From: Corallium rubrum
Taxonomy: Eukaryota; Cnidaria; Anthozoa; Scleralcyonacea; Coralliidae
Direction of reading: 5' to 3'
DNA: 64,000 nucleotides
Assembly (NCBI GenBank): GCA_964035015.1
Contig: OZ036008.1
Span: 11,113,692 to 11,177,691 of the forward strand
A program made the translations under genes and the position numbers. The notes under the pieces are model-generated. The model was not told the origin of the DNA and did not search any database. It saw only the letters and a list, made by a program, of their open reading frames with translations. Below, one piece after another: positions 1 to 64,000 of this stretch; the first letter of the stretch is position 1, and each line of letters opens with the position of its first letter.

Positions 1-250
1 AAAGTTAAAATTATAAGCATACTACCAAAAAGATAAGGTAGGTAATTTGTGCATGGCTTCCTTGTCCATATTGTAACATATTCTGAATTTACCCCTTCGT
101 AATTTTCGTTACCCTTTTTTTAAAACACAAATGAATAGTCGAGTCTTACTTAGTCTTCACTGTCTAGTTGTTGTCGCCACCGGCTAGTTCCCACTTCTCT
201 TGCAATGTTTACTCAGCGAATTCTCGCATGCGCAAACGTTTGGCAGCGGT
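1..250. repeat. Dispersed repeat, copy A
   Basis: This block recurs almost unchanged at about 57169-57420 and 60325-60562. Shared landmarks are a GATAAGGTAGGTAATTTGTG stretch, a GTCGAGTCTTACTTAG stretch and the end block GCATGCGCAAACGTTTGGCAG. I see no coding capacity. It is probably a terminal part of a transposable element. All three copies have the same orientation. Confidence 0.7.
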
Positions 251-402
251 GTTTGCGATATGTTATTTACAGAAAACCTACCCTTTCACTTTGTCCGACT
301 CAATTTCTCCCGTCAGAATACCAAAAGCTTTTAAAACTTTACGTTTACATTCTGAACAAAACCTAAAGGAAACACGATAAAATATCAGCCACAATTTATA
401 AG

Positions 403-540
403 TAATAACATGACTTGAGGGAAATTAACGATTAAATTTCCCCGCCACCGAGGGAAGATTCGCGGCCCGAGGACTTTTACAAATCTTCCTGAGGCAAAGG
501 AGAAATTTAATCGCTAATTTCCCGAAAAGTCATGTTATTA
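403..540. mobile_element. Miniature inverted-repeat element, copy 1
   Basis: The ends are imperfect inverted repeats that begin TAATAACATGACTT and end AAGTCATGTTATTA, with inner arms GGGAAATTAACGATTAAATTT / AAATTTAATCGCTAATTTCCC. A second copy lies at 45025-45155. There is no coding capacity, so it is a MITE-type element. Confidence 0.7.
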
Positions 541-895
541 GTTTGTAATATTATGATCGCCGAGGAAAACTTTGAGAATCTTACCGACAGGAAATTTACA
601 CGGTTGATGAGAGAAGTTGCATCTAATTTTCCCGTGCATGTTGATGAGGGAAAATATATGCAAGCGGGAAATTTAGAAGAAGACAAAGGATTTCTTTGTC
701 TTCTAATTTTCCCTCATCAACATGCACGAGAAAATTAGAAGGATTTCTTTGTCTTCTAATTTTCCCTCATCAACATGCACAGGAAAATTAGAAGACAAAT
801 AATAAATTTCCCTCTTGCATGAGCGATGAGGGAAATATGAGGTTTACATTCCCTTGGAGAACAAAAGAATCCGAGGCGATCATGGTATTACATTA
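541..895. repeat. Repeat adjoining the MITE, also found at 45156-45440
   Basis: The block starts GTTTGTAATATTATGATCGCC and contains self-complementary runs built on AGAAGACAAAGGATTTCTTTG and TTTTCCCTCATCAACATGCA. The same sequence follows the second MITE copy at 45156-45440. The MITE plus this block therefore probably form one larger element. It lies in the intron downstream of the leftmost recognised GGNBP2 exon. Confidence 0.6.
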
Positions 896-944
896 AATAA
901 CCACAAAAATCACTCGTAATCTTCTCAGCATGTACTGTACGCAC

Positions 945-3900
945 CTGTTTTTTCTTAGATGGTTTTCTAAAGCATTCAAAAGTGTGTCGGACCGAATTGT
1001 TAAGATCTAAAACGAAATTGAAATGATGTTAGACTAAGTGTTATTTTATGATGTAAAAATATATAAGTTGCTAATGTTGTTACATTTTTTTATTGTCTAT
1101 TTAGATTATATTATTTTCACATTTAAAAACGCAAAGCTTTTTTATATATGAGGAAAAGATTGAGGATTATGTTTGTCACATGTGTAAAAGTTGTTTATCT
1201 TTGAAGGTTAGTGAAAAACTGCTGGTGGTGATGATAGTGAATAGTGGTGGTTGTAATGGTGATGGAAATGAAAGTGGTAGTGATTGAGGTGGTGATAATG
1301 GTGGCAATGATAGTGGTAGTAATAGTGGTGGTGGTGATTGTGGTAGTGATGATGGTGGTAGTGATAGTGGTGGTGATAGTAATAGTGGTGGTGATAGTAA
1401 TAGTGGTGGTGATTGTGGTGGTGGTGGTGGTAGTGATGGTAGTAATAGTGGTGGTCATTGTGGTGATAGTGATGGTGGTGGTAGTAGTAATAGTGGTGGT
1501 GATTGTGGTGATAGTGATGGTGATGGTGGTGGTAGTAATAGTGGTGGTGATTGTGGTCATGGTAGTAGTAATAGTGGTGGTGGTGGTAGTGATGGTGATA
1601 GTGGTGATAGTGATGGTGGTGGTAGTAATAGTAGTGGTGATTGTGGTGGTAGTGATGGTGATGGTAGTAATAGTGGTGGTGGTGGTAGTGATGGTAGTAA
1701 TAGTGGTGGTGATTGTGGTGGTAGTGGTGGTAGTAATAGTGGTGGTGATTGTGGTGATAGTGATGATGGTGGTAGTAATAGTGGTGGTGATTGTGGTGGT
1801 AGTGATGGTGGTGGTAGTAATAGTGGTGGTGATTGTGGTGGTAGTGATAGTGGTGGTAGTAATAGTGGTGGTGATTGTGGTGGTAGTGATAGTGGTGGTA
1901 GTAATAGTGGTGGTAGTGATGGTGATAGTGGTGATTGTGGTGATAGTGATGGTGGTGGTAGTAATAGTGGTGGTGATTGTGGTGGTAGTGATGGTGGTGG
2001 TAGTAATAGTGGTGGTGGTGGTAGTGATGGTAGTAATAGTGGTGGTGATTGTGGTGGTAGTGATGGTAGTAAGTGGTGGTGATTGTGGTGATAGTGATGG
2101 TGGTGGTAGTAATAGTGGTGGTGATTATAGTGATGGTGGTGGTAGTAATAGTGGTGGTGATTGTGGTGGTAGTGATGATGGCAGCAGTGGTAGTGGTGGT
2201 GGTGATAGTAATAGTGGTGGTGATTGTGGTGGTACTAGTGGCAGTGATCGTTGTAGTAATGATGGCAGCAGTGATGGTGGTAGTGATAGTTGTGGTAATA
2301 GTGATGGGTTTTTTTATTTATTAACTTTTCAACCATGCAATCAATGCAAATATACAGTAAATAAAGAACGCAATAAATTGAACATGATTGAAGGAATGAT
2401 CAACAGGACACGAGTCCCATGTGAAGACCAACCCAACAAAAAAATTACATAATAAACATTAAGTAAACACACGATAAAAAAAAACCCAACAAAAAACCCC
2501 AACTAATACACAAATTACATAAAGATTTAAGAGCAACAACTTGGATTGAAAGAACGACACCTAGAACATGGTGATAGTAGTGGTGGTGATGGTAGTAGTG
2601 ATAGTGGTCAGGTAATGATAGTAGTGATGTTAATGGTGGTGGTGGTAATGGTTCATTCAATAGTGGTGATGGTGGTAGTGAGGGGTGATGGTGGTAGTGA
2701 TAGTGATAGTGGTGATGATGTATTATAAATATAACTCAATGCAATCACCTCATCTCGACATTTTTGTGACAATGCTTCCCAGACATCCACCCAGCACCTA
2801 AATCAAAGATAAGATGACCACAAGACAGCTTACAAACAACAGACTTGCTCTATACAATGATGCTCCCATGCTAAGGCTGTTCAGCAGAAATGCAAAGAAA
2901 TGTAGATTCCTACAATTGTTTTTTCTTTGATTATTTAAAAGTCACCATTTTCAGACAATCCTAGCCAAAAGTGTTGCCCGAACACATTGCTGGTTTTGAT
3001 GATTTTCACTTATGGTAATGTCCCAAGAACATTTCGCTAGGATTGGAAAACCAGAGAGCTGAGACTGGTGATTTTTTCATTTTTTTGAGGAAAACTTACC
3101 CAATGGGTGTTCGAGATTTATGAGTTTCTAGTGAATGTAAAAGACATCTCCTAAAACCAAAGTCAAGTGTCAGTTTTAATCTCTGCTTACTTACTACAGT
3201 ACAAGATTTATAAAGTAAAGGACAATACACTGTACCTGTTTCTTCGACATTTTGGAATACTTTCAAGAATTTCATTTAACTTTGATCTAGAAGTAAAATA
3301 CAAGAAAATTGCAGTGTGATGAAATCATTGCATTGATGTCAATTACTGTGATCCTTTGACCCCAGATCAGCCAAAACTCAGTCTGGCTATTAGCCTTCTT
3401 TGTTTTTTTACTTTGTCTAACAACTATACTACCATTGCTATCACTATGACCACTGCTTGCCAAATTTATGCTAGACACTGCCAGGCTGACAGTACTGTAC
3501 ACATTTTTATGCAATGACCCCCAAGTTTTAAGTTGTTTAATACTCATATGATCTATATATATATAATTGTTTATTTGATTGGATTATTTGATCTCATGAG
3601 AATTCCTAGAGAACCAATTGTAACTGGAATAAGACAGGGCTTGTGATTTGGACAATCAAAATCTAATTCTTAGATGTGAGAATCTCTGTGGGGAGTCGAC
3701 AAGCTATCATGCGAGTTTTCAGACTGAATAACAGGTTGTATATCCAGGCTGTTACAGGCTACCAAGTTTAGGATATATATTATAGGCATATATTATATTT
3801 GTACACTTACCCACGACAGTAGAGAAATGTGTGTAATAGCCAGGGTTCTTTTAGAAATGAAGGGTCTATGGTCAGTACTAAAATTAAAAAAAATAAAGAA

Positions 3901-6900
3901 AAAATACAATTGTTAAATTTATTTAATTTAAATTTTTTTACAAGATTTACATTCAGCACCGATGTAACAATGTTCCTACATGTATTTTTAATTAATTTTA
4001 TTAGAAAAGTTCTAATTACTACAATTAGAAATATAACTTGTACCTCCTGATTGCATTATTACCAGAGGTTCCAAGGCAGGCTGGTTTGTTCTCATTATGT
4101 GATTGTACAACTTTTCAACACTACAGAGTTCATATAAAATTGATGAATTTTACAAAATTTTGAGAAGGAAGGACACGAAACTATCATGACTGATGGTTGA
4201 GATGAACAAAAACAGCCTTTACCGGGACATTAAATTACAAAACTTATAACTTTGGAAATCAACAGTACACTCATCTTTAACTTTATACAAAGTTCAAATT
4301 GAAATTAAAATCTCCTACATACCTCTGCCGACATCCTACGCAAGGTACAGTTTGTGATAAAAATGACAGGACTTCATTGTGTGTCACCATAAATGACACA
4401 GCCAGTTCATCAATAGTTAGATTCTGATATCTCTGCAAATAGAACGAAAAATCAGGTAATTGAAAACACCATCACCAAAAGAGATCACTCAAAAAGACCC
4501 TCCCAGTCACTCCATAGCTTTTCCAAAATATGTCCACTCGTCAAATATGTTTTTCCAAAAAGCTAGCCTAAGTGGTATTTAAACCAGATTTCTGTCTAGT
4601 GTCTGAGTCTTTGTTGTGATTAGGTTATCCAGAAGATTGCTAATATCTTGAGACCCACTGAAGCTTGAAGACAAATTTGGAAAAACAAATTTAATGACTT
4701 ATTTTGGAAAAGCTGTGGAAAGATTGGAAGAGTCCTTTGGAGCCATCCTTTTTAGTGATAACCAATTGGAAAGTTTCAAGGGGGGGGGGGGGTATAATTC
4801 AGGAAGGGAAAGTTCAAGGACATTTATTAGTTGTTTTTGAATAACTTTAGACTGTGTTGTTTGCACCTAAGCAGAAACACCACCCATGAAAACATGTTCA
4901 AAAGTTAACTGTTTTGAAATTGACACCGAGGGATTGACAAGTTGTGATTGGCTAAGAGCACAAACATGTACGTATTGAAGGGATACATAATATGTTTAAA
5001 ATTTTATGTTTGATATTGAAATAGAACACGTTTTGATGGCCGGTGTTTCCACTTAATGGGTACAAGCAACTGTATTATACTGTACAGTACTTACTTTCAT
5101 AAAACCATCCAAACCTTCTGAAGATTCACAGTGTTTATCAGCAGTCAGAAAACTTTTGGGGATTTCCATGATTAACTGTATATAAAATAGAAAGAAAAGA
5201 ACATTCCTATAATCTTTATAACTAACTTTGGGTCTTACACAAAGTTTAAGAAACTCAAAGAAAATATGTAATGTATTCCCCACTTGTGGAAAAACCTTGG
5301 TATTACAGTATTAACCTATTGCTGCCTAGTGCCTAGGATGTCAGAGAGTTTTCCCTTTGACAAGTCAAATCGTCGGGCATTAGACAGGGTACAAAAATAA
5401 AGATGATGATAGTGGTTGTGATAGTGATGGTAATGGTGGTGGTTTGTAATGGTGATGCTAATGACAGTGGTTATAGTGATTGAGGTGGTGATGATGGTGG
5501 CAGTGATAGTGTTAGTAACAGTAGTGATAGTGGTAGTGATAGTGGTGGTGATAGTGGTAGTGGTGGTGATGGTAATGGTTTGTAATGGTGATGCTAATGA
5601 CAGTGGTTATAGTGATTGAGGTGGTGATGATAGTGGCAGTGATAGTGGTAGTAACAGTAGTGATAGTGGTAGTGATGGTGGTGGTGGTGGTGATGGTAAT
5701 GGTTTGTAATGGTGATGCTAATGACAGTGGTTATAGTGATTGAGGTGGTGATGATGGTGGCAGTGATAGTGGTAGTAACAGTAGTGGTAGTAACAGTAGT
5801 GATAGTGGTAGTGATAGTGGTGGTGATAGTACTATAGTAGTGATAGTAGTGGTGGTGATGGTAGTACCTAGTAGTGGTGGTGGTAATGGTGGTGATAGTA
5901 ATAATGGTGGTGGTGGCAATAGTGGTAGTGTTAATGGTGGTAGCAGTCATAGCAATAGTAGTAGTGGTGGTAATGGTGGTGGTAATGGTGATGGTGGCAA
6001 TAGTGGTAGTGTCAGTGGTGGTAGTAGTCATAGAAATAGTAGTAGTGGTGGTAATGGTGGTGATGGTAGTGGTGGTAGTGGTGATAGTGGTGGTAGTGAT
6101 AGTGTTAGTGGCAGTAACGATAGTGATCATGCTAGTGATAATGGTGGTGCTAGTGATAGTGGTGGTGGTGGTGACAGTGGTGGTGATGGTGGTGGTAGCA
6201 ATAGCAGTAGTGGTAATAATGGTGGTGACGGTACTGTGGTATGTTTTTGGCTGGCTCAGGTAGGAATGGGTTAAAATACAGGTTATTAAATACAGGTTAT
6301 TAAATTAAATTAATAAAAATCTATTTGAACTATTTCTTATATGAACTAAATTATATCTTGATAAATTTAGTTTATAATAATAATAATTTTTCTTTTTAAA
6401 TGAAGCAATTTTATAGACTTCTCTGATTTGTACCCAGTCGTCTCTGGAAATTTGAGGTTTGTGGCCTGATGGGAATGTGCAGGTTTGATTATTCCCATAA
6501 TGCACCATCAAAGTTCACCAACCTCACTTTCCCATTGCACCTGCAAATTCCCCCTGGCCCTATTAATTTTAAGATGGGCAAGATCTTAGATGAAACAAAG
6601 ACAACTGGGTACAAGTTGGTAGACTTCTAACATTTGTGAGACATATTTGTAAATTGATCCCATGAGCTTATTGATTGATATTATAATCAAAACAAATCAA
6701 TAAGAATTAACAGGAACCTTTGATTATCTATTAATAAACATTGATTGTTATTGGTTGATATTGACTTCTAGTAGCTATTAATTTCATTGATTGCATGTGT
6801 CAAAATATCTTGGAATGAACTTCAATTTCAAATAACTAATTAGCAAACTACGTATAAAACCAAAAACAGTAACCACATGCATTTGCCATTTTTGAAACCT

Positions 6901-7135
6901 GTAAATCTTGCAAAAAATATCACCCAAAGACTTCAAGGTTTAGTTTGATACCGTATGAAGAATATTCAAACATCATTTCACTCGTCTCATTTAGGTGACA
7001 AAGAACTGAGACCAAAAATGGACAATTAATATTCTCACTTACTGTTAACCCGTCTTCTAGTGAGAAGGGAATTTGATGACTTTCCAGACCTTTCTCGTCC
7101 TCGTTTTTTCTACACACCCTCACCAACTTCGCCAT
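945..7135 (-). CDS. GGNBP2: Gametogenetin-binding protein 2 homologue (partial, 8 exons, 3' end beyond the window)
   Basis: Exons read on the minus strand are 7043-7135 (start codon 7133-7135), 5095-5175, 4323-4432, 4044-4120, 3811-3877, 3236-3286, 2749-2797 and 945-1006. Every junction has GT-AG signals and phases match throughout, giving about 197 residues before the edge. The peptide starts MAKLVRVCRK and contains SQTVPCVGCRQ, the block ALEPL, SKLNEILESIP, CWVDVWEALSQKCRDE and ALENHLRKN. All of these follow in order the N-terminal half of animal GGNBP2 (ZNF403), as I remember that family. The cysteine pairs in PCVGC and around CW are family features. Compared with the human protein a loop before CWVDVW seems shorter, because two exons join directly there. 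GGNBP2 is linked to germ-cell and placental development in mammals, and its biochemical role is unclear. Introns hold large minisatellites and the region beyond exon 8 is repeat. A TGACGTCA box lies at 7294-7301 upstream of the start. The gene identity is secure; exact exon ends are by eye. Confidence 0.88.
1224..2310. repeat. GTG/GAT-rich minisatellite, block 1
   Basis: About 1.1 kb built from GGTGGTGAT, AGTAATAGTGGTGGTGAT and TGTGGTGGTAGTGATGGT words, with a strongly one-sided base composition (G and T on the plus strand). Word order drifts, so it is an interrupted, higher-order array and not a clean microsatellite. It lies in a GGNBP2 intron between the exons at 2749-2797 and 945-1006. Long open frames here (poly-Val/Ile or poly-Thr) are products of the repeat. 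Confidence 0.95.
2311..2567. other. Unique intron sequence between minisatellite blocks
   Basis: AT-rich sequence with short A runs. I see no exon, RNA gene or element here. It separates two blocks of the GTG-type repeat within one GGNBP2 intron. Confidence 0.5.
2568..2728. repeat. GTG/GAT-rich minisatellite, block 2
   Basis: A shorter stretch of the same GTGGTGATAGTAGTGATAG type as the block at 1224-2310. It starts within about 20 bases of the donor side of the GGNBP2 exon at 2749-2797. Confidence 0.9.
5403..6240. repeat. GTG/GAT-rich minisatellite, block 3 with higher-order units
   Basis: Same word family as blocks 1 and 2, but the left half contains a longer unit starting GGTTTGTAATGGTGATGC, seen at 5441, 5577 and 5701 (spacings 136 and 124). 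The block lies in the first intron of GGNBP2. It shows two layers of tandem repetition. Confidence 0.92.
6241..7042. other. GGNBP2 first-intron sequence, no element recognised
   Basis: AT-rich intron sequence between minisatellite block 3 and the first coding exon. I see no conserved coding block or RNA gene. Confidence 0.5.
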
Positions 7136-7405
7136 GATGGTACCAGAAATACACCAGATGAGAAATAGTTAGAATGAAAGAGTTAAAAAACGATATCCGA
7201 TCACAGCAAAATCAAAACGTTCCAAGTTAATGAACTTCCATATTTGCTCGTTGAAGCCCGTGATCGAACACGGTCAGCGATGTCTTCGTCTAATGACGTC
7301 ATCGCATGTGATTTTTGCGCGAGTCTCAGGGTTGCGCGCGCATTATTTTTCAAAAAAACTGGCAAGCTCGTACTAATACTATTTAAAATCAACAAAGTAT
7401 AGAGA

Positions 7406-8449
7406 CAGTGGCGTGCTGGCAGGGGGGGCCGGGGGACCATGGCCCCCCTAGCCTGATTATCAGACGGTATGGTGTTCGCTCACTCCACCTACTCAAAGGT
7501 GAGCGAACACCGTACCGTCTGATAATCAGGCTATGACCCCCCCCCCCAGTGAAGATTTTTTAGGGGGCGCCAAAACTTACAGGGGCGCCAAAATTGCCCC
7601 AAAGGACACAAAAAAGCGTTAGTCAGAATTTTGTCAGAATCCGATGAGTCAAAGAGAGAAACAAGAGTTTGAGATTGTGGAGAAGCTTGCAACACCTTTC
7701 CGAATTCCGTCGTTCTGACAAGCAGTTTCCGCACGACGGACATATCGTATCAACCCATCCCGCTGCGCTGACGAAGTGTTCACCTTTGCACCGTCTGTCT
7801 GTCATTCCGAATGTTCAATCTTTCCATTTTTCACAAAGAAGGGAAGGAAGATGTTCACGATGTCGATGGTTCTGATTTTCAACAAGAATATGATGAGAAC
7901 GATGATCTTGATTGAGATCATGATGACGAAATACACGAAGCCACTTGTGCCAACGAAGCAGCACGGAACAAAGATGTACCATCTTTTGTCGAGGCTCTAA
8001 AAATTCTCTCGCATCCCAATTACCACCTTGGTCGATGCATATCCAACACTTTGTCAAGTGTATGAGTGATTGCGGTTGCAATCCCAATCAGTTCTGCTCT
8101 GCGAGTGTTTGCACCTATTTGCATCGTTGTGACTTCTTTTTAATGAGATACAAGTACTCGCAGCAAGCTGCGAACTAGTTTCCGCAATGAGTGGAAAATA
8201 TAGCCTTTACTCTTGATGGCAGTTTCTAACACGTTTTTTCAAATTGCTTTCATTTCCTTGCAGCAAGGAAGTTGCACTTATTGCTCTATATTTTAGTCCT
8301 GAAAGTCGAATGACAGTCAGTCATGTCACGTATAATAGATATTTATGCTTTCGTAAGTTAGCGCGACGGATGTTTACAAAGATGGAAACCTGGGGGGTGC
8401 CAAATTCACTGTTGGCCTCCCCTGACGAACAAAGGCCAGCACGCCACTG
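7406..8449. mobile_element. hAT-like non-autonomous transposon
   Basis: The ends are inverted repeats CAGTGGCGTGCTGGC / GCCAGCACGCCACTG. The flanks carry an 8-bp duplication with one mismatch, TATAGAGA (7398-7405) and CATAGAGA (8450-8457). CAG termini plus an 8-bp duplication are the marks of the hAT superfamily. The inside has only broken open frames, including an acidic stretch near 7850-8010, and I recognise no transposase. Confidence 0.75.
7449..7534. repeat. Short hairpin nested in the hAT-like element
   Basis: Arms AGCCTGATTATCAGACGGTA and its complement TACCGTCTGATAATCAGGCT enclose a GTGTTCGCTCAC / GTGAGCGAACAC stem and a small loop. It looks like a tiny foldback element inserted into the left end of the hAT-like element. 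Confidence 0.75.
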
Positions 8450-8734
8450 CATAGAGATACAGTTTCTGGCTCACTAGCAAGTCTGTTTGTCAGACATGGT
8501 TACCCAACATTTCGACACTCCGATCTAGTGTCTCCACCAGGGTCCCATGTTTATACTCTCATAGAACCAGAAGTCTAAGAAGATGCAAATAGGTTTGTGG
8601 GGAGCCCGCCAAAAGCCCGCCAATTTCTTTGCACAGTGGTGCGCGCGCAATACCTTAAAATTCGCATGCTTTTTTCGCTTCAAAAAACGCCAGCAAGCGA
8701 AGTGCTGCCCCAAATGGAATGAAAACCTTTAGCC

Positions 8735-8896
8735 TATAGATCGTTTTCACTCACGTGATCGGTGGCCGGTGAAACAATACGAAATATTTGAATAAGAAAG
8801 AGCTGATTCCCATACCGTACACCAATATGGCTGCCGTTTCATTGTTTTGGTACACCAATCATTGGCCGCCGTGACGTCAGATGAAAACGATCTATA
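8735..8896. mobile_element. Miniature inverted-repeat element (AGATCGTTTTCA ends)
   Basis: The left end TATAGATCGTTTTCA and right end TGAAAACGATCTATA are inverted repeats. The unit is about 160 bp with no coding capacity. TA lies at both edges, which would fit a Tc1/mariner-type target, but the family is not certain. Confidence 0.6.
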
Positions 8897-8960
8897 CCAC
8901 AGTTATTGCTCTGGGCTGTTAGTTAAATATGTACTTTTGTGTGTTATTATCAGCTAAAGT

Positions 8961-8964
8961 AAAG

Positions 8965-9015
<51 letters not shown>

Positions 9016-9016
9016 A
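8961..9016. repeat. (TAAA)n microsatellite
   Basis: About fourteen perfect TAAA units directly upstream of the first RING-Kelch gene. It may be the tail of a lost retroelement, because similar TAAA tails end the LINE fragments in this array. Confidence 0.9.
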
Positions 9017-9083
9017 AATATTCTTGATCGAGTCCAACCTCGTACCCAGGGTCTTATCTGGATCGAGTCGACTATCTAATAAA

Positions 9084-9091
9084 TGACGTCA
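9084..9091 (+). promoter_or_regulatory. TGACGTCA (CRE-like) box of RING-Kelch gene 1
   Basis: A perfect CRE palindrome in the context AAATGACGTCATACGTT, 78 bp upstream of the ATG at 9162. The same box sits 78-90 bp upstream of the other family members, unless an insertion intervenes. It is the best promoter candidate for the family (inference). Confidence 0.55.
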
Positions 9092-9161
9092 TACGTTGCG
9101 TGGCAGTACTTGCTCTGTGGTTCTTTTGTTCGCCAAAATCGCTATTAAATGACGCCAAAGC

Positions 9162-10700
9162 ATGGAATCCCTCGACCAAGGATATGCCGACAGTCGTTTT
9201 GCTACTGCTGTGGATGAAGATCTTCACTGCCCGATCTGTCTGAACGTCCTCAAAGATCCGCTACAATGCCAAATGAACGAACATTATTTTTGCACTCCTT
9301 GTATCACAAGGCATTTAGGCAATTTCCAAACCTGTCCTTCCTGTATGGAAGAGCTGTCGGTGAAGACGCTGAGAAAGCCTGCGAGATACCTCACCAAGCA
9401 CTTGTCGAAACTCGACATCCGTTGTGAGAATGAAAACCGAGGATGCCCCGAGTTTGTGAAGCTGGAAGATTTGAACAGTCATCTCGCAATCTGTGGTTTC
9501 GCTCCCGTGACTTGCCCAAATAATGGCTGCAGCCAGGTGATCAACAAACAAGATATGATCCGACATGAGAATGAGATTTGTGAGTTAAGAAAGACAAAGT
9601 GCCATGAGTGTGCTGAGATGAGAATAGAAATGGGCCAGATGAGAGAAGAGATGAGCCAGATGAGAGAAGAGATAGTAGGCCAACTGAATATGTCTTTTGC
9701 AGAATTAAAAGACCAAATGAGCAAGATAATCAATGTAGTTGAAATGAAAGGAGTTCTGAATCCAAGTCCAAGTCTCCATGTTCCTCTTCCAGTTGAAAGC
9801 AAAGAAGACATCATTGTGGTTGGAGGGTATAATGGTGTTGATCGACTCGTGTCTGCTGAGATGTTTGTGTGGTCCAAGAACAAGTGGTTGCCGTTAAATG
9901 ATGTAAATAAGCCTCGTTCATGTTCATCCTCAACATTGTACAAAAACCAGTTGCTTGTTACAGGAGGACGGACTGGTCAAAACAGTGTCATTGATAGCAT
10001 CGAGGCATTGTGTATTGATAAGCAACCAACCCAGTGGATTTCTTATCCAGCCAAGCTACCATACCCATGCAGTGGCCACAGTTGTATTGTTTACCAAGAT
10101 CGTCTTATAGTTGTTGGTGGACTGGTGGCAAACAATGGTAAGGTCTCCAATGGCATCCATGAATTACGTCTCACTCCACCTTATACTTCTAAGCTTTTGT
10201 CATTGATGCCACAACCAAGAAACTGTCATGGAACCGTGTGTTTTGGTGATGAGATTGTAATTGTTGGAGGAGCAACTGGCTATAATTTTAATCACATGAA
10301 GAGTGTGCTGTTGTTTAATATCAAAACCAACAAATGTAAAACAATCACCCCATTACCTTACCCCATTAGTTCTATGGCCACAGTAAAGTGGGGTGACAAT
10401 GTTATATTATTAGGAGGGGTGAATTATCATGGTGAAGCATTAAATACTGTAATGATGTACAATATTAAAACAGGGAACACCCACATGTTACCAGCCATGT
10501 TACATGAGAGATCAAGCTGTACAGCTGTTGTGACTGGCAATATGATTATTGTAATGGGGGGGTTTAACAAGGAGCAAAGAAAATTTTTAAATACTGTAGA
10601 ATACTTCAGTTTTGCTAGCTTTTCATGGACTGAACTTCCCTCAATGAATGAAAGAAGGTCTTCTGCTACAGCTGTAGTGAAGCCAGTGAACTTTGCATAG
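9162..10700 (+). CDS. RING / TRAF-zinc-finger / Kelch protein, gene 1
   Basis: Intronless gene of 512 residues, probably an E3 ubiquitin ligase or adaptor. A RING lies at about 23-61 with ligands C23, C26, C36, H41, C44, C47, C58 and C61. TRAF-type zinc fingers span 88-140, and a Met/Glu/Arg-rich coiled coil spans about 150-198. Six Kelch repeats (GG doublets such as IVVGGYNG and ILLGGVN) run from 215 to the end. The RING spacing C-x4-H is unusual: an Asn sits where NRDP1-type RINGs carry the third Cys. The order of parts resembles TRAF7, but with a Kelch propeller in place of WD40. The coil has two 7-residue GQMREEM-type units, fewer than paralogues 3, 4 and 6. The ATG at 9162 is chosen because GCCAAAGCATGGAATCCCTCGA is shared by all copies. 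It is the first gene of the array, and its upstream region lacks the hairpin module of the others. Confidence 0.9.
   Translation: MESLDQGYADSRFATAVDEDLHCPICLNVLKDPLQCQMNEHYFCTPCITRHLGNFQTCPSCMEELSVKTLRKPARYLTKHLSKLDIRCENENRGCPEFVKLEDLNSHLAICGFAPVTCPNNGCSQVINKQDMIRHENEICELRKTKCHECAEMRIEMGQMREEMSQMREEIVGQLNMSFAELKDQMSKIINVVEMKGVLNPSPSLHVPLPVESKEDIIVVGGYNGVDRLVSAEMFVWSKNKWLPLNDVNKPRSCSSSTLYKNQLLVTGGRTGQNSVIDSIEALCIDKQPTQWISYPAKLPYPCSGHSCIVYQDRLIVVGGLVANNGKVSNGIHELRLTPPYTSKLLSLMPQPRNCHGTVCFGDEIVIVGGATGYNFNHMKSVLLFNIKTNKCKTITPLPYPISSMATVKWGDNVILLGGVNYHGEALNTVMMYNIKTGNTHMLPAMLHERSSCTAVVTGNMIIVMGGFNKEQRKFLNTVEYFSFASFSWTELPSMNERRSSATAVVKPVNFA
9630..9671 (+). repeat. 21-bp coding minisatellite, 2 units (gene 1)
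   Basis: Two units of about 21 bp, consensus ATGGGCCAGATGAGAGAAGA, code for 7-residue MGQMREE blocks in the coiled-coil stalk. Genes 3, 4 and 6 have about 5, 6 and 4 units, and genes 2 and 5 have one. Confidence 0.85.
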
Positions 10701-10734
10701 GTTGCAGAACTATAAAGCATGTGACAATAATTTT

Positions 10735-10872
10735 CCATGTGGACTTGGGCCCGCGGTAATTGGCCATACGCTGTTGCGGTCACCCTGCCATTTATATTAT
10801 TCTTTTGTATTTAGTTAGTTTATATTTTTCTTACATGGCAAATCTAATAAAATAAAAAAAATAAAAATATTT
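10735..10872 (+). mobile_element. Retroelement-like 3' tail, copy 1
   Basis: The segment TGGGCCCGCGGTAATTGGCC through GCTGTTGCGGTCACCCTGCC to an A-rich end with TAATAAAATAAAAAAAATAA is matched at 49541-49681, in an intron of the RAB gene. A shared GC-rich head followed by a variable A-rich tail suggests a SINE or a LINE 3' end. It is absent from the 3' flanks of the other RING-Kelch genes, so it inserted after duplication. Confidence 0.6.
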
Positions 10873-11840
10873 TCATATTATTCCAGTGGGACAAACTAAC
10901 CATGAATGTAATTGAACTTTATATAGATATGTAAAATAATAAATAGATGATTGTGTTAATTTTTTTATATATACAGGTACATGTATATCAATTAATTAAT
11001 TAATTAAATTGTCTTTAAATTTTAATGTTTAGTAATTCTTCGTCAAAATGAAAACAGATCTCAGGTTTTGAGGTAACTGATGTAGGAGTTAGTTGAATAT
11101 GTATACTGTAAAATACCAGTTATAAACCCTGAACTTATACCTGTTCAAAGGTCATTTTATGTGAAGGCTTATACATAGAGATCATATAAATACTACATGG
11201 CAGCCACCATTACATATGATGTCAATTGGTTGGCAAATGTACTACAGTAGACCCAGTCCTTTGCCAACCAAGGTGCCTAATGTTTGCCACTTTGCCTCCA
11301 AAAAAATCAAAGATGGTGGTGTTCAGTTGGTTCGACTGAAATTAAGGTAGGATGCCCCCTCTAGTATATGATCTATGGGCACAGAATAGTAATACAACCA
11401 GAAGTCCAACTTGGGTCAGAACCTTTGAAGTTTACAGGGGTGTAGGAGCCGGGGGGCATGGGGGGCCATGGCCACTCTAATATTTTATAAGGGGGGCTGG
11501 AATAGTTTTCAGCCCTCCCCCCCCCCAACTCGAATTTAAAAAAAATTGCAGCGAAATATTTGAATTCAAAACTAGAAGTGTTTGAAATTGTATATATATA
11601 TTAATTAATATATAATTGTACATAATTAATATATTTAATTGTATATGTATTAAGAATTAACGAAAGGCCTAACAAAAGAGGTAGAGAAGACTCTGAAATG
11701 CCATGGAATCTCATACATGCCATAGAATCGCCACAGAATGACGTCACATTTAACATTTCCACTAATAAAAGATCTAAATAGTTATAATACTCGTGAGTCA
11801 TGACGCTGATAATTTTCGTTTCCCTACCATCAAAACAAAT
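10873..11840. other. 3' flank of gene 1, part of the duplicated unit
   Basis: This non-coding sequence is nearly identical to 22330-23259 behind gene 3, including a C-rich run and the TATATATATTAATTAATATA stretch. It holds polyadenylation-like AATAAA words but no gene that I can see. It marks genes 1 and 3 as sharing a recent segmental duplication. Confidence 0.7.
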
Positions 11841-12087
11841 TGGGGTAAACAACAACTATCTTACCGTGCTGTCAAGAACTGGGACGCCTTAGATATTAAA
11901 CTAAGGAATGTTAGCTCCGTTCAAGTCTTCAAAGCATGCTTTTATAAAATGTAATATGTAATCATTTTCAGTTTATTTGTTTTTGATATTTTTTGTTACT
12001 CACTAGGACCCCTTTGAAAATCACGTCTTTTTGTGAAAGGGCATCGTAGGAAAACATTTGTTAAATAAATAAATAAATAAATAATCG
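11841..12087 (+). mobile_element. 5'-truncated LINE 3' end, copy 1
   Basis: The frame from TGG at 11841 reads WGKQQLSYRAVKNWDALD and ends FKACFYKM before a stop at 11952-11954. This is the usual C-terminal pattern of LINE reverse-transcriptase polyproteins (YR.A...WN.L...... FK). A short 3' region then ends in TTAAATAAATAAATAAATAA, a typical LINE tail. Related copies are at 15852, 23260 and 39560. The retrotransposon is long dead here and has travelled with the duplicated unit. Confidence 0.75.
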
Positions 12088-12316
12088 TTAATGGGGATTT
12101 GAAAATGTAGTCGATCCGTAGTTTATTGCTCCTATCAGTCTTTGAAGGTCTTCAAAGAACTACAGAGAACTACATCTCCCCCTCAGGTAATTAAGGTACC
12201 CTGCAGGGAAATTTAATTTTTCCACGCTCGTGGGGAAGACGCCAGGCGGTTTGGTAAGCGCAGTGTACACGGTGCTTGTTCTTTATTCGAGAAAATCGCT
12301 ACTAAATGACATCAAA

Positions 12317-12538
12317 GCATCGTTTTGCTACTGCTGTTGATGAAGATCTTCACTGCCCGATCTGTCTGAACATCCTCAAAGATCCGCTAGATGGCAAATG
12401 AACGAACATTTAATTAGCACTCCTTGCATCACAAGGCATTTGCGCAATTTCCAAACCTGTCCTTCGTGTATATGGAAGAACTGTTGGTGATGACGCTGTG
12501 AAAACCTGCGAGATACCTCACCGAGGAACCGGTATTTA
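12317..12538 (+). pseudogene. RING-only pseudogene fragment A
   Basis: This fragment matches the first about 75 codons of the RING-Kelch genes (CATCGTTTTGCTACTGCTG through CTCACCGAGGAACC). The start is replaced by GACATCAAAGCATCG, a base is lost at CGCTAGATGG, and the frame breaks around TATATGGAAGAACTG. Nothing beyond the RING remains. The same truncated form recurs at 18396, 23725, 36289, 39913 and 43245, so the fragment is part of the duplicated unit. It is not a separate accident each time. Confidence 0.8.
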
Positions 12539-12838
12539 ATTTTGTCGGCGAGTTAGTTTGTGCGGAATCAAATAGGGTACCGCCCTAATTTAGCACTGTC
12601 TGGTGTTATGACTGTTTTTCAACATGGGCGTTACAAATGTTATCTCGCATATCCAACTCTAACGTACCTAATAGATTTTGGATTACTTAAAGCAAGAAAA
12701 TATAAGAATTATTATCTTCATTAGTTTTATGGCTTACCTTTTCAGCTTTCCTTCGCTCTCTTCTGCCATTGTGAAACGTGCATCCTTTGCAATTTTTCTG
12801 TGAGTCGGATATATCCACAGTGACATGGCCAGCAAATT

Positions 12839-12956
12839 GCTAAAAATTCGAATTTTAAATATCGAACTTCACATAATATGAAGTTCTATTGTAAGTCACA
12901 ATAATTAACTCGTTAAATGATATGTGAAGTTCAATATTTAAAATGCGAATTTTTAG
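12839..12956. repeat. Unit hairpin, copy 1
   Basis: Inverted arms built on AATTCGCATTTTAAATATCG / CGATATTTAAAATGCGAATT surround a TATGAAGTTCTATTG centre. The right arm ends in TTTTTAG, the apparent acceptor of the exon-like block that follows. Confidence 0.75.
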
Positions 12957-13297
12957 CAACTTGCCAAGAAATCGCCTTGAATCGTTAGCAAATATTGCAA
13001 TGTCGTGGGAAAGAACATCCCGTGTGACTGTAAGTATATGTACGTGCACAAACAATGCGCATGTACATCTTATATATAATTTTGGTTCAAGTGCATGGAA
13101 TTTACAAATTAGAAATATTTAGTTCGACGTGAAATCATAGACACCTTCTTTATATATTTTTCGTCTCTAACTATAAGGACTATTTTGTTCATTTACAGCA
13201 TCCCTTCCGTTTGCCAAGGGGCTCCTTAGGTGAAGTGTTATTTAATGCTGAAAGAAGGAAAAAAAAAACAAGACAAGAACAACTTGTTGAGAAATAG
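12957..13297 (+). pseudogene. Two exon-like blocks of an unknown gene, copy in unit 2
   Basis: An open block at 12957-13029 follows TTTTTAG and ends in ACT|GTAAGT. It reads NLPRNRLESLANIAMS then WERTSRVT. A second block starts at 13199 after TTTACAG and continues in frame as HPFRLPRGSLGEVLFNAE before a stop at 13295-13297, created where a small element has inserted. A further open stretch with AG/GT borders lies upstream near 12749. The same blocks recur in each array unit with frame-breaking changes. I do not recognise the protein. Splice signals and codon continuity suggest exons of a neighbouring gene that were duplicated along with the RING-Kelch genes and are now decaying. Confidence 0.4.
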
Positions 13298-13515
13298 GCG
13301 AGTTTCAGGATGTTGCGCGCGCATCGTTTTGGAAAGGAATTGGCGGGCTCTTGGCAGACTTGCTAGCGAGCCAACAACAGCATTATTACAGTGTTAAATA
13401 TCCATAAACTGTATCTATACAGTTACTTTGTTTATTTTAAATAGTACGTTTACTTCGGAGGGAGCTTGCCAGTTTTTTTGAAAAATAATGCGCGCGCAAC
13501 ACCCTGAAACTCGCC
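13297..13515. mobile_element. GGCGAGTTTCAGG-type MITE, intact copy
   Basis: A 219-bp element with inverted ends GGCGAGTTTCAGGATGTTGC / GCAACACCCTGAAACTCGCC, flanked by TA on both sides (13295-13296, 13516-13517). This fits a Tc1/mariner-type non-autonomous element. Other array units lack it at this site, so it inserted after the units split. Confidence 0.75.
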
Positions 13516-13714
13516 TATTGTGAGATTTGTACGTGTAGCTTATCAGTACGTTAACCACCTTAAGGCCATGTCACACGAGGCAATTGTCTTTGCAACTTAC
13601 AATGCAATTTTCGTCGAAAAAAAATATTGCAAGTTGCAGTGAGGGTGGGTGGGAGGAGGGGGGGGGGGGGGAGTTCACTTTGTACAGAGTTCAATGGTTT
13701 GTACTGATTTAAAA

Positions 13715-13722
13715 TGACGTCA
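13715..13722 (+). promoter_or_regulatory. TGACGTCA (CRE-like) box of RING-Kelch gene 2
   Basis: A perfect palindrome 90 bp upstream of the ATG at 13805, in the context AAATGACGTCATACGTTACGA shared with the other copies. Confidence 0.55.
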
Positions 13723-13804
13723 TACGTTACGACATTTAACACAGTCGCGTGACTCAGACTTGCTTGCCTGTTCTTTCGCTATACGTATTAAATGACGCCA
13801 AAGC

Positions 13805-15310
13805 ATGGAATCCCTCGAGCAAGGATATGCCGACAGTCGTTTTACTACTGCTGTGGATGAAGATCTTCACTGCCCGATCTGTCTGAACGTCCTCAAAGAT
13901 CCGCTACAATGCCAAATGAACGAACATTATTTTTGCACTCCTTGCATCACAAGGCATTTAAGCAATTTCCAAACCTGTCCTTCCTGTATGGAAGAGCTGT
14001 CGGTGAAGACGCTGAGAAAGCCTGCGAGATACCTCACCAAGCATTTGTCGAAACTCGACATCCGTTGTGAGAATGAAAACCGAGGATGCCCCGACTTTGT
14101 GAAACTGGAAGATTTGAACAGTCATCTCACTATCTGTGGTTTCGCTCCCGTGACTTGCTCAAACAATGGCTGTAGCCAGGTGATCAACAAACAAGATATG
14201 ATCCGACATGAGAATGAGATTTGTGAGTTAAGAAAGACAAAGTGCCATGAGTGTGCTGAGATGAGAATAGAAATGACACAGATGAGAAAGGAGATGAAGG
14301 AGTCTTTTGCAGAATTAAAAGACGAAATGAGCAAGATAATCAATGTAGTTGAAATGAAAGGAGTTATGAATCCAAGTCCAAGTCTCCATGTTCCTTTTCC
14401 AGTTGAAGGCAAAGAAGACATCATTGTGGTTGGAGGGTATAATGGTGTTGATCGACTCGTGTCTGCTGAGATGTTTGTGTGGTCCAAGAACAAGTGGTTG
14501 CCTCTAAACGATGTAAATGAGCCTCGCTCAGGTTCATCATCAGCATTGTACAAAAACCAGCTGCTTTTTACAGGAGGACGGACTGATCGACACAGTGTCA
14601 TTGATAGCATCGAGGCATTGTGTGTTGACAAACAACCAGCCCAGTGGATTTCTTATCCAGCCAAGCTACCATACCCATGCAGTGGCCACAGTTGTATTGT
14701 TTACCAAGATCGTCTTATAGTTGTTGGTGGACTGAAGGCAAACAATGGTAAGGTCTCCAATAGCATCCATGAAGTACATCTCACTCCACCTTATACTTCT
14801 GAATTTTTGTCACTTATGCCACAACCACGAAATTTACACGGAACCGTGTGTTTTGGTGATGAGATTGTAATAGTCGGAGGAGCAACTGGCTATTATTGTA
14901 ATCGTATGAAAAGTGTGTTGTTGTTTGATATCAAAACCAACAAATGTAAAATGATCACTCCACTGCCTTACGCTGTTAGTTCTATGGCCACAGTAAAGTG
15001 GGGTGACAATGTCATTTTATTAGGAGGGGAGAATTATCATGGTGAAGCATTAAATACTGTAATGATGTACAATATTAAAACTGGGGACACCCACATGTTA
15101 CCACCTATGATACATGAGAGATCAAACTGTACAGCTGTTGTCAGTGGCAATATTATTGTTGTAATGGGAGGAGTTGATATGGAGCAAGTAGAATATTTAA
15201 ATACTGTAGAATACTTCAGTTTTGCTAGCTTTTCATGGACAGAATTTCCCTCAATGATTAAAGGAAGGTCTTCTGCTACAGCTGTAGTGAAGCCAATGAA
15301 CTTTGCATAG
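13805..15310 (+). CDS. RING / TRAF-zinc-finger / Kelch protein, gene 2
   Basis: Intronless, 501 residues, the shortest intact member. All eight RING ligand positions (23-61) and the TRAF-finger cysteines and histidines are present, followed by six Kelch repeats. The coiled coil is short, with only one 7-residue unit (MTQMRKE then MKESF), so the stalk between the fingers and the propeller should be shorter than in genes 3, 4 and 6. In Kelch blades 4-6 it shares residues with gene 5 (NLHGTVCFGDE, YYCNRMKSVLLFD, VVMGGVDMEQ), which marks those two as closest relatives. The start is supported by the conserved ATGGAATCCCTCGAGCAAGG and the CRE-like box 90 bp upstream. The role is inferred to be a ubiquitin ligase with the propeller as substrate reader. 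Confidence 0.9.
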   Translation: MESLEQGYADSRFTTAVDEDLHCPICLNVLKDPLQCQMNEHYFCTPCITRHLSNFQTCPSCMEELSVKTLRKPARYLTKHLSKLDIRCENENRGCPDFVKLEDLNSHLTICGFAPVTCSNNGCSQVINKQDMIRHENEICELRKTKCHECAEMRIEMTQMRKEMKESFAELKDEMSKIINVVEMKGVMNPSPSLHVPFPVEGKEDIIVVGGYNGVDRLVSAEMFVWSKNKWLPLNDVNEPRSGSSSALYKNQLLFTGGRTDRHSVIDSIEALCVDKQPAQWISYPAKLPYPCSGHSCIVYQDRLIVVGGLKANNGKVSNSIHEVHLTPPYTSEFLSLMPQPRNLHGTVCFGDEIVIVGGATGYYCNRMKSVLLFDIKTNKCKMITPLPYAVSSMATVKWGDNVILLGGENYHGEALNTVMMYNIKTGDTHMLPPMIHERSNCTAVVSGNIIVVMGGVDMEQVEYLNTVEYFSFASFSWTEFPSMIKGRSSATAVVKPMNFA

Positions 15311-15851
15311 GTTGCAGAACTATAAAGTGTATGTGATAATTTTTCATGTAAACAAAATGCACTATTTTCATGTTATTCTGGTGTGACAAACCAACCATGA
15401 ATGTAATTGAACTTCATATAGGCTTGTAAAATAATAAATAGCTGATTGTGGTAATTTTTTTATAATTATATACAGGTACTGTATGTCAATTAAATTGTCT
15501 TTAAATTTTAATATTTAGTAATTCTTTGTCATGATGAAAACTGATGGTGATACTGTATAGGGGTTAGCTGAATATGTATACCATAAAATCCCAGTTATAA
15601 CTTATAAGCCCTGGGCTTATACCTGTTTAAAGTCCATTTTATGTGAGAACAATAATAGAATCATGTGATAGTGGGCTTATGTCATCGCTGGCCCTTGATG
15701 AGATAGGGTCAGCGATATCTGAGTCATGTGCAGATATGATACTCCACCACGAGGTTGATACTCCACATGACGTGATCGTTTGACATCTCAGCTTGAGTAA
15801 TACTCGTGACGCTGATAATTTTCGTTTTGCCTACCGTCAAAACAATTAAAT

Positions 15852-16094
15852 TGGGGTAAACCGCAACTATCTTACCATGCTGTCAAGGACTGGAACGGCC
15901 GCTAAGGAACGTTAGCTCCTTTCAAGTCGTCAAAGCAGGCTTTTATAAAATGTAATAGTCATCACGTACCTTAATTGTAATCATTTTCAGTTTATTTGTT
16001 TTTTATATTTACTAGACCCCTTTGAAAATCACGTCTTTTTGTGAAAGGCCATCCTAGGAAAATATTTGTTAAATAAATAAATAAATAAATAATC
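15852..16094 (+). mobile_element. 5'-truncated LINE 3' end, copy 2
   Basis: Matches the tail at 11841-12087 (GGGGTAAACCGCAACTATCTTACC through the CACGTCTTTTTGTGAAAGG block to TTAAATAAATAAATAAATAA), with deletions that break the peptide. Confidence 0.65.
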
Positions 16095-16269
16095 GTTAAT
16101 GGGGATTTGAGAATGTTCGATCCGCAGTGGGTGCCAGAGCTTCTCTGACTGAGTCTTTGAAGGTCCTCGGAGAACTAGGGAAATTTAATTTCTTCCACGC
16201 TCGTGGGGAGGACGCCAGGCGGTTTGGTTAGCGCAGTGTACACGGTGCTTGTTCTTTATTCGACAAAAG

Positions 16270-17676
16270 CGCTACTAAGGCCAATTAAAAATATATTTCT
16301 GTTTTTTGTTTCGTTCCCCGCAGGAACGAAACTGTTACTGTATTAGCTTTCCATTGACATCACAAAAGAAACTGTCATCACAGATGAAAATCGTCCAATC
16401 GTAGTGCAGTGTTATTGACATAACTGTGATCTTATCCAATGAAATCAAAATTCCGCATAAAAAATTTAGTTGGAGGCGTGGTTAAGCGCCAAAACGAAGT
16501 GAAAATATTGCTGATCTAGAGTAATTTGAAGACGTAAACAATCCCGTGCGAAGCGAATCATCAATCTTGTGCTGTAGAAAGTAGGAACTTTCCCGTCGTT
16601 GAACTCGAGAATGCATTCGTTATGTATGGCAACTGCGCGTTCCAAAAGGTCAGTCGCACTGTTTCACGCGTGTCTAATAATTTTAAAATATAGCTATTTT
16701 ATGAACAATGTCAATAGTTTGAGGCTAGAAGTTCGTTATCATTCATTTGTGGCCCATCTAAATGGATTATTCTGATTCGAGAATTAAACTATGACCTATG
16801 ACGACGAAAATGATGATAGTCCGTTATTGACCTAATTTATATTGATCCTTTTGGCCTTGGAAATTTATGGATTTGCTATTGGCGATTATTCAATAAATAC
16901 CGCGGTGTCATAAATAAATCAGCTGCATGAAATTTAAATGCGACGTGCTAGCGTCTCGCAATTTTCCCGAGAAAGCAATTATTTTGGTAACGTTTTATTT
17001 TCCTCCTATAGACGGTCAGAAGAGTATTGCTACTGACTAGAAGATTTACGTTGCCAAAATAATTGCGTTCTCACGAAAATCGCGAGACCGCTAGCACGTC
17101 ACATTTAAATTCAGTCGAATTTATGCGACTGCGAATAACCTGAAATAAGCAATAGAGCCTGCCCTCTGGACTGCGGAGGAGAGAGGAGTCCGTCATGATC
17201 AGACGGTACAACGTCTGAAATGTGTGTTCGTTTTATTAGACGAAGCTTAAATTATTTTTTTGTAGTTTTATTATCTTCTCGCTTCAGCATATTTCTAGTT
17301 TGTTTATATGCAAAACAAAAATCGTCTAAATTAAATTTGTCGTATGAAACGCAGGCGCGTAGTAAAAATTGTCGCGCCAGTCTACATGGGGGAAATAATT
17401 AGTTGAGCTAAAATTCGTCATTGCTGTTGAAACTGACCCTCATAAACGACTGACCGGAACGAAACAGCTATTTCTTTTAAGAAATAGTTTCTTGTTATCA
17501 CTTTTTTTGAAAAAATTGGGGCGGGCGGGCGGGCGGGCGGGCGGGCGGACTTTTTTTTATTTTTTATTTTTATTAGTAGCGTATTTTCGTACAGAATACG
17601 GGTTAAAAGTTGAGATGTTTTCTATTTCATACGCTTTGCCTGCATAGCTAACGATTGCTGTCCCAAGCTATTGCAC
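16270..17676. mobile_element. Unit-specific insertion with inverted repeats, family unknown
   Basis: This sequence is absent from the matching place in the other array units. Near its edges it carries TTTCTGTTTTTTGTTTCGTT and the complement-like AACGAAACAGCTATTTC (about 16287 and 17458). Inside, 16925-16995 and 17047-17115 form inverted repeats around TTTAAATGCGACGTGCTAGC, and a (GGGC)n run lies at 17519-17548. I see no convincing gene. It is a nest of non-autonomous elements whose exact borders are unclear. Confidence 0.45.
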
Positions 17677-17682
17677 GTTTAA

Positions 17683-18207
17683 AGGGATATGGCAATAAAA
17701 ATTATTTTTGTCCAATTTGTAAGAATATGTAGAAAAGTTAGAAAGTACGTTTACAGATTTTCATTAGCTGGCTTACTTTTTCAGATATTTGCGAACAAAA
17801 ACACAAGCCGTCCGCCATCTTGTTTCACAATTAGATCTAATTAAGTGACGTCACAAGCAGGGTAAACATTGTAAAAATTGCAGTCAGTAGCGAAATGTCA
17901 GCTAAAATTCTTTTACATTGTTAGAGTTTCAATTTGAAATATATCAGATCAAAATACTTAAGATTTTGCATTAAAATACCTAGGAAATTAAGAAATGTTT
18001 AGACAAATTTTACCCTGCTTGTGACGTCATGCATATCTGACGATAGATATGCATATCCAAAATGGCGGATGGCGAGCGTATTCGTACGCAAATAATGCCG
18101 AATTTCTTAAAAAATAAAAGATCTAATGAAAATTTGTAAACGCACTTCATAACTATTCTTGATGTTCTTACAAATTAGACAAAAATAATTTTTATTGCCA
18201 TATCCCT
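17683..18207. mobile_element. TTAA-flanked element with long terminal inverted repeats
   Basis: The ends AGGGATATGGCAATAAAAAT / ATTTTTATTGCCATATCCCT extend inward as imperfect inverted repeats for roughly 190 bp. TTAA lies at both edges (17679-17682, 18208-18211), the target type of piggyBac and Kolobok elements. It has no coding capacity. Both arms contain a GTGACGTCA word, so the element itself carries CRE-like boxes. Confidence 0.7.
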
Positions 18208-18395
18208 TTAAAGCTAATTTTAACTTTCAAAGCTTTGCACGATTTACCCTGTCCAGTTTCTTCGGAAGGCTATACTGTACTTTGTTCACGCGCGACGGTG
18301 CAAACAAAAGCAAAAGGTCTTTCTAACAACAATATACCGCATTTAATATGGCGCCAAATTTTTGTTTCTAACAGATAACTAATCAAAACCTCATG

Positions 18396-18495
18396 TCTTT
18401 CGTGTATGGAAGAACTGTCGGTGATGACGCTGCGAAAACCTGCAAGACAGTACCTCACCGAGAAGCCCTGACCAGTTAGCAGGTTCTTGGGCAGC
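18396..18495 (+). pseudogene. RING-only pseudogene fragment B
   Basis: Only the end of the RING fragment is left: CTTTCGTGTATGGAAGAACTG through GATGACGCTGCGAAAACCTG and the CTCACCGAGAAGCCCTGACC tail. The 5' part was lost with, or before, the insertions at 16270-18207. Confidence 0.7.
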
Positions 18496-18607
18496 TTGGT
18501 ATTTTGCCGGTGAGTTCTTTAATTTTGTGCGGAATCAAATAGGGCACCGCCCTAATTTAGCACTGTCTGGTGTTATGACTGTTTTTCATCTACAGTAACA
18601 TGGCAAA

Positions 18608-18738
18608 TTGCTAAACATTCGCATTTTTAAATATCGAACTTCACACCAAATACGAAGTTTTATTGTAAGTCAGAACAACCAACTCTAAGTAAACTTCATG
18701 TTATGTGAAGTTCGATATTTAAAATGCGAATTTTTAGC
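18608..18738. repeat. Unit hairpin, copy 2
   Basis: Same inverted arms as at 12839-12956, with small changes in the loop and an extra T in the left arm. Confidence 0.75.
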
Positions 18739-19240
18739 AACTTGCCAAGGAGTCGCCTTGAATCGTTAGCAAATATTGCAATGTCGCGTGGGAAAGAACA
18801 TCCGGTTTGACTGTAAGTATATGTGCATGTGCATGTAAATATTATAAATTTTGTTATAAATTTTGTCTGTTACAAATTAGATTATTAGAAATATTTAGTT
18901 CGACGTGAAATCATAGACACCTTCCCTGTAACTAAGCACTATTTTGTTCATTTACAGCATCCCTTCCGTCAGTTATTTAATGCTGAAAGAAGAAAAAAAC
19001 AACAAGAAAAGAACAACTTGTTGAGAAATTGTGAGATTTTTACGTGTAGCTTATCAGTGCGTTAACCTTAAGGCCATGCCACACGAGGCAATTTTCTTTG
19101 CAACTTACAACGCAATGTTTGTCGAAAAAAAATATTGCAAGTTGCAGTCGCTAGCGTTGCGAAAAGTAGAGGTAGTGGTATGTGGGTGGGAGGGGGGGGG
19201 GGAGTTTGTACAGAGTTCAATGGTTTGTACTGATTTGAAA

Positions 19241-19248
19241 TGACGTCA
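19241..19248 (+). promoter_or_regulatory. TGACGTCA box of RING-Kelch gene 3, displaced
   Basis: The conserved box lies 1,456 bp upstream of the gene 3 ATG because a 1.36 kb transposon has landed between them. Without the insertion and its 11-bp duplication the distance would be 82 bp, as in the paralogues. Confidence 0.55.
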
Positions 19249-19311
19249 TACGTTACGACTTTACACAGTCGCGTGACTTGCTTGCTTGTTCTTTCGCTAT
19301 ACGTATTAAAT

Positions 19312-20674
19312 AACCTGAATGTCAGGCCTTTATTTGTTCCCGCCTTCCGCTAAACCCGGCAGCGCGGGCAGAGGTGCGGGCGAGCGAGAAGGCGAGAAAA
19401 ATAAAGGCCTGAGGAAACTCTTAATAAAACTGTGGGTCCTCCGTCCATCTCATGGACGGGAGCTCTGATTGGCTGACTAATTGAATTAAGGATTTTGATT
19501 GGTTCATTCAGATAAACAACTTCCCCAAAGGTGCACCGTCAAGGTGCACACCGTGACAAGGTCATCGCCGTTTCTCGAATCTGTTTATGGTGTACGTTTC
19601 TGTGACCAATTCATTCATTTAATCATTTATTATGTCGCAAAATCAAACCATAGAAGGATTTTCGAAACTGCTTTGTTAAATTCATTGACGCATTTCGGCT
19701 ATGAGTCTTTGAAACCAGAACAAACGTCGTGTATTCGAAAGCTCGCTGTTGTCTGTTGACAGCCAAGATGTCTTTGCTGTTTTGCCCATTGGTTTTGGTG
19801 AAAGTCTGATATATCAGATATTGCCATTTGTATTCTCTGAACTTCATCGACTTCAACATGGCACGGTGAGGAATTTCGTTGTAGCAGGTGGAGACCGTGT
19901 GAAAAACAGTCTACTTGGGTCCTTCGTTCGATGATCAGTGACGATGGCTACTGAAGGCGAAGCCGATGCGAAATTCCAAGTTGTTTATGGCAGTGCTGAA
20001 CCTGCTGAACAATGGTTGTCAGAAAAGCGGACCCGTAAGTTGCAAAACGGGAATCTCGGAGCAGTTTATAGATGACTGAGTTTATACGGTTGAGACGTGT
20101 TTATAATTATGTATCAATATTAATTAAATGGTCTACCTGCATTCTAAAATTTAAATTCTAATGCTACAAAATTATATAATTATTAATTTAGTCGAAACTA
20201 TATCAAGGCGGCTATCAAATCGTGTTTATCTTTTATTATGGTGGAATTTTGAATCAATATATATGTATATTCTCAAATTGTCAAATTTCTCGGTTTCTTA
20301 TCGTCGAGCTTATCGTAGTTTCTAATTCTTCGACTTCTTCTGTAGATCGGGTCTAGATATACCATGGATAGACGCCTTCAATTCGAGCTCGTGTATTTAT
20401 TGCAAGTCTACCTAGACTAGTCTGGACTAAAACCAGACGCGGAGAAAGACTATATATTTCTGTGGGATGAAATCAAAACATACGCTTTGATATTTTGACA
20501 ACTCATATCAATCATACTCGTTCATATTTAAAAATAGCAAAGTGGGCGGAAGACGGTTTTGTTAAGAGTTTCCTCAGGCCTTTATTTTTCTCGCCTTCTC
20601 GCTCGCCCGCACCTCTGCCCGCGCTGCCGGGTTTAGCGGAAGGCGGGAACAAATAAAGGCCTGACATTCAGGTT
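19312..20674. mobile_element. Mutator-like non-autonomous transposon carrying a gene fragment
   Basis: The terminal inverted repeats are about 117 bp, starting AACCTGAATGTCAGGCCTTT, and are nearly identical at both ends. The flanks are an 11-bp duplication, ACGTATTAAAT (19301-19311 and 20675-20685). The uninterrupted sequence TATACGTATTAAATGACGCC is present in paralogous units, which confirms the insertion. Long terminal repeats plus a 9-11 bp duplication fit the Mutator (MULE) superfamily. The inside holds a broken RecQ-like helicase fragment and no visible transposase, so this looks like a Pack-MULE-style gene-capturing element (inference). Confidence 0.8.
19626..19869 (+). pseudogene. RecQ-like helicase fragment, frameshifted
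   Basis: The plus strand reads a block ending FGYESLKPEQTSCIRKLAV. After a one-base frame change it continues as DSQDVFAVLPIGFGESLIYQ and ILPFVFSEL. This matches the N-terminal helicase motifs of RecQ-family proteins: the Q-motif region with LKPEQ, then Walker A, which is normally LPTGFGKS. Here the Walker A lysine is Glu and the Thr is Ile, so ATP binding would be lost even without the frameshift. It ends at an apparent splice donor (ACGGTGAGG). A second open block at 19944-20034 with a GTAAGT border could be another captured exon, but I do not recognise it. It lies wholly within the transposon at 19312-20674. Confidence 0.7.
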
Positions 20675-20696
20675 ACGTATTAAATGACGCCAAAGC

Positions 20697-22286
20697 ATGG
20701 AATCCCTCGAGCAAGGATATGCCGACAGTCGTTTTACTACAGCTGTGGATGAAGATCTTCACTGCCCGATCTGTCTGAACGTCCTCAAAGATCCGCTACA
20801 ATGCCAAATGAACGAACATTATTTTTGCACTCCTTGCATCACACGGCATTTAAGCAATTTCCAAACCTGTCCTTCCTGTATGGAAGAGCTGTCGGTGAAG
20901 ACGCTGAGAAAACCTGCGAGATACCTCACCAAGCACTTGTCGAAACTCGACATCCGTTGTGAGAATGAAAACCGAGGATGCCCCGAGTTTGTGAAGCTGG
21001 AAGATTTGAACAGTCATCTCACAATCTGTGGTTTCGCTCCCGTGACTTGCTCAAACAATGGCTGTAGCCAGGTGATCAACAAACAAGATATGATCCGACA
21101 TGAGAATGAGATTTGTGAGTTAAGAAAGACAAAGTGCCATGAGTTCGCTGAGATGAGAATCGAAATGGGCCAGGTGAGAGAAGATATGGGCCAGATGAGA
21201 GAAGAGATGAGAGGAGATATGGGCCAGATGAGAGAAGAGATGCACCAGATGAGAGAAGATATGGGCCAACTGAATATGTCTTTTGCAGAATTAAAAGACC
21301 AAATGAGCAAGATAATCAATGTAGTTGAAATGAAAGGAGTTCTGAATCCAAGTCCAAGTCTCCATGTTCCTTGTCCGGTTGAAGGCAAAGAAGACATCAT
21401 CGTGGTTGGAGGGTATAATGGTGTTGATCGACTCTTGTCTGCTGAGATTTTTGTGTGGTCCAAGAACAAGTGGTTGCCATTAAATGATGTAAATGAGCCT
21501 CGCTCAGGTTCATCATCAGCATTGTACAAAAACCAGCTGCTTGTTACAGGAGGACGGACTGGTGAACACAGTCTCATTGATAGCATCGAGGCATTGTGTC
21601 TTGACAAGCAACCAGCCCAGTGGTCTTATTATCCAGCCAAGCTACCATACCCATGCAGTGGCCACAGTTGTATTGTTTATCAAGATCATCTTATAGTTGT
21701 TGGTGGGCTGATGGCAAGCAATGGTAAGGGCTCCAATAGCATCCATGAAGTACGTCTTACTCCACCGTATACTTCTAAGCTTTTATCATTGATGCCACAA
21801 CCAAGAAGCCATCATGGAACTGTGTGTTTTGGTGATGAGATTGTAATCATTGGAGGATCAGCTGGCTACTATTGTAATCACATGAAGAGTGTGTTGTTGT
21901 TTAATATCAAAACCGACAAGTGTAAAATAATTACCCCGTTACCTTACGCTGTTAGTTGTATGGCCACAGTGAAGTGGGGTGACAATGTTATATTATTAGG
22001 AGGGCAGAATTATCATGGTGAAACATTAAATACTGTAATGATGTACAATATTAAAACAGGGAACACCCACATGTTACCAGCCATGTTACATGAGAGAGCA
22101 AGCTGTACAGCTGTTGTGACTGGCAATATTATTGTTGTAATAGGGGGGTGTAACCTCAAGCAAGGAACATTTATAAATACTGTAGAATATTTCAGTTTTG
22201 CTAAGTTTTCATGGACTGAACTTCCCTCGATGAATGAAAGAAGATCTGCTGCTTCAGCTGTAGTCAAGCCAGTGAACTTTGCATAG
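20697..22286 (+). CDS. RING / TRAF-zinc-finger / Kelch protein, gene 3
   Basis: Intronless, 529 residues, the longest intact member. The RING (23-61), TRAF fingers (about 88-140), coiled coil and six Kelch repeats are all open. The extra length lies in the coil, which has about five 7-residue units (MGQVRED, MGQMREE, a short MRGD unit, MGQMREE, MHQMRED). A cysteine just before the coil (KCHEC in paralogues) is Phe here (KCHEF). Blades 4-6 share SCMATVKWGD and GGQNYHGET with genes 4 and 6. The promoter box is separated from the ATG by the transposon at 19312-20674, so expression may now depend on sequence inside that element. The coding frame itself is undamaged. Confidence 0.9.
   Translation: MESLEQGYADSRFTTAVDEDLHCPICLNVLKDPLQCQMNEHYFCTPCITRHLSNFQTCPSCMEELSVKTLRKPARYLTKHLSKLDIRCENENRGCPEFVKLEDLNSHLTICGFAPVTCSNNGCSQVINKQDMIRHENEICELRKTKCHEFAEMRIEMGQVREDMGQMREEMRGDMGQMREEMHQMREDMGQLNMSFAELKDQMSKIINVVEMKGVLNPSPSLHVPCPVEGKEDIIVVGGYNGVDRLLSAEIFVWSKNKWLPLNDVNEPRSGSSSALYKNQLLVTGGRTGEHSLIDSIEALCLDKQPAQWSYYPAKLPYPCSGHSCIVYQDHLIVVGGLMASNGKGSNSIHEVRLTPPYTSKLLSLMPQPRSHHGTVCFGDEIVIIGGSAGYYCNHMKSVLLFNIKTDKCKIITPLPYAVSCMATVKWGDNVILLGGQNYHGETLNTVMMYNIKTGNTHMLPAMLHERASCTAVVTGNIIVVIGGCNLKQGTFINTVEYFSFAKFSWTELPSMNERRSAASAVVKPVNFA
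21165..21270 (+). repeat. 21-bp coding minisatellite, about 5 units (gene 3)
   Basis: Repeats of ATGGGCCAGATGAGAGAAGA type, with one shortened unit (ATGAGAGGAGAT). Copy number differs from every other paralogue. Confidence 0.85.
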
Positions 22287-23259
22287 GTTGCAGAACTATA
22301 AAGCATATGTGATGATAATTTTCCATGTGGACAAAATGTGATATTTTCATATTATTCCAGTGGGACAAACCAACCATGAATGTAATTGAACTTTATATAG
22401 ATATGTAAAATAATAAATAGTTGATTGTGTTAATTTTTTTATATATACAGGTACATGTATATCAATTAATTAATTAAATTGTCTTTAAATTTTAATGTTT
22501 AGTAATTCTTTGTCAAAATGAAAACAGATCTCAGGTTATGAGGTGACTGATATAGGAGTTAGTTGAATATGTATACTGTAAAATCCCAGTTATAAACCCT
22601 GAACTTATACCTGTTCAAAGGTCATTTTATGTGAAGGCTTATACATAGAGATCATATGATGTCAATTAGTTGGCAAATGTACTACAGTAGACCCAGTCCT
22701 TTGCCAACCAAGGTGCCTAATGTTTGCCACTTTGCCTCCAAAAAAATCAAACTGGTGGTGTTCAGTTGGTTCCCCTCTAGTATATGATCTATTGGCACAG
22801 AATAGTAATACAACCAGAAGTCCAACTCGGGTCAGAACCTTTGAAGTTTACAGGGGTGTAGGAGCCGGGGGGCATGGGGGGCCATGGCCACCCTAATATT
22901 TTATAAGAGGGGCTGGAATAGTTTTCAGCCCTCCCCCCCCCCCCCAACTCGAATTTAAAAAAAATTGCAGCGAAATATTTGAATTCAAAACTAGAAGTGT
23001 TTGAAATTGTATATATATATTAATTAATATATAATTGTACATAATTAATATATTTAATTGTATATGTATTAAGAATTAACGAAAGGCCTAACAAAAGAGG
23101 TAGAGAAGACTCTGAAATGCCATGGAATCTCATACATGCCATAGAATCGCCACAGAATGACGTCACATTTAACATTTCCACTAATAAAAGATCTAAATAG
23201 TTATAATACTCGTGAGTCATGACGCTGATAATTTTCGTTTCCCTACCATCAAAACAAAT
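22287..23259. other. 3' flank of gene 3, part of the duplicated unit
   Basis: Non-coding, nearly identical to the flank behind gene 1 apart from the missing retroelement-like tail and small deletions. No gene seen. Confidence 0.6.
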
Positions 23260-23503
23260 TGGGGTAAACAACAACTATCTTACCGTGCTGTCAAGAACTG
23301 GGACGCCTTAGATATTGAACTAAGGAATGTTAGCTCCATTCAAGTCTTCAAAGCATGCTTTTATAAAATGTAATATGTAATAATTTTCAGTTTATTTGTT
23401 TTTGATATTTTTTGTTACTCACTAGGACCCCTTTGAAAATGACGTCTTTTTGTGAAAGGGCATCCTAGGAAAACATTTGTTAAATAAATAAATAAATAAA
23501 TAA
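23260..23503 (+). mobile_element. 5'-truncated LINE 3' end, copy 3
   Basis: The peptide WGKQQLSYRAVKNWDALD continues to FKACFYKM and a stop, then a TAAA-rich tail. It is almost identical to copy 1, as expected if it was duplicated with the unit. Confidence 0.75.
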
Positions 23504-23724
23504 TCGTTAATGGGATTTGAAAATGTAGTCGATCCGTAGTTTATTGCTCCTATCAGTCTTTGAAGGTCTTCAAAGAACTACAGAGAACTACATCTCCCCC
23601 TCAGGTAATTAAGGTACCCTCCAGGGAAATTTAATTTCTTCCACGCTCGTGGGGAAGACGCCAGGCGGTTTGGTAAGCGCAGTGTACACGGTGCTTGTTC
23701 TTTATTCGAGAAAATCGCTACTAA

Positions 23725-23955
23725 ATGACATCAAAGCATCGTTTTGCTACTGCTGTTGATGAAGATCTTCACTGCCCGATCTGTCTGAACATCCTCAAAG
23801 ATGCGCAACAATGCCAAATGAACGAACATTTAATTTGCACTCCTTGCATCACAGGGCATTTGCGCAATTTCCAAACCTGTCCTTCGTGTATATGGAAGAA
23901 CTGTCGGTGATGACGCTGCGAAAACCTGCGAGATACCTCACCGAGGAACCGGTAT
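23725..23955 (+). pseudogene. RING-only pseudogene fragment C
   Basis: Like fragment A but less decayed. The frame reads RFATAVDEDLHCPICLN and CQMNEHLICTPCITGHL before the TATATGG frameshift ends it. There is no conserved ATGGAATCC start and nothing downstream of the RING. Confidence 0.8.
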
Positions 23956-24190
23956 TTTGCCACCGCCCTAATTTAGCACTGTCTGGTGTTATGACTGATA
24001 TCCAACTCTAACGTACCTAATAGATTTTAGAGTACTTTAAGCAAGAAAATATAAGAATTATTATCTTCATTAGTTTTATGGCTTACCTTTTCAGCTTTCC
24101 TTCGCTCTCTTCTGCCATTGTGAAACGTGCTTCCTTTGCAATTTTTCTATGTGAGTCGGATATATCCACAGTACAGTCACATCGCAAATT

Positions 24191-24308
24191 GCTAAACATT
24201 CGCATTTTAAATATCGAACTTCACATAATATGAAGTTCTATTGTAAGTCACAATAATTAACTCGTTAAATGTTATGTGAAGTTCGATATTTAAAATACGA
24301 ATTTCTAG
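24191..24308. repeat. Unit hairpin, copy 3
   Basis: Same inverted arms as the other unit hairpins. The sequence just after the right arm reads ATTTCTAGCAAC, so the apparent splice acceptor is kept. Confidence 0.75.
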
Positions 24309-24370
24309 CAACTTGCTGAGAAATCGCCTTGAATCGTTAGCAAATATTGCAATGTCGTGGGAAAGAACAT

Positions 24371-24402
24371 GCGCGTACATATATACTTACAGTCACACGG
24401 GA
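24371..24402. other. 32-bp micro-inversion in unit 4
   Basis: Where other units read CATCCCGTGTGACTGTAAGT then TATATGTACG, this unit reads the complement in place (GCGCGTACATATATACTTAC then AGTCACACGGGA). The flanks GGAAAGAACAT and CAAACAATGCGCATG are unchanged. The inversion turns the GTAAGT donor of the exon-like block around and so destroys it. Confidence 0.8.
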
Positions 24403-24417
24403 CAAACAATGCGCATG

Positions 24418-25114
24418 CAGTGGCGGATAACAGGATTTTTGCAAGGGGGGTGACTATAATGTGCTCAGTTGTTTCTTTCAGAATATTTAACAAGGGCGCG
24501 GGGGGGGGGGGGAAACAGGCAATACTTACTACGTGGGGGCAGGGTGGCGCCGAAGATGCGACAAACTTCCAGGGGGGTCCGGGGGCATGTTCCCCCTGAA
24601 AAATTTTTGAATTTTAGAGTCTCCGAAATAGCATTTCCTGCATTTTGAGGGGGATTTGAAAGAGTTTTGAACTTTGAAGGATATAAATTACCAAACAAAA
24701 TACCCAAATATATGAATACACCATGTGTCGTCATTGTCGTGGACTCATGGGGATATGTTTTATACGTTTATATTCCAAAATTACTATGTATCTTCAGATT
24801 TCAGATTGAGATTGTATACAATACGTCTATATAATCGTGATTCTTACTGTTTTAAAATTAGGGTTTCAAATTTACAAGATATTAGCGTATCATGATGTCC
24901 AATCTTATTGCAAAGGAGAGGCCATAGCTACGGCCTGTATCAATAAGCATTGTTATACAATATAATTTATGCACGTTTTACACACGCGTAACTGTTGTGA
25001 TTTGTATAAACAGCTGCTAGTGTATCGCTGTATAATCCTGTATTGGTTGGGACAGGGAAGGGGGGTGACTAGTCACCCAGTCACCCCCCCCCCCCCCCCC
25101 TGTATCCGCCCCTG
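24418..25114. mobile_element. hAT-like non-autonomous transposon (CAGTGGCGGATA ends)
   Basis: The left end CAGTGGCGGATAACAGG and right end CCTGTATCCGCCCCTG are inverted repeats. GCATG is duplicated on both sides (24413-24417, 25115-25119), and paralogous units show the empty site ATGCGCATGTACATC. The 697-bp inside has only broken frames and long G and C runs. CAG ends suggest hAT; the 5-bp duplication is short for that family. Confidence 0.75.
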
Positions 25115-25529
25115 GCATGTACATCTTATATATAATTTTGGTTCAAGTGCGTAGAATTTATAAATTAGATTATTAGAAATATTTAGTTTGACGTGAAATC
25201 ATAGACACCTTCCCTATAACTAAGCACTATTTTGTTCATTTACAGCATCCCTTCCGTTTGCCAACGGGCTCTTTAGGGGAAGTGTTATTTAATGCTGAAA
25301 CTCCGAGAAGAAAAAAAAACAAGAAAAGAACAACTTGTTGAGAAATTGTGAGATTTTTACGTGTGTACGTAGCTTATCAGTACGTTAACCTTAAGGCCAT
25401 GTCACACGAGGGAAGTTTCTTTGCAACTTACAACGCAATTTTTGTCGAAAAAAATATTGCGAGTTGCATTGCGAAAAGTAGAGTTAGTGGTATGTGTGGG
25501 AGGAGGGGGGGGGTAGTACTGATTTGAAA

Positions 25530-25537
25530 TGACGTCA
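25530..25537 (+). promoter_or_regulatory. TGACGTCA box of the split RING-Kelch gene 4
   Basis: The box is 82 bp upstream of the orphaned ATG at 25612. The coding body it once served now lies 8.55 kb away at 34183. Confidence 0.55.
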
Positions 25538-25611
25538 TACGTTACGACATTTACACAGGTGCGTGCCTTGCTGCTTGTTCTTTCGCTATACGTACTAAAT
25601 GACGCCAAAGC

Positions 25612-25628
25612 ATGGAATCCCTCGAGCA
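25612..25628 (+). pseudogene. RING-Kelch gene 4, orphaned 5' end
   Basis: This is ATGGAATCCCTCGAGCA, the first five codons and two bases of the sixth, complete with normal promoter context. The palindromic element starts at the next base. The rest of the gene resumes at 34183, and the last six bases here (CGAGCA) are repeated there. Confidence 0.85.
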
Positions 25629-25754
25629 TATGAGGCGCCATTTGTAAAATAATTATTTAGTAGGTATTTCGCATTATTTCACGTTATTTAGTTGATTCGA
25701 TATCATTATTTACTAACAATTAATTCTTTTAACGAAAGCATGGTATATTGTTGC

Positions 25755-26035
25755 ATACATAATGTGCGCATTATTTATAAATAATAAAATTTATTTACAT
25801 ATAACGTTTACATTATTTATAAATAATAAAATTTATTTACATATAACGTTTACATTATTTACAAATAATAAAATTTATTCTTAAAACAGTGGTTCATTAT
25901 ATACAAATAACATACACTTTATTTCTTACTGTCCACTTTGTTTACATATAATGTGCGCATTATTTATATATAATGCATGCATTATTTATATATAAACATG
26001 CATTATTTATATATAATGCATGCTTTGTTTATATA
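25755..26035. repeat. Subterminal AT-rich tandem repeats, left arm
   Basis: Repeats of TTATTTATAAATAATAAAAT and of CGCATTATTTATATATAATGC-like words alternate. They are mirrored at about 33775-34055 in the right arm. Subterminal repeats of this kind often serve as transposase binding sites (inference). Confidence 0.7.
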
Positions 26036-26298
26036 CATCCAAATATAAATATGAAATTATTTATCGTTTTATTTTCAATTTATGAATCATACCAATAATT
26101 TGTAAATAAAAACGACTGCATTTCATGTAAAAAATTAAAGTATGTTTATAAAAAATGATTTCATTGTATGCGCAGCATTATATGCGCGCAAGGTATTCCC
26201 GCGGTAAAATCTGACCCGAGTTTGGTACGCGAGTATTGCGCGGGAAACACGTTCGACGCAATTCTCATTTGCGCGGGAAACAGCACTCAAAGAAGACG

Positions 26299-29200
26299 AT
26301 GGCGAGCAATCGAGTTGACTCGGCTGCCCTTGGCAGGATAATCGCCAACGCTGTCTCTCATTATCTCGATAACGAACAGGTACGATTAATTTGTGATTGT
26401 TAATTTGTTCTACATCATTTGCATGTTAAACGTTGTCTTTGACAAATCATAGTTACTAGTAATATAACCCGACACAAATGCTGTCTGTGTTTACATGGCT
26501 AGAGTATAAACGAACCATCAAGTAATTCAACTTCAAGGGAAGCTCCTGTCAATAGAAATACAAACGAGAGTCGGAGTCCGTCTGTTCAGACGCGTCTGCC
26601 ATCGTTGTTTGGTGGTGTTAGTAGAAACGCATTACGTCCAACTAATTCAAGCGTAAACAACGAACAGGACAAACCAACGTCGACACAAAGACAGAATGCA
26701 CCGAAGCGAAAACGGTCGACATCCGGTGTGGTAGGGAAAACAAAGACATGGAATAAAGACGTTGTGTGTCTTCCCGAAAGTATGTTTGAAAACAACAGTA
26801 CGATTCCGATACCAAGAGGGCGTCAGCGTGGTGAAATAGCGCAAAGAGAACTTATCGGCAAAATTCGTTTGGTGTCTTCATGGACAGCACGAGAGGTAAA
26901 ACAAATATTTAATAATGGAATAATGCACCTTTATAGGGGGGAGGGATCGGGCGTTCCTGGATATTTTTATGCGAATTTTTTTCGATCAATAGATGTTCAT
27001 CAAATTTCTTTATTCGCTTGAATCTATCTTCAGTGTGAGGCAGACTTTAAAAAAGTAGTCTTTAGGGAAGTATAATGAAATTCCTGTATATCCTTGGACC
27101 ATCATCCATGTATGCGTATGAATGAGGATAGATAAGATAGATAGATAGATAACTTTATTTAAACACGCTTACAACGTCAACAAAAGCTGATTTCCACGAT
27201 GGGCGTGTACCACTGACTCATATATAACAGTTATACAACCGACAACTCGCGTATAACGGTTATACAATGGTTATATGTAGGTCAGTGGAGTGCACACTAA
27301 GTAAGAATAGATAATAGATAATTTATATGCTATAGTAAAAAAGTAAGTAACGGGCACCACTGACTTACACATAACCGTTTTAAAATTCACAGTTACATAT
27401 AGGTCAGTGGAGTGCATACTAAGTAAAGAACAAATTTATATGCTATAGTAAAAAAATATAACGGGTGTGCACCACTGATCTACATGCATATAACAGTTTA
27501 AACAGACTAAAGGATGGTCAAATGTCTCACATCTGGATACCCACCATACCCCCTGGGTTTGCAATAAGATAATTCGTGATTTATATTGTGCTGTGATTTA
27601 TAGGAATGCACATTTATGTGTGTATAACTGAATAGATAAATTAAATAGGTATAGCTATATATTTACAATACATGAAATAGTTATTAAGTTGTAGGTGTTG
27701 GTTTTTATAAATATAATTGTATGTACATTGTATAGTATACAAGGTCTTTACTCTAGAGGGTTCATTATTTATAGGGAGGGGGTGGCAAATGGGTAGGGGG
27801 TGGTGGCAAAGAATATGTTAGATACATATAAAATACTAAAATAGGACACAATAGATTGATTATAAAAGTTTCAATTTCTTGTTGGTTTGTATATTGGGTC
27901 ATTCCAGAAAACATCCACACCTCCCCCACGGAGGAAATGTGAAGTTGACCCCCTCCCCTCTTCGGATGTCCTAGTACATTTTACTATTATCAGAAATAGA
28001 TTTACCTCCCTCCCCTCCCCAGATGGCACAAATTTCCTCTGTGGGAGAGGTATGGATCTTTTCTGGAATGACCCATTGTGCCTTCAGTGTCTATTTTTGA
28101 TAGAAACTACAAGTATCATTCATCACAGTATAAATCACAAAAAAAACACCTAAAATATATATATTATCATAAAAAAAAGAACAGCACTGACATTTATTAA
28201 ACATACTCTATTGTATAGCAACAACATACAATTTGATTCCGCATGGTCAGAATATTCCATAAAGGCCCTGTTCAGCAAGAATGGGTTAATGATATTGTCC
28301 TACCTCTTAAATCAGATTTGGGAATACATGTACATGTACTAATTTTCCGTGACCCTCTGTAACTGTCATTCTAAAGGCTAGTTTCCACTTAGGAAAATTT
28401 TCTGGATGTCTGGAACGGATAGGGAAGTTTTCTTTATCTTGTGTGCTCTCTGTTGGAACTAATGACTTTAATACAAAGGAAACTACTATCCAAACTACTA
28501 TCCTGTCCATTCCTATCCTGTGGAGGATTTTCTTGAGTGGAAACTAGCCCTAACCATCTGTGATCTGTATTTGTAATAAACTAGTTTCTATTTAAGGATT
28601 TAGGAAATTTTAATTGAAAACTTTTATTAATTAATTGCATACACACTTAGCGGGTTTAACATTTCACTCTTTCTCCAGACTGCAGAGTTGGGCAATGGTG
28701 CACACCCCTGACTTCTATTGTGCAACAATTTTTGATGCCTCATCTGCCCCTATACCATTCTCTGGGCAATGTATTTTCAGGACTTTAGGACTTTACAGTA
28801 TTTCAGGACTTTTTGGTTTAACTGAAACATCTCCCCTGCCTGCCCCTGATTGCACCCCTGGGACATCTTTTGCACCCATGCCCCGAGATTTTACAGCTTT
28901 TGTGCACCTGAGATCTCGGTGAAAACTGCCCAACTCTGCAGTCTGGCTGTTTCACTCAATGAAATAGAAAAATGCACGCACCAATAGTATGACCAAAAAA
29001 TCCACCTTTTCTTTCTTTGCTTATTATGCAATCTAATTTCTAGAGGAACCCATTGGAGATATCAAATTGATATCAATGATACTACATGTAATTGTCTTAT
29101 TTAAAATCTCAATTAGGTGAGAGAGGAGATATCATCAATCTTCAAACATTTGTTTGTACTGGGGGAACATGAATTGATCCAATATGATTACCTCACCACT

Positions 29201-29344
29201 GTTCCTGGCATGAAGCGTCTGAAAAAACCAAATGTTTCAACAACATTTAGCTGGAATGGACAAGAAGTGGCCTCCCTAGCTGGCCAAGGGTCGTTATATG
29301 TAGTGGCCAAGTCTGCATTGAAATGCAAAGTTGATCTAAGAGAG
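26299..29344 (+). CDS. Truncated three-exon gene in the left arm of the palindrome
   Basis: Exons are 26299-26379, 26503-26895 and 29117-29344, all phase 0 with GT-AG borders, coding for 234 residues. The peptide starts MASNRVDSAALGRI. A Ser/Asn/Arg-rich segment with a basic KRKR stretch follows, then a structured part containing WNKDVVCLPES, RELIGKIRL and LAGQGSLYVVAKSALKCK. No stop is reached: the next exon would lie past the palindrome centre, so the gene is a 5' half. I do not recognise it with confidence. The WN.D.VCL pattern faintly recalls the N-terminal region of uncharacterised HECT-type proteins of fish and cnidarians. It could be the transposon's own gene or a captured host gene. 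An identical peptide is encoded in the right arm, so the frame is conserved in both copies. Confidence 0.6.
27131..27152. repeat. (GATA)n microsatellite, mirrored at about 32657-32680
   Basis: A short run of GATA units in the left arm, with the complement in the right arm. It is followed by several related words ACAGTTATACAACC / CACTGACTTACATATAACC, a local degenerate repeat within the element. Confidence 0.6.
27880..28075. repeat. Short inverted repeat inside the left arm
   Basis: GGGTCATTCCAGAAAACATCC (27897 on) and the complement-like GGATCTTTTCTGGAATGACCC (28053 on) bracket a purine/pyrimidine-rich stretch. It is probably a small MITE inside the big element, duplicated in the right arm at about 31737-31917. 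Confidence 0.6.
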
Positions 29345-30465
29345 GTAACTTACTGTGTGTTTACACTAGTATTAGTACATGTATACATGCATGCGACCCA
29401 AGTAAGATATTGTTTTTTAAAGGAATGAAGAATATATTTTTCAAATATTTTTTTATTTGCGTGCAATCACATATAAGCCCTTAAATTAAATGTACTTTAT
29501 GTAACAGTTCCTGCAGACAGAGGCTGAATGTTAAAAATCTGTTTTGCGTAGTTCCAGAAAATATACATTACCACCTCCCCAGGGTCATGGATATTTTCTG
29601 AAACTACACATTTCAAAAGTAATAACAAATGTCTTTTCTTGCCAAGGTCCAGTGTGAATGCACTGTATTTGCAATATAGCATCTGCAATACTGTAAAAAT
29701 ACAGTAATTGAGACTTTGAGGTCTTGTTAACACGTTTAAGAATACTGGTAAACCTATTGAAAAAACCCTGGATACCCCCTATTGATTGGTAATCATGCTT
29801 TGGTTTAATTTCTAGTCTGGGGATGTATTCACTTAAAAGGGTGGTAAATATTATTAAACTTGTTCTTATGGTGGTAAATGGTTATTGACTTTCCTGGCTA
29901 TACCGGTATAGCCAGGAAAGTCAATAACCATTTACCACCATAAGAACAAGTTTAATAATATTTACCGCCCTTTTAAGTGAATACATCCCCAGACTAGAAA
30001 TTAAACCAAAGCATGATTACCAATCAATAGGGGGTATCCAGGGTTTTTTCAATAGGTTTACCAGTATTCTTAAACGTGTTAACAAGACCTCAAAGTCTCA
30101 ATTACTGTATTTTTACAGTATTGCAGATGCTATATTGCAAATACAGTGCATTCACACTGGACCTTGGCAAGAAAAGACATTTGTTATTACTTTTGAAATG
30201 TGTAGTTTCAGAAAATATCCATGACCCTGGGGGAGGTGGTAATGTATATTTTCTGGAACTACGCAAAACAGATTTTTAACATTCAGCCTCTGTCTGCAGG
30301 AACTGTTACATAAAGTACATTTAATTTAAGGGCTTATATGTGATTGCACGCAAATAAAAAAATATTTGAAAAATATATTCTTCATTCCTTTAAAAAACAA
30401 TATCTTACTTGGGTCGCATGCATGTATACATGTACTAATACTAGTGTAAACACACAGTAAGTTAC

Positions 30466-33400
30466 CTCTCTTAGATCAACTTTGCATTTCAATGCAGACT
30501 TGGCCACTACATATAACGACCCTTGGCCAGCTAGGGAGGCCACTTCTTGTCCATTCCAGCTAAATGTTGTTGAAACATTTGGTTTTTTCAGACGCTTCAT
30601 GCCAGGAACAGTGGTGAGGTAATCATATTGGATCAATTCATGTTCCCCCAGTACAAACAAATGTTTGAAGATTGATGATATCTCCTCTCTCACCTAATTG
30701 AGATTTTAAATAAGACAATTACATGTAGTATCATTGATATCAATTTGATATCTCCAATGGGTTCCTCTAGAAATTAGATTGCATAATAAGCAAAGAAAGA
30801 AAAGGTGGATTTTTTGGTCATACTATTGGTGCGTGCATTTTTCTATTTCATTGAGTGAAACAGCCAGACTGCAGAGTTGGGCAGTTTTCACCGAGATCTC
30901 AGGTGCACAAAAGCTGTAAAATCTCGGGGCATGGGTGCAAAAGATGTCCCAGGGGTGCAATCAGGGGCAGGCAGGGGAGATGTTTCAGTTAAACCAAAAA
31001 GTCCTGAAATACTGTAAAGTCCTAAAGTCCTGAAAATACATTGCCCAGAGAATGGTATAGGGGCAGATGAGGCATCAAAAATTGTTGCACAATAGAAGTC
31101 AGGGGTGTGCACCATTGCCCAACTCTGCAGTCTGGAGAAAGAGTGAAATGTTAAACCCGCTAAGTGTGTATGCAATTAATTAATAAAAGTTTTCAATTAA
31201 AATTTCCTAAATCCTTAAATAGAAACTAGTTTATTACAAATACAGATCACAGATGGTTAGGGCTAGTTTCCACTCAAGAAAATCCTCCACAGGATAGGAA
31301 TGGACAGGATAGTAGTTTGGATAGTAGTTTCCTTTGTATTAAAGTCATTAGTTCCAACAGAGAGCACACAAGATAAAGAAAACTTCCCTATCCATTCCAG
31401 ACATCCAGAAAATTTTCCTAAGTGGAAACTAGCCTTTAGAATGACAGTTACAGAGGGTCACCGAAAATTAGTACATGTACATGTATTCCCAAATCTGATT
31501 TAAGAGGTAGGACAATATCATTAACCCATTCTTGCTGAACAGGGCCTTTATGGAATATTCTGACCATGCGGAATCAAATTGTATGTTGTTGCTATACAAT
31601 AGAGTATGTTTAATAAATGTCAGTGCTGTTCTTTTTTTTATGATAATATATATATTTTAGGTGTTTTTTTTTGTGATTTATACTGTGATGAATGATACTT
31701 GTAGTTTCTATCAAAAATAGACACTGAAAGCACAATGGGTCATTCCAGAAAAGATCCATACCTCTCCCACAGAGGAAATTTGTGCCATCTGGGGAGGGGA
31801 GGGAGGTAAATCTATTTCTGATAATAGTAAAATGTACTAGGACATCCGAAGAGGGGAGGGGGTCAACTTCACATTTCCTCCGTGGGGGAGGTGTGGATGT
31901 TTTCTGGAATGACCCAATATACAAACCAACAAGAAATTGAAACTTTTATAATCAATCTATTGTGTCCTATTTTAGTATTTTATATGTATCTAACATATTC
32001 TTTGCCACCACCCCCTACCCATTTGCCACCCCCTCCCTATAAATAATGAACCCTCTAGGGTAAAGACCTTGTATACTATACAATGTACATACAATTATAT
32101 TTATAAAAACCAACACCTACAACTTAATAACTATTTCATGTATTGTAAATATATAGCTATACCTATTTAATTTATCTATTCAGTTATACACACATAAATG
32201 TGCATTCCTATAAATCACAGCACAATATAAATCACGAATTATCTTATTGCAAACCCAGGGGGTATGGTGGGTATCCAGATGTGAGACATTTGACCATCCT
32301 TTAGTCTGTTTAAACTGTTATATGCATGTAGATCAGTGGTGCACACCCGTTATATTTTTTTACTATAGCATATAAATTTGTTCTTTACTTAGTATGCACT
32401 CCACTGACCTATATGTAACTGTGAATTTTAAAACGGTTATGTGTAAGTCAGTGGTGCCCGTTACTTACTTTTTTACTATAGCATATAAATTATCTATTAT
32501 CTATTCTTACTTAGTGTGCACTCCACTGACCTACATATAACCATTGTATAACCGTTATACGCGAGTTGTCGGTTGTATAACTGTTATATATGAGTCAGTG
32601 GTACACGCCCATCGTGGAAATCAGCTTTTGTTGACGTTGTAAGCGTGTTTAAATAAAGTTATCTATCTATCTATCTTATCTATCCTCATTCATACGCATA
32701 CATGGATGATGGTCCAAGGATATACAGGAATTTCATTATACTTCCCTAAAGACTACTTTTTTTAAAGTCTGCCTCACACTGAAGATAGATTCAAGCGAAT
32801 AAAGAAATTTGATGAACATCTATTGATCGAAAAAAATTCGCATAAAAATATCCAGGAACGCCCGATCCCTCCCCCTATAAAGGTGCATTATTCCATTATT
32901 AAATATTTGTTTTACCTCTCGTGCTGTCCATGAAGACACCAAACGAATTTTGCCGATAAGTTCTCTTTGCGCTATTTCACCACGCTGACGCCCTCTTGGT
33001 ATCGGAATCGTACTGTTGTTTTCAAACATACTTTCGGGAAGACACACAACGTCTTTATTCCATGTCTTTGTTTTCCCTACCACACCGGATGTCGACCGTT
33101 TTCGCTTCGGTGCATTCTGTCTTTGTGTCGACGTTGGTTTGTCCTGTTCGTTGTTTACGCTTGAATTAGTTGGACGTAATGCGTTTCTACTAACACCACC
33201 AAACAACGATGGCAGACGCGTCTGAACAGACGGACTCCGACTCTCGTTTGTATTTCTATTGACAGGAGCTTCCCTTGAAGTTGAATTACTTGATGGTTCG
33301 TTTATACTCTAGCCATGTAAACACAGACAGCATTTGTGTCGGGTTATATTACTAGTAACTATGATTTGTCAAAGACAACGTTTAACATGCAAATGATGTA

Positions 33401-33512
33401 GAACAAATTAACAATCACAAATTAATCGTACCTGTTCGTTATCGAGATAATGAGAGACAGCGTTGGCGATTATCCTGCCAAGGGCAGCCGAGTCAACTCG
33501 ATTGCTCGCCAT
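30466..33512 (-). CDS. Truncated three-exon gene in the right arm of the palindrome
   Basis: This is the mirror copy of the left-arm gene. Exons on the minus strand are 33432-33512, 32916-33308 and 30466-30693, with the same lengths (81, 393, 228), phases and splice signals. The two copies point toward each other and both end before the centre. As far as I can see the coding exons are identical between arms, while most visible differences lie in introns and flanks. A transcript crossing the centre would form a very long hairpin, so double-stranded RNA from this locus is plausible (inference). The identity of the protein is unknown, as for the left-arm copy. Confidence 0.6.
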
Positions 33513-34182
33513 CGTCTTCTTTGAGTGCTGTTTCCCGCGCAAATGAGAATTGCGTCGAACGTGTTTCCCGCGCAATACTCGCGTACCAAACTCGGGTCAG
33601 ATTTTACCGCGGGAATACCTTGCGCGCATATAATGCTGCGCATACAATGAAATCATTTTTTATAAACATACTTTAATTTTTTACATGAAATGCAGTCGTT
33701 TTTATTTACAAATTATTGGTATGATTCATAAATTGAAAATAAAACGATAAATAATTTCATATTTATATTTGGATGTATATAAACAAAGCATGCATTATAT
33801 ATAAATAATGCATGTTTATATATAAATAATGCATGCATTATATATAAATAATGCGCACATTATATGTAAACAAAGTGGACAGTAAGAAATAAAGTGTATG
33901 TTATTTGTATATAATGAACCACTGTTTTAAGAATAAATTTTATTATTTGTAAATAATGTAAACGTTATATGTAAATAAATTTTATTATTTATAAATAATG
34001 TAAACGTTATATGTAAATAAATTTTATTATTTATAAATAATGCGCACATTATGTATGCAACAATATACCATGCTTTCGTTAAAAGAATTAATTGTTAGTA
34101 AATAATGATATCGAATCAACTAAATAACGTGAAATAATGCGAAATACCTACTAAATAATTATTTTACAAATGGCGCCTCATA

Positions 34183-35785
34183 CGAGCAAGGATATGCCGA
34201 CAGTCGTTTTACTACAGCTGTGGATGAAGATCTTCACTGCCCGATCTGTCTGAACGTCCTCAAAGATCCGCTACAATGCCAAATGAACGAACATTATTTT
34301 TGCACTCCTTGCATCACAAGGCATTTAGGCAATTTCCAAACCTGTCCTTCCTGTATGGAAGAGCTGTCTGTGAAGACGCTGAGAAAACCTGCGAGATACC
34401 TCACCAAGCACTTGTCGAAACTCGACATCCGTTGTGAGAATGAAAACCGAGGATGCCCCGAGTTTGTGAAGCTGGAAGATTTGAACAATCATCTCACAAT
34501 CTGTGGTTTCGCTCCCGTGACTTCCTCAAACAATGGCTGTAGCCAGGTGATCAACAAACAAGATATGATCCGACATGAGACTGAGATTTGTGAGTTAAGA
34601 AAGACAAAGTGCCATGAATGTGCTGAGATGAGAATAGAAATGGGCCAGATGAGAGAAGATATGGGCCAGATGAGAGAAGAGATGGGCCAGATGAGAGAAG
34701 AGAAGGGCCAGATGAGAGAAGATATGGGCCAGATGAGAGGAGATATGGGCCAGATGAGAGAAGAGATAGTAGGCCAACTGAAGATGTCTTTTGCAGAATT
34801 AAAAGACCAAATGAGCAAGATAATCAATGTAGTTGAAATGAAAGGAGTTCTGAATCCAAGTCCAAGTCTCCATGTTCCTTGTCCAGTTGAAGACAAAGAA
34901 GACATCATCGTGGTTGGAGGGTATAATGGTGTTGATCGACTTGTGTCCTCTGAGATGTTTGTGTGGTCCAAGAACAAATGGTTGCCTCTAAACGATGTAA
35001 ATGAGCCTCGCTCAGTTTCATCCTCAACATTGTACAAAAACCAGCTGCTTGTTGTAGGAGGACGGACTGATCAACACAATCTCATTGATAGCATCGAGGC
35101 ATTGTGTATTGATAAGCAACCAGCCCAGTGGTCTTATTATCCAGCCAAGCTACCATACCCATGCAGTGGCCACAGTTGTATTGTTTACCAAGATCGTCTT
35201 ATAGTTATTGGTGGACTGAAGGCAAGTAATAATAAGGGCTCCAATAGCATCCATGAAGTACATCTCACTCCACCTTATACTTCGAAGCTTTTGTCATGTA
35301 TGCCACAACCAAGAAACCATCATGGAACTGTGTGTTTTGGTGATGAGATTGTAATCATTGGAGGATTAGCTGGCTATAGTTGTAATCACATGAAAAGTGT
35401 GTTGTTGTTTAATATCAAAACCAACATGTGTAAAGCAATTACCCCACTGCCTTACCCCATTAGTTGTATGGCCACAGTGAAGTGGGGTGACAATGTTATA
35501 TTATTAGGAGGACAGAATTATCATGGTGAAACATTAAATACTGTAATGATGTATAATATTCAAACAGGAGAAACCCACATGTTACCAGCCATGATACATG
35601 AGAGAGCATCTGTTGTGACTGGCAATATGATTGTTGTAATCGGGGGGCATAACAAGGAGCAAAGAAAAATTTTAAATACTGTGGAATATTTTAGTTTTGC
35701 TAGTCTTTCATGGACTGAACTTCCCTCAATGATTGAAAGAAGGTCTTGTGCTACAGCTGTAGTGAAGCCAGTGAACTTTGCATAG
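34183..35785 (+). pseudogene. RING-Kelch gene 4, body without start codon
   Basis: Coding resumes at GAGCAAGGATATGCC and stays open to 35785 through the RING, TRAF fingers, coiled coil and six Kelch repeats. The ATG is stranded at 25612. Reading back into the element in the coding frame there is no ATG before an in-frame TGA, so a full protein could only be made by splicing or by starting inside the RING. Other changes are VTC to VTS in a TRAF-finger cysteine, and loss of four residues in the last blade (RSSCTAVVTG in relatives, RASVVTG here). It has the longest coil, about six 7-residue units. Because the frame is otherwise clean, the disruption is recent. Confidence 0.85.
34640..34765 (+). 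repeat. 21-bp coding minisatellite, about 6 units (gene 4)
   Basis: Six units in a row of ATGGGCCAGATGAGAGAAGA type (one begins AAGGGCCAG). This is the highest copy number in the family. Confidence 0.88.
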
Positions 35786-36288
35786 ATTGCAGAACTATAA
35801 AGAGTATGTGACGATAATTTTCCATGTGGACAAAATGTGATATTTTCATGTTATTCCAGTGGGACACACAAACCATGAATGTAATTGAACTTCATATAGA
35901 TATGTAAAATAATAAATAGCTGATTGTGGTAATTTTTTTATATATACAGATACATCAAATTAAATTGTCTTTAAATTTTCATATTTAGTAATTCTTTGTC
36001 AAGAGGTCAGCGATGACATCATCCTTAATGGCTACTTATAATTTATGATCTCTATGGGTTTGAGAATGTTCGATCCGCAGTTTACCCCGGGTGCCAGAGG
36101 TTCTCCTTTGTACCTTTCTCAGACTAATCCAGTATTGCTCCTATCAGGCTTTGAAGGTATCCTCGAGGGAAATTTAATTTCCACGCTCGTAGGACTGAAT
36201 GGGGGGATACGGGAGGACGCCAGGCGGTTTGGTGCGCAGTTTGCTTGTTCTTTATTGGACAAAAGCGCTTACTGAATGACGCCAAAGC

Positions 36289-36524
36289 ATGGAATCCCTC
36301 GAGGAAGGATATGCCTGCCGTCATTTTGCTACTGCTGTGGATGAAGATCTTCACTGCCCGATATGTCTGAACGTCCTCAAAGATCCGCTACAATGCCAAA
36401 TGAAAGAACATTTTGCACTCCTTGCATCACAAGGCATTTGCGCAAATTTCCAAACCTGTCCTTCGTGTATGGAAGACGCTGCGAAAACCTGCAAGATACC
36501 TCACCGAGGAACCCTGACCAGTTA
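36289..36524 (+). pseudogene. RING-only pseudogene fragment D
   Basis: This copy keeps the ATGGAATCCCTCGAGGAAGG start and reads into the RING (DEDLHCPICLN, CQMKEH). A deletion in the CATTATTTTTGC region and an extra base at GCGCAAATTTCC scramble the second half, and a 12-bp deletion removes part of GAAGAGCTGTC. It stops at a TAA after CTGACCAGT. Confidence 0.8.
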
Positions 36525-36816
36525 ACAGGTTCTCGGGCAGCTTTGTATTTTGCCGGTGAGTTCGTTTGTGCGGAATCGAATAGGGCACCGCCCTAATTTA
36601 GCCCTCCTCTCCCTCCTGCTTCTCCTTTCCCTGGTGTTATGATTGTTTTTCAACATGGGCGTTGTCCAAATGTTAGATTTTGGATTACTTAATGCAAGAA
36701 ATAATAAGAATTATTATCTTCATTAGTTTTGTGGCTTACCTTTTCAGCTTTCCTTCGCTCTCTTCTGCCATTGTGAAACGTGGTGTCGGATATATCCACA
36801 GTGACATGGAAAATTG

Positions 36817-36940
36817 CTAAAAATTCGCATTTTAAATATCGAACTTCACATAATATGAAGTTCTATTGAAAGTCAGAACAAGAAACTCTAAGTAAACTTC
36901 ATGTTGTGTGAAATTCGACATTTAAAATGCGAATTTTTAG
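36817..36940. repeat. Unit hairpin, copy 4
   Basis: Same arms as other unit hairpins, with a few substitutions in the right arm (AAATTCGACATTTAAAATGC). Confidence 0.75.
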
Positions 36941-37476
36941 CAACTTGTCAAGAAATCGCCGTGTTGCAATGTTCCTGTCAATATCGCAATTTAATGTCGC
37001 GCGGGAAAGAACATCCAGTTTGACTGTACGTTTATGTACACAAACAATGCGCATGTACATCTTATGTATAATTTTGGTTCAAGTGCATGGAATTTACAAA
37101 TTAGAAATATTTAGTTCGACGTGAAATCATAGACACCTTCTTTATATATTTTTCGTCCCTAACTATAAGCACGATTTTGTTCATTTACAGCATCCCTTCC
37201 GTTTGCCAAGGGGCTCCTTAGGTGAAGTGTTATTTAATGCTGAAAGAAAGAAAAAAACACAAGAAAAGAATAACTTGTTGAGAAATTGTGAGATTTTTAC
37301 GTGTGTACGTAGCTTATCAGTACGTTAACCTTAAGGCCATGTCACACGAGGCAATGTCTTTGCAACTTACAATGCAATTTTCGTCGAAAAAAAATATTGC
37401 AAGTGGCAGTGAGGGTGGGTGGGAGGAGGGGGGGGGGGAGTTTGTACAGAGTTCAATGGTTTGTACTGATTTGAAA

Positions 37477-37484
37477 TGACGTCA
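37477..37484 (+). promoter_or_regulatory. TGACGTCA box of RING-Kelch gene 5
   Basis: The box is 330 bp upstream of the ATG at 37807. The extra distance is the 239-bp insertion at 37550-37788 plus its duplication; without it the spacing would be 85 bp. Confidence 0.55.
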
Positions 37485-37549
37485 TACATTACGACATTAA
37501 TTACAAGTCGCGTGACTTGCTTGCTTGTTCTTTCGCTATACGTATTAAA

Positions 37550-37788
37550 GGGGGGGGGGGGGGGTGCACATGTCGCCAGTCTGAACTTCAAAACTTGTCG
37601 TGTCGCAATTTTAGGTCATTTTAGGACTTGGTCATGTCCCTGTCGTTATTTCGGCTTCATTTTTTTACTACTCTCCATTCGCTGTCGCAATTTTAGTCAA
37701 CTTTGGTTTCGTTTGTCGCCATTTCAGCTCTCGCATGTCGCTGATTTAACGCAATGTCGGCTGTCGGAATTTACCCTAACAGGGCCTC
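37550..37788. mobile_element. 239-bp insertion in the gene 5 promoter
   Basis: Flanked by a 6-bp duplication, ATTAAA (37544-37549, 37789-37794). The paralogous empty site is CGTATTAAATGACGCC. It begins with a long G run, contains repeated TGTCGC(A/C)ATTT words and ends CCCTAACAGGGCCTC. There is no coding capacity and the family is unknown. Confidence 0.7.
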
Positions 37789-37806
37789 ATTAAATGACGC
37801 CAAAGC

Positions 37807-39308
37807 ATGGAATCCCTCGAACAAGGATATGCCGACAGTTGTTTTACTACTGCTGTTGATGAAGATCTTCACTGCCCGATCTGCCTGAACGTCCTCAAAG
37901 ATCCGCTACAATGCCAAATGAACGAACATTATTTTTGCACTCCTTGCATCACAAGGCATTTAGGCAATTTCCAAACCTGTCCTTCCTGTATGGAAGAGCT
38001 GTCGGTGAAGACGCTGAGAAAACCGGCGAGGTACCTCACCAAGCACTTGTCGAAACTCGACATCTGTTGTGAGAATGAAAACCGAGGATGCCCCGAGTTT
38101 GTGAAGCTGGAAGATTTGAACAGTCATCTCACAATCTGTGGTTTCACTCCCGTGACTTGCTCAAACAATGGCTGCAGCCAGGTGATCAACAAACAAGATA
38201 TGATCCGACATGAGAATGAGATTTGTGAGTTAAGAAAGACAAAGTGCCATGAGTGTGCTGAGATGAGAATAGAAATGACGCAGATGAGAAAGGAGATGAA
38301 GGAGTCTTTTTTGCAGAATTAAAAGACCAAATGAACAAGATAATCAATGTAGTTGAAATGAAAGGAGTTATGAATCCAAGTCTCCATGTTCCTTGTCCAG
38401 TTGAAGGCAAAGAAGACATCATCGTGGTTGGAGGGTATAATGGCGTTGATCGACTTGCGTCCTCTGAGATGTTTGTGTGGTCCAAGAACAAATGGTTGCC
38501 ATTAAATGATGTAAATGAGCCTCGCTCAGCTTCATCATCAGCATTGTACAAAAACCAGCTGCTTGTTACAGGAGGACGGACTGGTGACCACAGTGTTATT
38601 GATAGCATCGAGGCATTGTGTATTGATAAACAACCAGCCCAGTGGTCTTATTATCCAGCCAAGCTACCATACCCATGCAGTGGCCACAGTTGTATTGTTT
38701 ACCAAGATCGTCTTATAGTTGTTGGTGGACTGATGGCAAATAGTGGTAAGGTCTCCAATGGCATCCATGAAGTACATCTCACTCCACCTTATACTTCTGA
38801 ATTTTTGTCACTTATGCCACAACCACGAAATTTACACGGAACCGTGTGTTTTGGTGATGAGATTGTAATAGTCGGAGGAGCAACTGGCTATTATTGTAAT
38901 CGCATGAAAAGTGTGTTGTTGTTTGATATCAAAACCAACAAATGTAAAATGATCACTCCACTGCCTTACGCTGTTAGTTCTATGGCCACAGTAAAGTGGG
39001 GGGACCATGTCATTTTATTAGGAGGGGCAAATTATCATGGTGAAACATTAAATACTGTAATGATGTACAATATTAAAACAGGAGAAACCCACATGTTACC
39101 AGCCATGATACATGAGAGATTAAACTGTACAGCTGTTGTCAGTGGCAATATTATTGTTGTAATGGGAGGAGTTGATATGGAGCAAAGAAAATATATAAAT
39201 ACTGTAGAATACTTCAGTTTTGCTAGCTTTTCATGGACTGAACTTCCCTCGATGATTGAAAGTAGGTCTTCTGCTACAGCTGTAGTGAAGCCAGTGAACT
39301 TTGCATAG
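37807..39308 (+). pseudogene. RING-Kelch gene 5, frameshifted in the coiled coil
   Basis: The first frame codes for the RING, TRAF fingers and the start of the coil and stops at 38322. The second frame, from about 38331, codes for the whole Kelch propeller. The break is a run of six T at 38307-38312 where the sister gene 2 has four (GAGTCTTTTGCAG), so two extra bases are present. It could be a pseudogene, a sequencing error in a homopolymer, or two separable products: a RING/TRAF protein of 171 residues and a Kelch protein. Blades 4-6 match gene 2 closely. One coil-proximal Arg is Cys (DICCENEN). The promoter also carries an insertion. Confidence 0.8.
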
Positions 39309-39559
39309 GTTGCAGAACTATAAAGTGTATGTGATGATAATTTTCCATGTGGACAAAATGTGATATTTTCATATTATTCCAGTGGGACAAACCAACCATG
39401 AATGTAATTGAACTTTACATAGATATGTAAAATAATAAATAGTTGATTGCGTTAATTTTGACATGTACATGTATATCAATTAAATTGTCTTTAAATTTTA
39501 ATATTTAGTAATTCTTTGTCAAGATGAAAACTGATCTCAGGTTTTGAGGGAAACAAATC

Positions 39560-39804
39560 GGGTAAACAGCAACAGAACTATTTTACCAATGCTGTCAAGG
39601 ACTGGAACGCTTTAGATACTGAACTATGGAAAGTTATCTCCGTTCAAGCCTTCAAAGCAGCCTTTTATAAAATGTAGTTTATTTGTTTTTGATATTTTTT
39701 TGTTACTTACTAGGACCCCTTTGAAAATCACGTCTTTTTGTGAAAGGGCATCCTGGGAAAACATTTGTTAAATAAATGAATAAATGAATAAATAAATAAA
39801 TAAT
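39560..39804 (+). mobile_element. 5'-truncated LINE 3' end, copy 4
   Basis: A more divergent copy: GGGTAAACAGCAACAGAAC, then a frame reading NAVKDWNALDTEL and FKAAFYKM before TAG, the CACGTCTTTTTGTGAAAGG block and a tail of TAAA/TGAA units. Confidence 0.7.
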
Positions 39805-39912
39805 CGTTAATGGGGATTTGAAAATGTAGTCGATCCGTAGTTTATTGCTCCTATCAGTCTGAGAAAGGTCTTGAAAGAACTACATGTACATCTCCCCCTC
39901 AGGTAAGTACCC

Positions 39913-40050
39913 TACTCCTTGCATCACGAGGCATTTGCGCAATTTCCAAACCGGTCCTTCGTGTATATGGAATAACTGTCGGTGATGACGCTGCGAAAAC
40001 CTGCGAGATACCTCATCGAGGAACAGGAACCGGTATTTTGCCGGTGCGAT
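39913..40050 (+). pseudogene. RING-only pseudogene fragment E
   Basis: Starts mid-RING at ACTCCTTGCATCACGAGGCA and runs through CGTGTATATGGAATAACTGTC, with an in-frame stop, to CTCATCGAGGAAC. The 5' half of the usual fragment is deleted. Confidence 0.75.
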
Positions 40051-40311
40051 AGTTTGTGCGGAATCAAATAGGGCACCGCCCTAATTTAGCAGGCGTTGTC
40101 CAAATGTTATCTAGCATATCCAAGTCTAACGTACGTAGCAGATTTCAGAGTACTTAAAGCAAGAAAATATAAGAATTATTATCTTCATTAGTTTTATGGC
40201 TTACCTTTTCAACTTTCCTTCGCTCTCTTCTGCCATTGTGAAACGTGGTTCCTTTGCAATTTTCAGTTCTATGGGAGTCGGATATATCCACAGTCACATG
40301 GCCAGCAAATT

Positions 40312-40429
40312 GCTAAAAATTCGCATTTTAAATATCGAACTTCACATAATATGAAGTTCTATTGTAAGTCACAATAATTAACTCGTTAAATGTTATGTGA
40401 AGTTCGATATTTAAAATGCGAATTTTTAG
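40312..40429. repeat. Unit hairpin, copy 5
   Basis: Near-perfect arms AATTCGCATTTTAAATATCG / CGATATTTAAAATGCGAATT around the same loop as copies 1 and 3. Confidence 0.78.
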
Positions 40430-40964
40430 CAACTTGCCAAGAAATCGCCTTGAATCGTTAACAAATATTGCAATGTCGTGGGAAAGAACATCCCGTGTGA
40501 CTGTAACTATATGTACGTGCACAAACAATGCGCATGTACATCATATATAATTTTGGTTCAAGTGCGTAGAATTTATAAATATTAGATTAGAAATATTTAG
40601 TTCGACGTGAAATCATAGACACCTTCCCTATAACTAAGCACTATTTTGTTTATTTACAGCATCCCTTCCGTCAACCTCGTACCCGGTTGTCAAATATTAT
40701 TTAATGCTGAAAGAAGAAAAAAAAAACAAGAAAAGAATAACTTGTTGAGAAATTGTGAGATTTTTACGTGTAGCTTATCAGTACGTTAACCTTAAGGCCA
40801 TGTCACACGAGGCAATTTTCTTTGCAACTTACAACGCAATGTTTGTCGAAAAAAAATATTGCAAGTTGCAGTCATTACATTACCACTAACTCTACTTTTC
40901 GCAACGCTGGGTGGGAGGGGGGGGGGAGTTTGTACAGAGTTCAATGGTTTGTACTGATTTGAAA

Positions 40965-40972
40965 TGACGTCA
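40965..40972 (+). promoter_or_regulatory. TGACGTCA box of RING-Kelch gene 6
   Basis: The box is 73 bp upstream of the ATG at 41038, in the same AAATGACGTCATACGTTACGA context as the other units. Confidence 0.55.
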
Positions 40973-41037
40973 TACGTTACGACATTTACACAGTTGGCGT
41001 GCCTTGCTTGCTTGTTCTTTCGCTATTACGCCAAAGC

Positions 41038-42621
41038 ATGGAATCCCTCGAGCAAGGATATGCCGACAGTCGTTTTACTACTGCTGTGGATGAAGATCTT
41101 CACTGCCCGATCTGTCTGAACGTCCTCAAAGATCCGTTACAATGCCAAATGAACGAACATTATTTTTGCACTCCTTGCATCACACGGCATTTAAGCAATT
41201 TCCAAACCTGTCCTTCCTGTATGGAAGAGCTGTCGGTGAAGACGCTGAGAAAACCAGCGAGGTACCTCACCAAGCACTTGTCGAAACTCGACATCCGTTG
41301 TGAGAATGAAAACCGAGGATGCCCCGAGTTTGTGAAGCTGGAAGATTTGAACAATCATCTCACAATCTGTGGTTTCACTCCCGTGACTTGCTCAAACAAT
41401 GGCTGTAGCCAGGTGATCAACAAACAAGATATGATCCGACATGAGAATGAGATTTGTGAGTTAAGAAAGACAAAGTGCCATGAGTGTGCTGAGATGAGAA
41501 TAGAAATGGGCCAGGTGAGAGAAGATATGGGCCAGATGAGAGAAGAGATGGGCCAGATGAGAGAAGATATGGGCCAGATGAGAGAAGAGATGGTAGGCCA
41601 ACTGAATATGTCTTTTGCAGAATTAAAAGACCAAATGAGCAAGATAATCAATGTAGTTGAAATGAAAGGAGTTCTGAATCCAAGTCCAAGTCTCCATGTT
41701 CCTTTTCCAGTTGAAGGCAAAGAAGACATCATCGTGGTTGGAGGGTATAATGGTGTTGATCGACTTGTGTCCTCTGAGATGTTTGTGTGGTCCAAGAACA
41801 AATGGTTGCCATTAAACGATGTAAATGAGCCTCGCTCAGGTTCATCATCAGCATTGTACAAAAACCAGCTGCTTGTTGTAGGAGGAAAGACTAATAACTA
41901 TGATTTTACTAACAGCATCGAAGCATTGGATGTTGATAAGCAACCAGCCCAGTGGTTTCATTCCCCTTATGAGCTACCAAACCCATGTTATGGTCACAGT
42001 TGTATTATCTACCAAGATTGTCTTGTAGTTATTGGTGGGATAAAGGTCAATGAAGGTAGTGAGGTCTCCAATGGCATCCACGAAGTACGTCTCACTCCAC
42101 CGTATACTTCTAAGCTTTTGTCATTGATGCCACAACCAAGAAACCGTCATGGAACCGTGTGTTTTGGTGATGAGATTGTAATCATTGGAGGATCAGCTGG
42201 CTATAATTGTAATCACATGAAGAGTGTGTTGTTGTTTAATATCAAAACCAACATGTGTAAAGCAATTACCCCATTACCTTATGCTGTTAGTTGTATGGCC
42301 ACAGTCAGGTGGGGTGACAATGTTATATTATTAGGAGGGCAGAATTACGATAGTGAAGCATTAAATACTGTAATGATGTACAATATTAAAACAGGGAACA
42401 CCCACATGTTACCAGCCATGTTACATGAGAGATCAAGCTGTACAGCTGTTGTGACTGGCAATATGATTGTTGTAATAGGGGGATATAAGAAGGAGCAAGG
42501 ACAATTTTTAAATACTGTGGAATACTTCAGTTTTGCTAGCTTTTCATGGACTGAACTTCCCTCGATGATTGAAAAAAGATCTGCTGCTACAGCTGTAGTG
42601 AGGCCAGTGAACTTTGCATAG
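41038..42621 (+). CDS. RING / TRAF-zinc-finger / Kelch protein, gene 6
   Basis: Intronless, 527 residues from the conserved ATGGAATCCCTCGAGCAAGG; a longer upstream frame has no ATG. The RING, TRAF fingers, a coil with four 7-residue units and six Kelch repeats are all open. The striking part is 41878-42068 (blades 2-3). Relatives read GGRTG.H..IDSIEALC and YPAKLPYPCSGHSCIVYQD, whereas this gene reads GGKTNNYDFTNSIEALDV and HSPYELPNPCYGHSCIIYQD, plus an extra residue in NEGSEV. Outside that patch it is as similar to the others as they are to each other. Gene conversion from an unseen family member, or selection on the propeller surface, would explain this. It is the last full gene of the array. 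Confidence 0.9.
   Translation: MESLEQGYADSRFTTAVDEDLHCPICLNVLKDPLQCQMNEHYFCTPCITRHLSNFQTCPSCMEELSVKTLRKPARYLTKHLSKLDIRCENENRGCPEFVKLEDLNNHLTICGFTPVTCSNNGCSQVINKQDMIRHENEICELRKTKCHECAEMRIEMGQVREDMGQMREEMGQMREDMGQMREEMVGQLNMSFAELKDQMSKIINVVEMKGVLNPSPSLHVPFPVEGKEDIIVVGGYNGVDRLVSSEMFVWSKNKWLPLNDVNEPRSGSSSALYKNQLLVVGGKTNNYDFTNSIEALDVDKQPAQWFHSPYELPNPCYGHSCIIYQDCLVVIGGIKVNEGSEVSNGIHEVRLTPPYTSKLLSLMPQPRNRHGTVCFGDEIVIIGGSAGYNCNHMKSVLLFNIKTNMCKAITPLPYAVSCMATVRWGDNVILLGGQNYDSEALNTVMMYNIKTGNTHMLPAMLHERSSCTAVVTGNMIVVIGGYKKEQGQFLNTVEYFSFASFSWTELPSMIEKRSAATAVVRPVNFA
41506..41589 (+). repeat. 21-bp coding minisatellite, 4 units (gene 6)
   Basis: Four consecutive units coding for MGQVRED, MGQMREE, MGQMRED and MGQMREE. 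Confidence 0.88.
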
Positions 42622-43244
42622 GTTGCCTATAAAGAACATGTGATGATGATTTTCCATGTGGACAAAATGTGGTATTTTCATATTATTCCAGTGGGACAAA
42701 CCAACCATGAATGTAATTGAACTTCATATAGATATGTAAAATAATAAATAGCTGATTGTGGTAATTTTTTTATATATACAGGTACATCAATTAATTAATT
42801 ATTATTATTATTAATAATTAATTAATTATATTTAGTAATTCTTTATCAAGATAGGGCTATCCTTAGCCCGTGATGAGATAATGACACATAGAGATCATAA
42901 ATTATAAGTACTTATAATTTATGATCTCTGTGGGTTTGAGAATGTTCGATCCGCAGTTTACCGTGGGTGCCAGAGGTTCTCCTTTGTATCAGTCTTTGAA
43001 GGTTCTTGGAGAACTACATCTCCCCCTCAGGTAAATTTAATTTATTTTTCGACGCTCGTGGGGGATAACGGGGACACACGAGGAAGCCATATAATCCCCT
43101 GCTAACCCCCCTGCGAGCGTGGAAGAACCTCTGGCACCCAGGGTAGACTGAATGGGGATACGGGAGGACGCCAGGCGGTTTGGTGCGCAGTGTGCACGGT
43201 GCTTGTTCTTTATTGGACAAGCGCTTACTGAATGACGCCAAAGC
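42622..43244. other. 3' flank of gene 6
   Basis: Starts like the other 3' flanks. It then has an AATTAATTATTATTATTATT palindromic patch near 42790, a short inverted repeat TAGAGATCATAAATTATAAG around 42897-42930, and sequence matching 36000-36280. The block before 43244 includes an inverted GAGCGTGG / CCACGCTCG pair. No gene seen. Confidence 0.5.
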
Positions 43245-43480
43245 ATGGAATCCCTCGAGGAAGGATATGCCTGCCATCATTTTGCTGATGCTGTTGAAGA
43301 TCTTCAATGCCCGATATGTTGAACGTCTTCAAAGATCCGCTACAATGCCAAATGAACGAACATCATTTTTGCACTCCTTGCATCACAAGGCATTTGCGCA
43401 ATTTTCAAACCTGTCCTTCGTGTATGGAAGACGCTGCAAAAACCTGCAAGATACCTCACCGAGGAACCCTGACCAGTTAA
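43245..43480 (+). pseudogene. RING-only pseudogene fragment F
   Basis: Starts ATGGAATCCCTCGAGGAAGG like fragment D. It loses a base in CCGATATGTTGAACG and has the same 12-bp deletion (TATGGAAGACGCTGC). It ends at CTGACCAGT with a stop. D and F are sister copies. Confidence 0.8.
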
Positions 43481-43786
43481 CAGATTCTCGGGCAGCTTTG
43501 TACTTTGCCGGTGAGTTCGTTTGTGCGGAATCAAATAGGGCACCGCCCTAATTTAGCCCTCCTGCTTCTCCTTTCCCTGGTGTTGTGATTGTTTTTCAAC
43601 ATGGGCGTTGTCCAAATGTTAGAGTTTGGATTACTTAATGCAAGAAACAAGAATTATTATCTTCATTAGTTTATGACTTACCTTTTCAGCTTTCCTTCGC
43701 TCTCTTCTGCCATTGTGAAACGTGCTTCCTTTGCAATTTTTCTATGGGAGTCGGATATATCCACAGTACATTAACATGGCAAATTG

Positions 43787-43902
43787 CTAAACATTCGTAT
43801 TTTAAATATCGAACTTCACATAATATGAAGTTCTATTGTAAGTCACAATAATTACCTCGTTACATGTTATGTGAAGTTCGATATTTAAAATGCGAATTTT
43901 TA
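43787..43902. repeat. Unit hairpin, copy 6
   Basis: Same arms as copies 1-5. No full RING-Kelch gene follows it, because the duplicated unit breaks off at about 44220. Confidence 0.75.
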
Positions 43903-43903
43903 G

Positions 43904-44329
43904 CAACTTGCCAAGAAATCGCCATGAATCGTTAGCAAATATTGCAATGTCGATCGCGTGGGAAAGAACATCCGGTTTGACTGTAAGTATATATGTGTAC
44001 AAACAGTGCGCATGTACATCTTTATAATTTTGGTTCAAGTGCATGGAATTTACAAATTAGAAATATTTAGTTCGACGTGAAATCATAGACACCTTTATAT
44101 ATTTTTCGTCTCTAACTATAAGGACTATTTTGTTCATTTACAGCATCCCTTCCGTTTGCCAAGGGGCTCCTTAGGTGAAGTGTTATTTAATGCTGAAAGA
44201 AGAAAAAAACAAGAAATGAATAACGGAATATTAATATTGCACGCACTAAAGCCAGGAGTCACGCACCCCTTTCGCACGCGCAGACACCACGTTTTAACAC
44301 CTTGTGAAAATCTCAAAATCGAAATATAG
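43904..44329 (+). pseudogene. Two exon-like blocks of an unknown gene, best-preserved copy
   Basis: Block a (43904-43982, TTTTTAG before, ACT|GTAAGT after) reads NLPRNRHESLANIAMSIAWE then RTSGLT in one frame. Block b starts at 44144 after TTTACAG and continues in phase as HPFRLPRGSLGEVLFNAE RRKK, then runs into sequence outside the unit up to TAG at 44327-44329. This copy keeps the frame through a 3-base-compatible insertion (TCGATCGCG). The unit copies near 18780 and 36990 carry frame-breaking variants of the same stretch. I cannot name the protein. Confidence 0.4.
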
Positions 44330-44346
44330 TAAGGTTAGATACACTA

Positions 44347-44643
44347 AAGGTGGTTTTCCACTAGGCGACATTTGTCGACCGACTCGACATTTTTCTTTTG
44401 TCTTGGCTAATTAGTTCCAGTCGAGAGCTTGCGAGACAAAAGAAAATGTCGCCTCGCGCGACATTTTTCGCCTAGTGGAAAACCGCCTTTAGTGAAAGTT
44501 AAGGCGGTTTTCTACTAGGCGAAAAATGTCTCGCGAAGCGACATTTTCTTTTGTCTCGCAAGCTCTCGAGTGGAACTAATTAACCAAGACAAAGGAAAAA
44601 TGTCGAGTCGGTCGACAAATGTCGCCTAGTGGAAAACCGCCTT
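44347..44643. mobile_element. Palindromic MITE with TA target site
   Basis: The ends AAGGTGGTTTTCCACTAGGC / GCCTAGTGGAAAACCGCCTT continue inward as inverted repeats through the whole 297 bp (CGACCGACTCGACATTTTTC and complement), with a second inner pair around CTAGTGGAAAACCGCC. TA flanks both sides. It is Tc1/mariner-like. Confidence 0.75.
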
Positions 44644-44650
44644 TAGTCGT

Positions 44651-44729
44651 CACGTTTCGAGCGAAGGCCCTTCACCAGAGAGAAAGAGAGAAAGGGAATC
44701 TCTGACGAAGGGCCTTCGCTCGAAACGTG
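44651..44729. repeat. Hairpin with CACGTTTCGAGCGAAGGCCC arms
   Basis: Perfect 20-bp arms around an AGAGAGAAAGAGAGAAAGGG loop, directly after the MITE. A related ACGTTTCGAGCGAAGGCCC stretch with its own CCTTCGTC return lies near 56881. Confidence 0.75.
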
Positions 44730-45024
44730 ACTACTATAACGTTCCCTGTTTCGGCAGTATTGATCTAAGTAGCAGATAAATCCCGAGGACGCGCAAGGTC
44801 CGAGGGCTTTATATCGCATAAATTCCGACATTCGAGGGATTTATCTGACTTAATTTATTATTGAGGAGGTTTTCCAACAAAGTTGGGGGTTTTTTCCTAG
44901 CTTGGACAAAGATTTTCCTAGTTTTTTTCTTCCTTTCGTATCTAATTAGTATTCAAGGGCTTTATGCGATATAAAGCCCTCGAAAGAACAAAGAAAACCG
45001 ACTCAATAATAAATGAATTATGAG

Positions 45025-45155
45025 TAATAACATGACTTGAGGGAAATTAGCGATTAAATTTCCCCGCTGCCGAGGGAAGATTTGTGAACTTTTACAAATC
45101 GTCCAAAGGCAAAGGGGAAATTTAATCGCTAATTTCCCGAAAAGTCATGTTATTA
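45025..45155. mobile_element. Miniature inverted-repeat element, copy 2
   Basis: Second copy of the element at 403-540, with the same TAATAACATGACTT ends and a slightly shorter centre. It is followed by the same downstream repeat (45156-45440). Confidence 0.7.
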
Positions 45156-45445
45156 GTTTGTAATATTATGATCGCCGAGGAAAACTTTGGGAAATCTTAC
45201 GGACAGGAAATTTACAGAGAAGTTGCATCTAATTTTCTCGTGCATGTTGATGAGGGAAAATATATGCAAGCGGAAATTTAGAAGAAGACAAAGGATTTCT
45301 TTGTCTTCTAACTCATCAACATGCATGGGCAAATAAGAAGACAAAGGATAAATTTCCCTCTTGCATGAGCGATGAGGAATATGAGGTTTACATTCCCTCG
45401 GAGAACAAGAGAATCCGAGGCAATCATGGTATTATCTTACTAATA

Positions 45446-45479
45446 AAAATAATAAAAATAATAAAAATAATACTAATAC

Positions 45480-45522
<43 letters not shown>

Positions 45523-45532
45523 TAATAATAAT
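45446..45532. repeat. (AAT)n microsatellite
   Basis: Starts as AATAAAAATAATAAAAATAA, passes through ACTAATACT and becomes a pure AAT run. It lies just downstream of the RAB gene's last exon. Confidence 0.9.
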
Positions 45533-45562
45533 TCAAAATCGCGACCCATCTCCCTCCTTATT

Positions 45563-48500
45563 TCAACTTAAAAATTTCATTTCAAACTTCCTCAAAAACA
45601 ACTTACTTATTGTGTTTCCTATTTGTGGTTTATTCTTACAGCCTATCCGTTCAATATCCTCCATCTCTCGCAATATGGCTTGGTCAAACGCCATGGCTGC
45701 TGTTCTCGTAAATAACGAACTAACATTTTCGCCTAAAAACAAAAGAAAACGTATTAACGCTTTCCCTGCTGTTGTGGCCTTTTAGTATTTTACTCTGGCT
45801 ATTTTACTCATCAAGGGAAGAACCCTAGTGAAGGACATTGCGTTTGGCCAAATTTGATTTCCAAAAACGCAATGGTCAAAAAGTGATACCTGTTTTTGAC
45901 GAAACGCTCCAATACTCGGCGTTTACTTCGGCAGCTATCCCTATTGCATGTTCTTCCATTTTTTCAAGATCAATGGGTTTCTATGGGGAGAAATTGAAGA
46001 AAAAGCATTCCAGCTGAACAACATCTCCTGGCTCCTGAATAAAGACAAATTCAATGAGCCATTCAAATTGCTGTATGTCAAAATATATTCATTGCTTACA
46101 CAAAGATCTTTCTTTGTACCAATAAGAAAAACATCGGGGCTATGATTAGCATTCTCAGTCATAGCTTCGTTGAGCCATCGTCTGGAAATCAAGAGCAAAG
46201 AATGTAAACTGACAAAGACGGTAGAGGGAGGGGGTGTTAATAATTATCCTGCAGATATCAGATGTGACCCATGTACTGTCATGAGTGATTATCATCAGCA
46301 GATCTGTCATCATTTAGTGACAGTTAGTGATGTCATCATTTAATGACAGCATCAGTTAGTGACATCATCTGTTACTAATGTCAATGTTTAGTGACATCAT
46401 CAGTTGGTGATGTTACCCTTTAGTGACATCATCGGTTAGTAATATCATCCGTTAGTGATGTCATCCACTAATGATGTCATCAGTTAATAGCATCATCAGT
46501 CATCTGTTAGTGGCATCATCAGTTAACGACATCACAGTTAGTGATGTCATCAGTTAGTGACATCATCAGTTAGTGACATCACCAGTTAGTGACATCAACA
46601 GTTAGTGACATCATCAGTTAGTGACATCATCAGTTAGTGACATCATCAGTTAGTGACATCATCAGTTAACGACATCACAGTTAGTGACATCATCAGTTAG
46701 TGACATCATCAGTTAGTGACATCATCAGTTAGTGATGTAATCAGTTAGTGACACAATCATTTAGTGACATCATCAGTTAGTGACATCATCATTTTGTGAC
46801 ATCATCAGTTAGTGATATCATCAGTTAGTGACATCATCAGTTAACGACGTCACAGTTAGTGATGTCATCAGTTAGTGACATCATCAGTTAGTGACATCAT
46901 CATTTCGTGACATCATCAGTTAGTGACATCATCAGTTAGTGACATCGTCAGTTAGTGACATAATAATTTAGTGTCATCAGTTAGTGATCTCAATGACTAG
47001 TGACATCATCGATTGATGATATCATCAGTTAGCGATGTCATCAATTAATGATGTCACAAGTTAGTGATGTCATCAGTTAGTGATGTCATTGACTAGTGAC
47101 ATCATCAGTCAGTGACATCATCATTTAGTGATGTTAAATTAAATATTTTATGTCACACCTTGCACCATCCAAAGATTTGATATCACTCAAATCAAACACC
47201 ACCAATATAACTAAAAATAGAAAAATGTGTTTTGTTCTTTGAACATGAATATCCCCTCATCCTCAATCAAGATTGAATAGCCTAAAGTTGTAAAATGTTA
47301 AACAAATTATAAAAAAAATGTTGGTGACATCAAAATTGAGAACTTTACCATGTGCTCCTCTGAAGTATGCAGACGCTATACATTTGAACCTCTCTTGACC
47401 AGCTGTGTCCCATCTAACAAAACACAACATTAAAATGGAAGACATTTATGCTTTTCTCCATTTTCTTCACTTAGAAATCAGACCTTTTATAAAACATTTG
47501 AAGAGTACGGACTACCTACATTTGCATGTTGAAAGGTTGGCCCAAAATTGAATAATATTCCATTTGAAAATCAACACCAATCGTAGCTTTGTAGTCAGTT
47601 TCAAATACATCCTTGCAGTACCTATTGAAAAATATCAAGCCTGACTGTTATAAAAAAATAAACTGATCAATGTTTAAAACTAATTAATTAACTCATTAAT
47701 TAATTAATAATTTAATTAATTAATTTTTATTTATTTATTTATTTCATCACAAGACAATATACATATTAAAAATAGATATGAAAGAAGAAAATAATAATTT
47801 TACAGTGATGGGGAATCTACAAGAAAGCAAAATTTGCTTGTTTGGCATAGATCCCTTTTATAGAAAATAGAAAATAGAAAATAGAACTAGTATATATACA
47901 CCCTCAAGCCCATTACACAACATCTAAATATTGATGCTGCATAATAAGCCCAAGAAGGTACTTACTGTCATATTGACTTAATATAACATTGTTGGTATAG
48001 CCTAGAAAATTGTTTTAAAGTGCATTTACTATTTCACATACTGTATACATATAATTATGATGAAACAATATTTAAACCTAATTGCAGCCTTTTTTTAATA
48101 AATGAATTTTTACCTTTTTTTAAATTGGTATAATGATTTACATTAAGTAATGAATTAACACATTAATAAACTAATGAATTAACAAATTAATGAACTAATG
48201 AATTAACAAAGACAATATAACAAACTAAGGTCCTGTTTTCATGAAGCAGATTGAATGTTCAAGTCAAATCCCGCATGTTGTTTCTCCTTGTTGTGTTTAC
48301 ATGAAGAAGATTGGAAGTTTTGATCTGAATGGCTGAAGTTAATCCACACTGGAATGGATAAATTTACTGGCAAATATTATTGACTGAGATATTTACATGT
48401 ACCTGTTAACTAATGATGTTTTGCCAACAGCAACATCCCCAATGACTATTGTCTTACAAACTTTCATTCTGAACAAAACACATAATAAATTGTTATCTAT

Positions 48501-50534
48501 GAAAACTGACATTTCTGTTTCATTGTAATACATGTACATGTCATATCACATCCTAGAGAAATTAATGTTGTGACAAAGGTGTTTCTGTTGTATGTACACT
48601 GTACTGTAAAAGTTAAACAAAAACCCCATTTACAGTACAATTAAAATGCTGGTGAGAATCATATAAATCTTAATACTGTACATTAGCTGAATGTCATCTC
48701 CTTAAATTCTGGAACATGAAGGTAGCAAATGCCTCTGATATTTTTGCATCCAAAATTAGTTGATGTCAGTCCCATTACAAAAACTAATTCAAGTGTAATT
48801 ATCTAATTACCCAACTGTTTCCCCAAGTGTGTCTGAAGCACAGGCATCTCTTGTCTTTACAGTAAAATTTGTTTGTTTTCTGATTACGGTTTCTGGTTTA
48901 TATGGCTGAAATTAAGAAAATGCAATGTCACCCATGATGTAAGAAAATTTTCATCCCCCACTTCCACAACCTCACCAGTGACCACAACCCACCTACAGTC
49001 AACTCTCGCCTTGCAGACACCCCACTATTACGGACACCTCGCCATTAAGGACAGTTGGTAAATCCCCGGCCGAAACTACTATGAAATGTATTGAAATAAC
49101 TCTCGCTATTATGGACTCTCACTATTACGGACTTGCGGACACTTCCTGTGGTCCCCAACAAACATTTTTATTGTTCTACTCTCGTTACAACGGACACCTT
49201 GGATGTATTTTTCTCTCGACACATGAAAGTGAATGACTTATCAAATGACATATTTATGTTACTGATTCATATTACCATTGTATTTTTGGTTTTGGAATAA
49301 AAAAAATATTTGAATACAAATTTTTGACTTGTGCTGTGTACTTATGTATCACAGTAAACGTCAACTAGAAATTGAAATAAACTGGATATTTTAAAACAAA
49401 AGAGCAGTAATACATTGTAGTGACATTTTACAACCTGAAATCGGGATATTTTCATCGCATCCCGCTATTGCGGACTCTCGTTATTACGGACACCAAATGA
49501 TGGTCCCCAGGGTGTCCGCTATAACGAGAGTTGACTGTACTGGGCTAGGCCATATTTTTGGGCCTGCAGTAATTGGCTTTTGCTGTTGCGGTGTCCCTGC
49601 CAAAATGTTTCCATTCTGTAATTGTAATTGTAACGTGTAACTGGCAAAGCTAATAAAATTAAAAAAATAAAATAAAATATTTTCATATTTTTCAATTGAG
49701 GAGAAATAACCAAAACAATAATTGCCGTGAAATCACAACAACCTCATCTCCAGGGCATTTCTGAGAGACAAGAGAAGGCTGGAGATCATGTGACAGAATA
49801 TTCCAATATATATTGTAAATAGATGCTGTAACTTGTCAGTGACTGCGATAATTTCATGCGGAGATGGAAAAAGCTGTTCTAGGTGTTTAAATTTTGAAAA
49901 TTTTCAAGGTGAGGATGCCCCTGGAGGTTGCCCAGACCCCCCTACTAGCCTCCCTGTTGGCCGGACCTTAGCCCTGTGTTGGGGAATTCCTAGCACCACC
50001 CCTGGTCACTTCCCCTTTTGTCCCCAAAAGAGGGCAGCCACACAGCCTAGAAACATTCCTAAATTGTCTGCATATACTGCAGCGATACAAAGTCAGTCCA
50101 CAAATATCATAATCTCATATATAAACAAACTAAAAGCTTGGCACTGCCCAATACTGTAGCTTTAATATTCACTCTTTTCAAAATTCAAGTCCTTTAAAAT
50201 TTCGCAAAACTTCCTATATGTCGTGAGATGCAAATTTAGTTTTTAAGTGCATCTTTATTAGATTCGGAAGTAACTTGGATGGTCATAAAATACAAGAAGT
50301 GCTTGAATGAATAGGCATTTAATTACATGGTATATTATTAAATTGTCTTAAAATGAAGTACGAGACAATTGCAATTAATAAACTCTGTACAGTATTCGTA
50401 TATTTAAACAACCAATTCAAAAGAAAACCTCAACTCAAGAGAAACAGCTTTACAAGCACTTGGCAACGAGATAATCTTTCTATACTTGCCTGAGGATATT
50501 TCTGAATAGTTCGATCGTCTTTGTTCGCGTTCAT
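45563..50534 (-). CDS. RAB34/RAB36: RAB34/RAB36-like small GTPase, nine exons
   Basis: Exons on the minus strand are 50490-50534 (ATG 50532-50534), 48811-48905, 48403-48468, 47520-47621, 47349-47413, 47159-47210, 46100-46181, 45890-45980 and 45563-45732. Phases agree at every junction and give 255 residues, the size of human RAB34. Nucleotide motifs seen are GDVAVGKT (P-loop), YKATIGVDF (switch I), [14 protein letters not shown] (switch II) and GTKKDL (G4). [10 protein letters not shown] follows in the SAK region. The unusually long N-terminal arm (YPQ, then [10 protein letters not shown]) and FKCIAS are typical of the RAB34/36 branch, which acts in Golgi-lysosome positioning and ciliogenesis. 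Intron 1 appears to use a GC donor (CAG|GCAAGT). Read through, the last exon ends without a double-Cys prenylation tail; a GTAAGT at 45601-45606 could splice to a tail exon that I cannot find. Confidence 0.88.
46290..47135. repeat. 16-bp minisatellite, unit CAGTTAGTGACATCAT
   Basis: About fifty units, many perfect, with recurring variants (TTAACGACATCACAG, TTAGTGATGTCAT). It lies in the intron between RAB exons 47159-47210 and 46100-46181. The variants are arranged in higher-order blocks, which suggests stepwise segmental duplication. Confidence 0.92.
47690..47745. repeat. AATTAATTAATT / TTTATTTATTTA low-complexity stretch
   Basis: A simple AT repeat in a RAB intron, followed by an AT-rich region with GAAAATAGAAAATAGAAAAT at about 47860-47885 and AATGAATTAACA words at about 48150-48210. 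Nothing coding seen. Confidence 0.7.
48996..49537. mobile_element. Tc1/mariner-type element (CAGTCAACTCTCG ends)
   Basis: The ends CAGTCAACTCTCG / CGAGAGTTGACTG are inverted, with TA at 48994-48995 and 49538-49539. Inside, TATTACGGACACC, GGACTCTCACTATTACGGAC and similar words recur near both ends, giving long degenerate terminal repeats. The body is 542 bp with no transposase. It lies in intron 1 of the RAB gene. Confidence 0.8.
49541..49681 (+). mobile_element. Retroelement-like 3' tail, copy 2
   Basis: Matches 10735-10872: GGGCCTGCAGTAATTGGC, then GCTGTTGCGGTGTCCCTGCC and an A-rich TAATAAAATTAAAAAAATAA end. It directly abuts the Tc1-type element. Confidence 0.6.
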
Positions 50535-50950
50535 TGTGTCCCCCCGAAAGAACGTCTGCTCGCAGGCTATGTGCACTTTGATTGATTTACTGTATAAACT
50601 GTCCTCAAATGTATTACTCTATTAAAAGCAATCCAAAAAGCAAATAGCTGATAAATCTTCGTCAGTGTCCATCCATTGAAATCCTTACACTCCCTTCCGA
50701 CAGTAGAGTCAGTTGAAAAAATTAGAAGCTAGAGAAAGGAAACGTTACGGACAATTAGAAGACTTTTACGCAGCTTTTTTCCTGAAGGTGTGTGCCTTTG
50801 ATCAATCCCCCATGTTTCAAGTCCTAACTAAAAATTTTATTCTCCAGTAATAGTCCTGCGAAAATAGGCCCCCGAAAATAAACCCTCCGAAAATAAATCG
50901 CCGGCCCGAATCTTATATATCGGTCAGCGACCTTCACCATTAGCAAAAGG

Positions 50951-51198
50951 GGCGAGTTTCAGGGTGTTGCGTGCGCATCGTTTAGGAAAGGAATTGGCGG
51001 GCTCTAGATCTTGGCGGGCTCTCCACAAAGTAAGCAATGGCAAACAACAGACTTGCTAGCGAGCCAACAACAGCAGAATAACAGTGTTAAACATCCAGAA
51101 ACTGTATCTATACTTCGTTGATTTTAAACAGTATGTTTACTTTGAGTGGAGCTTGCAAGTTTTTTTGAAAAATTATGCGCGCAACACTGAAACTCGCC
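50951..51198. mobile_element. GGCGAGTTTCAGG-type MITE, third copy
   Basis: The ends GGCGAGTTTCAGGGTGTTGC and GCGCAACACTGAAACTCGCC match the copies at 13297-13515 and 7319-8665. The centre carries the shared GACTTGCTAGCGAGCCAACA stretch. Confidence 0.75.
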
Positions 51199-51559
51199 TA
51201 TTGAATGGAAAGCCAAGCCGACAATTTTAACTGAAAGAAATTAGAATTTTACTCCACGAAACTGCGACGTATAACTCGATTAACTTCGACACACGAATTA
51301 AATTCGTCTCGGCAATTAAATTCGTCTGAGTCGTCAGCACTTATCCGCAACCTTTTATAATGCGTGTTCGAGTTTATATATATATACGACGAATTATCGT
51401 CGCGTCGAATTAAATGTTTCTCTTCTGCATGTACGACTATTTGAGAAGTGCAAAATCTCATAACGAAGCAAAATTGGGTTTGTTTAATTTTTCTGTAGGT
51501 ATAGAACACGGAGTATTATAATTCCTCTCTGTAGCCAAAGAAAGATTTTCGTGACATAA

Positions 51560-52151
51560 TGCATGAGTCAATGTAAACCCCGACCCCCCCCCCCCTCCCG
51601 GGACAAGGTGGGGGTTAATAGGGGATTGGTAGGGGATTTAGACCAGTGAACATTCCCAAGGGGGTAGGGGATTTGTAGTCTGCGATAGCAGACTGTTCTG
51701 GCGCTTCCAGGGGGGAGCGGTCGAGCAGCAGTTTTTAGGGATTTGAAGCTGTTAGAATTTATTTGTCCCGAGGGTACCGGCATTGGGTAGGGATTAGTAA
51801 TGAGCCTGTTGTTGATATTTCAGCGGTTGTTCATCTCAAGTAGCGTTTTTGTATGGTCTAGCGCGCGTGTAAAATCGCCAAACTTTGAGTCAAAGACAAA
51901 GCTTTTTGATAAGATTGACAGGTATGTGTGTTTAATATTTAAATCGCTAAATTTGTGAAACTATGTCTTAATAGCGTTTAAAAACTCTTAATTTTTTGAC
52001 TGCAGGCCCCAGGTATAAGGGGCATTTTATGACATTTGGAGGCATAAAGTATCGCCAGAATGTGGCATTTGTAAATATTAGAAAAAGGTCAAAATCAAAT
52101 CCCCACCTTGTCCCGGGGTGGGGTGGGTCGGGGTTTACATTGACTCATGCA
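51560..52151. mobile_element. PIF/Harbinger-like MITE, copy 1
   Basis: The ends TGCATGAGTCAATGTAAACC and its complement are flanked by TAA on both sides, the 3-bp TWA target of PIF/Harbinger. A second copy, in the opposite orientation, lies at 57898-58434. This copy has an extra segment at about 51675-51735 (GTAGTCTGCGATAGCAGAC and following) that the other lacks. Confidence 0.8.
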
Positions 52152-52195
52152 TAATAATTATGGTACAAGAAGTAAATTTTTATATCACGCCGAAA

Positions 52196-52843
52196 GCCCA
52201 TCCCTCCTTCTTTGTTGTCTGAAAGTTTCAGAGCCAATAAGTAGTTATCTACTCGCTTCCTGTAGTCATTTTTAAAGAGGCAACATCAAAATTTGAACTT
52301 GTCCAAATTATGTATGTGCTACGTCAAGATTTGGAAATCTTCTCCTAAAGGCTTCCCTTGTCCTTGTTGGGCTTCTTGATTCATGATAGGAAAGCACCAT
52401 GAATGCTCTTTCCTCGGGAGTGAATTGTTGTCCAACCATCTTAAGACGGATGAATTAGTCGGTGCACTTCTGCCTTCATGGTGTCTACATGGCAAACTCT
52501 CATGAGTATTGTAATTACCCCAAGGAACCCCACATGATTTGATGCCGCATTGCTTCATTTGGAATCAGATTTTATTCCCCTGTGGTCAGTTTTCACATGC
52601 ATATGTATTCGAACTTGTATTCCGCACTCAAACAAAGCTATGGTCAAAAACGGGATGGGCGACATTCGTTTGGGACACCCTGTATTTTTCCAAATCTGTA
52701 GGTAGCATAGATAATTTGCATAATTTGGACAAGTTCAAATTTTGATGTTGCCTCTTTAAATGACTCTCCAGGAAGCGAGTAGATAACTATTTAGCTCTGA
52801 AAATTTCAGACAACAAAGAAGGAATGATGGGCTTTCGGCGTGT
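52196..52843. mobile_element. Element with about 145-bp terminal inverted repeats
   Basis: The ends CACGCCGAAAGCCCATCCCT / AATGATGGGCTTTCGGCGTG continue inward through TAGTTATCTACTCGCTTCCT and AAGAGGCAACATCAAAATTT to AATTTGGACAAGTTC, all mirrored on the right. The inside (about 52345-52700) has an open minus-strand frame of 79 codons that I do not recognise. The family is not clear. Confidence 0.7.
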
Positions 52844-52955
52844 GACGTCTTCTATAATCTATTATTATATAGATGCGAGTGTTTTGCTAGGAAATATACA
52901 GTGTCGTATTTATGACGTCATTTAGAATTTTACCGCTTTTTGCATAAAAAGAACA

Positions 52956-53026
52956 TTACACGGTGGCTTGAAGATATGAATTTTAACTTCTCGTGGTAAA
53001 ATTCATATCTTCGCACCGCCGTGTAA
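52956..53026. repeat. Hairpin, TTACACGGTGGC / GCACCGCCGTGTAA
   Basis: Arms of about 30 bp with a GAAGATATGAATTTTA inner stem and a short CTTCTCGTGG loop. It is a small foldback with no coding capacity. Confidence 0.75.
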
Positions 53027-53376
53027 TATCCTCTATTTACAGTAACACATACATAAAAGAAGAAACTCTGACGTGGTGTGACGCCATCTGTGTGTCCCAC
53101 CAATAATGAAAATGTACACACGTGTTACCGTATGGAGTTATATAAAACTAACTAAAAATACTTATCTACAATAGAGAGCGATTTTCCCCGGTTGGAAACT
53201 CTCCAATATATCATATAATCATAGTGAACATAACGTGATAATGTGTGTAATGAGACATCCGTGTAACATAAACGAAATAGTGTTAAGTTTTATACTGTAC
53301 TGTAATAAAGGAGTCAAGACTGAATTGGAAATATGATAGGCAAATGGCAATGTTATTGTTTTCGCAAGGAACACTA

Positions 53377-53618
53377 CCGTAGAATCCCGAAACTGAGCGG
53401 CCCAGGGGCCGCTACTTTTGGGTGGTAAAATACGTTAACATACTGTGGGAATATTCTTCTTTGTTCTTTCCTATTTACCACATTTAATATGCTTTAGTTT
53501 TTCCTTATGCCATTTCAACTCTGACTGTTATACACTTTGGTACGTTGATAGTTGAAACTTAACACTTTCGAGTTAATCAAGCGATGACTTGGGGGCCGCT
53601 ACTTTCGGGATTCTACGG
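53377..53618. mobile_element. Tc1/mariner-type MITE (CCGTAGAATCCCGAAA ends)
   Basis: A 242-bp unit with inverted ends CCGTAGAATCCCGAAA / TTTCGGGATTCTACGG, flanked by TA (53375-53376, 53619-53620). Inner words GGGCCGCTACTTT are repeated in direct orientation at both ends. Confidence 0.78.
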
Positions 53619-54016
53619 TATTTATTTAATGAAAACACAGTTTATATTCTAATGGCAAATTTCCCCAGAGAAATTTCCAAGAAATTTCCCGCTTTTAAAT
53701 ACCATTCTAATAATCAAATTATTCATTTGAAAGATCGTTCGATATTGCTAGGACTACTGTAGAGATAACAAAGAATATATTTGAGAATTAATTAATTGTC
53801 GTAAAATTTGAATTTTAGATTTCATTCAATAGTAAATGTTGTGACAATTACAAACGTTCTGAAACAAAAGCATCGCAACACGGGCCGTACGTGGTACGAA
53901 GATAAATCGGGCGGGAGTATACACGTAGAGACGTCGCGGAACGGCTATATTCCAACTGTTGGGAATTCTCAATGAGGAGAAACAAAATGGTGAACAGTCT
54001 ATAGAGTGTTATTGGC

Positions 54017-55801
54017 ATGTCTCCGTGTGGCGTATTATCACTAATCAATTTATCCTCGGTGTTTTTGTATATCCTTGTGTTATCTTGTTGTCTGGGATCG
54101 TCGCTGTGCACGGACAAAGGCCACAGAGCGGACAGTACTAGACGTAGCAGTAGTACTAGTAGTGGAAATAAATCTGAAGCGTCGTTTGGCTTGAGTGTTG
54201 AGCAGGGAAGGTTAATATGTGCTGAGTATGGCGAATTATTAAACATCAGTTGCAGTGTGAGAGCAAGCAACGACAAGACCGTCAATTCTTGGTCGATTTC
54301 ATGGCTCTCCGAAGGAGCGAGTCTCTCAAACCTCAGAGAAACAATAACATTAACAAACAATTCGGTTAAAACCTCTGGTTTTAGTGTTCTTGTCGATTGG
54401 TCGTCGAACGAGAAAGTCTTCACGTGTCTTGCCAAGTCAAGTGGAACGGAGAGTCGTGACGGTCAACAAATTTTAAACGAGTCGGTCGTCGTTCGATTAA
54501 ATCCACAGCCGGTGAACATAACGGGAGCAAGATTCATAGAAACGATTCGGGGACAAATCGTGGAAGTTTTTTGGAAACCTATTGAGCGAAATCAGTCAGT
54601 GATTTATACTTTGAAGTATTGCCTGGATTACACCGAAGATGATTTAGGACCCATCTGCCCAAATTATAGCATTCTTGAAAGTCAATGCCAGTTTCGTGAA
54701 AGGGATTACTACGGGGTGCCAGCTACAGCTGGAATGACGTGTAATGCGTCTCTTAGTTACGAACATACAGCGCCACTATCTGTTCCGCACGTATTAAACG
54801 TTGTTAGCAATCGTTCAGGATGCCAAAGTCAGGGTTCGACACGCAACTTTGAGCTGGCCAGATTTGCCGAACCAAATATTGATTTACTTGTCATGATACC
54901 ACATCCTGTTGAAGATGTTCAGATTCTAGTTACCAGTCAGCGCATAGTGAGGTTGTCATGGTCTTATCCGTCCTTATTAGGCCTTAGAGAATATTCTGTG
55001 GAGTACAACTGCTCGAACAACAACATAACCTCGCTAGGAATAAGCTCCAAAACACATATCAATTTAAGCAGCAAGGCTTTATATTCTTATCGCCCATATG
55101 CCTTATGTCGATTTTGCGTAAAAGCAAGATTTCAAATACACCACGGAGGCAGTGATGCCTTCTCCGAGCCAGTTTGCAGAGAGACGAGGTTGCATGAAGA
55201 GATCCCGAGTGACGCCCCAAAAATAACATGCCGCGGGGAAGGTTGCGAAACGACCAGCGACGACGTCGCGCGAAACGTGACCGTCACGTGGACCCTGCCA
55301 CCGCGAGAGTCCTGGAATGGAGTTCTAGAAAACGTGACGGTAGTTTATCGCCGCAGTAACAACCGGTCTAAAGACATGGAAGTTTCTGAAACTAATATCA
55401 CCAAGGGTGCGACCGTATTGAGGGGACTGGAAAAAGACAGCAGTTATATTGTCGCGATGACAGCCTGTAATAAAGAGGGTTGCAGTCGGCAAGGCAACGG
55501 GATGGCCATCTCAGCTCAGCCACCCAAGCGTGCGTTAAGCCTTGCGAAGGCGTCCGCTGGAAAAGATAGGCGGTTGCCTTGGGCATTGGGTGTTGGTGTT
55601 TTCTTGGCTCTCTTGGTGTTAGGTTTGATTATTGCGGCAATTGTAATCAAGATGAAACGTAGAGACGAAAGAGACACTAGAGAGCCTCTACCCGATCTAC
55701 AAGCGCCAGAAGATTACGACAATCCTGATACCAGAACAAATGAATACGTCAATCTCGAAGACAAACGACAGGGACAGGAGAATGTTGCGTCGGACGTTTA
55801 A
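54017..55801 (+). CDS. Single-pass receptor, class I cytokine-receptor-like
   Basis: Intronless, 594 residues. A signal peptide lies at about 6-31 and a Ser-rich linker at 40-56. An Ig-like domain follows (C79, W96, C137), then a first fibronectin-III-type module with extra cysteines (C202, C214, C224, C242, about 164-290). A second module (about 296-392) ends GGSDAFSEPVC, placed like a degenerate WSXWS box, and a third spans about 399-500. The transmembrane helix is at 521-544, and a 50-residue tail follows. There are many N-glycosylation sites. The order Ig, cytokine-receptor module, fibronectin, membrane resembles the gp130/Domeless group, but sequence support is modest. The tail has two YxN sites (Y567 in YDNP, Y577 in YVNL) of the type bound by Grb2 SH2 domains, and no clear Box1 for JAK. 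A generic Ig/FN3 receptor is the alternative. Confidence 0.72.
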   Translation: MSPCGVLSLINLSSVFLYILVLSCCLGSSLCTDKGHRADSTRRSSSTSSGNKSEASFGLSVEQGRLICAEYGELLNISCSVRASNDKTVNSWSISWLSEGASLSNLRETITLTNNSVKTSGFSVLVDWSSNEKVFTCLAKSSGTESRDGQQILNESVVVRLNPQPVNITGARFIETIRGQIVEVFWKPIERNQSVIYTLKYCLDYTEDDLGPICPNYSILESQCQFRERDYYGVPATAGMTCNASLSYEHTAPLSVPHVLNVVSNRSGCQSQGSTRNFELARFAEPNIDLLVMIPHPVEDVQILVTSQRIVRLSWSYPSLLGLREYSVEYNCSNNNITSLGISSKTHINLSSKALYSYRPYALCRFCVKARFQIHHGGSDAFSEPVCRETRLHEEIPSDAPKITCRGEGCETTSDDVARNVTVTWTLPPRESWNGVLENVTVVYRRSNNRSKDMEVSETNITKGATVLRGLEKDSSYIVAMTACNKEGCSRQGNGMAISAQPPKRALSLAKASAGKDRRLPWALGVGVFLALLVLGLIIAAIVIKMKRRDERDTREPLPDLQAPEDYDNPDTRTNEYVNLEDKRQGQENVASDV

Positions 55802-56828
55802 TGAAGGAGGATATATAGCTTCAACGGAAACGAATTAGACGTATAAAGGTTGGCCTTTAGCACCGTATTTGTAAAATCAAATGAAGCCTATTTGCAGCTG
55901 TTTGTTACGAAAGTTTTATTGAACTATTATTGTTCGAGCTTTCGTCGTTCTAACATCATCATCAGAAACTAGGAAGATCACTGTGCATGCTGAGTGCTGA
56001 ACCGACTTGACTACATCACGGGCGTTCCTTTAGAGTGTTCGCGAGTGGAATCTTATGAACAGCGTTTTTGTTTGTATCTTTCCTCTTAGCACGGCGCAAG
56101 TGGAACATCAGGAGAGGCTCTGCCTCTGGCGCAACAGAAACCCGAACTCCTAGATTCTGGCACTTTACGGGAATACGCATGCCTTTCATGAAATACATTG
56201 TTCATTTTTATTGGTTCTTTAAATATACAAGTACGGTATTGCGGTGCCCTGAAAGTTACCTGCGCGCGCAGCTTTATATTCTGCGTGTGATTTCGTTCGT
56301 TCGTTAGGAATCAATAGCAAGCAACATTTTTGACGCGACATTTTTAACGCGAGGTTTTGAACGCCACAGGGCTCCGCTTTTTAGCACAAGTTTCAGTTTG
56401 ACAAGTTTTAATTGCCCGTGTGTACGAGCCACGAAGAAATCTGATAAGTTTTTCCTTGATAAGTCTCCTTGTTGAAAAGCTGGCATGCCATATCGCGAAA
56501 ATTGCCGGTGTATACGACATGTCAAGTAAAAAATTGATGACCGTTCACACCGAGTAGGAAGACGAGTCTTTAGTATTTTATTCTGGCTAACGCCAGACGA
56601 TTTTATTCAGCACAGGGAGAGGTCCAGGCCTCAAAGTGTTAAGGGCGATTTGTCAAGGAAACATTGTTGACCTGTACATACGAGCAAGTTTCTTTGGCAA
56701 GAATTCATTGTTTAAAACTAATGAATCAGATATCATGAAATTTGAATGGTTCCAAAGTCCAACCAATCCGCTTTATTTGTCATGTAGTGTGATAAAAGTA
56801 GTGTGCTGCGTAGGCAGTGTAGAAACAA
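55802..56828. other. Intergenic region, no gene recognised
   Basis: It holds the 3' flank of the receptor gene. I see only short frames and scattered GCGC-rich words. No RNA gene or element can be supported. Confidence 0.5.
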
Positions 56829-56930
56829 TCGAAATATAGTAAGGTTAGATATACTGCCAAAACAGAGAACGTAGGAGTCTAACGTTTCGAGCGAAGGCCC
56901 GGCCTTCGTCAGAGAAAAACGTTTCTCAGA
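56829..56930. repeat. Dispersed repeat fragment shared with 44311-44345 and 44651-44729
   Basis: ATCGAAATATAGTAAGGTTAG is shared with 44318 and ACGTTTCGAGCGAAGGCCC with the hairpin at 44651. These are probably two ends of one old element, kept together here and split there by the MITE at 44347-44643. Confidence 0.5.
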
Positions 56931-57087
56931 GAGAAGCGTAGTGTCCATGCACAGTCCTAGGTAACAAGGGGGGTGGGACAAAAATGATCTCCTTGGTTCC
57001 GCGGCAATCTCAGACACTTAGGGCCAATCAGTGAGCTCTATCTATATCTAACTGGAGTGACATCTTCCGCTGCCAAACGTTTTGCGC

Positions 57088-57425
57088 ATGGGCGACGTCC
57101 GAGCTCGCACCTCAAAAAAAGAGCGGGAAAACACTGAAATATTTGGACTGGTCGGAGATTCTGACACAAAGTTAAAATTACAAGCATACTACCAAAATGA
57201 TAAGGTAGGTAATTTGTGTGTGGTTTCTTTGTCAATATTGTAACATATTCTGAAATGACCCATTCGTAATTTTCATTACCCTTTTTTTAAAACACAAATG
57301 AATGGTCGAGTCTTACTTAGTCTTCACTGTCTGGTTGTTGTCGCCACGGCTAGTTCACACTTCTCTTGCAATGTTTACTCTAGTGAATTCACGCATGCGC
57401 AAACGTTTGGCAGCCGTGTTGTTCA
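57088..57425. repeat. Dispersed repeat, copy B
   Basis: GCGACGTCCGAGCTCG plus an AAGAGCGGGAAAACACTGAA stretch and the block shared with 1-250. Copy C at 60264-60562 has the same order, so the full repeat is at least 330 bp and the copy at the left window edge is cut by the edge. Confidence 0.65.
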
Positions 57426-57497
57426 AGTCTGATTTGGTCAAAAGACCGCGTAGAGAAGACTGGAACTATACGTACTTTAGGCCTACATGGCCGCCAT

Positions 57498-57806
57498 GTT
57501 TGACCATAGTCAATCGAGATATGGTCTGGAGTCAGCTAAAGTCTTTGGTCTATCTTTTTGTTCGCCTGTATGCATTTCTGTGCACGGTCACTGAACATAT
57601 TGTATTTTAGTATAATGAACGAATTGTTCAATAGCAACGTTTCAGTTCAATCACTCAACCGTGCTATTTAAATATTAATACACCTAAAACAAAGGATGCG
57701 CACGGTGTAAGGTACGGTTCAACATAAAATCACAGCTCATTATAGGCGCTTTGAAGTTTGCCGAGTTTCCAGACCATGATATCTCGATTGACTAGGGTTT
57801 GACTTC
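57498..57806. repeat. Inverted repeat around GACCATAGTCAATCGAGATA
   Basis: The left arm (57498-57528) and right arm (57769-57803, ATATCTCGATTGACTAGGGT) are imperfect complements. ATGGCCGCCATGTTTGACC on the left has a partner near 57855. It is probably an old MITE. Confidence 0.45.
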
Positions 57807-57897
57807 AATCTTTGCCTGGTGAATGAACAGCAGACATAAATACACTACAATGAAATGGCGGCCATATTGGTGTACATCTTTATCCTATGGGAATTTA

Positions 57898-58434
57898 TGC
57901 ATGAGTCAATGTAAACCCCGACCCACCCCACCCCGGGACAAGGTGGGGATTTGATTTTGACCTTTTTCTAATATTTACAAATGCCCCACATTCTGGCGAT
58001 ACTTTATGCCTCCAAATGTCGTAAAATGCCCCCTATACCTGGGGCCTGCAGTCAAAAAATGAAGAGTTTTTAAACACTATTAAGACATAGTTTCACAAAT
58101 TTAGCGATTTAAATATTAAACACACATACCTGTCAATGTTATCAAAAAGCTTTGTCTTTGAACTCAAAGTTTGACGATTTTACACGCGCGCTAGACCATA
58201 CAAAAACGCTACTTGAGATGAACAACCGCTGAAATATCAACAACAGGCTCATTACTAATCCCTACCCAATGCCCGTACCCTAGGGACAAATAAACTCTAA
58301 AAGCTTCAAATCCCCTACCCCCTTGGGAATGTTCACTGGTCTAAATCCCCTACCAATCCCCTATTAACCCCCACCTTGTCCCGGGGTGGTGGGGGGGGGG
58401 GGGGTTGGGGTTGGGGTTTACATTGACTCATGCA
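57898..58434. mobile_element. PIF/Harbinger-like MITE, copy 2 (opposite orientation)
   Basis: TGCATGAGTCAATGTAAACC ends, flanked by TTA on both sides. The inside is the reverse complement of 51560-52151 minus one roughly 60-bp segment. Confidence 0.8.
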
Positions 58435-58545
58435 TTAGCAATTCTTATTCAAATATTTCGTATTGTTATATAGCTAGAGTTTCAATGGATGCAACGATGA
58501 CTGTTGGTTTGTGGTTACGTGACCATAGCTAAATTTCAATGTCTA

Positions 58546-59020
58546 CCGAGCGGGCAATAATTGAGAACTTATTGCCTGCTTGGTCAATAAGTTTTCAATT
58601 GTTGTCCGCTGGAACTTTGAACTCTTCACGGCATCCTATAAACAAACGTTTGTTTGGTACGAAAAAAAGAATATTTATAGGTCTTCAAAGCATGTGTGAA
58701 GATTAACTGGAGAAATGTATTGAGCTGTTTTTTTGTTCTGAGACTCATATTTGTTTGGTTGAAGTGAAATTACGGAGCCAGGCGAAATGTTTTGGTAAGT
58801 CTTAGCGTTTGTCTTTTCTGTACTTTCCCTTGATAAACGTCGAAATTATTCAGCGAAACTCAAGCTATATAACAAAACACTTAATGTCTGCTCGCTCGGG
58901 AAACAGTTAGTTTTGTTTTCCCTCGAGTCTCGATGTTTCCCTCGACTTCGTCTTGGAAAATATGAAGACTCCCGGGAAAACAAAACTAACTGTTTCCCTC
59001 GGGAGCAGACATTAAGTGTA
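58546..59020. repeat. AT-rich region with two inverted-repeat patches
   Basis: ACCGAGCGGGCAATAATTGA / TCAATTGTTGTCCGC lies near 58546-58610. ACTTAATGTCTGCTCGCTCG / CGGGAGCAGACATTAAGTGT lies at 58877-59020. Both look like small foldback elements. Confidence 0.5.
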
Positions 59021-59083
59021 TAGTATATAAGTAAAATTATAGTAATAACCAAAACTAATTAAAAAATATTAAAGTTTGCTTAC

Positions 59084-59173
59084 CGTGTAGCTAATGTTGT
59101 TATGAAGTCGTTCTATTGTGCATTCATCCTCCCATTCTTCAAATCCGAAGTGCTGAAATTTCGACCAACCCAT
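59084..59173 (-). CDS. Possible first exon of an unknown minus-strand gene
   Basis: ATG at 59171-59173 opens a 30-codon frame (MGWSKFQHFGFEEWEDECTI and following) that ends in ACG|GTAAGC. I see no second exon with confidence and cannot name the product. The amino-acid mix looks protein-like and the donor is good, but this is one short exon only. It lies head to head with the candidate at 59219. Confidence 0.3.
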
Positions 59174-59218
59174 TTTGGGATACAGCCAGATTTAAATAGA
59201 AGGGTGCACACTTTGATC

Positions 59219-59322
59219 ATGGACTCGCACAACCACTCCACAACCAGTAGCCAAAATTCGACGTTAATGGCACCGTCTCGCCCCAGAACTTCATCCAAGC
59301 AAAGAAAAGACATTCCTTCTCA
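59219..59322 (+). CDS. Possible first exon of an unknown plus-strand gene
   Basis: ATG at 59219 opens a Ser/Thr-rich frame (MDSHNHSTTSSQNSTLMAPS and following, about 35 codons) ending in CTTCTCAG|GTAAAC, a strong donor. No continuation is recognised before 62450. Its ATG is only about 45 bp from the divergent ATG at 59173, so a shared promoter or a chance open frame are both possible. Confidence 0.3.
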
Positions 59323-59496
59323 GGTAAACTATTTGTATTCAACACGCTTTTCACAGTGTCTCAGAAAAACCCCAAACTATTCGAATTTTGTCTTTCTCCA
59401 ACACCGTGATTCCACAACTTGGGACACCGAACGCAAACTGTTACTTCAGGTCAGCGATCACATTTGAAATTGTGTAATCTTAGTGGCTCCGTGGTA

Positions 59497-59895
59497 ACAT
59501 TTGACTTGAGGTCTTTAAAAAACTCAACGAGTTCGTGTTTTTTAGACCTTATATTCAAAAATGGACGCCGAATTAGAATATATGTGCATATAAATTAGCC
59601 CTTATGACCTCGTTTTAAAGTAAACATTCTTTTGAATTTCACACATGAAAACGAGTTCATAAGCTGGACATTTGACTTGAGGTCTTTAAAAAACTCAACG
59701 AGTTCGTGTTTTTTAGACCTTATTCAAAAATGGACGCCGAATTGGAATTTATGTGCATATAAATTAGCCCTTATGACCTCGTTTTAAAGTAAAAATTCTT
59801 TTGAATTTCACACATGAAAACGAGTTCATAAGGCCGGCTAATTTATATGTATACTAAAAGAATTTTAATTCGGCGGCCATTTTTGAATAAGGTCT
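59497..59895. repeat. 171-bp direct duplication plus inverted partial copy
   Basis: ACATTTGACTTGAGGTCTTT begins at 59497 and again at 59668, with the whole unit repeated. The segment 59836-59895 (GCTAATTTATATG through AATAAGGTCT) is the reverse complement of part of it. The unit ends AAAACGAGTTCATAAG. This is the footprint of a MITE with a tandem duplication. Confidence 0.75.
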
Positions 59896-60263
59896 ATTAC
59901 TTATTAATAATACACATGTAAAGGTTAGACAAATAAGGTTACATACCACTCATTGCTCCACTTTTCGAAGCTTCAACCGTTTAAAACTGCTTTGCTTCGT
60001 TCACTAAAACGTCAAACGTTTTACTCATAGCATCTAACCTCTTCTAGTCTTCTTGCAGGAACTTTAATGACAATATTAAAGCAAAATTCCTTCCGTATTT
60101 CATCGAAACGTTCTTCGACAAGTCTATGTTTTGGTCGCCATATTGGATTTTCTCGTGAACGAAAACCATCCTTCAAAATCCGCATAGGCATTTCATTGGC
60201 TTTCCGATAGATTCCGGTTGTTTATTAGCCAATCAAAATGCTTAACACGCATTGAAATTTGCG

Positions 60264-60562
60264 CGACGTCCGAGCTCGTCCTCGGACAAAGAGCGGGAAA
60301 ACACTGAAATATTTGGACTGGTCCGAAAAAGATGAGGTAGGTAATTTGTACATGGCTTCTTTGTCAATATTGTAACATATTCTGAATTTACCCCTTCATA
60401 ATTTTCTTTACCCTTTTTTTAAAACACAAATGAATAGTCGAGTCTTACTTAGTCTTCACCGCTGGTCTTCACTGTCTGGTTGTTGTCGCCACGGCTAGTT
60501 CCCACTTCTCTTACAATGTTTTCTCAGCGAATTGACGCATGCGCAAACGTTTGGCAGCGGAG
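60264..60562. repeat. Dispersed repeat, copy C
   Basis: Same order as copy B, with an extra small duplication (CTTCACCGCTGGTCTTCACT) near 60457. Confidence 0.65.
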
Positions 60563-61270
60563 TCTGCACTGTATCACATTAAAATTGCACTCCTCTCGAC
60601 CAATCAGGATGCAGTAATTTTATCATGTATATTATTGTATACATTAGAACCAGCGGACGAAACACCCCCCCCCCCTCCCGCAGGCTAACCTGCAAATTAA
60701 AATTATCCATAACCAAGTTCTTGTTCATTATCTTTGCCTTTCCTGGTTATTCAAGAGCTTATACAGCTAACAAAATGTTGACGAAATGTTGATAAGCGAG
60801 TTTGCCGCCATTGCCGAGAAAAATAACGAAAACATTGCTGAAAATAATGTACTGGCCAATAAAACAAAAAAACGCTAGCCAATGAGAACGCTTATATATT
60901 ACCTTTAATATAATTAATCGACCAATTCAAGTGTTTAACCACGGCTTCTCAAACTCATTAATAATTCATGAGGAAAACACAAAGGAAATCAGTACCGTGT
61001 CTGTAGTTTGGATATCGGAGGAAGAAATTACATAAATTAAGCAAACTTTCATCTTGATTTTCTCTTAAAATACTGATTTGTTTGAGATGCTATTCGCCTC
61101 GGTTTTAAACAAACGTCTCGGTGTTGGAATATCCTGATGAAACACTCCTCGTGCATGTATGCTACATTACATCAAAATACGAAAAAGCAAAGGAATCTTA
61201 GAAATTCATAAAATATTAATAATTTTGACAAAAATTGTTTTTCTAACTAAGATTTAGACTAAGAGTCTAA

Positions 61271-61445
61271 GACCCCGTTTACACGATGCCGCTACAATTT
61301 GAAAATGGAACAAAATCATGCCGGTATGCAAATACAGCAAAAAACATTTCATGTTATTTTTGTGCCGGTATCGTGTAAACGCAAGGCCTAAACGGCATGA
61401 TTTTGTTCCGTTTTCAAATTGTACCGGCATCGTGTAAATGGGGTC
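61271..61445. mobile_element. PIF/Harbinger-like MITE (GACCCCGTTTACACGATGCC ends)
   Basis: A 175-bp palindromic unit. The ends GACCCCGTTTACACGATGCC / GGCATCGTGTAAATGGGGTC are flanked by TAA on both sides. An inner pair AATTTGAAAATGGAACAAAA / TTTTGTTCCGTTTTCAAATT extends the stem. Confidence 0.75.
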
Positions 61446-61544
61446 TAAGTACTAACTATTTTAGAAATTTTAACGGAAAATAACACTCTAAAATATTTAA
61501 AAGCAAGCTATCAAGCTGGAGCGACTGTAAAATGTCAATTAAGT

Positions 61545-61843
61545 GCCTATATCATGATTGGAGACTTTACATATTTAGAGATAATATATCTTCCTTTTCT
61601 AAAGTTTCATCTTCATGAACTTTTTCGTTGTTAAAGTTGACAGAAGTGACGTCAAAAGAGGAATCTTAGTTTGAAGTGGTTTTTATATAGACAAATTCCT
61701 GCTTAGACGTCACTTCCGTCAACTTTGACGGGAAAAAAGTCGATGAAGGTGAAATTTTGGAAAAGGAAGATATATTAGAAATCTTCTCAGAAGGTTTCAA
61801 GTATCCTAAATATGTAAAATCCCCCACCATGATATATATAGGC
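61545..61843. mobile_element. MITE with imperfect terminal inverted repeats
   Basis: The ends GCCTATATCATGATTGGAGA / CCACCATGATATATATAGGC, with inner pairs AAAGTTGACAGAAGTGACGT / GACGTCACTTCCGTCAACTT, fold the whole 299 bp into one stem. Confidence 0.7.
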
Positions 61844-62356
61844 AATTTAATAGTTATCGTTTCAAAAATAAAGGCTATATCTTATCTTATCTTTATATTG
61901 GTTTTACCTACATCAGGAGACTGAAGAGAGTCGAACAAACACCTTGGTTTATTGACGGTACCCCAAAAGATGGCGGCAGTACATTTAATTAACCACAATA
62001 CTTTGCAACCCCAAATCACCTCAAATAACAACTAAACATTGTTTATCATGCTAAGATGGATTAAGTAAGCAAGATATTCATTCCTACTGGTCGTTGATCG
62101 TTTTAAAACCATATCTTCCAATAATTCTGCAAGGAACAATATTTACTGCACGCAAAGGTTTGTGGTTAAATGTACAAGTCGCCATCTTTTTCGGTACAGC
62201 CAATTACGAAACATATCATGTCCGACGACTTCTCGTCAATCAACTCCCGTCGCCTCTCATCGATCCTGCATCCTAGTCGAAATACGGAAGAAAGTTGAAG
62301 AAAGTACCAAGTCGAATCTCCTGGTTTGGCCGAGAGCAACGAAAGTCGAAACATCT

Positions 62357-62392
62357 CATGCATGCATGCATGCATGCATGCATGCATGCATG
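62357..62392. repeat. (CATG)n microsatellite
   Basis: A pure run of CATG units, fully self-complementary, about 60 bp from the end of the DUF229 gene. Confidence 0.9.
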
Positions 62393-62450
62393 TCTGACGA
62401 GTTCTCGTCACCTAAATTCAAAAATCTAAGGTTTAAAAAGCTCAAAAGTT

Positions 62451-63973
62451 TTAAAGCATTTTCAAAGTACACAGACCGAAAGAAACTAGGAGTATAAAAC
62501 GTGAGGAAAACAAAGCAAACCTAGACGAACTATTCCAAAAAACCTTAATGGCCTTAGTGTTGATGGTTTTATTCAGAAAATTTTCACCACTCCATTGGTC
62601 CGCGTCGTTCTTCTTCATTGCAATACGCATGCGTAAAACAAACCCCTCTTGAGATGAATCTACGTGTAGATTAACGCTTTCCACAAAAACCATTGTGTTT
62701 GGTTTCAAGACAATAACGATAGGAGAGGTCCTGAAAGAGTTAGAGTTAATCCCAAGACGTTCAAACGTTACCCTAAACCAGCGGTCAGAACAAACGTTTC
62801 CCACCTCGTAAACAACAACTTTGCCGTCTTCACAACTTTCTTGAAGAGAACGATGGACGAGAAACAGACACGTATTCAGCTTTATAGTGTTAAACTGGGT
62901 GCCTGCTTCATCGTGGATGGAAGCGTTCTTTGATAAATTTTCCGTTCTCTTACTGCAAACGCACAACTGCAAGTCGACACGGGAATCAGCGCATGTTTTA
63001 TGAGGTCCATATGCCGATGTTCGATCAAATGCTAGAAGTACCATGTCTTGCGAAGTAGTGATGGATCTCTGCTTTCTTTCCACACGGACTGAGAAACGTT
63101 CCTCTTGATTCACAACGTTTCCTGACTGTACCTTAACGTCCATTGTAGTCACTACACCACCCTCAGGTGTCGAGCGTTCCTGGACGTTCTTTATACCTTC
63201 TACGAGCAATCTTTGACAAGCGCCAAATATGGAAGAAGATCGACCAGACCGTTCACTCCTATTCCGGGAATTTACTAACAATTCTCGAATTCTGTTGTTC
63301 AATTGGCCAATAGCAAACTCGGCTACGGCCAATCGCGAAGTGGATTTCTCAATATCTTGGTACCAGTCCTTACACAGGCAGATACTCGCCTTCGTCAGTT
63401 GAAGTTCCTCACACGTCCGGTTCTTCGAGATAGGCCCAAATATTCCTTTCGGGTTCGTCGGTAAATTACCATTGGTCTTGGCTAGCTCAACTAAACCAGC
63501 TCGGATGTCAAATAAGCTGAGCAATCGATGCTGGTTAGTCTGTAAATTCAATAAGACATCCCTACCGAATCTCTTCTCTAGTTTTTCTGGCAAAATAAGC
63601 AAGAACATTGGATGGTACATCTCCAATCGACCTTCCAATCTGTTTTGATAACTAGTATAGGTGTTACCGTGGTCTGCATAGACGATCGTCATGGTGTTCT
63701 GTTCTTGCAAAAGCTTCTTGATTACCCCTCTTAGATCCTTGTCTAAGCTTTGAACTCGCACTCCCACATTGTCGTGTGCGACGTTTAATGCCGTAAACGA
63801 AAATAAAGGTTTGCTTTGAGGTCTTTGTCTGACCGCTGCAATGTAGCGAGTGATGTATTCAAGCATATATTGGTGAGAGTGCTTGCCGTTGAAGCATAGT
63901 TGGTGTCTACCGTCATCCTGGAATGGACTTCTGCCGTAGTTCTCAAGAAGTTTACACGATGCCTCGGTTATTC
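62451..63973 (-). CDS. DUF229 family protein (alkaline-phosphatase-like), last exon
   Basis: The exon begins after TTTTTTCAG at 63974-63982 and runs 507 codons to a stop at 62451-62453; earlier exons lie beyond the right edge. It contains SFTALNVAHDN and the motif VYADHGNTY, matching the metal-binding DHG of the alkaline phosphatase/sulfatase clan as found in DUF229. It also has RLEMYHPMFLLILPEKL, typical of that family. A Cys-containing segment (CEELQLTKASICLCKDW) follows, then a less conserved C-terminal domain. The final residues are hydrophobic (FALFSSRFILLVSFGL), perhaps a GPI signal or membrane anchor. DUF229 proteins are widespread in animals, probably secretory-pathway or surface enzymes of unknown substrate. 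The catalytic nucleophile region would be upstream, outside the window. Confidence 0.85.
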
Positions 63974-64000
63974 CTGAAAAAAGAATTGGAAAAATTCTGC

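Follow-up and report, generated by a model that had tools for sequence, protein, structure and literature searches.

An unusual IS3EU-like fold-back derivative in Corallium rubrum with a birth scar pointing to hAT excision

The window analysed, a stretch of 64,000 nucleotides of Corallium rubrum DNA, contains at positions 25629-34182 a spacer-free palindrome of 8.55 kb, which the evidence of this one case supports as an unusual IS3EU-like fold-back derivative carrying a birth scar that points to the excision of a hAT element. Probably, the palindrome is a non-autonomous fold-back element derived from a 12.6-kb IS3EU-like transposon, in which a break caused by hAT would have been followed by the head-to-head joining of two left ends and then by transposition to the present site.

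The coordinates of the palindrome are exact in the assembly sequence, with the dyad axis between 29904 and 29905 and no spacer (Table 1). Alignment of one arm with the other revealed 99.8% identity: over 4,279 aligned columns the arms differ by 5 substitutions and by 4 homopolymer indels of one base each. A 4.28-kb inverted repeat at this identity is not a chance match. The inverted arms make up about the whole element and a target duplication flanks them, as defines a fold-back element. Its content is the HECT-side 4.28 kb of the parent transposon twice over, and a transposase is absent. Strand and order suggest that the two presumed exons of Table 1 belong to the HECT gene of the element, Pfam returning no match of its own for either of them. 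The 24-mer at the centre occurs at a single location in the 474-Mb genome (312 contigs), and a genome search for further palindromes of the IS3EU-like family yielded none beyond the one described (n = 1), so that the reading of the centre as a hAT scar rests on one case.

Table 1. Positions in the window of the palindrome, its parts and the flanking host sequences.
Feature	Position	Strand	Remark
RING/TRAF-zinc-finger/Kelch paralogue with empty target site	20697..22286	+	
Interrupted host gene, from the start codon to base 2 of codon 6	25612..25628	+	
Target duplication CGAGCA, left copy	25623..25628		Single copy in the 20697 paralogue
Left arm	25629..29904	+	4276 bp; HECT-side end of the IS3EU-like transposon
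Terminal inverted repeat of the parent, left type	25629..26238	+	Tip TATGAGGCGCC
AT-rich subterminal tandem repeats of 42 bp, within the terminal repeat	25769..25879	+	Mirror 33932-34042
HECT-type gene of the element, presumed upstream exon	26605..27021	+	Mirror 32820-33206 (-)
Presumed further exon of the HECT-type gene	29117..29428	+	Mirror 30382-30693 (-)
Centre, GCTATACC meeting GGTATAGC	29897..29912		Read as the mirrored half of a hAT excision scar; parental hAT site GCTATACG
Right arm	29905..34182	-	4278 bp; the 4.28 kb of the left arm in inverted form
Second left-type terminal repeat	33573..34182	-	Right-type repeat absent from position 327 inward
Target duplication CGAGCA, right copy	34183..34188		Single copy in the 20697 paralogue
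Interrupted RING/Kelch gene, remainder	34189..35785	+	

The palindrome interrupts a member of a row of several similar RING/Kelch genes in the window, starting 17 bases from the A of the host ATG, between the second and third bases of codon 6 (ATG GAA TCC CTC GAG CA/A, with the slash marking the insertion point). When the flanks were joined, the gene read continuously through the site, as it does in the paralogues at 20697 (CGAGCA) and 37807 (CGAACA), each of which has one hexamer. The coordinates, the arm alignment and the 20697 paralogue thereby bear out the first-pass annotation, which had described a palindrome without spacer, with arms of about 99.8% identity, between CGAGCA repeats at codon 6, and the flanking repeats support its view of a mobile element with a 6-bp target duplication. 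A local inverted duplication of host DNA was rejected, the arms being transposon that ends at the target duplication.

To identify the parent, copies were sought genome-wide with the outer 601 bp, and the best candidates were scored. Both tips were found in the fetched DNA of three other copies, namely C26:254591-267212 (12,622 bp, target duplication CTTCAT), C49:9639232-9652403 (TTCCAA, carrying a short insertion close to one of its ends) and C49:9331035-9368516 (GTGACA, with about 26 kb of extra DNA inside). With the palindrome included, all four two-tip copies have 6-bp duplications and TATGAGG..CCTCATA termini; same-tip relatives with 6-bp duplications of their own, which had been proposed as a check of the mobile-element reading, were thus present in three of three cases. 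A single exact tip was seen in the fetched DNA at C1, C12, C53 and C49 near 6.246 Mb. The terminal repeats of the C26 copy measure about 610 bp and are 95% identical to each other. The left arm is 99.5% identical to C26 over the first 4.25 kb and 98% identical to the C1 relative, which has deletions and is alignable up to arm position 4275; C1 is a partial copy, its match stopping at element position 9477, tip pieces aside. The left arm thus tracks the parent for 4275 bases and then has one further base.

The C26 copy yielded 18 stop-to-stop frames with a length of 90 aa or more, and eight of these were put through Pfam. A minus-strand frame of 392 aa near the right end matched rva_4 (E 2.7e-65), rve and HTH, with the catalytic pattern D-56-D-32-E (motifs picked by eye), and represents the transposase. 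A plus-strand frame matched the final part of a HECT domain (E 6.6e-12) and a third frame a hAT dimerisation domain (E 9.1e-09), while the remaining five of the eight matched no family. The transposase frame is intact in C26 and C49b and in two pieces in C49a; in the parent, the transposase and the HECT gene are convergent.

TA..TA termini, the 6-bp duplication and the DDE integrase-type transposase together indicate that the parent is an IS3EU-like DNA transposon, as judged from sequence features; on this point, the statement of the first-pass annotation that no known superfamily was indicated does not hold. Complete IS3EU families are described as always having TA..TA termini and usually 6-bp duplications (PMC10045372), and members from rust fungi as having 6-bp duplications and TAYGG..CCRTA ends (PMC12730594). 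With IS3EU (including GingerRoot) the parent shares the 6-bp duplication, the TA..TA ends, a DDE transposase with an N-terminal HTH match and a second gene opposite to the transposase; in the fungal TET-bearing families, this second gene is described as an alpha-kinase gene that runs opposite to the transposase (PMC12730594). It differs in its terminal repeats of about 610 bp and its HECT partner gene, and its tip TATGAGG diverges from the TAYGG of rust fungi at the fifth base, after TATG; the palindrome differs further in being made of one end, without a transposase. Polinton/Maverick elements, likewise described with 6-bp duplications (PMC10045372), were rejected as the parent's group on the grounds that Pfam returned only integrase, HTH, hAT-dimerisation and HECT matches for the eight frames scanned out of the 18 stop-to-stop frames.

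Across the genome, at least 106 matches to the transposase were obtained from the best 105 of 1257 candidates, down to 36% identity, and three of the listed relatives sit in fetched members of the parent family. These matches correspond to 105 loci (one row being a second piece of a locus on C117), which were compared with at least 149 HECT C-lobe matches. Among the matches listed, a HECT C-lobe match lay within 6 kb of 35 of the 105 transposase-like loci, in 34 cases convergent (tail to tail); with the positions shifted by 50, 100, 200 and -100 kb, the matches listed gave 2, 3, 3 and 3 pairs. The pairs are partly non-independent, as the loci include copies that belong to a single family. It is thus common for transposase relatives in this genome to have a HECT ubiquitin-ligase gene next to them in convergent orientation; a full-text literature search for IS3EU together with HECT found no paper among those covered.

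To read the centre of the palindrome, C1, C26, C49a and C49b were compared with it around arm positions 4180-4276. C26 carries at the centre position a 1,082-bp element with the ends TAGAGATGAGCC..GGCTCATCTCTA, followed by GCTATACGTTAAGG. The same TAGAG..CTCTA element of 1,082 bp is present in C49b, where a string search did not find the right hAT border and continuity was established by copy comparison and the genome search with hAT. In C49a, hAT is absent and an excision scar is present, and C1 reads ..CCTGGCTATACGTTAAGG... The element belongs to a multi-copy family (at least 46 matching pieces, from the best 40 of 404 candidates). TAGAG-type ends are usual for hAT. Perfect 8-bp duplications at the TAGAG..CTCTA borders were found in all eight copies sampled elsewhere. 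Since the hAT borders are set by these eight copies, the right duplication at the IS3EU site is GCTATACG and C1 represents the unoccupied site. Membership of hAT, of which an 8-bp duplication is described as the rule in a paper on Hermes (PMC10368747), is reflected by this duplication and short inverted ends in eight of eight genomic copies and by the hAT dimerisation domain, the left duplication at the IS3EU site being imperfect.

That imperfection concerns the left flank, where about 28 bp are missing from C26 and C49b and a single G has been added, C26 reading ATATACGG in place of GCTATACG. No copy with hAT plus an undeleted left flank was found among those examined, and the presence of hAT in the palindrome's own ancestor is therefore inferred from position and scar. 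In the palindrome, the arm reads ..CCTGGCTATAC, then C, then the mirror, so that the arm agrees with the parent through the first 7 bases of the 8-bp target site, the eighth being swapped for its complement.

Transposases of the hAT superfamily generate hairpins on the flanking DNA. Such hairpins are described for Ac/Ds (PMC5873905). A rule was drawn up whereby the terminal base of each flank is lost and its complement is added as a 3' overhang of one base; it was formulated after both sequences were known and turns on few informative letters, for the window one position and one base. Scars of Ac/Ds are described as centred on the complement of the transposon-adjacent base (PMC5873905). Applied to the C26 state, where the left and right overhangs pair, the rule predicted a scar identical to that of C49a, and a non-pairing variant, one base longer, differed from C49a. 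Applied to two C1-type left flanks, whose overhangs C and C cannot pair and are both filled, it gave GCTATACC meeting GGTATAGC, identical to the window. Three other centre models, namely copying through a hairpin that was never opened, blunt breakage at the edge of the target site and fold-back priming on the local ACGT, each predicted a centre different from that in the window.

The origin that we consider probable would have started with the insertion of hAT into a parent copy 4.28 kb from its HECT-side end, duplicating GCTATACG. The hAT transposase would then have excised the element, turning the flanking ends into hairpins, and opening of these at the tip would have left each left end with an extra C, the complement of the final base in the duplication. 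Two identical left ends, for which sister chromatids are the simplest source, would have fused head to head instead of left to right, resulting in the centre listed in Table 1. The 8.55-kb product, with its two IS3EU ends, could be mobilised by transposase from other copies, a supply in trans that is plausible in view of the many transposase relatives in the genome, and would have landed in codon 6 of the RING/Kelch gene, where it produced the 6-bp duplication.

Divergence between the arms was assessed up to arm position 4238, with columns gapped in the first five rows dropped, as the alignment beyond is disturbed by hAT. Both arms jointly differ from C26, C49a and C49b at 9 sites, at 4 of which C1 sides with those three copies (C1 is gapped at the other 5). 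At each of the 5 sites of substitution between the arms, one arm has a base absent from the other copies, private to the right arm in four cases and to the left arm in one. As far as the sequence goes, this is the pattern that two copies of a single, later-diverged molecule would show. A fusion of two different family members was rejected, neither arm sharing variants with only some of the other copies. Within the counted columns, no ungapped site groups C26, C49a and C49b against the palindrome and C1, whereas the deletion of about 28 bp next to the hAT site shows this grouping.

The inverted duplication of the element end most likely arose at an internal break. The first-pass annotation had argued for one transposition and against a local inverted duplication, which proved too simple: an inverted duplication did take place, of one end of the 12.6-kb element, and a later transposition remains the preferred account of its arrival. 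Under an unlikely alternative, hAT would have been excised from a full-length IS3EU element already resident in the host gene, the right half would have been lost, and the left half would have been copied inward from the right repeat and joined to the original broken end, so that the palindrome never transposed. Such conversion in place accounts equally well for the target duplication and the hAT scar, and the palindrome tips do not discriminate between the two accounts, as left- and right-type terminal repeats are indistinguishable over the outer 326 bp and differ consistently only from position 327 inward. However, the switch would have to be confined to these outer 326 bp, since both tips, that of the right arm included, are left-type from position 327 inward, and copying would have to halt, and the ends to be joined, precisely at the position of the hAT cut on either side. 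Two left-type tips are expected if a dimer bounded by left ends on both sides transposed.

That the centre is an ordinary fold-back at a random break, formed by priming or by a template switch in replication and matching the hAT site by coincidence, is distinctly improbable. Inverted duplications at breaks are a known phenomenon (PMC10622511), but the centre falls base-exactly on the hAT target site of the 12.6-kb element, priming on ACGT would have placed it otherwise, and a spacer is lacking. A shade less credible still is replication through an unopened hAT hairpin, which would have produced the dimer without end joining. It invokes the same break and would be the simplest path to a perfect inverted dimer, yet under it the centre should be odd, a single base staying unpaired, GCTATACCGTATAGC, where GCTATACCGGTATAGC is observed, and a later insertion of one base would be needed to reconcile the two. 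An assembly artefact, such as a folded-back read built into the contig, is very remote, for although 4 of the 9 arm differences are homopolymer indels, a folded read would not be expected to give a target duplication with unique host sequence on either side, an empty-site paralogue and 5 substitutions each confined to one arm.

The favoured origin of the palindrome by hAT excision, end fusion and transposition would make it a fossil of a hAT-induced chromatid fusion that was rendered mobile by its two ends, and would allow for a general source of large palindromes and, given its position directly after a host start codon, a possible silencer of its own IS3EU family, a wider reading to which we give even chances. 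Large spacer-free palindromes are usually unstable. Their origin can seldom be read, while here the birth scar is legible to the base, and a testable rule follows, namely that the centres of long transposon palindromes should fall where nested hAT elements had their target sites and show the complement of the final base.

Among known systems, the structure closest to the palindrome is Mu killer of maize, a rearranged MuDR described as having two terminal repeats of one MuDR end and inverted partial gene copies, and as silencing its family (PMC3440606). Shared with the palindrome are the derivation of both terminal repeats from one end of the autonomous element, the inverted partial gene copies and the adjacent host gene. 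Mu killer differs in belonging to the Mutator superfamily, in inverting the transposase gene where the palindrome inverts the HECT-side end, and in having a centre that could not be sequenced, whereas that of the palindrome is readable as a hAT scar. By analogy, a silencing role like that of Mu killer may be hypothesised for the palindrome; read-through from the flanking gene as the origin of the Mu killer silencing RNA is disputed in PMC3440606. Galileo, a foldback-like element of the P superfamily in Drosophila, likewise has non-autonomous copies consisting of two long terminal repeats only, and its longest repeats are described in transposase-less copies (PMC3573991). The longest repeats described for D. 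mojavensis measure about 1.26 kb, in contrast to 4.28 kb without spacer in the palindrome, which is moreover read as formed in one step at an internal break.

As to mechanism, transposition of Ac/Ds across sister chromatids is described as able to yield chromatid bridges and flanking inverted duplications (PMC3744419). Inverted duplications between sister chromatids and scars centred on the base complementary to that at the border (PMC5873905) would be common to Ac/Ds and the palindrome. A literature search for a composite of this kind gave no report among the matches listed. The palindrome differs from the Ac/Ds case in that the flanks which were fused belong to the ends of another transposon, unrelated to the first, giving a potentially mobile unit. 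It would thus link the mechanism of maize Ac/Ds, with its hairpin cuts and sister-chromatid joining, to the birth of such a unit in another genome.

Excision of the hAT, a 1,082-bp element inserted in sister copies at the site matching the palindrome centre, was evident from a scar in the IS3EU-like copy at C49:9331035-9368516, where G-hAT-G is replaced by one C. This is the prediction of the opened-hairpin rule, by which the flank loses its last base and gains its complement as a one-base 3' overhang. In the C26 and second C49 (C49:9639232-9652403) copies, about 28 bp are absent and one G is gained left of the hAT, so its left target duplication is imperfect.

The scarred copy also holds other DNA, located at a simple-repeat stretch. 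The partial C1 copy carries a small tip fold-back of its own, which runs from element positions 1-129 through 137-26 inverted to 991 onward.

The neighbouring RING/Kelch genes contain a 21-bp repeat, AGATGAGAGAAGAGATGGGCC, with copy number differing among the paralogues in the window, which also carries repeated copies of the unit CAGTTAGTGACATCAT.

Among the matches listed in the own genome, a HECT C-lobe lay within 6 kb of 35 of the 105 loci resembling the IS3EU-like transposase, tail-to-tail in all pairs but one (34 of 35). A convergent HECT ubiquitin-ligase gene is often the partner of these loci.

Coordinates of features in the window and elsewhere in the Corallium rubrum genome
Feature	Location	Detail
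RING/Kelch gene	window 20697-22286	adjacent
RING/Kelch gene	window 34220-35785	adjacent
RING/Kelch gene	window 37807-38322	adjacent
Repeat unit copies	window 46321-47131	16-bp unit, ~50 copies
hAT, C26 copy	L010:3878-4959	
hAT excision scar	C49:9335283-9335290	in L013
Other DNA	C49:9340387-9366340	~26 kb
Tip fold-back	C1:17389154-17389395	in L021
Transposase/HECT pair	C26:255395-258319	example
Transposase/HECT pair	C13:13263330-13265269	example
Transposase/HECT pair	C299:239048-240736	example
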